From Parcubacteria group bacterium Gr01-1014_33 (GTDB lineage Bacteria > Patescibacteriota > Minisyncoccia > Sungbacterales > HO2-52-23): a DNA stretch of 38,262 nucleotides. The position numbers were made by a program, and so were the translations under genes. Position 1 is the stretch's first letter, and each line of letters begins with the position of its first letter. Below, in pieces: positions 1 through 38,262 of this stretch. The notes below the pieces were generated by a model that had not been told where the DNA came from, did no database searches, and saw only the letters and a program-made list of their open reading frames with translations. The stretch lies in the NCBI GenBank assembly GCA_007376125.1, contig VMFQ01000007.1:1-38262 (forward strand). The letters are read 5' to 3'.

Positions 1-291
1 GCAATTTATATCGGGGAAACTGGAGAAGTTTCTCCAGATATGTTTAATATGTTGATACGCGAGTATCTTCAGGTACGCAGTTCTCCTCATTTCGAACAAA
101 GTTCTCCTCACTTCGCACAAAGAGCGAGGATGCGGCTTCTTGAGCGGCTTGTATCCGATCTCGTGTGGGTAGTGTGGAATTATACGCGACCAAAAAATCC
201 GAAACTTCAGGATCTACGACCCGTGGAGCAAGCGACAAATGTTGCGGCGCGCTTCAATGGCGTAAGGCAACTCTTGACACGCTATCAATAA
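1..291 (+). CDS. C-terminal part of an APH/choline-kinase-like phosphotransferase (5' end outside window)
   Basis: Open from base 1 (AIYIGETGEVSPDMFNMLIREYLQV...LVSDLVWVVWNYTRP); tail resembles the tail of the downstream 1236-1724 ORF (KKYLQ...RAVSNLLWVPW). Confidence 0.55.
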   Translation, partial: AIYIGETGEVSPDMFNMLIREYLQVRSSPHFEQSSPHFAQRARMRLLERLVSDLVWVVWNYTRPKNPKLQDLRPVEQATNVAARFNGVRQLLTRYQ

Positions 292-789
292 GAGATGTTT
301 TTTTAGTTCTTTTTGATTATAGCGATTATGCGGATGTGTGAACGTCCGCTTTTTTCTTTTATACATCCATGATACTCTTGAACGTATGGAAACACCTCCC
401 AAGATAACAGAAATCAAAGAATGGATTCTGTCCCATAATCCATTAGGTTTGGCGCATGGCGGAACACTTTCGCTCAAAGATATTGATCCCAATCCATGGT
501 CGGGGCATTTTAATTATCTCATTGCGGCAGGCACAAAAAAGTGTGTGCTCCGGTTTCAAGGTCCGGAGTGGGGAACGCCTGCGGGGGTAGGAGACGAATA
601 CGAAAATTTAAAAGCGGTGCAAAAACACCGTGTGGGACCGAAGGTATTTTATTATGCCGATGATTTTTTCGGAGAGCCAATGATGTGCGAGGAGTATTTG
701 GACGGGAAACCGCTCAATCGGTTTTCCGCGCATACACAGCTCCGATCGTTTCCCGCGATTGGCCGCATGATCGCAAAAATAAATACAAT

Positions 790-964
790 GAGATGGTTAC
801 AAAACTATTTCTACTGCAATGCCGTATTTTCGGTTGCAACTTCGTCAGACTTCGCAAAAAGACTTATCACCGCAGCGCTACTGCGCTTCAAGTCTTTTTG
901 CTCGTCTTTCTTGTCTCGCTCAAAAATACGGCATTTCGTAACGAAATAGTTTTGTAACCATCTC
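790..964. mobile_element. Fold-back element A (family 1), 175 bp, TSD AAT
   Basis: Terminal IR GAGATGGTTACAAAACTATTTC/GAAATAGTTTTGTAACCATCTC; AAT at 787-789 and 965-967. Confidence 0.88.
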
Positions 965-1058
965 AATTCCATTTCCTGAAGAGCTCTTGTCGCTCCGCGA
1001 ACGCGCCATGAATTTTCTCCGGCACAAAGACACCTGGCGGATTCGCACGGAAGCTATT

Positions 1059-1217
1059 AGACCTACTGCGTAATAATCTTTCTACTGCAATTTCCAGATT
1101 TCGGCTACGACTTTGCAAAAATTATTCAACATATACGCGGTATATGCTTCATAATTTTTGCTGCGTCTCGCTTGAAATCTGAAAATTTCGCTACGAAAAT
1201 TATCACGCAGTAGGTCT
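1059..1217. mobile_element. Fold-back element B (family 1), 159 bp, TSD ATT
   Basis: AGACCTACTGCGTAATAAT...ATTATCACGCAGTAGGTCT; ATT at 1056-1058 and 1218-1220. Confidence 0.88.
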
Positions 1218-1830
1218 ATTTTACTTGACCGCGAGTTGAGGGATACGGGACACGAAATAAAAAAACTTATTCCGCCGGCGGAAGAAATGCTCCATGCCGG
1301 AGAAGAAGCGCTTGCCCGCGTCTTAAAAACTCATCCGCCCGCGTTTATTTTTGAAAGCGCGCATGTGGGGCATTGCATGCGGCTTCGCCGAAGGGGATTT
1401 CGTTTCGTAAATTGGGAGAAAGTGAGTTTCGGGGATCCCAGTTTTACCCTTGCCGTGTTTCTCTCATCAATTTCCGAGCGAGATGATTTTTTAAGCGTAA
1501 AGGAGATAATGGTAAAAAAATATCTCCAGATCAATCCGGTTCCGGAATGTACCGCGCTTCTTGATTTTCGCTTGAAAGAGCGCGCGGTATCCAATCTGCT
1601 CTGGGTGCCGTGGGCGCATGTAAAGCGGCGCGAGGCGGGCGAGGCAGGAAGCGCGCCGGATTTGGGCAGGCGGTATGAGAATGTAAAAGCAATACTAAAA
1701 GAATTCCAAGGAAAGCGGAAATGATCTATAGTGTACGGGTGTTTTCATTGCAGAGAAACGGTTAGTGATCGCTACCGACGTTGTCGTGGCGCGCAATCCC
1801 GCGGCGTAGTATCTCACGAGATTGCTTCCT

Positions 1831-1870
1831 AAAAACATTCCAATATTCTCAAGAATGTTGGAATGTTTTT
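1831..1870 (+). repeat. 40-bp palindrome, copy 1 (inverted copy at 15455-15490)
   Basis: AAAAACATTCCAATATTCTCAAGAATGTTGGAATGTTTTT. Confidence 0.85.
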
Positions 1871-1985
1871 GCGGTGCCTGCAGTGACAGACGAACGGGGG
1901 CGCACACGCATAGGTCCGGATAATCTTTTTCATTAGTGTGCCCCGTATATAAACCCCGTATAGCTCTCAAGAGATTATACGGGGT

Positions 1986-2054
1986 CAACTTCGGCGATCT
2001 TCATTTTGTCCCGCCCTTTTGGTAGCACTCAAAAGGGCGGGACAGCCGAAGTTG
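1986..2054. repeat. Inverted-repeat element with CAACTTCGGC/GCCGAAGTTG ends
   Basis: Ends plus internal GTCCCGCCCTTTTG/CAAAAGGGCGGGAC hairpin. Confidence 0.8.
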
Positions 2055-2256
2055 TATTACGGATGTGCATAACCCTCTTGACTTTTACTGTTCTATTTGA
2101 TATATTGAGCAAAGTGAGTGTTTTTATCCCGGCTTGCCGGGAGAAAACTCCAATTTGTCCTGCATAAAATCCCGCGTACGCGGGGTTTTGTGTTAAAGGG
2201 CTTTGTCTAAAATTTGGAGCACGGGGTGCGAACAAATTTTAGCGACAAAACCTTTA

Positions 2257-2359
2257 CCCCCATCTATTTCTACTACTGATTCGAGAGATTTGAGGAGAGG
2301 GTATTGCAGTATGACCCTTACCATACACACAAGGATTCATTAGTAGAAATAGGTGGGGG
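2257..2359. repeat. Fold-back element with CCCCCA(C/T)CTATTTCTACTA ends
   Basis: CCCCCATCTATTTCTACTACTGATTC...GGATTCATTAGTAGAAATAGGTGGGGG. Confidence 0.75.
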
Positions 2360-2419
2360 TGCTCAATGGTGTAGTAAATTTTACTGCGCCATAGGCTTGT
2401 AAATTTTAACACCATTGGC

Positions 2420-3568
2420 ATGAAAAAAGCGCTTCTTCTTTATGGCGCAACCGACATAGGCCCTTCCCATTTTTCGGGCGATTTGCTGTGGAGGACTGGA
2501 TTTAAAGCGCCTGATCCGTTTTTCCTCATAGAAATTGAGGGGAAGGCGTTTCTCTTTGCTTCGCCCCTTGAACTTGAACGTGCAGAGAAAGAGGCGCGCG
2601 CGGATACCATACTCTCGCTCCACGACTACACCAAAAGAACTCAAAGAAAAACAGAGATAGAGGGAATACTTCTTTTTCTCAAAGAGCGGGCAATAGAAGC
2701 CGTTGTGGCATCCTCGGACATTCCCTACATAATAGGAAGGGCAATCGCGCGTGCGTTTTCTCTTGAAATAAAAAATGCTCCTTTCTATCCTCTTCGCGCG
2801 CTCAAAACCGATGCGGAGATTGACGAGATTCGTAACGCTCAAGCCGCGGTTGAACGCGCTCTGGAAAATGCGCTAGATTTTCTAAAAGGGTGCGTCATCC
2901 GCGAAGGGAAAATCTATGCGGGAGAAACAGCAATAACCGCAGAAGCGCTTCGTGGCCGGATTGACTCATCGCTTTATAGCGGGGGGTATCTTGGGATAGA
3001 CACGATTGTCACTCCGGGCATTCAAGCCGCAGATCCGCATGCACTCGGAACAGGACTCCTTATTCCGTACGCGCCGATCGTGATAGACATTTTTCCCCTT
3101 TCCATCAAGACGCATTATTATTCGGATCAGACACGGACAATTTTTAAAGGCGAACCGGCAGAGGCGTATAAAAAGATGTATCGGGCGGTGCTTGAGGCGC
3201 AGCTTTTCGCGATACAGAAAATAAAAAGCGGCGTAGACGGAAGCGTCGTGTACGATGAGGTGATACGCTATTTTGAGTCAAACGGCTTTAAGACCGATTT
3301 TTCGCGGCGTCCTATGGAAGGATTTTTCCACGGACTGGGGCACGGCGTGGGGATTGATATACACGAGTTTCCCCGTTTGGGACATACGCCGGAAATTCTT
3401 GAGGAACGAAACGTGGTAACGGTTGAGCCCGGACTTTATTACACGCATGCCGAGAACGGGATTTTGCCCGGCGGCATACGAATTGAGGATATTGTCGTGG
3501 TGGGCAAAAATTCGTGTGAAAATCTTACGGCGTTTCCAAAGCGATTGGAAGATATAATTATTCCATAG
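2420..3568 (+). CDS. M24-family aminopeptidase / Xaa-Pro dipeptidase-like
   Basis: VIDIFPLSIKTHYYSDQTRTI, FFHGLGHGVGIDIHEFPRLG, VVTVEPGLYY. Confidence 0.92.
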   Translation: MKKALLLYGATDIGPSHFSGDLLWRTGFKAPDPFFLIEIEGKAFLFASPLELERAEKEARADTILSLHDYTKRTQRKTEIEGILLFLKERAIEAVVASSDIPYIIGRAIARAFSLEIKNAPFYPLRALKTDAEIDEIRNAQAAVERALENALDFLKGCVIREGKIYAGETAITAEALRGRIDSSLYSGGYLGIDTIVTPGIQAADPHALGTGLLIPYAPIVIDIFPLSIKTHYYSDQTRTIFKGEPAEAYKKMYRAVLEAQLFAIQKIKSGVDGSVVYDEVIRYFESNGFKTDFSRRPMEGFFHGLGHGVGIDIHEFPRLGHTPEILEERNVVTVEPGLYYTHAENGILPGGIRIEDIVVVGKNSCENLTAFPKRLEDIIIP

Positions 3569-3790
3569 CGTAGTCTCAAGGCATGAGAAGGGTTATACTC
3601 TCCCGCTCATTCCGCTAAAAGCGAAATGGGCGGGATTGCTGTTTGTGTCTGAAATTTTTTCTCCCGCTGAAAGCGGGATCAAAATTTTAGACACACAGGG
3701 AACAACATTTTGTCTCCCGACATAATGTCGGGATCCCGACTTCCTTAATTTATATTATAGATGAAGCGTCGGGACTTATGCCTGTCCCGA

Positions 3791-3915
3791 ACTTAATCTC
3801 GACAGAAGAGCTACTTTATTCTTGAGGCACGAGAAGGGTTTTACTCCAAGATTTTGTCCTTATGTGAGTGCCAGCTTCTCATGCCATGAGAATAAATTAG
3901 AAGTCGAGATTAAGT
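3791..3915. repeat. Long imperfect fold-back
   Basis: ACTTAATCTCGAC (3791-3803) / GTCGAGATTAAGT (3903-3915), with inner arms also related. Confidence 0.75.
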
Positions 3916-4000
3916 GCGGGGTGAAAGTGCCCGCTTCCTCTTTATTGTACATAACCCCTCTCGTTATTGCAAATCGGACGATTTGTGAAATAATACCCTC

Positions 4001-4945
4001 ATGGCTTTAGAAATAAAAGAGCATATATCCCTTGCATTCTTTACTATATATAAAATAGGGGGGTTCGCAAGGTTTTTTGTGGAAGCAAAAAGCGCTGAAG
4101 AAGTGGAAGAAGCGCTCGGTTTTGCCGCGAAAAAAAATATCCCATTTTTTATTCTCGGTGCGGGTTCAAACATTCTTGTCTCGGACAAAGGATTTGACGG
4201 ACTGGTAATAAGAATGAACGGAGGAGAGGTAAAAAGCGACGGCAATCGGTTGATTGCGGACGCGGGCGTTATGATGGCGCGCGCCGCCTTGGAGGCACAA
4301 AAAGCCGGACTTTCCGGATTTGAATGGGGGATTGGAGTGCCGGGAACAATCGGTGGCTCGGTGCGGGGAAATGCGGGATGCTTCGGATCGGAGATTAATG
4401 ATGTAATAGAATCTGTTAAAGTATTCGATTTTCAAAAACCTACAACCTACAACCTACAACCTACTGACTGCGAATTTAGCTATCGCGATTCTATTTTCAA
4501 GCGACGTCCCGAATGGATTATTCTTTCGGCGACGCTTCGGCTTCAAAAAGGAGATCCGAACGAAATCCGCGAGAAAATGGCAAATTTGATAAAAGAACGT
4601 ACTGCAAAGCAAGACATTGGCACAAAATCGTGCGGCTGTATCTTCAAAAATATTTCATGGTCACGAAAAGATATAAACAGACAAGAACTTTTGCCCCGAT
4701 TTACCGAATTGGAAAAATTTGGCGAACGTCCGGGAATCCCGGCCTCTTTTCTCATTGATATGGCCGGACTCAAAGGTAGGCGCGTGGGAAAAATATCAAT
4801 TTCTTCGCGGCACGCCAATTTTTTTATAAACGAAGGCGGAGGAACCGCGGAAGAGGTGATAATGCTGATTGCCATCGCAAAAGATATAGTAAGAAGAACA
4901 TTCGGGCTTTCATTGGAAGAAGAAATCCAATACGTAGGATTTTAA
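4001..4945 (+). CDS. murB: UDP-N-acetylenolpyruvoylglucosamine reductase
   Basis: ILGAGSNILVSDKGFDGLVIRM, GVPGTIGGSVRGNAGCFGSEI, SCGCIFKN, GKISISSRHANFFIN. Confidence 0.97.
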   Translation: MALEIKEHISLAFFTIYKIGGFARFFVEAKSAEEVEEALGFAAKKNIPFFILGAGSNILVSDKGFDGLVIRMNGGEVKSDGNRLIADAGVMMARAALEAQKAGLSGFEWGIGVPGTIGGSVRGNAGCFGSEINDVIESVKVFDFQKPTTYNLQPTDCEFSYRDSIFKRRPEWIILSATLRLQKGDPNEIREKMANLIKERTAKQDIGTKSCGCIFKNISWSRKDINRQELLPRFTELEKFGERPGIPASFLIDMAGLKGRRVGKISISSRHANFFINEGGGTAEEVIMLIAIAKDIVRRTFGLSLEEEIQYVGF

Positions 4946-4971
4946 ATCCCGATTTTTTACTTGTAGGATAA

Positions 4972-5000
4972 AAAATCTCTCTTTGCGGAGAGTTTTTATT
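4972..5000 (+). terminator. Rho-independent terminator after murB
   Basis: CTCTC-TTTGCG-GAGAG followed by TTTTTATT. Confidence 0.7.
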
Positions 5001-5078
5001 AAATTTTTTCAAAAATAGCGCAATAAAAAGTTATTCACTGTTGACATTTTATTTTTTTTGTAAGAAAATTAAAAAAGT

Positions 5079-5651
5079 GTGTTGAAAATTTTTTATTACT
5101 ATGTAAAAAACTTTCAAATGCGGGAAGAAAATAAAAATAAATTATCCATGACTATACAAGAACTAATCCAAGATTTGGAAAAAAATGTGTATTGCCGTCT
5201 CAATCGTTCGTCTGTGGAGGGGATAGGAGTAGTGGCGATACGGGATATTCCCAAAGGTACCAATATATTTACGGGAGTGAAGAAGAACAGATGGAAGAGT
5301 ATACCTGTTGATGCTGTCTTGCGTAATAAAAAGATCATAAAAGAAGTAAAAGAAATGATATTGAGTTTTTATGCGGTGGAGGCGGGAGTGATTTATTTTC
5401 CCGACCAGAGTCTGAATGAATTGGATATTTCTTTTTACCTCAACCATTCGGATACGCCGAATGTGGAATTTGTGGAGAAAAGCGATATATTTATCACCGC
5501 GCGTAGCATAAAAAAAGGAGAAGAACTTTTTGCGGATTATCGGACATACTCTGACGAATATATGCCGTCGGCGGACGCTAATGGTATTATCACCCGCGAA
5601 TGGCATGGCATGAGAAATAGAAAAAATAGGGAGGAAACAGCACGCGCTTAG
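5079..5651 (+). CDS. SET-domain protein (likely starts at an internal ATG)
   Basis: GIGVVAIRDIPKGTNIF, DISFYLNHSDTPNVEF, ARSIKKGEELFADYRTY. Confidence 0.88.
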   Translation: MLKIFYYYVKNFQMREENKNKLSMTIQELIQDLEKNVYCRLNRSSVEGIGVVAIRDIPKGTNIFTGVKKNRWKSIPVDAVLRNKKIIKEVKEMILSFYAVEAGVIYFPDQSLNELDISFYLNHSDTPNVEFVEKSDIFITARSIKKGEELFADYRTYSDEYMPSADANGIITREWHGMRNRKNREETARA

Positions 5652-5670
5652 ATGAGCGGATAAGGAAATA

Positions 5671-5836
5671 AGAACCTGTTCACGATCTCGCGGTACCCAA
5701 CCTGAAAATGCGGGTTTTTGAGCGAAAAACGAGTCGGAGCACGAAGCGTAATGGTATTACGATGAGTGCGAGACGAAGTTTTGCAGCCAAAAACATGCAT
5801 TTTCAGGTAGGGGGAAGATCGTGAACAGGTGGTTCT
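5671..5836. mobile_element. Fold-back element E (family 1)
   Basis: AGAACCTGTTCACGATCT...AGATCGTGAACAGGTGGTTCT with nested CCTGAAAATGC/GCATTTTCAGG. Confidence 0.8.
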
Positions 5837-5853
5837 AAGAGAAAGAGAAATTT

Positions 5854-5948
5854 ACCCCGTTAGAGAATGCCCCGCGGCTTGCTGCGGGGTCTGGCGGCTC
5901 AATACGAACGCGGGGTTCAATGCCCCGCGCGAGTTCTCTAACGGGGTT
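5854..5948. repeat. Inverted repeat immediately upstream of ATP-grasp gene
   Basis: ACCCCGTTAGAGAA/TTCTCTAACGGGGT enclosing CCCCGCGG..TGCGGGG and CGCGGGG..CCCCGCG hairpins. Confidence 0.8.
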
Positions 5949-5952
5949 TACT

Positions 5953-7335
5953 ATGGCAAATGAAATAAAAAACGGGAATGGGGCTTCCGGAAGTAGCCAC
6001 AATGGGCAGAACGGCCAAAATGGAAATAACGGGGCAATACAAAACGGCGAAAAACCACGATTAAAGTTTCTTTTTATTTCGTGGGAGTCGCTTTCCGGGG
6101 ATGTGGCGTGGCGGCTTACACAGGAAGGCCATGAAGTGAAATATTGGAGCAAGGACTCGGATGATGCGGATGTCTATATTGGTTTTGTGGAGAAAGTGGA
6201 GCGATGGGAAGACCATAAGGATTGGGCTGATGTTATCGTGTTTGACGACACCGGGTTCGGGAAGATTGCCGATGCTTTGCGCCGATCAGGAAAATTAGTC
6301 GTTGGCGGGAACGAATATACCGATCGCCTGGAAGAAGACCGTGAATTTGGGCAAGCGGAAATGAAACGAGTGGGGATGACAGTACTGCCGCACTGGGATT
6401 TTAGCGATTTTGAGGAAGCAATCCGCTTTATCAAGGAAAATCCGGGCCGGTATGTCTTCAAGCCCTCGGGGAGCGTGCTCACCGATCAGAAAGGCATCCT
6501 TTTTATCGGTCAGGAAGACTCGGGCGCGGATCTTTTAGAGGTGCTTGAGCACAACAAAAACACATGGGCTAAAAAAATCAAGAGATTTCAACTGCAGAAA
6601 TTTGCGAACGGCGTGGAGGTTGCGGTGGGCGCGTTTTTTAACGGCAAGGATTTTATACGGCCGCTGTGTGTTAACTTTGAACATAAGAAACTTTTTCCCG
6701 GTGAGATCGGCCCCTACACCGGAGAGATGGGAACGCTGGTGTATTGGGGCGAGCCCAACAAAATTTTCAGCATGACGCTTGAGAAACTGAAACCCGCACT
6801 TGCAGAATCGGGTTATATTGGGTACGTGGATATCAACTGCGTGGCGAATAACAACGGAATTTACCCATTGGAGATTACCGCACGTCTCGGCTACCCGATT
6901 ATCTATATACAACTGGAAGGAATTTTGACGACTGCGGGAGAATGGTTGTCGAAACTGGCGCGCGGAGAATCGTTTGAATTACGCGTTAAGAAGGGATTCC
7001 AAGTCGGGGTGGTAGTGGCGGTGCCGCCGTTTCCGTATCATGACAGACGCGAGGCCGACATCTACCACGATTTGTCAATCGTGTTTCGCAAACCAAATTT
7101 GGAGGGGGTGCATTTGGGAAAAGTGAAGATTGTGGAGGGTGAGTGGCATCCTGCGGGCGAGTCCGGATATGCGCTTGTGGTTACCGGTTCGGGCACCACA
7201 GTCGCGGAAGCGCGAAAAATGGCGTATAATAGGATTGATAATATTATTTTACAAAACAAGTTCTATCGCACCGATATCGGGATTCGCTGGAACACGGATA
7301 GCGATAAACTTCAATCGTGGGGATACCTTTACTAG
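5953..7335 (+). CDS. ATP-grasp (phosphoribosylamine-glycine ligase-like) protein with Asn/Gly-rich N-terminal linker
   Basis: PGRYVFKPSGSVLTDQKGI, GVEVAVGAFFNGKDF, GPYTGEMGTLVYW, LEITARLGYPIIYIQ. Confidence 0.8.
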   Translation: MANEIKNGNGASGSSHNGQNGQNGNNGAIQNGEKPRLKFLFISWESLSGDVAWRLTQEGHEVKYWSKDSDDADVYIGFVEKVERWEDHKDWADVIVFDDTGFGKIADALRRSGKLVVGGNEYTDRLEEDREFGQAEMKRVGMTVLPHWDFSDFEEAIRFIKENPGRYVFKPSGSVLTDQKGILFIGQEDSGADLLEVLEHNKNTWAKKIKRFQLQKFANGVEVAVGAFFNGKDFIRPLCVNFEHKKLFPGEIGPYTGEMGTLVYWGEPNKIFSMTLEKLKPALAESGYIGYVDINCVANNNGIYPLEITARLGYPIIYIQLEGILTTAGEWLSKLARGESFELRVKKGFQVGVVVAVPPFPYHDRREADIYHDLSIVFRKPNLEGVHLGKVKIVEGEWHPAGESGYALVVTGSGTTVAEARKMAYNRIDNIILQNKFYRTDIGIRWNTDSDKLQSWGYLY

Positions 7336-7444
7336 CGGGTAGCTTGTAGGAAGTGGGTGGTAGGAATAAGGGAATAACATTTAAATCTTTTTTTACTACA
7401 ACCTACAACCTACAACCTACAACCTATTTCCTAATGCCTAATTC

Positions 7445-7861
7445 ATGCGCGTTACCATTCGGCAAAAAGATATAGAAATAACCCCGGCGCTTCACGAATA
7501 CATTAAACAAAAAATAGTCCGGCCGGTGGAAAAATTCCTGAAGCGCGAAGAACGCGAGGGAACGCCGCTTTTGGATATTGAAGTGGCGCGTACCACGCGC
7601 CACCATAAAAAAGGCGAGGTATATCGCGTATCCGTGTCTCTTACGCTCGGCAAAAAACTTATCCGGGCGGAGGTGGAAAACGAGGATGTGCATGCGGCGT
7701 GCGATGTGATTGAAGATGAGTTGAAACGCAAAATCACCTCATATAAGACGCGCGCGTTTTCCATGTTTAAGCGGATGGCGCGTCGCGTAAAAAAAGAACT
7801 TCGTTTTGATCGCGCCGCGCGGCTTTTCCGCAAGGGTCGCGATTGGCATGAAGGGAATTAG
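7445..7861 (+). CDS. hpf: Ribosome hibernation promotion factor / sigma-54 modulation family
   Basis: MRVTIRQKDIEITPALHEYIKQKIVRPVEKF...VSLTLGKKLIRAEVENEDVHAACDVIEDELKRKI. Confidence 0.88.
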   Translation: MRVTIRQKDIEITPALHEYIKQKIVRPVEKFLKREEREGTPLLDIEVARTTRHHKKGEVYRVSVSLTLGKKLIRAEVENEDVHAACDVIEDELKRKITSYKTRAFSMFKRMARRVKKELRFDRAARLFRKGRDWHEGN

Positions 7862-8089
7862 TCGTCTCTTTGCGGAGTTCAAGTGCAAAATAGGTATGCA
7901 GAGTTTTTAAGTCGTATCCCAACGGCGCGCGCATAAATCCCGCGCCTGTCTGCGGGGTTCCGCTCACCAAATTTTGGTGAGGGATAAAATTAAACCCCGC
8001 AGGAAGGATTTCAATGATACCCATTCATCTCGCACCAACTGTTGGTGCGGGATTCATCCCCGTAGCAAGCTACGGGGTATTCTGGGAAG

Positions 8090-9016
8090 GTGCGGGATAA
8101 AATTGAAAAACTGAAAATGGAATTTATTGAAGATACAGTTGCGAATAGACCTCTTCTTGAGGAGAGTGTAAGTAGTTTTGGGTATGCGCCGGAGCATAAT
8201 ATTGATTGGTATGAGTACGGAGCCAAACAAGATCAAAAAACTGTTTTCGTCCGGTGGCAAGACGGCACAGGACTTCTTACCTATAAGGGAAAAAATGTAT
8301 GGCATATCTTCTCGGAACCGCTTGCGCCGCCGGGAAAAAGGGGCAAGAGAATTGTAGAGTTTTGCCTCCATGTGGTATCGAAACTCCTTGCAAAAAAAGT
8401 GGTAGTTGAGGTGAGTGCCTCTACGAGACAGGAGGTGCGCGGCCTTCTTCCGGATTCTTTGAGAGCGTGTGCAGTCAATTATATTCTCGTATGGCCGGTA
8501 ATGAACATGGAAAATTTTGATGTAGCGCTTCCCGGCGGACATTGGAAAAGTATCCGTAATGCCCGAAATCAGTTCTACCGGGAGCATCAAGTCAGAATTG
8601 ATGACGCGGCCAATATAGACAAAGAGATGCTCCACGCTATCGTTGATGCATGGAGCGGGAAGCGGAGACAGCATGATCGCTCCCACCCGTACCCGTACCA
8701 CAATCTTATCAATGCACACTTTAGAGGGACAAAAAGCACGCGATGCCTTATTGTGGATGGCAGGCCGGTTGGGTTTAACGCAGGTTGGGAGATTCCAAAT
8801 TCTTACGGATACTACGGGGGTGTGGGCACTCATGACTATTCCATAAAAGATTTTGGCGTGATGCTGTATCTTGAAGATTTGGAATGGATCAAACTTATGG
8901 GCTGGAAAACGGCGGAAATGGGAGGCTCCTACAAAGATGCGATACATTTTAAAAATCAATTTCTTCCGGAATCGTGGTATAAAGATTATTCTTTTTCAAT
9001 TGTGAGGAAACGATGA
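8090..9016 (+). CDS. DUF2156 / phosphatidylglycerol lysyltransferase C-terminal domain-like (acyltransferase fold)
   Basis: WKSIRNARNQF, TRCLIVDGRPVGFNAGWEIPN, LMGWKTAEMGGS. Confidence 0.65.
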   Translation: MRDKIEKLKMEFIEDTVANRPLLEESVSSFGYAPEHNIDWYEYGAKQDQKTVFVRWQDGTGLLTYKGKNVWHIFSEPLAPPGKRGKRIVEFCLHVVSKLLAKKVVVEVSASTRQEVRGLLPDSLRACAVNYILVWPVMNMENFDVALPGGHWKSIRNARNQFYREHQVRIDDAANIDKEMLHAIVDAWSGKRRQHDRSHPYPYHNLINAHFRGTKSTRCLIVDGRPVGFNAGWEIPNSYGYYGGVGTHDYSIKDFGVMLYLEDLEWIKLMGWKTAEMGGSYKDAIHFKNQFLPESWYKDYSFSIVRKR

Positions 9017-9111
9017 AAGGTCTTGTATAAGGAGGTTATGTGTGAGAATATGGAAACACGCGCATGTGCAGAATAAATGGTTCTTTAACACTTTTTTAAG
9101 GAGGAAAAATT

Positions 9112-10878
9112 ATGCTTGGAAGACGAGAAAGATCGCCCGCTCCAATAGAAACAGCGCATGATCAGGAGGAGCCAAAAATCATTCCTCAAGGTCCCAAGTT
9201 GCAATACTTGGATCGCGCGTTTGGTATTCTCCGGGGTCTTGAAAGGGATCCTTTGGGAGAAGAACCAAAGTGGTTTGAGCTTTGGCAGAAAGTAGAGCGG
9301 TATAGAGATGGCGTGGAACTTGCAGACAATATACGCAAAGTGGTCGTGGATTTTATTGCCTCCAAGATTCCGCGTCTTAAGGAAGAAATATCGCCGTTAG
9401 ACACCATTTCGGATGAGAATATCCGAGACGCGCTTTTACACAATTGGTTTGAGAAGGCAGAGGAAGAAGGCGAGATTTCCGGAAAGCGGCGAGAAATTCT
9501 GCTTATGGTAATGGCGCATGTGGTAAAGCGGATTGAAAACGCCGTTTATAAAAAAACGATTGCCAACGCGGCGGAAGAGGATCTTGAAAAAATAGGACTT
9601 AATAATTCTTTACGTAAACTCGTTATTGATGTCATGGATACCGCAATCAGGGCTGATCCGCTTATTATCCGATTTATGGCCTACGCCAAAGCGACTCCTC
9701 CTCCGCCGAAAGGAGCATCGGTATTAGGACTTGATGTCCCCGGACATAAAAAGCCATACACGATTGCATCACTTTTCCCCAATGAGACATATACACTCTC
9801 AAGACATTTCCATGCAATCGCGGAACAAAACGAAGAATGGATAACCCAACCCGGCGGCGCAATATTCAAAGAGTACCTTGAAGCGTTGTCCGTGTGTTAT
9901 AAAGAAAAAGATGTTGCTCAAGCGGAAATCCTTCATAAAGAGGTATCTCGTCTCTATAGAGAGCTTCTCACATCGGAATTTCCGATTGTCATAACTCCCA
10001 CGCTTGAATCAGGATATAAAGAGCCCTATCTTGATCCTGAATTACGAGTATCGGTGGCAACGCCTGACGCGTGCGAAGAAGAACTTATTTTCAAACCCGC
10101 GCAAAACGCAATGGCGGAGAGTTTAGGGGTTTTGGGAGTGCCCGAGTTTTCTGACTCTATGAGAAACGCGCCGGTTCGTATTCTCAACACATTCGGAGGA
10201 TATGGAATAAACCTTAACTGTAATGCGGTTGCCCAAGAACGTCCCGCGATCACGATGTACCTTAATGAGCAATTAAGAAGCTATGACAGAGATTTTCCCG
10301 AAGTGCTTGCAAAAATAAATAATACGGAGAGCGAGTTCGTCAATCTTGGATCAGAAGAACGAAAAATGCGTATAGAGAGAATGTCCCGCGCAAATACGAT
10401 TATGCATGAATATGCGCATTACGCGTATCTTAATGACACCCCGGAATCGCTCCGTTTCGGAGGGAGACGAGTTTTCCGGAAAATTAACGAGATAAAAGCC
10501 GAGATTTTATACCGGCCGCTTATTCCCTCAATTATTGAAAAAAGAGGGCTTGAAGGGACAAAAGAACAGTGGGCGATCGCGCTATTGGCCGCTTCTTTCC
10601 AGATGCTTGGAGATATGCCCGAAGATGATCCTTATTGGCACGGAGCCGCATATTGCCTCAATAATCTTTTTGAGAGCGGCGCAGTAACACTTGAGAACGG
10701 TAAAGCGGTGATAAAGAATTTTGATTTATACTACCTGACTCAAAAGTCAGCCGCAGAAGATATGATCCGATTGCATCAAGATCCCGCTATGACCGAACGC
10801 AAAGCGGCGCAATGGATAAAGCAGAAGTGTATACCAAATGAAAAAGTGCGTGCGGCAATGGAATCCCTTTCTCTTTAA
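9112..10878 (+). CDS. Uncharacterised putative zinc metallopeptidase (HEXXH)
   Basis: ANTIMHEYAHYAYLND (HEYAH) with NEIKAE downstream; strong SD TTAAGGAGG; own terminator. Confidence 0.7.
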   Translation: MLGRRERSPAPIETAHDQEEPKIIPQGPKLQYLDRAFGILRGLERDPLGEEPKWFELWQKVERYRDGVELADNIRKVVVDFIASKIPRLKEEISPLDTISDENIRDALLHNWFEKAEEEGEISGKRREILLMVMAHVVKRIENAVYKKTIANAAEEDLEKIGLNNSLRKLVIDVMDTAIRADPLIIRFMAYAKATPPPPKGASVLGLDVPGHKKPYTIASLFPNETYTLSRHFHAIAEQNEEWITQPGGAIFKEYLEALSVCYKEKDVAQAEILHKEVSRLYRELLTSEFPIVITPTLESGYKEPYLDPELRVSVATPDACEEELIFKPAQNAMAESLGVLGVPEFSDSMRNAPVRILNTFGGYGINLNCNAVAQERPAITMYLNEQLRSYDRDFPEVLAKINNTESEFVNLGSEERKMRIERMSRANTIMHEYAHYAYLNDTPESLRFGGRRVFRKINEIKAEILYRPLIPSIIEKRGLEGTKEQWAIALLAASFQMLGDMPEDDPYWHGAAYCLNNLFESGAVTLENGKAVIKNFDLYYLTQKSAAEDMIRLHQDPAMTERKAAQWIKQKCIPNEKVRAAMESLSL

Positions 10879-10912
10879 ATGGTACATCAGCCCCATGAGA
10901 GTAATTTCAAAT

Positions 10913-10938
10913 CGGCATTGAAGAATGCCGGTTTTTTT
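10913..10938 (+). terminator. Rho-independent terminator
   Basis: CGGCATT-GAAG-AATGCCG then GTTTTTTT. Confidence 0.85.
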
Positions 10939-11111
10939 ATAATGTGTCACTCTACCGATTTTCACCAAAATCTTAAGGGGACACACGCGAACGGCATATC
11001 AACTCATCAGCTTTCCGTAAATTCCAGTATCATGCGTGAAGCAATAGGCGGCAGGAGCGGACAATTTGGGGAATGCTGACTTATGGATTTACCGGACACG
11101 GCGCTACCCAA

Positions 11112-11151
11112 ATACTCTCATTTCATTACGATCGTAATGGAATGAGAGTAT
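11112..11151 (+). repeat. 40-bp palindrome with ACGATCGT core
   Basis: ATACTCTCATTTCATTACGATCGTAATGGAATGAGAGTAT; abuts element D. Confidence 0.85.
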
Positions 11152-11218
11152 GAGACCATTACAAAACTCGGTATTAATGGCTCATATAAGCCAATTTTAA
11201 GAGTTTTGTAACCATCTC
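11152..11218. mobile_element. Fold-back element D, 67 bp, short relative of A, TSD TAT
   Basis: GAGACCATTACAAAACTC...GAGTTTTGTAACCATCTC; TAT at 11149-11151 and 11219-11221; right end shares GAGATGGTTACAAAACT with A. Confidence 0.75.
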
Positions 11219-11241
11219 TATATCACTATGGGTAAAAAATG

Positions 11242-11276
11242 CCGCCCTTTTCGTGATATCACGGGGCGGACTTTTT
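11242..11276. terminator. Hairpin overlapping stop of the minus-strand gene (possible terminator)
   Basis: CCGCCC-tttt-CGTGATATCACG-GGGCGG with T-rich flanks on both sides. Confidence 0.6.
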
Positions 11277-12200
11277 GTGAGAATCTGTAATAAAGGCCCA
11301 TCCTTTATCGCCTTCAAAATCCCAGAGTTTTGACCGCGAATCAAGTTGTGCTCCCGAGCGGTGTGATATTTTTCTTTCGGTGGGCAATTCTACCATCGTC
11401 TTTTGCGCGATATATTCTCTAGGAAATATAAAGATGCGGACAGCATTTTTCCACTTCTGGACTATGCATAGAAATTCGTTTGAGCGGACCGTGCCTATAT
11501 GGATTGAACTATAAGGTACGCGGCCATACGTACTTTTATGATGAGCGCGGTCCGTATGCTTCAAATGAATAATTTTTTCGCCAAGCTGTACTTTTGAGTG
11601 ATCTATAATAAGATTTTCTCCGCTCTCTTTGTAGCACGGTTCAAACAGTATCTTGCGGCGAAAGCATTCATCCTGTACTGCGCGATACCACCATGGTAGA
11701 TTTTCAACCGCGAGAGAAGACAGAAGCGCCTGCTCTCTTTTCTTCTGTGCGCGTCGAGCGCGTCTCCCTTTCTCACCAGAATATATTCCTGCTCGTATTC
11801 CCGCAACTCGTATGGCTTCGCGACTCAACCCGTTGAATTCTTTCCCCATGTCTTGTAAAGAAAGGTCGGTCTCATTAAGGAAGTGTTTCAGACGGTCAAT
11901 GTTCTTCGCATATTCAGGATGTTCTGTCCCGAAGATTTTGTCTCTTCGCCCTTTGCTTTTTTTGCCTCTGGGCCGTCCACGTTGCTTTTTATTTGCGTCA
12001 TACTTATCAAGCACGCGCTTTAGAAATGTACACGCAACTTTTGGCGGACTATTCCTTGTGGGTATAATCGTCTTTTTGTGAAAGGGGATGCGGTCACAAC
12101 CTGCATATGCATAGGTCAAAAGTGTGCGGGGCTTTAGTTGAAGATGCCGTGCGGCCTCTTCAAGCGTAAGTATTTCCGTATCTTCTCTTTCTTCATCCAT
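11259..12200 (-). CDS. Uncharacterised DNA-binding protein: MerR/excisionase-like HTH, AT-hook-like RGRPRGKK, and unknown C-terminal domain
   Basis: LTLEEAARHLQLKPRTLLTYAYAG, KKQRGRPRGKKSKGRRD; start 12200 chosen because AAAGGAG lies 7 nt upstream. Confidence 0.65.
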   Translation of the reverse strand: MDEEREDTEILTLEEAARHLQLKPRTLLTYAYAGCDRIPFHKKTIIPTRNSPPKVACTFLKRVLDKYDANKKQRGRPRGKKSKGRRDKIFGTEHPEYAKNIDRLKHFLNETDLSLQDMGKEFNGLSREAIRVAGIRAGIYSGEKGRRARRAQKKREQALLSSLAVENLPWWYRAVQDECFRRKILFEPCYKESGENLIIDHSKVQLGEKIIHLKHTDRAHHKSTYGRVPYSSIHIGTVRSNEFLCIVQKWKNAVRIFIFPREYIAQKTMVELPTERKISHRSGAQLDSRSKLWDFEGDKGWAFITDSHKKSAP

Positions 12201-12260
12201 TCCATTTCTCCTTTGTTTTGCGCATGTAAAAGAGCTCTTTCTTTTTACCGAAAGATACTC

Positions 12261-12273
12261 TATAATCTGTAGT
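12261..12273 (+). promoter_or_regulatory. -10 box TATAAT 7 nt from secA ATG (leaderless-type)
   Basis: TATAAT-ctgtagt-ATG. Confidence 0.6.
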
Positions 12274-15153
12274 ATGTCAATCTTCACAAAAATCTTGGGG
12301 GACGCAAACGAGCGGTATATAAAATCGCTTCTTCCGATCGTCCAGAAAGTGAACGAGTATGAAAAAGAGTACGAAACACTCTCGGATGACGGGCTAAAAA
12401 ATTGTACCGTGGAATTTAAAGCGCGATTGGAAAAAGGCGATACGCTTGACGATATTTTGCCGGAAGCGTTTGCGGTGGTGCGCGAAGCGTCAAAGCGGGC
12501 AATCGGAAAGCGCCATTTTGACGTGCAGTTAATCGGTGGAATCGTGCTCCATCAAGGCAAAATCGCCGAGATGAAAACCGGCGAGGGAAAAACGCTCGTG
12601 GCAACCCTTCCATTATACTTGCACTCTTTGGCAGGGATTGGGGCGCATTTGGTTACCCCGAACGATTATCTTTCGCGAATCGGCGCCGGATGGATGGGGC
12701 CGGTGTATCACGCGCTCGGAGTTTCTGTCGGAGTGGTTTGCCACGATATATCGGGAATATACGATCCGGAATATAAAGATTCCCAGCCACACGGAGACGA
12801 ACGGCTCGCGCATTTTAGGCCCTGTACACGGCACGAGGCATACGCGGCAGACATTACATACGGCACGAATAACGAATTCGGGTTTGACTATCTTCGCGAC
12901 AATCTTGAATATCTTCCCGCGGAACTTCGCCAGTCCCGATTGCACCGCGATCGAGGATTTCCCGATTTTTCTTCTCACCATGTTGACAATGAAATCGAGG
13001 ATCCTCGACAACATCGGGACTCAATTCCGGAGGAGTCGGGACGCGTGCATTACTACGCGCTTGTGGATGAGGTTGACTCAATTTTAATTGACGAGGCGCG
13101 CACACCTTTGATAATCTCGGCGCCGGATACGGAATCCGCCGATCTCTATCAGGTGTTTTCTCGGATTACGCCTCAACTCAAAGAAAACGAGGATTATAAT
13201 GTGGATGAAAAAATGCGCGCGGTTGCGATGGCGGAAAAGGGAATTGATAAAGTGGAGCACATATTAAACATTGGGAATATCTACGAAGAAAAGGGAATAC
13301 GATTTGTGCATCACCTTGAGCAGGCGCTTCGCGCAAAAGCGCTTTTTCATAAAGACAAAGATTATGTGGTAAAAGACGGCGAGGTAATAATAGTGGATGA
13401 ATTTACCGGACGCCTCATGCCCGGTAGGCGTTGGAGCGAGGGATTACACCAAGCGGTTGAGGCGAAAGAAGGCGTGAAAGTCCAGCAGGAATCGCGGACG
13501 CTTGCCACCATCACGTTTCAAAATTATTTCCGCATGTATAAACGGCTCGCGGGCATGACTGGGACCGCGCAAACAAGCGCGGAAGAATTCCATAAAGTAT
13601 ATGCGATTGACGTGATTACGATTCCCACGCACCGTCCCATGATACGGCGCGATGAGCCGGATCTTGTCTTTCGCACCGAGAACGGAAAATTTCAAGCGGT
13701 TATCCGCGAAGTAAAAGAAAAATATGAGAAAGGCCAGCCAGTATTGATCGGCACGGTGTCAATTGAAAAAAACGAGCGGCTTTCCAAAATGCTTCAAGTG
13801 GAAGGAGTTCCCCATGAGCTATTAAACGCGAAAAACCACGAGCGCGAGGCGTTGATTATTGCCGAGGCCGGGAAAAAAGGCGCGGTAACGGTTGCGACCA
13901 ATATGGCGGGGCGAGGAGTGGATATTATTCTGGGAGGAGCGCTTCCTTCGGAAATCAAAAATTCGGAGGAATATAAAGAAGGAGAGGGGGAATACAAAGA
14001 AGTGCGCGCCGCGGGCGGACTCCACGTCATTGGCACCGAGCGCCATGAAGCCCGCCGGATTGATAATCAGTTGCGTGGACGCTCCGGCAGGCAAGGAGAT
14101 CCAGGATCTTCCCGATTTTTTGTGTCTCTGGAGGATGACGTAATGCGTATTTTCGGATCGGAACGGATCAAGAATATGATGGAATCTTTGGGCATACCCG
14201 AAGATCAGCCGATTGAAGCAAAAATGGTATCACGTGCGATTGAGGCGGCGCAGGCAAAAATTGAGGGGTTTCATTTTGACACGCGGAAGCATGTCTTGGA
14301 ATACGACGATGTGCTTAATAAGCAGAGGGATGCGATATATCGTTTAAGAAGAGAAATACTTTTTTCCGAGGCGGCTAACTTAGTTTCCATTGAGGAAACT
14401 AAGTTCGGCGCGGAGGAACCAGAGAACAAATTCTCTCCGAGCGAAGCGGAGAAGACACCTTTGAAGGAAAGAATTTTCGAAATGCTTGAAGAAGAAATTT
14501 CTCGGATTGTTGAATTTCACACCCAAGAAAGTTCGGAAGAAAATTGGAATCTTGAAGAGATTTCTGAAGCAATAAAAGCAATAGCGGGCGGCTTGGATGA
14601 TCTTCATGCGGACCTTCGCGCGATAGCTGCGGAAAAAATTGATACGGAAGAGAAACGATCAAAAATTATTGAATATATTGTTAAAGCGCTTCGTGTCAAA
14701 TATGATACCCGCGAAAAAGAAATAGGGGAGGATGGCATGCGGAATATTGAGCGCGTGGTAATGTTGCGCTCAATTGATATGCTTTGGATGGAACATTTGG
14801 ATCAAATGGAGCATTTGCGCGATTCGGTTCGCCTTCGCGCCTACGGCCAGCGCGATCCGTTGGTGGAATATAAAAACGAGGGCTCACGCATGTTCCGCGA
14901 ATTACAAACCGCGATTCGTGCGCAAATTGTAAATACGATATTTAAAGTGGGCGGAACCCCGAGGCAAGAACAGGCAGTGAGAATTGAAGGAAAACGCCCT
15001 CATATATTGCCCGAGCAAAATCAAGGGCTTACATTACATGTTCAGCCGGAAGCCGATAGTGGGAAGCCGGTAACTATGAAATCCGAGCCAAATAGAAATG
15101 ATCCCTGCTTTTGCGGCTCGGGGAAAAAGTATAAGAAGTGCCATGGAAAATAA
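12274..15153 (+). CDS. secA: Preprotein translocase subunit SecA with extra in-frame hairpin-encoded segments
   Basis: MKTGEGKTLVATLP, ITYGTNNEFGFDYLRDN, VDEVDSILIDEARTPLIIS, TNMAGRGVDIILGG, C-terminal DPCFCGSGKKYKKCHG. Confidence 0.98.
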   Translation: MSIFTKILGDANERYIKSLLPIVQKVNEYEKEYETLSDDGLKNCTVEFKARLEKGDTLDDILPEAFAVVREASKRAIGKRHFDVQLIGGIVLHQGKIAEMKTGEGKTLVATLPLYLHSLAGIGAHLVTPNDYLSRIGAGWMGPVYHALGVSVGVVCHDISGIYDPEYKDSQPHGDERLAHFRPCTRHEAYAADITYGTNNEFGFDYLRDNLEYLPAELRQSRLHRDRGFPDFSSHHVDNEIEDPRQHRDSIPEESGRVHYYALVDEVDSILIDEARTPLIISAPDTESADLYQVFSRITPQLKENEDYNVDEKMRAVAMAEKGIDKVEHILNIGNIYEEKGIRFVHHLEQALRAKALFHKDKDYVVKDGEVIIVDEFTGRLMPGRRWSEGLHQAVEAKEGVKVQQESRTLATITFQNYFRMYKRLAGMTGTAQTSAEEFHKVYAIDVITIPTHRPMIRRDEPDLVFRTENGKFQAVIREVKEKYEKGQPVLIGTVSIEKNERLSKMLQVEGVPHELLNAKNHEREALIIAEAGKKGAVTVATNMAGRGVDIILGGALPSEIKNSEEYKEGEGEYKEVRAAGGLHVIGTERHEARRIDNQLRGRSGRQGDPGSSRFFVSLEDDVMRIFGSERIKNMMESLGIPEDQPIEAKMVSRAIEAAQAKIEGFHFDTRKHVLEYDDVLNKQRDAIYRLRREILFSEAANLVSIEETKFGAEEPENKFSPSEAEKTPLKERIFEMLEEEISRIVEFHTQESSEENWNLEEISEAIKAIAGGLDDLHADLRAIAAEKIDTEEKRSKIIEYIVKALRVKYDTREKEIGEDGMRNIERVVMLRSIDMLWMEHLDQMEHLRDSVRLRAYGQRDPLVEYKNEGSRMFRELQTAIRAQIVNTIFKVGGTPRQEQAVRIEGKRPHILPEQNQGLTLHVQPEADSGKPVTMKSEPNRNDPCFCGSGKKYKKCHGK
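12932..13021. repeat. 90-bp in-frame fold-back inside secA
   Basis: AGTCCCGAT...ATCGGGACT with inner ATCGAGGATTTC/GAAATCGAGGAT arms. Confidence 0.7.
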
Positions 15154-15427
15154 AGAAAAAATAAAACAAAGAATGTTGCGGGAGGGTTTTTCAATCATAA
15201 GTGAGTATGATGATCCTCCGAATGAAGTATTCCCAGATCATGACCATCCTGGAGATCAACTATTGATTATTGTGAGAGGTTCGATTGAAGTCACGGTGAG
15301 TGGAAAAACTTCAATTCTTAAACCGCGAGACGAAATATTCTTCCCCGCAAAAGTAGTACACAAGGCTAAAATTGGTCCAGAGGGGTGCTTGTATATCGAT
15401 GGTGAACGTCCTGCGGCTCAGGAATGA
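15143..15427 (+). CDS. Small cupin-domain protein, overlapping secA stop
   Basis: FPDHDHPGDQLLIIVRGSIEVTVSG...LKPRDEIFFPAKVVHKA; ATGGAAAATAA overlap. Confidence 0.85.
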   Translation: MENKEKIKQRMLREGFSIISEYDDPPNEVFPDHDHPGDQLLIIVRGSIEVTVSGKTSILKPRDEIFFPAKVVHKAKIGPEGCLYIDGERPAAQE

Positions 15428-15454
15428 AAAGGAAGAAGTGTCATGGGAGATAAA

Positions 15455-15490
15455 TAACATTCCAACATTCTTGAGAATATCGGAATGTTA
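15455..15490 (-). repeat. Palindrome, inverted copy of 1831-1870
   Basis: TAACATTCCAACATTCTTGAGAATATCGGAATGTTA. Confidence 0.8.
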
Positions 15491-15575
15491 AAGATGAAAA
15501 ATGAAATTTTTATTATTTGACAGGCTATTAGAATAAAATTATAATCAAAATATATGACCCAGTAATACAACAATA

Positions 15576-15695
15576 CAACTTCGGCTGACCCCGCCAAGCG
15601 GGATCATAAAGGAGTTTTTTGTTTTACTGGGCAAAATTCGACAGGCAAAGAATGGTCAGAAATGTTTTTGAACGTTCTTTGTTCTGCCGAAGTTG
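15576..15695. repeat. Second CAACTTCGGC/GCCGAAGTTG element, abutting TA promoter
   Basis: Identical 10-bp ends to 1986-2054. Confidence 0.7.
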
Positions 15696-15705
15696 ATATA
15701 CTGGG

Positions 15706-15936
15706 ATGACACAAAAACTCTTGAAAATCGGCTCTTCTGCCGTAGTAACTATTCCCAAAAAATCCCTCAAAGAACTCGGCCTCAAAGTGGGGGACGAGGT
15801 GCGAGTTGTGGTTGATGTAGACGAGAAGCGGGTAGTGATTGAATCAAGAGGGAAAATAAATAAAGAAGTGCTTTCTTGGATCGATAGGTTTATAAAGATG
15901 TATCGTCCCGCATTAAAGGCGCTTGCTAAGAAATAG
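15706..15936 (+). CDS. AbrB/MazE-type antitoxin
   Basis: KIGSSAVVTIPKKSLKELGLKVGDEVRVVVD. Confidence 0.85.
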   Translation: MTQKLLKIGSSAVVTIPKKSLKELGLKVGDEVRVVVDVDEKRVVIESRGKINKEVLSWIDRFIKMYRPALKALAKK

Positions 15937-15945
15937 TTGCCTCTC

Positions 15946-16336
15946 ATGAACTATTTATCAGCAGAGGATGTTTTGGTGATTCATGCGCGCATCATAGGCG
16001 AGACCGGTGGAGCACACGGTGTTCGTGATACGCATCTTTTGGGATCTATTGTTGAGCGACCAAAAATGCAGTTTGGCGGGAAAATACCTAACTGTTTTTG
16101 ATAAAGCGGTGGTCTATTTTGAATCATGCGCGCGCCATCATGTATTTATTGACGGCAATAAGCGAACCGCGATTGCTCTTGCCGCTCGGTTTTTATTTTT
16201 GAACGGATACGAATTAAAGGCTACTAATCGTACATTGGAGAATTTTGTGCTGGATGCGGTAGTGAAGCGATACGATATTTCGGTTATTGCAGTATGGTTC
16301 AAAGAGCATTCAAAGGGGGATATAAAGAAACGCTAA
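15946..16336 (+). pseudogene. doc: Doc/Fic-family toxin, frameshifted in an A4 run
   Basis: Frame 1 MNYLSAEDVLVIHARIIGETGGAHGVRDTHLLGSIVERPKMQFGGK, frame 2 YLTVFDKAVVYFESCARHHVFIDGNKRTAIALAARFLFLNGYEL (HVFIDGNKR Fic motif); shift near 16081-16084. Confidence 0.85.
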
Positions 16337-16345
16337 AATTTTATA

Positions 16346-16693
16346 ATGACTATCGAAATCATAAAAAACCAAATATCAAAAAGCGCCCTTTCGGATATTG
16401 CCAAGAATCAATTCGGGGACTTTGTAAAAGCCGCGGTGGATGTTGAAAAAGAGATCATGGCGATTGGCGGGGAGTTGCATGCGGATTGCGAAGCAGTGCT
16501 TCTTGAGGAAGGATCCCGACAAGAAAACGTGTGGGGCATTAATCTCTACGTCGAAAAAGGCGAGAACGAATGGATAGAGTTTAATTCCATGATCAACGTG
16601 CGTCCGTCGCGCGGAAATAAATCGCGAGGGGTGGAAGACGAAGGGGTGCGGGAGAAAATCAGGGGAGTGGTGAAAAAAATAGTGAGCGCATAA
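16346..16693 (+). CDS. DUF5674-like protein
   Basis: EVEKEIMAIGGELHADCEAVLLEEGSRQENVWGINLY. Confidence 0.65.
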   Translation: MTIEIIKNQISKSALSDIAKNQFGDFVKAAVDVEKEIMAIGGELHADCEAVLLEEGSRQENVWGINLYVEKGENEWIEFNSMINVRPSRGNKSRGVEDEGVREKIRGVVKKIVSA

Positions 16694-16768
16694 TTATGCG
16701 GTATCATCATGAGAGTATGGAAGAACTATACATATTATAGTCCCTGAACTTGTTGAAGGGCTACCTTA

Positions 16769-17152
16769 ATGGCATTTTTAATCAAGGTATGGCTCGGGCA
16801 AGCTCAGTCAATAACTATTTTTCTAAAGTCTCATCATACTCTATTGGCAGGCGGGAAGTGGCATACACTTTCTCTTATTGAACAGATGGCAAATATCGGG
16901 AGCGAAGTGAGCCGCGCAAAAGAATGGCAAGAGAAAAATGAGAAATATTTTGAGAACGCGATTACGCGCGCGTTTGAACTCCTTGATCTCACTATTCAAG
17001 ACGCGAGGTGGCGCACGCGTTTGAAAGAACTCACGCGAGCGCGAGAAATTCTTGCCGATGCGACTTTAGGCGGAAAAGAATATAAAAGCTCGTTAGAGGA
17101 TTTAGAACGTTATTTTTATCATTTTGCCCTTGCCGCGCGGATTCATAAGTAA
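16769..17152 (+). CDS. Conserved CPR-type hypothetical protein
   Basis: WHTLSLIEQMANIGSEVSRAKEW...ENAITRAFELLDLTIQDARWRTRLKELTRAREIL. Confidence 0.5.
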   Translation: MAFLIKVWLGQAQSITIFLKSHHTLLAGGKWHTLSLIEQMANIGSEVSRAKEWQEKNEKYFENAITRAFELLDLTIQDARWRTRLKELTRAREILADATLGGKEYKSSLEDLERYFYHFALAARIHK

Positions 17153-17200
17153 TTTTTCTCATGCGTACCGGGCTTAAATATTTATAGTAAGCTTACCCGT

Positions 17201-17419
17201 ATGAACACAATCACTATACCCAAAAAAATAGCCCAAAAGGGTGATTTAGTCCTAATTCCTTTAAAAGAATACGAAGAACTCCGCGGACTTAAGAGAGTAA
17301 GAGAGTTTGCGCCAAGCGCCGCACAGAAGAAAGCATTAGTGAGAGCAGAGAAAAATCTAAAACGGCGAAAAACACTCTCTTACAATGAACTTGTCTCCAA
17401 GCTGGGATTTACAAGTTGA
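17201..17419 (+). CDS. Putative antitoxin
   Basis: TITIPKKIAQKGDLVLIPLKEYEEL, overlaps toxin ORF by 35 nt. Confidence 0.7.
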   Translation: MNTITIPKKIAQKGDLVLIPLKEYEELRGLKRVREFAPSAAQKKALVRAEKNLKRRKTLSYNELVSKLGFTS

Positions 17420-17654
17420 CCCAAGTGTCTATAAAGTACTCAAAAAATTGCCTCGTCAAGACGCTGAGGCAATTTTACAAGTTATCAAATTGCTACCGGT
17501 GAATCCTTATTTTGGAGATATTCAGAAGATGAGAGGAGAGGAAGATACATGGAGAAGACGTGTTGGCTCTTATCGGATTTTCTATAAAATGAAAGTTTCA
17601 GAAAAAGTCGTTCTGGTATTCCGTACGGAACGGCGGAGTTCAAAAACATATTGA
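17385..17654 (+). CDS. RelE/ParE-family toxin
   Basis: VDPSVYKVLKKLPRQDAEAIL...RRRVGSYRIFYKMKVSEKVVLVFRTERRS. Confidence 0.85.
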   Translation: MNLSPSWDLQVDPSVYKVLKKLPRQDAEAILQVIKLLPVNPYFGDIQKMRGEEDTWRRRVGSYRIFYKMKVSEKVVLVFRTERRSSKTY

Positions 17655-17752
17655 GAGTTATGTACCAAAAATATAACGGGAAAAGTACAATCTTATTGCG
17701 CCAGATAGCATCTTGTGAACAAAGGGCGTGCTAAAATGAGGCAACACGCGGA

Positions 17753-17781
17753 TTGTTTGTTTCCGTTATCTGTGATATAAT
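17753..17781 (+). promoter_or_regulatory. Promoter TTGTTT-17-TATAAT, 6 nt from ATG
   Basis: TTGTTT 17753-17758, TATAAT 17776-17781, ATG 17788. Confidence 0.7.
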
Positions 17782-17787
17782 ACATAT

Positions 17788-18006
17788 ATGTATAACTGGT
17801 CAGTGGACGAGAAAAAATTCAAAAAAGAAGACCCGGAGGGATACAAAATCTGGCGGCTTGAGCAGATGATAAATTATGGCAAGCCCGGAGAGAAAATAAG
17901 TGAACGGGCCGTGAGAAAACATTGGAAAGTAATTCGAGATCGCATAGATCCGCATTATCGCAGATTTTTAGAAGTACTCTTATGGCCAAAACGCAAAGTA
18001 TCTTAA
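17788..18006 (+). CDS. Small conserved partner upstream of AbiEii-like nucleotidyltransferase
   Basis: MYNWSVDEKKFKKEDPEGYKIWRLEQMINYG; overlaps next gene. Confidence 0.6.
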   Translation: MYNWSVDEKKFKKEDPEGYKIWRLEQMINYGKPGEKISERAVRKHWKVIRDRIDPHYRRFLEVLLWPKRKVS

Positions 18007-18653
18007 CCCCTTATCAACAAGAGGTTCTTGAGGCGGTGGCGCGTGAGAAGTATTTTACGGAGCGATATTATCTTGCGGGCGGTACGGCGCTCGCTGAATT
18101 TTATTTGAAGCATCGGCTCTCGGAAGACCTTGATTTATTTACCGAAAAGGCGGAAGTAAATTTCCCGATCGTTGCGAGGTTTTTTGAACGCCAGCGAAAG
18201 AATTTCCGAATAACGAAAATTGATACCAAACGAGTGTTCGGACTTTGCAGTTTTTTTATACATTCTTCCGATGGAGAGATATTGAAGGTTGATTTCAACT
18301 ACTATCCGTTTCCGAGGATTGAATCGGGAATGAAATTCGGAAATCTTCAGATTGAAAGCGTATACGATATCGGTGTGGACAAAGTGCATACCGTTGTGTT
18401 GAAACCGCGGGCGCGCGATTATATTGATCTCTATTTCATCGTCCGTGAATACAAATATGACTTTCATAATCTCCTCATGCAGGCAAAAGCGAAATTTGAT
18501 TGGGATATCACGCCGACTGAACTCGGAGCGCGGTTGTTGCAAGCATCCGAAATGAGCGATTATCCTCGAATGCTCAAGGAGATTGACCATCGCGTATGGA
18601 AAAATTTTTTCGTCGCTGAAGCGCGAAAACTTAAAAAAGAAATTTTCAAATAG
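17982..18653 (+). CDS. AbiEii/AbiGii-family nucleotidyltransferase toxin
   Basis: YYLAGGTALAEFYLKHRLSEDLDLFT; KVDFNYYPF; ARDYIDLYFI. Confidence 0.85.
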   Translation: MAKTQSILTPYQQEVLEAVAREKYFTERYYLAGGTALAEFYLKHRLSEDLDLFTEKAEVNFPIVARFFERQRKNFRITKIDTKRVFGLCSFFIHSSDGEILKVDFNYYPFPRIESGMKFGNLQIESVYDIGVDKVHTVVLKPRARDYIDLYFIVREYKYDFHNLLMQAKAKFDWDITPTELGARLLQASEMSDYPRMLKEIDHRVWKNFFVAEARKLKKEIFK

Positions 18654-18828
18654 GTGGACAAGTGAAATACAATTTGTTGTGTATCGGGTAGCGCGCGATG
18701 GGTATAGCATGATACACGTCTAAACAAATTCTATTTTTTGACAATTTACGATTGACGTATAGTTTCTTTCTGCTATTCTTGGGGCAGATCATTAATTAAA
18801 ATTTGTTTAGGAAATAGGAGGGGTCACA

Positions 18829-19551
18829 ATGGAGCTTACGGCACAATGGAAAATCATACCTCGCAAAGGTCTTGTTATAAGTGAAGAGGGTGAAAAAGAA
18901 TACGATACGGGGGCTCAAATAATGCAGGAGATAGTAGATTCGTTGCAGGGTCGGAATTTGTCGGATATTTATAGGAACAAATCTTCTATAGGGGGATCAA
19001 CATCTATGGAAGGTATTCTTTACTCTTCGTGGGGAAGTCTCTATACGGAGAGTTTCCTTGCTGTAATCCTTATTCCTAAGAGAACTTTCACTCATCTTTT
19101 TGTATTCACATGGGCGGAATGCGCTATACTCATCACGCGCGTACTATCAGACATAGAAAAAAGATTTTTTGCGCAATTTCTCTTTATTGATCTTGACTTG
19201 CGCCGCTTAGCGGAATGGGCAAAAGTAAATGGCGCTCTTTCGTCTTTGCGAATAGAAGGAGGACACTGTGCGAGAGAATATCATTATAGTGATAGTTCCC
19301 TTTTGAATATCTCACGCATGTTGCCGGTAAGAAATAAGGAAATCATCATAAACGTGGGTATATGTGAAGAACAGCATGCCACAGGAAAAAGATTTTATTA
19401 TTTCTTTGATGATGGAGTTTTTTCTATAGGGCATAATATTTTTGGATCTGAAAATAAAAAAAATGTCCGTATATGCGAGAAAATAGCACGGGGTGTTTTA
19501 AAGATAACATCAAGTTTCTGGACGATTCGCCCTCCTTTGTCTGAAGAGTAA
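18829..19551 (+). CDS. Uncharacterised protein
   Basis: 240 aa ORF, strong SD (AGGAGG), putative promoter TTGACG-16-TATTCT, own terminator. Confidence 0.75.
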   Translation: MELTAQWKIIPRKGLVISEEGEKEYDTGAQIMQEIVDSLQGRNLSDIYRNKSSIGGSTSMEGILYSSWGSLYTESFLAVILIPKRTFTHLFVFTWAECAILITRVLSDIEKRFFAQFLFIDLDLRRLAEWAKVNGALSSLRIEGGHCAREYHYSDSSLLNISRMLPVRNKEIIINVGICEEQHATGKRFYYFFDDGVFSIGHNIFGSENKKNVRICEKIARGVLKITSSFWTIRPPLSEE

Positions 19552-19553
19552 TA

Positions 19554-19590
19554 ATATCCGGCGCGGTTACCGTTTCCGGATATTTTTTTA
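19554..19590 (+). terminator. Rho-independent terminator
   Basis: ATATCCGG...CCGGATAT then TTTTTT. Confidence 0.8.
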
Positions 19591-19633
19591 AGCCAATATA
19601 AGAAAAATAATTATCACGAAAAATACTCGCGGC

Positions 19634-20333
19634 TTAAAACTCATACTCGGTTCTGTGTCTCCTGCGCGGAAAAAAATCCTTCAGGAAATGGGGTATGAAT
19701 TTGAAGTCATGCCGTCGGGTATTGATGAGAAAGCGATTCGTTCGGAAAATCCGAGGAAACTGGTTTTGATGCTTGCATACGCAAAAGCCGAGGCGCTTCT
19801 TCCCAAGATTCAGGAACCCGCAATCTTAATTACCTCCGATCAAGTGGTTTTGTGCGACGGGAAAATTCACGAGGAGCCGCAAAACGAAAAAGAAGCGCGG
19901 GAATATCTGCAAAACTTAGGTTTGTCTTTGGTGGAAGCCGTAACCGGGGTGGTGGCAACAAATACGTTTGCTAAAAAACAGGTTGAAGCAGTGGACGTAT
20001 GCCGCATAGTTTTTTCCGAAATCCCGGAAGAAGTGATAGAAGAATACATCCAAAGCGGAGAAGCATTTATCCCCACACCTACTTTTCCCGATCTTGTGGT
20101 GTAAATATCTCGCTTCAGAATATTTTTTTGTTTAGAAAGTGCATAGGACATTCAGTTGAATCGAAAAATAAAAAAGGGGAAAAGTAGGTGTGGGGGTTCA
20201 CCCATGCCGGAGGATTTGACATCGCCGATCCTCTTTTTAACCTTATGTAAAAGAGATACACGGGGAGTATGAGAGTATTTTGGGATTGCCAAAAACACTG
20301 ACAGAAAAACTTATCGGAGAAATTGTGAATTAA
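19634..20333 (+). pseudogene. maf: Maf-like nucleotide pyrophosphatase broken by a fold-back insertion plus a frameshift
   Basis: LKLILGSVSPARKKIL..., TSDQVV, EYIQSGEAF [element] FTHAGGFDIADPLFN / shifted VKEIHGEYESILGLPKTLTEKLIGEIVN. Confidence 0.85.
20071..20196. mobile_element. Fold-back element (family 2, CCCCCACACCTACTTTT ends)
   Basis: CCCCACACCTACTTTTCCC...GGGGAAAAGTAGGTGTGGGGG. Confidence 0.8.
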
Positions 20334-20338
20334 ATTTT

Positions 20339-21328
20339 ATGAAAATCCTTATTTTTCCTCAAGACATTCCGCGTTCAAAAAATTGGTTTGGCCATCCCCA
20401 TTTTTTTAAGCCGGAATATCTGGAGAAAATTAAAAAAGCGGCAGGAAAGAACGCGCATATTTTTGTGGCGTTTAGCGATAAAGAAGCGCATATGCATGTG
20501 CCGCATGCGGATATTATCGCAGGCTTTCCAATGACGATTCCGCCTTTGACGGGCGCAAAAAATCTTAAGTGGCTCCATTCGTTTTCTGCGGGGATGGATA
20601 AGATTTTAACACCCGAAACTGCGAAATTGCTAATTCTTATAAGCAATTCTTCCGGAATCCATGCGACTCCGATTGCGGAGCATTTGATCGGATTCATGCT
20701 AATTTTCACCCGCGGATTTTACCAGACGTTTAAAAATCAGCAAAAACGGATTTGGCGAAAAGACGAAACCATTTCCGAGCTTCGCGGAAAGACCGTATGT
20801 ATCGTCGGGTTGGGAGACATCGGGCTTGAGACCGCGCGGCTTGCTCATGCATTTGGCGCACGGGTTTTAGCGGTTACGCGTTCCCAAAAACAAAAACCGC
20901 AGTTTGTGGACGAATTGAAAACCGGCGCGTATCTGGACAAAATGCTTCCCCATGCAGATTTTATCGCGATATGCCTTCCGCATACAAATGAGACGCATCA
21001 TCTTTTCGGCATAAAGAAATTCAAACTCATGAAGTCAAGCGCGGTTATAATGAATATCGGAAGAGGCGGAATAATAAACGAAAAAGATTTGATTCAAGCG
21101 CTTCGCAAAAAAATTGTTGGAGGCGCGGGGCTTGATGTTACGGAAGAAGAACCACTTCCGAAAACAAACCCATTATGGAATATGGAAAATGTCATAATTA
21201 CCCCGCATCATTCCGGTTTATCGGAAAAATACATGGATCGCGCGATTGCCTTATTCTGTGCGAACCTAAAATTGTTTTTGAGAGGGAAGCGACTTCTGAC
21301 GGTAGTGGATAAGGAGAAAGGATATTAA
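20339..21328 (+). CDS. D-2-hydroxyacid dehydrogenase family protein
   Basis: VCIVGLGDIGLETARLAHAFGARVLAVTRS; LPHTNETHHLF; NIGRGGIINEKDLIQAL; GAGLDVTEEEPLP. Confidence 0.93.
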   Translation: MKILIFPQDIPRSKNWFGHPHFFKPEYLEKIKKAAGKNAHIFVAFSDKEAHMHVPHADIIAGFPMTIPPLTGAKNLKWLHSFSAGMDKILTPETAKLLILISNSSGIHATPIAEHLIGFMLIFTRGFYQTFKNQQKRIWRKDETISELRGKTVCIVGLGDIGLETARLAHAFGARVLAVTRSQKQKPQFVDELKTGAYLDKMLPHADFIAICLPHTNETHHLFGIKKFKLMKSSAVIMNIGRGGIINEKDLIQALRKKIVGGAGLDVTEEEPLPKTNPLWNMENVIITPHHSGLSEKYMDRAIALFCANLKLFLRGKRLLTVVDKEKGY

Positions 21329-21342
21329 TTTTGTGCTAAACT

Positions 21343-21375
21343 TCCTACACTTAGTTTAGTAAACTAAGTGTAGGA
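21343..21375. repeat. Palindrome related to 31160-31208
   Basis: TCCTACACTTAGTTTAGTAAACTAAGTGTAGGA. Confidence 0.8.
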
Positions 21376-21390
21376 TAAAGTAAACTCTAT

Positions 21391-21945
21391 ATGGTACGGC
21401 TATTCATTCCAATTCTATTAGGCACTGCCCGCGAGGGGCGGCGCACGGAAAATGCAGCACGGTTTGTTTTTGAACAGGCGAAAAAAGACGGGCGGTTTAA
21501 GACGCGATTTTTGGATGTGCGGGATTTTGTGATGATTCCGAAAACCGATGGCGCGGTGAGCGAGGAGAAAAGCAAAGAATGGAAAGAAATTGTAACTCGC
21601 GCGGACGGGCTGATTATTGTTTCGCCGGAATACAATCACGGCTATCCCGGAGAGTTAAAACTGATGTTAGACCAATTGTATGATGAATATAACCGAAAGC
21701 CAGCGGCAATTTGCGGGACAGGCGCGGGTATGGGAGGCGCGCGAATGGTAGAGGCGCTTCGTATGTCACTTGTGGAATTTCAGATGGTTCCGATTAGAAC
21801 CGCGGTGTACTTCTCAAACATCAAAACTCTTTTTGATGAGAATGGGAAAATAAAGGACGAATCTTACGGCGAGCGCCTCAAAAAACTCTTTGACGAATTG
21901 GTGTGGTATGCGGAGGCGCTAAAAGTTGCAAGAGAAAAGAAATAA
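21391..21945 (+). CDS. NADPH-dependent FMN reductase family protein
   Basis: PILLGTAREGRRTENAARFVFEQ; GLIIVSPEYNHGYPGELKLMLDQLYDEY. Confidence 0.92.
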   Translation: MVRLFIPILLGTAREGRRTENAARFVFEQAKKDGRFKTRFLDVRDFVMIPKTDGAVSEEKSKEWKEIVTRADGLIIVSPEYNHGYPGELKLMLDQLYDEYNRKPAAICGTGAGMGGARMVEALRMSLVEFQMVPIRTAVYFSNIKTLFDENGKIKDESYGERLKKLFDELVWYAEALKVAREKK

Positions 21946-22005
21946 TTTCTTCAAATATATGAACAGCGAAACCCGCCAATGTCAAAATTGCAAAACTGAA
22001 TATAA

Positions 22006-22032
22006 CCATATTGAAGTCTCACTTCAATATGG
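22006..22032. repeat. Palindrome T1 CCATATTGAAGT-CTC-ACTTCAATATGG
   Basis: Perfect 12-bp arms. Confidence 0.85.
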
Positions 22033-22040
22033 TTCATCCT

Positions 22041-23786
22041 ATGAATGAAGAAATCAAAACCTGCCAAAATTGCAAAAACCAGTTCACGGTCGAACCGGAT
22101 GACTTTGCGTTTTACGAAAAAATCAAAGTGCCTCCGCCGACGTTTTGTCCTCAATGTCGCTACCAGCGTCGTCTTACAAATCGCAATGAGTGGAATTTTT
22201 ACCGGCGGCCGTGTTCGCTCTGCGGTAAATCCATTGTCGCGATCTATAACCCCGAGTATCCGGGACCGGTCTACTGCCAGCCGTGCTGGTGGTCTGACGG
22301 GTGGGACCCTTTTGTCTACGGACGGGAGTTTGATTTCTCGCGGCCGTTTTTTGAGCAGTTTCAGGAGCTGCGTCTCCAAGTCCCGCATGTTGCCATGACC
22401 AATACCCAAAGCGTCAACTCCGAATATACCAATCAATCATTGAGCAACAGAAATTCACACATGCTGGTCTCAAGTGAATATTGTGAAAATTGCCTCTACG
22501 GTTACTGGAACAATAAAGCACGGGAGTGCGTTGATTGCTACATGGTAGAGCAGGCAGAATTGCTTTATGAATCTTTGAACTGTACCAATTGCAGCCATTC
22601 AGTGTATTTAGAAGATTGCGTGGACTGCACCGTGAGTTATTTTCTTAAAGATTGCAGGGGATGCGCTTCCTGTTTTGGCTCCTACGGCCTGCGGAATAAA
22701 TCCTATTACTGGCATAATAGGCAGTTGACGAAAGAGGACTATGAAAGACGCGTGCGCGAGTTTGTGTTCAGCCGCGCCAATATTGAAAAAGAAAGAAATG
22801 CGCTTCGGGGTTTGGAAAAGGGATTTCCGCATAAATACTATCGCGGAAAGAACATCGTAAATTCAACCGGCGATTATATTCAGGATATCAAGAATGCTCA
22901 CATGGTTTTTAATTGCCGTGATGTAGAATATCTTCGTTATTGCCAAGATGTCTGGCGCTCAAAAGACAGCATTGACTGCACGGAAGCGTATGCAGAATTG
23001 AGCTATGAGTGCGAAGGAGTGATTGTAAATGGTTCTATCGCCATCACAAAGGGATTTCCGGTATTTAATTCATACTATTCTGAACTCTGTTTCAACAGCC
23101 ACGATCTGTTTGGATGCGTCGGATTGAATAAAACCGAGTACTGCATCCTAAATCGCCGCTACGAGAAAGCGGAATACTTGTCGTTGCGCGAGAAGATCAT
23201 AGCGCACATGAAGCAAACGGGAGAGTGGGGAGAATTTTTCCCGGCGCGCTTGTCTCTTTTTGCGTATAACGAAACCGTGGCGCAGGATTATTTTCCCCTT
23301 ACCAAGGAAGATGCCGTCTCGCGCGGACTTCAATGGCATGATCGCAAAGAACGGGAGTATAAGATAACATTAAAGCCGCACAATATTCCAGAAACCATTC
23401 GGGAGGTTGATGACGGAATTCTTCAAGAAACCATAGGATGTATTTCTCAAGAGAGCGGCGAGACAAAGAATAAATATCCAAATTGCGCGACTGCATTTCG
23501 AATCACTCCGATGGAGCTTGAATTTTACCGGCAAATCAATATTCCAATTCCTCAAAAATGCTCGGTATGCCGGCGGCAGGATAGATTGGAGATGAGAAAT
23601 CCGCGTAGAATGTGGAAGCGCGCGTGTCAATGCGCGGGCACACATTCGGAAAATCGTATTTATCAAAACGCCATTAGGCATTTCCACGGCGCGCAATCTT
23701 GTCCCAACGAATTTGAAACCTCGTACATGCCGGAAAGACCGGAGATTGTGTACTGTGAGCAATGTTACCAAGCCGAAATTGCATGA
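22041..23786 (+). CDS. Large Cys-rich multi-zinc-ribbon protein of unknown function
   Basis: CQNCKNQFTVEPDDFAFYEKIKVPPPTFCPQCRYQRRL; many CxxC pairs; PIPQKCSVCRRQDR; YCEQCYQAEIA. Confidence 0.85.
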   Translation: MNEEIKTCQNCKNQFTVEPDDFAFYEKIKVPPPTFCPQCRYQRRLTNRNEWNFYRRPCSLCGKSIVAIYNPEYPGPVYCQPCWWSDGWDPFVYGREFDFSRPFFEQFQELRLQVPHVAMTNTQSVNSEYTNQSLSNRNSHMLVSSEYCENCLYGYWNNKARECVDCYMVEQAELLYESLNCTNCSHSVYLEDCVDCTVSYFLKDCRGCASCFGSYGLRNKSYYWHNRQLTKEDYERRVREFVFSRANIEKERNALRGLEKGFPHKYYRGKNIVNSTGDYIQDIKNAHMVFNCRDVEYLRYCQDVWRSKDSIDCTEAYAELSYECEGVIVNGSIAITKGFPVFNSYYSELCFNSHDLFGCVGLNKTEYCILNRRYEKAEYLSLREKIIAHMKQTGEWGEFFPARLSLFAYNETVAQDYFPLTKEDAVSRGLQWHDRKEREYKITLKPHNIPETIREVDDGILQETIGCISQESGETKNKYPNCATAFRITPMELEFYRQINIPIPQKCSVCRRQDRLEMRNPRRMWKRACQCAGTHSENRIYQNAIRHFHGAQSCPNEFETSYMPERPEIVYCEQCYQAEIA

Positions 23787-23804
23787 TGCTCTGCTAAACT
23801 ATGG

Positions 23805-23926
23805 ATTACGAAACTTTAATTTCTTTACGAATTTTCATCCCTCTCACTCTCGCTTCTCCTTGGAAAGGGGGAGGCGCAAAACGATTAGCAATCGTTTTGC
23901 GGGCGTGGGATAGAGTATTTCGTAAT
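23805..23926. repeat. Fold-back downstream of zinc-ribbon gene
   Basis: ATTACGAAA...TTTCGTAAT with internal AAAACGATT/AATCGTTTT hairpin. Confidence 0.65.
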
Positions 23927-23932
23927 TCAAAG

Positions 23933-23972
23933 TACTAAAATTTATCCCACGATCGTGGGATAAATTTTAGTA
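23933..23972. repeat. 40-bp perfect palindrome with ACGATCGT core
   Basis: TACTAAAATTTATCCCACGATCGTGGGATAAATTTTAGTA. Confidence 0.92.
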
Positions 23973-24092
23973 GAGGTTATATGATAATGGCAGACGAAGT
24001 CTCGTAGTAACCAAAGGTTCTATCTACTACTGGGGCGAAGAGTGCTATCAAGCGGAAATTATCTGATGTCAAAATTGCAAAACTGAATATGT

Positions 24093-24155
24093 GCATATTG
24101 AAGTCTCACTTCAATATGCTTCACACTTCAATATGCTTCACTTCAATATGCTTCA
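24093..24155. repeat. Palindrome T2 followed by direct repeats of its right half
   Basis: GCATATTGAAGTCTCACTTCAATATGC then further CTTCAATATGCTTCA copies. Confidence 0.85.
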
Positions 24156-24161
24156 AACTCT

Positions 24162-24540
24162 ATGAAGCAATTCACAAAACGGCTTACTCCCGGGCAGGAC
24201 TTAAAAGGGGAAATTGAAAAAATTGTACAAGAGAAAAGCATCAGAGCGGGATGGTCTTAAAAAAGCGACACTCCGCCTTGCTGATGGAAAAAAGGTGCAA
24301 TCATGGAGTAAGCAATTTGAAATAATATCTGGCACGGGAACGGTTTCAAAAAATGGGTGCCATATTCATATTTCTCTTGCGGATGCAAAAGGGCAAGTAA
24401 TCGGCGGACATCTAAAAGAAGGATGCACTATCAACACCACAGCCGAAATTGTGTTGATTATATTCAATAAGGTGGAATATAAGCGGAGGTTTGACAATCA
24501 AACCGGCTATGAAGAGTTAGAGGTGATCTATACACAATAA
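24162..24540 (+). pseudogene. DUF296/PPC-domain protein with a frameshifting deletion
   Basis: MKQFTKRLTPGQDLKGEIEKIVQEKSIRAGWS* in one frame, KKATLRLADGKK...GTGTVSKNGCHIHISLADAKGQVIGGHLKEGC in +1 frame. Confidence 0.75.
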
Positions 24541-24550
24541 CGAGAAATCT

Positions 24551-25036
24551 ATGGCACTAAAGAAAAAAGTTATTTGCCGAGACATAAAGGGAAATAAAAA
24601 ACTTGTTTCTGTTGACAAGCTGTCGTTTCGCATATCGGCGTACGGCGTATTGATGCGGAAAAATAAAGTACTGCTTGGAAACGCGTGGGACGGATACGAT
24701 TGGCCCGGCGGAGCGATTAAAATTGGCGAGACGATTGAAGAAGGATTGAAAAGAGAATTTTGGGAAGAGACGGGATTGAAAGTTGAGATGGGAAAAATCG
24801 TGGCAGTGATGAATGATTTCTTTATTCATCCTTTCACTAAAAAATGTCACCACACAATTCTCTTATTTTATCTTTGCAAAAATTCCAAAGGGGAAGTTTC
24901 TGCGAAGAACTTTGAAAAGGATGAAAAAGAGTATATGAGAAAAGCAAAGTGGGTTGATATAAAAAAGGTCCCGACCCTTAAATTTTATAATCCGGTGGAT
25001 AATAAGGCGATTATTAAAGAGGCGTTAAAGAAGTGA
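24551..25036 (+). CDS. Nudix hydrolase
   Basis: GAIKIGETIEEGLKREFWEETGL Nudix box. Confidence 0.93.
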   Translation: MALKKKVICRDIKGNKKLVSVDKLSFRISAYGVLMRKNKVLLGNAWDGYDWPGGAIKIGETIEEGLKREFWEETGLKVEMGKIVAVMNDFFIHPFTKKCHHTILLFYLCKNSKGEVSAKNFEKDEKEYMRKAKWVDIKKVPTLKFYNPVDNKAIIKEALKK

Positions 25037-25045
25037 TTGAAATTT

Positions 25046-25213
25046 ATGCGCAAACGTCTTAAAAATAAAAGGCATAGTTGTGCGTTATGCAAGCCGCATA
25101 AAACCGGGCACGATTGCCGCTGGAATAATAAGGATTTGGCAGGACTTAAAGCGTTTGAAAAAGAAAAAGGCAATTTTGTGGGCAGAATGTGGTATGGCGG
25201 GGAAACGGTCTGA
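25046..25213 (+). CDS. 55-aa small Cys/His protein (absent from supplied ORF track)
   Basis: MRKRLKNKRHSCALCKPHKTGHDCRWNNKDLAGLKAFEKEKGNFVGRMWYGGETV*. Confidence 0.7.
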   Translation: MRKRLKNKRHSCALCKPHKTGHDCRWNNKDLAGLKAFEKEKGNFVGRMWYGGETV

Positions 25214-25232
25214 TTAAAAAAGTGATGAATAT

Positions 25233-25263
25233 AAGCATATTGAAGTGAGACTTCAATATGCTT
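25233..25263. repeat. Palindrome T3, opposite orientation
   Basis: AAGCATATTGAAGT-GAG-ACTTCAATATGCTT. Confidence 0.85.
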
Positions 25264-25305
25264 CAAGATTGAGGATTAGCCTCGATAAGTCTTAATATAC
25301 ATTAA

Positions 25306-25917
25306 GTGGAAGCACAAAAAGACAACAGAACAGAACTCCTGCGTCAAATCAAAGATGAGGTGGTGGATTTCAAAGAGTCGCCGCTTTATGGCGAGCGTGT
25401 AGCAAACAAAGTGCATCCGGTAATCGGCGAGGGAAATCACTATGCCGAGATTATGTTTGTGGGCGAGGCGCCGGGAAAAACCGAGGCAGAAACCGGACGG
25501 CCGTTTGCAGGACAAGCGGGAAAAGTTTTAGACGAGCTTCTCGCCTCCATCGGCATTCCGCGAAAAGATGTCTACATCACGAATGTCGTAAAAGACCGCC
25601 CGCCAATGAATCGCGATCCTCTGCCGCAAGAAATCGCACTCTACGCTGGGTTTCTTGACAGACAAATTGAGATTATCCAGCCAAAAGTGATTGTGCTTCT
25701 GGGCCGCCACTCCATGAAATACATCATGGAAAAATTCGGACTGGAAGCGCAATTAACTTCCATAAGCCGGATGCATGGGCAAATATTTTTAGCAAACGCT
25801 TCTTATGGAGAGATAAAAATAGTTCCGATGTTCCATCCGGCCGCGGCGCTTTACAATCCCGATCTTAAAGCGGAGATGCAAAAGGATTTTAAGATTTTAA
25901 GAGAGATGGAGAAATAA
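25306..25917 (+). CDS. Uracil-DNA glycosylase, family 4 type
   Basis: IMFVGEAPGKTEAETGRPFAGQAGKVLDELLASIGIPRKDVYITNVVKDRPP; PMFHPAAALYNP. Confidence 0.95.
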   Translation: MEAQKDNRTELLRQIKDEVVDFKESPLYGERVANKVHPVIGEGNHYAEIMFVGEAPGKTEAETGRPFAGQAGKVLDELLASIGIPRKDVYITNVVKDRPPMNRDPLPQEIALYAGFLDRQIEIIQPKVIVLLGRHSMKYIMEKFGLEAQLTSISRMHGQIFLANASYGEIKIVPMFHPAAALYNPDLKAEMQKDFKILREMEK

Positions 25918-25920
25918 TCT

Positions 25921-26586
25921 ATGCGGATTTCGCATTCTATTGATGAATTAGCAAAGAAAATTTGGGATTACCATTTAATGCGCTATGCACTTGAAAAAGC
26001 GGATTGCATTTTAGTATTGGGGAGCAACGATACCCGAGTGGCGGAATGGGGGGCAACATTATTTTTGGACGGATGGGCGCCTCTCCTTGTATTTTCCGGC
26101 ACCGGCGCAGGCCATAAAAATGATTTGTTAGCGACTGGTTGGGACCTGCCGGAGGCAGAAATCTTTGCGGAAATTGCGATTAAGAGGGGAGTCCCGAAAG
26201 ATAAAATTTTAGTTGAAAACTACTCCGAAAATACCGGAGAAAATATTCTCTTTACGAAAGAACTACTCAAGAGCCGCGGGATCAATCTCCAAAAATTTAT
26301 TCTTGTCCAAAAGCCCTATATGGAACGGCGCGCATACGCGACATTTAAAAAGTTGTGGCCGGAAAAAGAAGTCATAATTACTTCGCCGCCGATTTCTTAT
26401 GAGGAGTATCCTGCGGGCGCAATCTCAAAAGAGATACTCGTAAATATTATGGTAGGGGATTTACAGAGGATAAAACTTTACGCAGAGAAAGGATTTCAGA
26501 TTCCGCAGGAGATTCCGGAAGATGTCTGGAAGGCATACGAAAAATTGGTAGAATTGGGGTATATGAAGCACTTGGTAAGGGAATAG
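25921..26586 (+). CDS. YdcF/DUF218-like protein
   Basis: DCILVLGSNDTRVAEWGATLF; LLVFSGTGAG; ENYSENTGENILFTKELL. Confidence 0.85.
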   Translation: MRISHSIDELAKKIWDYHLMRYALEKADCILVLGSNDTRVAEWGATLFLDGWAPLLVFSGTGAGHKNDLLATGWDLPEAEIFAEIAIKRGVPKDKILVENYSENTGENILFTKELLKSRGINLQKFILVQKPYMERRAYATFKKLWPEKEVIITSPPISYEEYPAGAISKEILVNIMVGDLQRIKLYAEKGFQIPQEIPEDVWKAYEKLVELGYMKHLVRE

Positions 26587-26617
26587 GGCTATAGAAAGTC
26601 TGACTTCCATCACGATA

Positions 26618-26646
26618 TTGTTTCCTGAGAGACGGTGTGATATAAA
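26618..26646 (+). promoter_or_regulatory. Promoter TTGTTT-17-TATAAA, 9 nt from ATG
   Basis: Hexamers at 26618-26623 and 26641-26646; ATG 26656. Confidence 0.6.
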
Positions 26647-26655
26647 AAAGATGCC

Positions 26656-28164
26656 ATGTCCACACTTACTCACATACCCGTTGTGTTTGACAAAAGCCAC
26701 CTTTTGACCATAGGCGAGCGGCTTTATAGTACGAGTTTGGATTTGATACGCGAGCTTGTCTCAAACGCGTATGATGCGGATGCCACGCGGGTTGAGATTG
26801 AGATCGGGGCGGAAGAAATCACGGTTGAGGATAACGGAAGCGGCATGGATCAAAAATCGCTTTTCCAGTATTTTACGATTGGCTCGCAGGAAAAACGAAT
26901 GCACCCGCTTTCTCCCAAGTTCCAACGAAAAAGAATCGGCGAATTTGGCATAGGTAAATTTTCGGTGTTGAGTATTGCACGAAAGTTTGCGCTTGAAACG
27001 TGGCAGAGAGAAAGCCAATTTCGAGCGCGTGTGGTATTTGATGCGGCAAAATGGAGCGGAGAACGCGAGAACTGGAGTATTCCCTGCGAGGTTCTCCCGT
27101 TTGATTCCGTGTACTCTCACGGAACACGTGTATCCATACAACACATAAAAAAACAGCTTGATTCGACGAGTGTGGCGCGCCACATCCGCGAGCGGATGCC
27201 GGTCGGCCGCGAGGATTTCCGCATTTTTGTAAACGGCGCGGAGGTGACAGCAACCACGATTCCGGGCAAGCGGTTTCCTGTATTTTTTATGACTCCGTTC
27301 GGAGAGGCAAGCGGCGAAATTATTCTTGCCAACCTTCCGGCAACACAGCGTACGATTGCCGATGCGGGAATTACCATCCGCGTAAAACAGATCAGCGTTA
27401 CCAAAAGTATTTTCGGATTTGAAGCGTCGCATTCCGTGGGAGTAAGCCGACTCCGTGGCTCGGTAAACGCGGATTTTCTTCCCATCACTTCAAGCCGCGA
27501 TCAAATTATGTGGGATTCTGACCAGTACAAAATATTTTACGCAAAAATGCGGGAAATTATTTTTTCGGTTTTGCGGGAAGCGCACACACTCCAGCTCCAA
27601 AAAGAAATTACCCAAGCATCGCACGTGCTTCGCGATGCGTTGGATAAAATCGGTCGCGCGTTTAAGAAAAATCCGGAAATGTTTGAGGAAGAGGGAGTGA
27701 GTCCGCCCCTTGGCGAGTATACATCGGGCGCGGCTTCCCAGGAAGGATATGTAATTTCAAAAGCCGAGTTTGTGGACGGCGGAACACACATACCGCCGCG
27801 CGGAGAAATTCCTGATGGCACATTTGAAGACTTGAGAGCAAAGCCAAAACGAAAACACGTTATTCTTGCAAACCGCGCGGTTATAAGAAAAATGCGATTT
27901 GGCAATTTAGGAATAGTGTGCCGCATGGAGCGCTACGGACCAAAATATCCGCCGAGCTTTCTTGAGGAGGGAATTATTTTTATCAACATAGATCATCCTT
28001 TGTATAGAAAGCAAATGGAAAATACTCCGCTTCTTACCATGTTTATATCAACGCTTCTTACCAAAGAACTTGCGTTAAAGAAACATCCAAACGATTCGGC
28101 GGCCGCCTACACCCTCCAGCATCATCTTTTAACCGATGCCTTTAAAGATGTGAGGAAGATGTGA
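26656..28164 (+). CDS. GHKL (Hsp90/MutL/MORC-like) ATPase domain protein
   Basis: LIRELVSNAYDADATRVEIEIG; VEDNGSGMD; GEFGIGKFSVLSIA. Confidence 0.85.
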   Translation: MSTLTHIPVVFDKSHLLTIGERLYSTSLDLIRELVSNAYDADATRVEIEIGAEEITVEDNGSGMDQKSLFQYFTIGSQEKRMHPLSPKFQRKRIGEFGIGKFSVLSIARKFALETWQRESQFRARVVFDAAKWSGERENWSIPCEVLPFDSVYSHGTRVSIQHIKKQLDSTSVARHIRERMPVGREDFRIFVNGAEVTATTIPGKRFPVFFMTPFGEASGEIILANLPATQRTIADAGITIRVKQISVTKSIFGFEASHSVGVSRLRGSVNADFLPITSSRDQIMWDSDQYKIFYAKMREIIFSVLREAHTLQLQKEITQASHVLRDALDKIGRAFKKNPEMFEEEGVSPPLGEYTSGAASQEGYVISKAEFVDGGTHIPPRGEIPDGTFEDLRAKPKRKHVILANRAVIRKMRFGNLGIVCRMERYGPKYPPSFLEEGIIFINIDHPLYRKQMENTPLLTMFISTLLTKELALKKHPNDSAAAYTLQHHLLTDAFKDVRKM

Positions 28165-28184
28165 TATCGAAAGAGCGGATTTAC

Positions 28185-28228
28185 AACTACTATCAACTCG
28201 TTACGATCGTAATGGGTTGGTAGTAGTT
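28185..28228 (+). repeat. 44-bp palindrome with TTACGATCGTAA core
   Basis: AACTACTATCAACTCGTTACGATCGTAATGGGTTGGTAGTAGTT; mismatches are all G.U compatible on + strand. Confidence 0.85.
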
Positions 28229-28331
28229 TGATTTTGCATGTAAAAGGAGGAAAAAGAATAAAATTTTCCCATATAAAGGTCGGATGCGTTTTGTGTTCCT
28301 TGAAAATGGATGATATGCTGGTAATTGACGC

Positions 28332-28982
28332 ATGACCATCCGAAAATTTCTTCATTCGTGTATTGTGATGGAAGAAAACGGGAAGCGGGTTTTGATTGAT
28401 CCGGGGAGTTTTTGTTTTGTAGAAAACAAAATTACGCCGGAAGATATCGGGCCAGTGGATGTGGTACTTATCACTCACAAGCATCCGGATCATTATTATC
28501 CGGAGGCGCTTAAACGGATTTTTGCGTTGAAGCCGTTTACGATAATTACAAATAGGGAGATCGGAGCCATGCGTTCCGCTGATGGATTGACAGGAGAGAT
28601 AATCTCTGCGGGTGATGTCAAAAATGTGAAAGGGTTTGAAATTCGCGCGTATGAAGGGGTGCATGGGCGAATTCCGACAGAAATTCCGCAAAACCTCGCG
28701 TATCTCATAAACGGAAAAATTTTGCATCCCGGGGATTCGCTTACAGTTCGCGGCGTTCCGGCGCATGACATTCTTGCGCTTCCGATTACAGCACCGTGGC
28801 TCCGGCTCGTGGACGCGCTTGAATTTGCCATCGTGCAGAAACCAAAACGCGTGATTCCGATCCATGATGCGATTATGAAAGATTTTATGTTGGAACGGAT
28901 ATATCAAATGTGCCACGCGGCGCTTGAAAAAGAGGGAATCGGATTTCAGCCGCTTTTACTCGGGGAGGAAATTGAGGTATAA
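28332..28982 (+). CDS. Metallo-beta-lactamase-fold metal-dependent hydrolase (UlaG-like)
   Basis: VVLITHKHPDHYYPEAL; LHPGDSL; VIPIHDAIM. Confidence 0.88.
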   Translation: MTIRKFLHSCIVMEENGKRVLIDPGSFCFVENKITPEDIGPVDVVLITHKHPDHYYPEALKRIFALKPFTIITNREIGAMRSADGLTGEIISAGDVKNVKGFEIRAYEGVHGRIPTEIPQNLAYLINGKILHPGDSLTVRGVPAHDILALPITAPWLRLVDALEFAIVQKPKRVIPIHDAIMKDFMLERIYQMCHAALEKEGIGFQPLLLGEEIEV

Positions 28983-29091
28983 TAATATTGCCGTCTTATA
29001 CGGCGGATGCGATAGAGGAATAGTATGGACTTCTGCTTTCTTTGAGCATAAAATTGATCTATACCTTTAAAGAGAAGATAATTTTGTCTCT

Positions 29092-29595
29092 ATGGACACT
29101 CAAAAGAAATCTGCCAATATAATAATACTCATAATCGGCGTTTTGGCAGTTGCGGTAATAGGTGCATATTTTATATATTCGCGGGATTTTGTTGAGGCGC
29201 CTCGCAATCAGGTTCCTCCGGCGTCCTCGTTTGATGCTCCTCTTAAAACTACTCCTCTTGCCCCGCCTGCTTCGGCGCCGCAATCAGGTAAAAGCCAGCC
29301 TGCTCCGCCGCCGCCGTCTCCCAAACCGATTATAATAGAAATGACCCTGCAAGGATTTTCTCCGGCATCGGTTACTGTGCCGGTGGGGACTACCGTGCGT
29401 TTTGTAAACCGCGATTCGGTAGGACTATGGCCGGCGTCTGACCTTCATCCCACGCATGGGATTTGTCCCGGGTTTGATTCGCAAGGTCCGCTTGGGCCCG
29501 GCGAGACGTATGAATTTACCTTTACCGCGGCAAAAACATGTCCCATGCATGATCACCTGCATCCTTCATTGCGGGGAGTAGTTGTGGTAGAATAG
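29092..29595 (+). CDS. Membrane-anchored cupredoxin-domain protein
   Basis: N-terminal TM helix, Pro/Ala-rich linker, GFSPASVTVPVGTTVRFVNRD...CPMHDHLHPSLRGVV. Confidence 0.85.
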   Translation: MDTQKKSANIIILIIGVLAVAVIGAYFIYSRDFVEAPRNQVPPASSFDAPLKTTPLAPPASAPQSGKSQPAPPPPSPKPIIIEMTLQGFSPASVTVPVGTTVRFVNRDSVGLWPASDLHPTHGICPGFDSQGPLGPGETYEFTFTAAKTCPMHDHLHPSLRGVVVVE

Positions 29596-29715
29596 CTACG
29601 GAATACAAATAGTACCAATACGAGGTTCTTCGTTCGTCCCGACGCGTCGGGATTCGCATAGTTCGCATAGTTCGCATTATGTTTCGTATATTCGTAAAAA
29701 TTCGTATTTCGTAGC
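29595..29715. repeat. Fold-back directly upstream of Nudix gene
   Basis: GCTACGGAATACAAAT...ATTCGTATTTCGTAGC; inner CCCGACGCGTCGGG and TTCGCATAG x3. Confidence 0.75.
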
Positions 29716-29720
29716 CCTAT

Positions 29721-30200
29721 ATGCGAGAATTTCATCCAAAACCGGGACAAATTGATTTTACCCACATTAAACGGGTGCCGGTGGTAAATTGTATTCTCCG
29801 CTATCAAGCGAAATTTCTGATTGTTCAGAGAAGCGTGGAAATAAAATTTTATCCGGAGTACTGGAACGGCATTTCGGGTTTTTTGGATGATGGCAGGAGC
29901 ATTGAAGAAAAATTGCGCGCGGAATTAAACGAGGAACTTGGGCTTCGCGAACAGGATATTATCACGGTTCATCAGGCAGAGTCCTTTGAATATGATGATC
30001 CGCGCTACAACAAAACATGGATCATACATCCGGTTCTTGTGGACGTCAGAACCGATGCAATTCGTCTTGATTGGGAAGCACGGGATTCGCGATGGGTAAC
30101 GCTTGAAGAGGTAAAGGAATACAATACGCTCCCCGGGTTTGAAAAAGTACTGCAGGCGCTTTTCCCGGCCGGCATGGTGGAAGAGGCGGGCGGCATGTAA
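29721..30200 (+). CDS. Nudix hydrolase
   Basis: GFLDDGRSIEEKLRAELNEELGL. Confidence 0.9.
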   Translation: MREFHPKPGQIDFTHIKRVPVVNCILRYQAKFLIVQRSVEIKFYPEYWNGISGFLDDGRSIEEKLRAELNEELGLREQDIITVHQAESFEYDDPRYNKTWIIHPVLVDVRTDAIRLDWEARDSRWVTLEEVKEYNTLPGFEKVLQALFPAGMVEEAGGM

Positions 30201-30269
30201 ACATCTGATGCACCCGCAAGGATGCCAATCCTGGCGAGCTGTTTTATTGGTAACCTCTCACAACCCTTC

Positions 30270-30481
30270 TTCCGTCATTGCTTGCCCCGTTAGATACCTT
30301 TGTATCTATCGGGGCAAGCAAAAATGCATTCCTAATGCGCTTTGGCGAGCTCCCGCCGTGCGGACGCTCTAGGAAGCAATCTTAATCTTGGAGAATAGGA
30401 TTGCTGCGTCCTCCTGGCTTGTCGGAGAAACGATTGCAGAAAAGATTGACAATCTTTTCTGCGTTTCTCCGTAATGACAGG
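30270..30481. repeat. Composite inverted-repeat element (GTCATTGC...TAATGACA ends), copy R1
   Basis: GTCATTGCTTGCCCCGTTAGATAC/GTATCTATCGGGGCAAGC and GGAGAAACG..GCAGAAAAGATTG/CAATCTTTTCTGCGTTTCTCC. Confidence 0.65.
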
Positions 30482-30505
30482 TATAAGGAGTTACTTTTAT
30501 TGCTA

Positions 30506-30534
30506 TTGCGCTTTTTTTAGATACGTGCTATACT
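30506..30534 (+). promoter_or_regulatory. Promoter TTGCGC-17-TATACT of RRM gene
   Basis: Hexamers 30506-30511 and 30529-30534; about 120-nt leader. Confidence 0.6.
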
Positions 30535-30584
30535 GGTAAAAGTTGTAAGTGTTCTCGTAATAGGTTTCTTTTTCTAATCAAAGG

Positions 30585-30621
30585 GTTTGCGCTCTTTTGA
30601 GAAAATGCAAACGTAAAAGAG
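30585..30621 (+). promoter_or_regulatory. Interleaved complementary segments in RRM 5' UTR (possible pseudoknot or two-state switch)
   Basis: GTTTGC(30585-90):GCAAAC(30607-12) interleaved with CTCTTTT(30592-98):AAAAGAG(30615-21). Confidence 0.5.
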
Positions 30622-30664
30622 AGGTCGTCTTACACAACATAATTAATATATTTTTTAGCATTTT

Positions 30665-31015
30665 ATGGCAAAGAAGTTATACATTGGTGGGCTTTCCTAC
30701 AGCACCACCGAAGACGAATTACGGGATGCATTTTCCCAGGTAGGCGCGGTTGAGTCTGCGTCTATCGTGATTGACAGAATGACCGGCAGGTCGCGCGGAT
30801 TCGGGTTTGTGGAAATGTCCTCGGATGACGAGGCGCAAGCCGCGATTGAGATGTGGAACGGCAAAGAACTCGGAGGACGGACGCTTACGGTAAACGAAGC
30901 GCGTCCGATGGAGGCGCGCGCGCCCCGACGCGAAGGCGGCGGAGGCGGGTTTAACCGAGATCGCGGAGGAGCGCGGAGCGGCGGATTTGGCGGTCAGCGA
31001 AGAAACAGCTGGTAA
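30665..31015 (+). CDS. Glycine-rich RRM RNA-binding protein
   Basis: KLYIGGLSYSTTEDELRDAFSQVG; GRSRGFGFVEM; C-terminal RGG-like tail. Confidence 0.96.
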   Translation: MAKKLYIGGLSYSTTEDELRDAFSQVGAVESASIVIDRMTGRSRGFGFVEMSSDDEAQAAIEMWNGKELGGRTLTVNEARPMEARAPRREGGGGGFNRDRGGARSGGFGGQRRNSW

Positions 31016-31027
31016 TCTGTACTGATG

Positions 31028-31060
31028 CAAAAACATCCCGACCCATCGGGGTGTTTTTGT
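31028..31060 (+). terminator. Terminator after RRM gene
   Basis: AAAAACATCCCGA-ccca-TCGGGGTGTTTTTGTTTT. Confidence 0.8.
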
Positions 31061-31159
31061 TTTCTAACCTTCATTATAATACTATTCTAAATACTATCCT
31101 AAACTAAGTTTAGGATACGAAAATCACTATTTATTTGGTAATTTCTGTATTATCCTTAA

Positions 31160-31208
31160 ATCCTAAACTAAGTTTACTAAACTAAGTTTAGTAAACTTAG
31201 TTTAGGAT
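31160..31208. repeat. 49-bp palindrome; partial copies at 31095-31117 and 21343-21375
   Basis: ATCCTAAACTAAGTTTACTAAACTAAGTTTAGTAAACTTAGTTTAGGAT. Confidence 0.88.
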
Positions 31209-31337
31209 AATTTAGGAGAAGGATTCTTTTTACGGGTAGGTTATATGGGAATGACAATCGGAAGAGTTTCGTAATGCAAAGTAATGTATACCCACCCACT
31301 CGCGAAAAAGAGCCGTTTCTGTTACAATAGGCATAGT

Positions 31338-32306
31338 ATGCACACTGCTCCTCCTTTACATCGTGATACGCGCCTTGGCAAAGATCTCATTTTAGATGAG
31401 CGTTTTGACTTGCTACTTTATGAAAAATTTCGGGATTATGCAAAAGGCGACCTTAACACGCTTCTTGAGGAACTCATTGCGATTGAATCAAAACACGTGG
31501 TATTTTGGGAAAATTTTTTTGGCATTCAGGGAAGTTCCTTAAATCTCGGGCGGCGGCTTAAGCTCGCGATATTTACGGGAGCGGCGTTTCTTTTCGGCGA
31601 GAAGGTGATCCATTTACTGCTTGAGGCGATTGAGGTCTACGGGATAAGAAAGTATCTGCGCGTCTGGGAGATGTATAAAGACACTGCGTTGGGAGAGGCG
31701 CTGGAAGGCATCTTGCATGACGAAATGGCGCACGAGGATGTTATTGTCTCGCGGCTTGTGGAGCGGAGCATCAATCCCGCGCGCGTACGCAATATTTTTC
31801 TCGGATTTAACGACGGGCTCGTGGAAACGCTTGGCGCGATAAGCGGGTTTTTCGCGGCATTTGATCGCTTGCCGTCAATCGTGCTTGCGGCATTTACCGT
31901 GGCGGTTGCCGGATCGTTTTCCATGGGCGCCGGAGTGTTTCTCGGCACAAGCTCCGAGAATGAAGTAAAGCGGCTTGAAGCGGGCAGAAAGGAATTTTTG
32001 AAAGGGGTGGCGCGCAAGGAAGAAAAATACGAACAGCCGCTCGCATCCGGATTTATAGTCGCCATTTTCTATTTTATCGGAGCGCTTATTCCGATTTCTC
32101 CGGTGCTTTTCGGATTTGAAAATCTTTTTCTCTCGGTTGCGATTTCCGCGGGATTTATCATTTTAATTTCTCTCGTGCTTTCGTTTCTCTCCGGAATGGA
32201 TATTGGGCGAAGAATTTTGCTCAATCTTCTCATTATTGCCGGCGCGGTGGTAATCACATACGCGATCGGGATTATCACGAGGCAAATATGGGGAGTGAGG
32301 TTATAG
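31338..32306 (+). CDS. VIT1/CCC1-family transporter with N-terminal ferritin-like domain
   Basis: LTELIAIESKH..., EGILHDEMAHEDVI, NIFLGFNDGLVETLGAISGFFAAF, GSFSMGAGVFLGTSSENE. Confidence 0.88.
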   Translation: MHTAPPLHRDTRLGKDLILDERFDLLLYEKFRDYAKGDLNTLLEELIAIESKHVVFWENFFGIQGSSLNLGRRLKLAIFTGAAFLFGEKVIHLLLEAIEVYGIRKYLRVWEMYKDTALGEALEGILHDEMAHEDVIVSRLVERSINPARVRNIFLGFNDGLVETLGAISGFFAAFDRLPSIVLAAFTVAVAGSFSMGAGVFLGTSSENEVKRLEAGRKEFLKGVARKEEKYEQPLASGFIVAIFYFIGALIPISPVLFGFENLFLSVAISAGFIILISLVLSFLSGMDIGRRILLNLLIIAGAVVITYAIGIITRQIWGVRL

Positions 32307-32320
32307 AGTGAAGAAAATCC

Positions 32321-32565
32321 GTGTTCAATTCCACACAAAAATTTGAAAAATATCTATGGACGCGCCATGCCCATGATAAAATGCAATTCTATCGGCTGAC
32401 GGAATCTCGGATAAAAAGAATAATCCGGTATCCGGCGCGAGTGGAGGAGGGGATTTTGGAAGGTGCAGTGGCGTGCATGCAGGTTGCGGACGCTATCCGG
32501 GAAAAAGTCCGGAACGCGATCCGATCCCTGCGGAAGTTCTCCGTGAAATCAGAAATATTATTTAA
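32321..32565 (+). pseudogene. DUF4258-like protein with internal deletion/frameshift
   Basis: WTRHAHDKMQFYRLTESRIKRIIRYPARVEEGI; canonical-looking tail ERDPIPAEVLREIRNII* in another frame, ending in TAATG with the ABC gene. Confidence 0.6.
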
Positions 32566-33479
32566 TGGAACCGGTTCTCCAAATCGAAAATCTTGAAAAA
32601 TCCTACAAAAACGTACACGCGGTGCGGGGGATTTCGTTTTCTCTTCGCGAAGGAGAGATTCTCGGCATGCTCGGACCAAACGGCGCGGGCAAGACCACTA
32701 CGATCCAAATGTGTATAGGAGTCCTTACTCCGACTTCAGGCGAGATACGGTATTTTGGGAAATCGCTTTTTGACCATCGAGAGGAGATTCTGGAAAAAAT
32801 CAACTTTTCTTCCACATATACGCATCTTCCTTGGAATCTGACCGTCAAAGAGAATCTCACTTATATATCATATCTTTATGCGATCAAAAATCGAAAAGAG
32901 CGAATAGCAAAGATAGTAAAGATTTTTCGCCTTGAGCCGTTGCTCAAGCAAAAAGTTGATGAACTTTCCGCGGGACAGCTCACACGGGTGAATCTTGCAA
33001 AAGCATTTATCAATTTTCCGCGCGTGTTGCTCTTGGATGAGCCGACTGCCTCTCTTGATCCGGAAGCCGCGAAGTATATCCGAGAGTTTCTACTCCACGA
33101 ACGACAGAATTTCCAGGTTTCTATTATTCTCACCTCTCATAACATGGCGGAGGTGGAGGAGGTGTGCGATCGCGTTATATTTATTGATAAAGGGGAAATC
33201 ATAGCGGATGATACGCCAGAAAATCTTGCAAAGACAATTGAGGTTTCGCATGTGGAACTCCTCATAACGGATGGGCTCAAACGGGCAGTGGAATATTGCA
33301 GGGAAGAAAACATTTCGCATCGCGTGGAAGGACGCTATATGTGGGCTGATGTCAAAGAACTCATGATCCCGAATTTCTTGCGCGGGCTTATGGATAAAGG
33401 AGTTTTTTATAGTGAAATAAGCATTGATAAGCCGACGCTTGAGGACTATTTTCTTCAGGTCGCGGTAAAAAAACAATGA
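32565..33479 (+). CDS. ABC transporter ATP-binding protein
   Basis: LGPNGAGKTTT; LSAGQLTRVNLAKAFI; LLLDEPTASLD. Confidence 0.97.
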   Translation: MEPVLQIENLEKSYKNVHAVRGISFSLREGEILGMLGPNGAGKTTTIQMCIGVLTPTSGEIRYFGKSLFDHREEILEKINFSSTYTHLPWNLTVKENLTYISYLYAIKNRKERIAKIVKIFRLEPLLKQKVDELSAGQLTRVNLAKAFINFPRVLLLDEPTASLDPEAAKYIREFLLHERQNFQVSIILTSHNMAEVEEVCDRVIFIDKGEIIADDTPENLAKTIEVSHVELLITDGLKRAVEYCREENISHRVEGRYMWADVKELMIPNFLRGLMDKGVFYSEISIDKPTLEDYFLQVAVKKQ

Positions 33480-34264
33480 AGATACATCGGATTTTCGCAA
33501 TGACACTGCGGTATCTCTTTGCCTTTCGGCATAATCTCGATCGCATCACGGATGCGTTTTATTGGCCTACGGTTGATCTTGTGTTATGGGGGCTTACGAG
33601 CGTGTATCTGACTTCTTCTCTCTCGCGTACCTCTCAAGGGGTTGCGGTGGTGGTTTCAGGAATCGTGCTTTGGGTGGTGGTGTGGCGGGGGCAGGCGGAA
33701 GTTGCCGTTAACGTGCTGGAAGAATTTTGGGACTGGAACTTGATAAATCTTTTTGTAAGTCCGCTGAAATTTTCCGAATGGATTGCTTCATTCCTTTTGA
33801 TCGGCGCAATAAAAGCAGCGGTAAGTTTTTCGTTTGCCATGGGGGTGGCATATATGCTGTATGATGTAAGAGTGTTTGATGTCGGGGCGTATCTCATTCC
33901 TATGGGGATTTTGTTGATCATGACCGGTTGGTGGTTTGGATTCCTTGTCGCGGGACTTATCCTGCGCTACGGAAAAAAAGTGCAATCGTTTGCATGGACG
34001 CTCATTTTCGCGATCGCTCCATTTTCTGCGGTATTTTATCCGTTATCTGTTCTTCCGTGGTGGGCGCAAAAGATTTCAATCTTTGTTCCCACGAGCTATA
34101 TTTTTGAAGGGATGCGCACGTTAATCAGCGGCGGAACACTTAATTTTTCCACGTTTGCGCTTAGTTTTTTTCTCAATATCGTGTACCTTTGCCTCGCGCT
34201 GATTTTCCTGTACAAGAGTTTTGAAAAGATCATGGACAAAGGACTTGGAAAAGGGCGCGGGTAG
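33476..34264 (+). CDS. ABC-2 type permease
   Basis: Multiple TM segments; overlaps ATPase stop by 4 nt. Confidence 0.92.
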   Translation: MKIHRIFAMTLRYLFAFRHNLDRITDAFYWPTVDLVLWGLTSVYLTSSLSRTSQGVAVVVSGIVLWVVVWRGQAEVAVNVLEEFWDWNLINLFVSPLKFSEWIASFLLIGAIKAAVSFSFAMGVAYMLYDVRVFDVGAYLIPMGILLIMTGWWFGFLVAGLILRYGKKVQSFAWTLIFAIAPFSAVFYPLSVLPWWAQKISIFVPTSYIFEGMRTLISGGTLNFSTFALSFFLNIVYLCLALIFLYKSFEKIMDKGLGKGRG

Positions 34265-34308
34265 GATTCTTGTCTTTTCACCCGCTTTATGACGGAGTAA
34301 CTTTTATC

Positions 34309-34337
34309 TTGACCTTATCGCGGGATTGTCCTATTAT
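34309..34337 (+). promoter_or_regulatory. Promoter TTGACC-17-TATTAT, 6 nt from ATG
   Basis: Hexamers 34309-34314 and 34332-34337; ATG 34344. Confidence 0.75.
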
Positions 34338-34343
34338 GACACT

Positions 34344-34538
34344 ATGATTCGTATAGCGACCAAAAACTATATTAGAATTCCCAAGGAGGAATATATACGA
34401 TTAAAACAGCTCCAAAAATACTTTGGAACTTTTTGGAGTTATTTTGAACATCTTCAGGAAATTAAAAAAGCGCGGGAAGAAATAAAAGTAGGGAAAACTA
34501 TTGCGCAAGAGGATTTATTCCAAAAGCTGGGGTTATAG
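34344..34538 (+). CDS. Putative antitoxin
   Basis: MIRIATKNYIRIPKEEYIRLKQLQKYFG...IAQEDLFQKLGL. Confidence 0.7.
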   Translation: MIRIATKNYIRIPKEEYIRLKQLQKYFGTFWSYFEHLQEIKKAREEIKVGKTIAQEDLFQKLGL

Positions 34539-34544
34539 AATGCT

Positions 34545-34793
34545 ATGGAAATTCACTATACATATAAAGCGGCGGATGATTTGGAACGATTGCCGCGAGA
34601 TGTTCAAAAGCGCATCGCAGAAAAGATGCGCTTTTATGCAAATCAAAAAGACCCGCTGAAGTTTGCAAAACGGCTCACGGATCCAGCGGAGGGCGAGTTT
34701 CGTTTCCGTATCGGGATGTATAGAGTATCGTGTGATGCGATAGAGGGAAAAATATTTGTTTTGAAAATCGCTCCGCGCGACAAAGCGTATTAA
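34545..34793 (+). CDS. RelE/ParE-family toxin
   Basis: YTYKAADDLERLPRDVQKRIAEKMRFYANQKDPLKFAKRL...FRFRIGMYRVSCD. Confidence 0.87.
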   Translation: MEIHYTYKAADDLERLPRDVQKRIAEKMRFYANQKDPLKFAKRLTDPAEGEFRFRIGMYRVSCDAIEGKIFVLKIAPRDKAY

Positions 34794-34804
34794 AATAGGA
34801 TAGT

Positions 34805-36001
34805 TTGATGCACCGGGGAATTGCCACATTCACATTAGACACCGGTCAATGCCCAAAATGGCTGTTTGAGCGGATGGTAAAGTTGGGGCGGGAAATGGCG
34901 CGGGTATTGATAGAAGAATACGGAGCGGATGAATTTATCCGGCGGATTTCTGATCCAGTGTGGTTTCAGTCTTTGGGAACGGTGCTCGCGTTTGATTGGA
35001 ACGCATCGGGTTTAACCACTATTCTTACCGCGGCTTTGAAAGAAGCGATCCGAGGCGAAGAACGGAATTTTGGAGTTTTCATCTGTGGCGGAAAAGGAAA
35101 GACATCGCGCAAAACTCCGGAGGAAATTCAAAGGTGGGGTCAGTGGATCGGACTTCCGGAAACAGGAACGCAAAACCTCGTGTACAATTCAAAAATGAGC
35201 GCGAAAGTTGATTCCGCGCTTGTACAGGACGGGTTTCAACTCTATCATCACTCGTTTTTCTTTTCACGAAACGGCGCATGGAGCGTGGTGCAACAAGGGA
35301 TGAACGCAAGCGAGGGAACAGCGCGCCGCTATCATTGGTACTCCCAAAGCATTAGTGATCTTGTGTGCGAGCCGCATACGGCAATATCTTCCCAGTCAAT
35401 CGGTGAGAACGTCTTAAATATGGTTGCGGCAAAAAGCACGGATACGCGCAATCGTTCAACCGAGCTTGTGCACTCGGGCTACGCGCCGCTCATGAAAGAA
35501 ATCCAGATTATCCGCAAGCATTCGTCTCGTCTTTCGCAGATGATCGCTATGAAAAATAACGGCGGAGAGCAATTAACACTGCTCAATCTTGAGGATACTG
35601 AATTTCATTCCCATCCGGTGATAACCGAGGACTTTTCCAAGAGCAAATACCTTGAAAAAATCTTGGCGCGGGTAACCGACGAGAAACCGGAAAATTACGA
35701 GAAGCTAATTGCAATGGAAGGTGTAGGCGCAAAAACCGTGCGCGCGCTTGCCCTTGTCTCCGAAGTAATTTTCGGAGCAAAACCCTCGTACGAAGACCCG
35801 GCGCGGTATAGTTTCGCGCATGGAGGAAAAGACGCAACTCCTTATCCGGTGGATCGCAAAACATACGACAAAACAATTGAAATGCTTTTGAAAGCGGTGA
35901 GGAGAGCAAAAATAAGTCCGGTGGAAAAAGAGAAAGTGATAAAGCGGCTTGCGTATCCAAAGCGCCAATACACCGCTATTGACTTTTATGCCGCATTATA
36001 A
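34805..36001 (+). CDS. DUF763-family protein
   Basis: GIATFTLDTGQCPKWLFERMVKLGREM; FGVFICGGKGKTSRKTPEEI; GAWSVVQQGMN; YHWYS. Confidence 0.85.
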   Translation: MMHRGIATFTLDTGQCPKWLFERMVKLGREMARVLIEEYGADEFIRRISDPVWFQSLGTVLAFDWNASGLTTILTAALKEAIRGEERNFGVFICGGKGKTSRKTPEEIQRWGQWIGLPETGTQNLVYNSKMSAKVDSALVQDGFQLYHHSFFFSRNGAWSVVQQGMNASEGTARRYHWYSQSISDLVCEPHTAISSQSIGENVLNMVAAKSTDTRNRSTELVHSGYAPLMKEIQIIRKHSSRLSQMIAMKNNGGEQLTLLNLEDTEFHSHPVITEDFSKSKYLEKILARVTDEKPENYEKLIAMEGVGAKTVRALALVSEVIFGAKPSYEDPARYSFAHGGKDATPYPVDRKTYDKTIEMLLKAVRRAKISPVEKEKVIKRLAYPKRQYTAIDFYAAL

Positions 36002-36059
36002 TAGGATTTATGTAAAGTACGGACAGTTCTTTGGTAAAAAATAAGATAAGGAGGCTCGC

Positions 36060-36371
36060 ATGCTGGACTTGGAAATCAGAGAAAGAATATTGGTTGCTAA
36101 AGCTTATTTAGAGGCACTGGCTGATACGCTTGAAGCAAAACAGGAAAAAAGCGCTGAAGAAGAAACGTTCCTTCCCATATTTCAGACATTTTTCACGATA
36201 GACGCGGGCGTATTAGATCGGGGATTTGAATATCTTGCGACCATAGAATGTCAATCTCTTCTGCGCGGACTCTTGCGTTGGTATCCGCAACATAGGGATA
36301 TTCTTTTGAGACGGCTTTCCCCGGATATCTTTGATCAGCATGTTAAGTTATTTGAAGATATGCTTCGGTAA
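36060..36371 (+). CDS. Uncharacterised helical protein
   Basis: 103 aa, strong SD (AAGGAGG), own terminator. Confidence 0.7.
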   Translation: MLDLEIRERILVAKAYLEALADTLEAKQEKSAEEETFLPIFQTFFTIDAGVLDRGFEYLATIECQSLLRGLLRWYPQHRDILLRRLSPDIFDQHVKLFEDMLR

Positions 36372-36414
36372 TAAGCGCTTTTTACTTTCTATCGTTCTTT
36401 TTTATAACGTGTTG

Positions 36415-36442
36415 ATAACCGACTATTGTCGGTTATTTTTCT
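36415..36442 (+). terminator. Rho-independent terminator
   Basis: ATAACCGAC-tatt-GTCGGTTAT then TTTTCTT. Confidence 0.8.
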
Positions 36443-36443
36443 T

Positions 36444-36624
36444 AGAAACTGTCTGAAAAGCGCTTTTCGATGGAAAAATAGCCAGATTTTCAAGGAAAAA
36501 TCATTGATGTATATTGATGTATGACGAAGGAATATCAACACAAAGATATTTCAAGGAGTACATCAATGATGTGTACGCGCATATGGCTCGTTTTTGCCGA
36601 AAGGGCGCTTTTTAGACAGTTTCT
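36444..36624. mobile_element. Fold-back element F (family 1), 181 bp, just upstream of mutY
   Basis: AGAAACTGTCTGAAAAGCGC...GGCGCTTTTTAGACAGTTTCT; inner ATCATTGATGTA/TACATCAATGAT. Confidence 0.82.
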
Positions 36625-36635
36625 TGCAGCCATTT

Positions 36636-37604
36636 ATGACCAAAGAGAAATTTATCCAAACCATAACCAAATGGTATTCCTATAATAAAGAATCCTTTCA
36701 TTTTCCTTGGCGCAATACCCGCGATCCGTACCAGATTTTTGTTTCCGAAATAATGCTCCAGCAAACGCAGATTGTACGGGTGATTCCAAAATACGAGGAG
36801 TGGCTCAAGGAATTTCCCACGCTTGAATCGCTTGCCAAAGCGCCGTTTCCAAAAATTCTCAAAGTATGGCAGGGGATGGGATATAACCGCCGGGCGCGGT
36901 ATCTAAAGGACACCGCAGAAATTGTTGTCCGAAAGTATAACGGACAAATTCCTCGCGATCCGCAAACGCTTGAAAGATTTCCGGGTATCGGACATTATAC
37001 GGCGCGCGCGATTACATGTTTTGCGTATGGGAGATGCGAGCCGTTTTTGGAAACAAATATCCGGCGCGGGCTTATCCATTTTTTCGGAAACTCGCCTCAT
37101 TTGTCTGTCATTGCTCACCCCGTTAGAATTCGAAATTCTAACGGGGTGAGCAAAGCGAAACAATCTCGACACGTCGGGATTGCCGCATCCCGACAAGTCG
37201 GGACTCGCAATGACATGCGGCAAGAGAAGATTTCTGACGGAATACTCCTCGCGATTCTTTCTCGTCTTGAGCCGAAAACAAAAAAACGCGAGTGGTACTA
37301 TGCGTTAATGGACTATGGACGCGAAGTGCTGGGGAAAATGTCCGATAACCCCAATCGTCGCGCAAAACACTATCGGACACAATCAAAGTTTCTGGGCTCA
37401 CGCCGCTATGTCCGCGCAAAGATTGTTTTGTATCTTGTGTCAAAGCGAAATGGGGTAAATAGAAAGGAGTTGCTTCATCTCCTCAAGAAGGATTTACACA
37501 CGAAAGATTTTCTTACTCCTCATGTATTTGATTGGGTTCTTAATGATCTTAGCCGAGACAAGTTAATTACTCGCAAAGCAAACAAGTGGATAATTCTTTC
37601 GTGA
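36636..37604 (+). CDS. mutY: A/G-specific adenine glycosylase, no evident 4Fe-4S cysteines, containing an in-frame palindromic insertion
   Basis: FPWRNTRDPYQIFVSEIMLQQTQIVRVIPKYEEWL; LKVWQGMGYNRRARYL; FPGIGHYTARAI; ETNIRR. Confidence 0.93.
   Translation: MTKEKFIQTITKWYSYNKESFHFPWRNTRDPYQIFVSEIMLQQTQIVRVIPKYEEWLKEFPTLESLAKAPFPKILKVWQGMGYNRRARYLKDTAEIVVRKYNGQIPRDPQTLERFPGIGHYTARAITCFAYGRCEPFLETNIRRGLIHFFGNSPHLSVIAHPVRIRNSNGVSKAKQSRHVGIAASRQVGTRNDMRQEKISDGILLAILSRLEPKTKKREWYYALMDYGREVLGKMSDNPNRRAKHYRTQSKFLGSRRYVRAKIVLYLVSKRNGVNRKELLHLLKKDLHTKDFLTPHVFDWVLNDLSRDKLITRKANKWIILS
37106..37215. repeat. Palindromic element R2 inside mutY
   Basis: TGTCATTGC...GCAATGACA ends, GCTCACCCCGTTAGAATT/AATTCTAACGGGGTGAGC hairpin. 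Confidence 0.85.
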
Positions 37605-37614
37605 GTCGTGTTAT

Positions 37615-37775
37615 AGACCTACTGCACAATAATTTTCGTGACGAAATTTCAGAATTTTGAGACAAAATCGCTGAATAAATTTTGCGGCTTATCTGGAGGA
37701 TACGCCAAAAAATTTTGAGGCGATTTTGGCCGAAATTCTGAAGTTGCAGTAGAAGGATTATTGTGCAGTAGGTCT
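37615..37775. mobile_element. Fold-back element C (family 1), 161 bp, TSD TAT, opposite orientation to B
   Basis: AGACCTACTGCACAATAAT...ATTATTGTGCAGTAGGTCT; TAT at 37612-37614 and 37776-37778. Confidence 0.9.
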
Positions 37776-37970
37776 TATGTATATTGTGTATCGTTCTTCT
37801 ACTGGGCATGCCAACTGCTTGGGAGTTTCTCCATCCAATGGAGTAACTACTCGTACTGACTTCTCACACGACAAGATGTTCATACAAACAGGTGGCATAT
37901 GCATGCTTTTCTCATGTATAGATTGAATTGCAGTAGAGAGCCATATATATCTTCCGAAATCTTTCCCATG
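37776..37970 (-). pseudogene. Truncated coding remnant on minus strand
   Basis: Minus-strand reading IFHGKDFGRYIWLSTAIQSIHEKSMHMPPVCMNILSCEKSVRVVTPLDGETPKQLACPVEERYTIYI, then enters element C and stops. Confidence 0.4.
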
Positions 37971-37982
37971 GAATATACCCTA

Positions 37983-38024
37983 CCACTAAAATTCATCCCA
38001 CGATCGTGGGATGAATTTTAGTGG
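37983..38024. repeat. 42-bp perfect palindrome with ACGATCGT core
   Basis: CCACTAAAATTCATCCCACGATCGTGGGATGAATTTTAGTGG. Confidence 0.93.
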
Positions 38025-38121
38025 ATGCCCATGGAACTTCGGCATTGTACCATTGCTCACACTGCGAAAGCACCATTTCCTTCAAGGAAAGAACAAAGGG
38101 AAAGTTGTATCACTGGGTGTG

Positions 38122-38251
38122 CCCCCACACTTACTTTTGCTCAATTCTTGTATGGCCATCATTCTTTCATGTTTTTTCTTCAATGAAAGAACAAGGACAC
38201 GCTCCACACACATGGAATTGGAAAAGCCATAAGCAAAAGTAGGTGTGGGGG
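38122..38251. mobile_element. Fold-back element (family 2), 130 bp, candidate TSD TGTG
   Basis: CCCCCACACTTACTTTTGCT...AGCAAAAGTAGGTGTGGGGG; TGTG on both flanks. Confidence 0.75.
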
Positions 38252-38262
38252 TGTGGATAACT

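Follow-up and report, generated by a model that had tools for sequence, protein, structure and literature searches.

REPs of the CGTC class have been reported from five phyla, Patescibacteria not among them, and the superfamily includes RPE-4 (CGTC-4) and RPE-6 (CGTC-1) of R. conorii (PMC3733652). Their tag is often TGTC or CCTC, the first two stem positions are A-T, the units occur mainly as head-to-head dimers and the loops are of 4–5 nt, some REP families having other loops; they are said to have no dedicated transposase (PMC3733652). Intragenic REPs have been noted in several other genomes, with many DNA repair genes among the targets (PMC3733652). In-frame palindromic insertions are unusually frequent in Rickettsia, where they produce translational fusions (reviewed in PMC10969869), and PMC3733652 states that RPE-1-decorated proteins are expressed in vivo. 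As outlined in PMC10969869 and PMC3733652, the RPE-1 of Ogata (2000/2002) is an in-frame mobile palindrome of conserved genes that adds tens of residues. REPINs and other RAYT-mobilised REPs, which carry a GTAG tag, consist of paired inverted units and are likely non-autonomous (PMC3116915, PMC8266576). We describe here an element within the mutY gene of a Parcubacteria group bacterium, which a first-pass annotation had likened to the Rickettsia palindromic elements. Very probably, this is a mobile palindromic repeat that entered mutY at a permissive loop; it is a head-to-head CGTC-type REP dimer, one unit of which holds a nested hairpin of a second family. Positions refer to the window, the whole stretch of 38,262 nt that was analysed, unless another contig is named.

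Anatomy and class of the element

The element occupies positions 37106–37215 on the plus strand, exactly where the first-pass annotation had placed it, and the ORF at 36636–37604 stays open through it. This palindromic core of 110 bp is bounded by TGTCATTGC...GCAATGACA and resolves into two units arranged head to head. The 5' unit (GTCATTGC ... ACAATC; 37107–37165, plus strand) is 59 nt long and holds a nested hairpin; the 3' unit (37178–37214) lies on the minus strand, where it reads GTCATTGCGAGTCCCGACTTGTCGGGATGCGGCAATC; the end of the 3' half matches C8:776–814 at 97%. The nested hairpin, TCACCCCGTTAGAATT CGA AATTCTAACGGGGTGA (37115–37149, plus strand), is 35 nt long with the ends CCCCGTTAGA...TCTAACGGGG, and the order within the core is TGTCATTGC-TCACCCCGTTAGAATT-CGA-AATTCTAACGGGGTGA-GCAAAGCGAAACAATCTCGACACGTCGGGATTGCCGCATCCCGACAAGTCGGGACTCGCAATGACA. 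The unit also has a short form of 26 nt, to which the nested hairpin adds 33 bp (11 codons), and thus both layers of the element preserve the frame. Two of the six frames across the element are open, one per strand, and mutY uses the sense one. The RNA fold of the 110 bp has a minimum free energy of -63.1 kcal/mol, compared to -26.8 ± 2.9 for shuffled sequences (z = -12.6). The terminal 11-mer GTCATTGCGAG has 48 matches in the genome (~1.05 Mb, 86 contigs), 24 on each strand, and the reversed control has 0. The fold and the counts together indicate that the palindrome is not due to chance, which bears out its earlier description as a repeat-type element.

Paired copies of 69–205 bp number 31 in the 156 kb of contig sequence of this genome that was examined. 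Each consists of two head-to-head units, GTCATTGCGAG-hairpin-GCAATC ... GATTGC-hairpin-CTCGCAATGAC, with a median unit length of 37 nt and with the hairpin usually within the loop. No in-frame host gene was recognisable for 29 of the 31 copies, most of which are intergenic. The window contains a second element of the same family, which also has a nested CCCCGTTAGA hairpin and across which no frame is open (30274–30478). The annotation had reported it at 30270–30481 as a related intergenic element, and it does lie between the ORFs 29721–30200 and 30665–31015. The CCCCGTTAGA...TCTAACGGGG ends recur on stand-alone palindromes, such as the one at 5855–5946, and on other dimers (window position 30274 and contigs C24, C42, C8 and C78), and for this reason the nested hairpin is assigned to a second palindrome family. 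Upstream of YebC-, NeuC- and pilin-like genes, some intergenic copies are crossed by ORFs. These were rejected as insertions, since the likely start codon follows the element. An Rfam scan of six element loci returned sub-threshold chance matches only, mostly to microRNA models. Target-site duplications were sought by eye in the flanks of the copies of the genome and none was recognised. Many intergenic copies lie centrally in a larger palindrome, GTAACCCCTCAC...GTGAGGGGTTAC (for example, at C8:712–814 and C12:10455–10559), which could be a composite element or a preferred target. The flanks of the mutY copy, CCTCATTTGTCT and ATGCGGCAAGAG, may be a weak remnant of this larger palindrome.

The features that have been published for CGTC REPs recur here for the most part. 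TGTC is found at both ends of the mutY copy and CGTC in many sister copies (such as ...TTCCGTCATTGCGAG); the tag is followed by AT, and most units have ATTGC...GCAAT stems. The units of the 31 paired copies are in opposite orientation. The copies are dispersed and mostly intergenic, with some genic ones in frame, as in the repeats of PMC3733652. The differences are in the Patescibacteria host, in the nesting of a second palindrome family and in the loops, which in most units are long hairpins rather than the short loops of 4–5 nt and which we treat as a variant. On these descriptive features (tag, stem and dimer), the element can largely be placed among the CGTC-type REP dimers. The parallel with the Rickettsia palindromic elements is apt, and closer than the first-pass annotation could have known, as RPE-4 and RPE-6 belong to the superfamily (PMC3733652) whose diagnostic features the element largely displays; as in Rickettsia, a palindromic repeat lies in frame in a conserved gene and is absent from the homologues. 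RPE-1 itself is described as a different and longer family.

The mutY gene and its inserted loop

The ORF at 36636–37604 (plus strand) starts with ATG, reads through the element and encodes 322 aa. Its identification as mutY is upheld by the Pfam HhH-GPD match (4.5e-18), by the conserved positions of the family and by the agreement of both sequence and fold with clusterless MutYX (PDB 8uuc), the closest solved relative (TM 0.89 on the target). The protein is accordingly a clusterless, MutYX-like adenine DNA glycosylase, and the ORF is the only good MutY match in the genome. The structure of 8uuc is without the 42-residue insert discussed below. At residue E139 (37050–37060), where E. coli MutY has its catalytic Asp, there is apparently a Glu in the motif LETN, as in nearly all of the clusterless family.

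We aligned the protein with 99 homologue sequences from Patescibacteria, spirochaetes, Nitrospirota, Geobacter-like bacteria, archaea and others; as three contigs entered the set twice, these represent 96 distinct loci. The stretch F150..I199 has 50 residues here, compared to 8 in 86 of the 99 homologues and 9–12 in eleven. The insert is absent from all 99, and homologues with the same segment encoded by unrelated DNA, which the first-pass annotation had named as the finding that would speak against it, were not encountered among them. With the empty site deduced from relatives at about 40–50% identity, the net extra coding sequence amounts to 126 bp or 42 codons (S153–M194; approximately 37092–37217, plus strand, with ends uncertain by a few codons), which is 16 bp beyond the 110-bp core. 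The peptide that had been attributed to the element, SVIAHPVRIRNSNGVSKAKQSRHVGIAASRQVGTRND, corresponds to residues 157–193. Sizeable inserts at the same loop occur in two homologues only, L107 (39 residues) and L144 (29 residues). These were considered as copies of the same repeat and rejected, as their sequences differ from that of the mutY repeat. The presence of these unrelated inserts at one loop points to a permissive site.

The AlphaFold prediction of MutY (82-row alignment) has a mean pLDDT of 90.6, with values of 95–98 along the enzyme and of about 45–56 in the middle of the insert, where residues 171–190 are below 50. The insert has almost no predicted secondary structure and is located between the helices 140–150 and 201–211. 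Structure prediction had been proposed as a check for a surface loop, and in the model the insert forms a disordered loop while the rest of the fold is intact. The insertion may have been tolerated because of this location, in a loop between two helices.

A different reading of the same gene is that the insertion inactivated or crippled MutY, leaving an early pseudogene that is yet to acquire stops. The insert sits in a loop of otherwise nearly invariant length, R19, which is invariant across the other aligned homologues, is E in this protein, and the atpG gene that carries a copy in the same genome is also frameshifted, so damaged genes do exist in this assembly or lineage. Against this reading, 64 of the 68 positions with at least 90% conservation in the family are kept (61–68 in the other homologues). 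Past the insert, 19 of the 20 such positions are kept and 129 codons remain open. The fold is preserved in the AlphaFold prediction. In relatives, like inserts are open in MurC, LeuRS and MiaB, and it is improbable that every one of these genes is a pseudogene. We regard a pseudogene as unlikely. MutY is probably made with a disordered loop of 42 residues and is functional.

In-frame copies in other genes and genomes

A second in-frame dimer is found in the atpG gene of the same genome (C57:7261–7350). AtpG relatives of up to 80% identity are without the dimer and have about 29 fewer residues at this place, as counted on the alignment. This atpG (C57, minus strand, 7003–7668) is also frameshifted after codon 222, and it is for this reason weaker evidence of function. 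A variable loop is lost at the frameshift and the C-terminal part is in another frame; this could reflect genuine damage, variation among strains or a misassembly.

In related genomes, we found 94 element clusters in the 80 stretches examined. In-frame copies were seen in the genes for MurC, MiaB, a HypF-family protein, an AIR-synthase/HypE-like protein, a peptidase U32 and a DUF6580 protein (genome G046), for a DegT aminotransferase, a glycosyltransferase, MiaA and NadE (G019) and for LeuRS (G041), in a survey that sought open copies alone and gives no measure of gene-breaking copies. In alignments with PDB entries, the homologue shows almost no break at the insert in LeuRS (236 to 240) and in MiaB (308 to 312), and short gaps of a few residues span it in MurC and MiaA. 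The 11-mer is present in 79 of 192 genomes of the phylum, which makes the family a common one in Patescibacteria, with ten or more matches in about 22 (counted by eye). The second palindrome family also enters genes. In the AtpG of genome G020 (L178:1825–1956), the loop in which the present genome has its CGTC dimer carries a second-family insert bounded by ACCCCGTTAGAAGTT...AACTTCTAACGGGGT, the same termini as those of the hairpin nested in mutY. This palindrome of the second family, with the ends ACCCCGTTAGA...TCTAACGGGGT, is in frame in the G020 AtpG. The HypF-family gene of G046 contains yet another palindrome in frame, TGTCATCCTGAATTTATTTCAGGATC...CGGAATGACA, the third such kind (L242:741–827), and possibly a further repeat-like peptide, LALRLGSGQAQ, also in frame (L242:615–671).

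These copies bear on whether the mutY insert could be an assembly artefact or a chimaera in a metagenome bin. The genome is in 86 contigs, palindromes are difficult to assemble and the atpG of the bin is frameshifted. The insert nonetheless leaves the frame of mutY unbroken, with the gene intact to either side of it, and several other genomes have in-frame copies of a like kind, such that an artefact is extremely improbable.

They bear also on the function of the peptide. Recruitment of the insert by MutY, as a protein contact or a DNA-binding tail rich in Arg and Lys, would agree with its basic character, with the unrelated inserts of L107 and L144 at the same loop and with the many DNA repair genes that harbour intragenic REPs (PMC3733652). 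This last observation fits mutY as a target. Yet the peptide is simply the encoded product of the repeat, its frame VIA...RND recurring in the copies of AtpG, NadE, LeuRS and MurC, and it is predicted to be disordered. We give recruitment a very low probability. More probably, the element has no role in MutY and persists by being nearly harmless. Most copies are intergenic, although coding sequence makes up the bulk of a bacterial genome, and so genic insertions must, it would seem, usually be removed, those that we see being the tolerated ones.

The stability of the hairpin, extreme at -63 kcal/mol, raises a further alternative, in which it is not translated at all. Ribosome bypassing, removal from the RNA or an end of transcription would then leave a protein without the peptide or a truncated one. 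Skipping needs no stop-free copy, and yet mutY uses the sole open sense frame. The other intragenic copies are open too, a point weaker than it seems since the search took open copies alone. Mobile bypassing elements of yeast mitochondria would be the counterpart of a hairpin that is not decoded. The Rickettsia precedents, namely the in-frame fusions (PMC10969869) and the in vivo expression that PMC3733652 mentions for RPE-1-decorated proteins, argue for translation. A failure of translation, in any of these forms, is very unlikely in our judgement; slightly more doubtful still is its specific version, that bypass or RNA excision leaves the mature MutY, and the AtpG, MurC and LeuRS of relatives, free of the peptide. 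We favor translation through the hairpin, by which the cell would produce MutY with its disordered loop of 42 residues.

Proposed mobilisation and occurrence in Patescibacteria

The kind of element is known, but its lineage (Patescibacteria), its nesting and the breadth of its host genes appear unreported in searchable papers. A literature search, of incomplete coverage, found no paper that joins Patescibacteria with the term repetitive extragenic palindromic, and a search for the arm sequence gave titles on unrelated subjects, none about repeats. The growth of proteins through mobile palindromes that insert in frame, a process known chiefly from Rickettsia along with some other genomes, would thus extend to Patescibacteria, and in them to small genomes and to core genes (LeuRS, MurC, MiaB and ATP synthase gamma). 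The in-frame copies are in effect natural insertion mutants, with which the tolerance of essential proteins to 25–50 extra residues could be probed, and such repeats explain odd insertions in metagenome-derived proteins.

An HUH transposase of the Y1/RAYT type, acting in trans, probably mobilises the DNA in the form of single-stranded hairpins. Two intact Y1 transposase genes occur in the genome; their open frames, of 233 and 243 aa, match those of RAYTs in length. Among 55 genomes, a Y1 transposase gene is present in all 8 of those with 8 or more matches to the 11-mer, compared to 26 of the 47 others (hypergeometric p about 0.015, calculated by hand and with a threshold picked after seeing the data). 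The paired inverted units, the likely non-autonomy and the Y1 transposases in the genome are points of likeness to the REPINs and the RAYT-mobilised REPs (PMC3116915, PMC8266576). The ends here are TGTC/CGTC in place of the GTAG tag, and no copy flanks the transposase genes: GTCATTGC/GCAATGAC are absent from the 5-kb stretches around them, with no copy within about 2 kb of either. This, and the lack of a dedicated transposase that is described for CGTC REPs (PMC3733652), speaks against such a route.

The window holds other palindromes. A long family with the ends TAGACCTACTGC...GCAGTAGGTCTA is found at 1058–1218 and at 37614–37778, the latter just downstream of mutY, and near-identical palindromes of 38–41 bp, ACTAAAATTYATCCCACGATCGTGGGATRAATTTTAGT, are located at 23934–23974 and 37985–38025.
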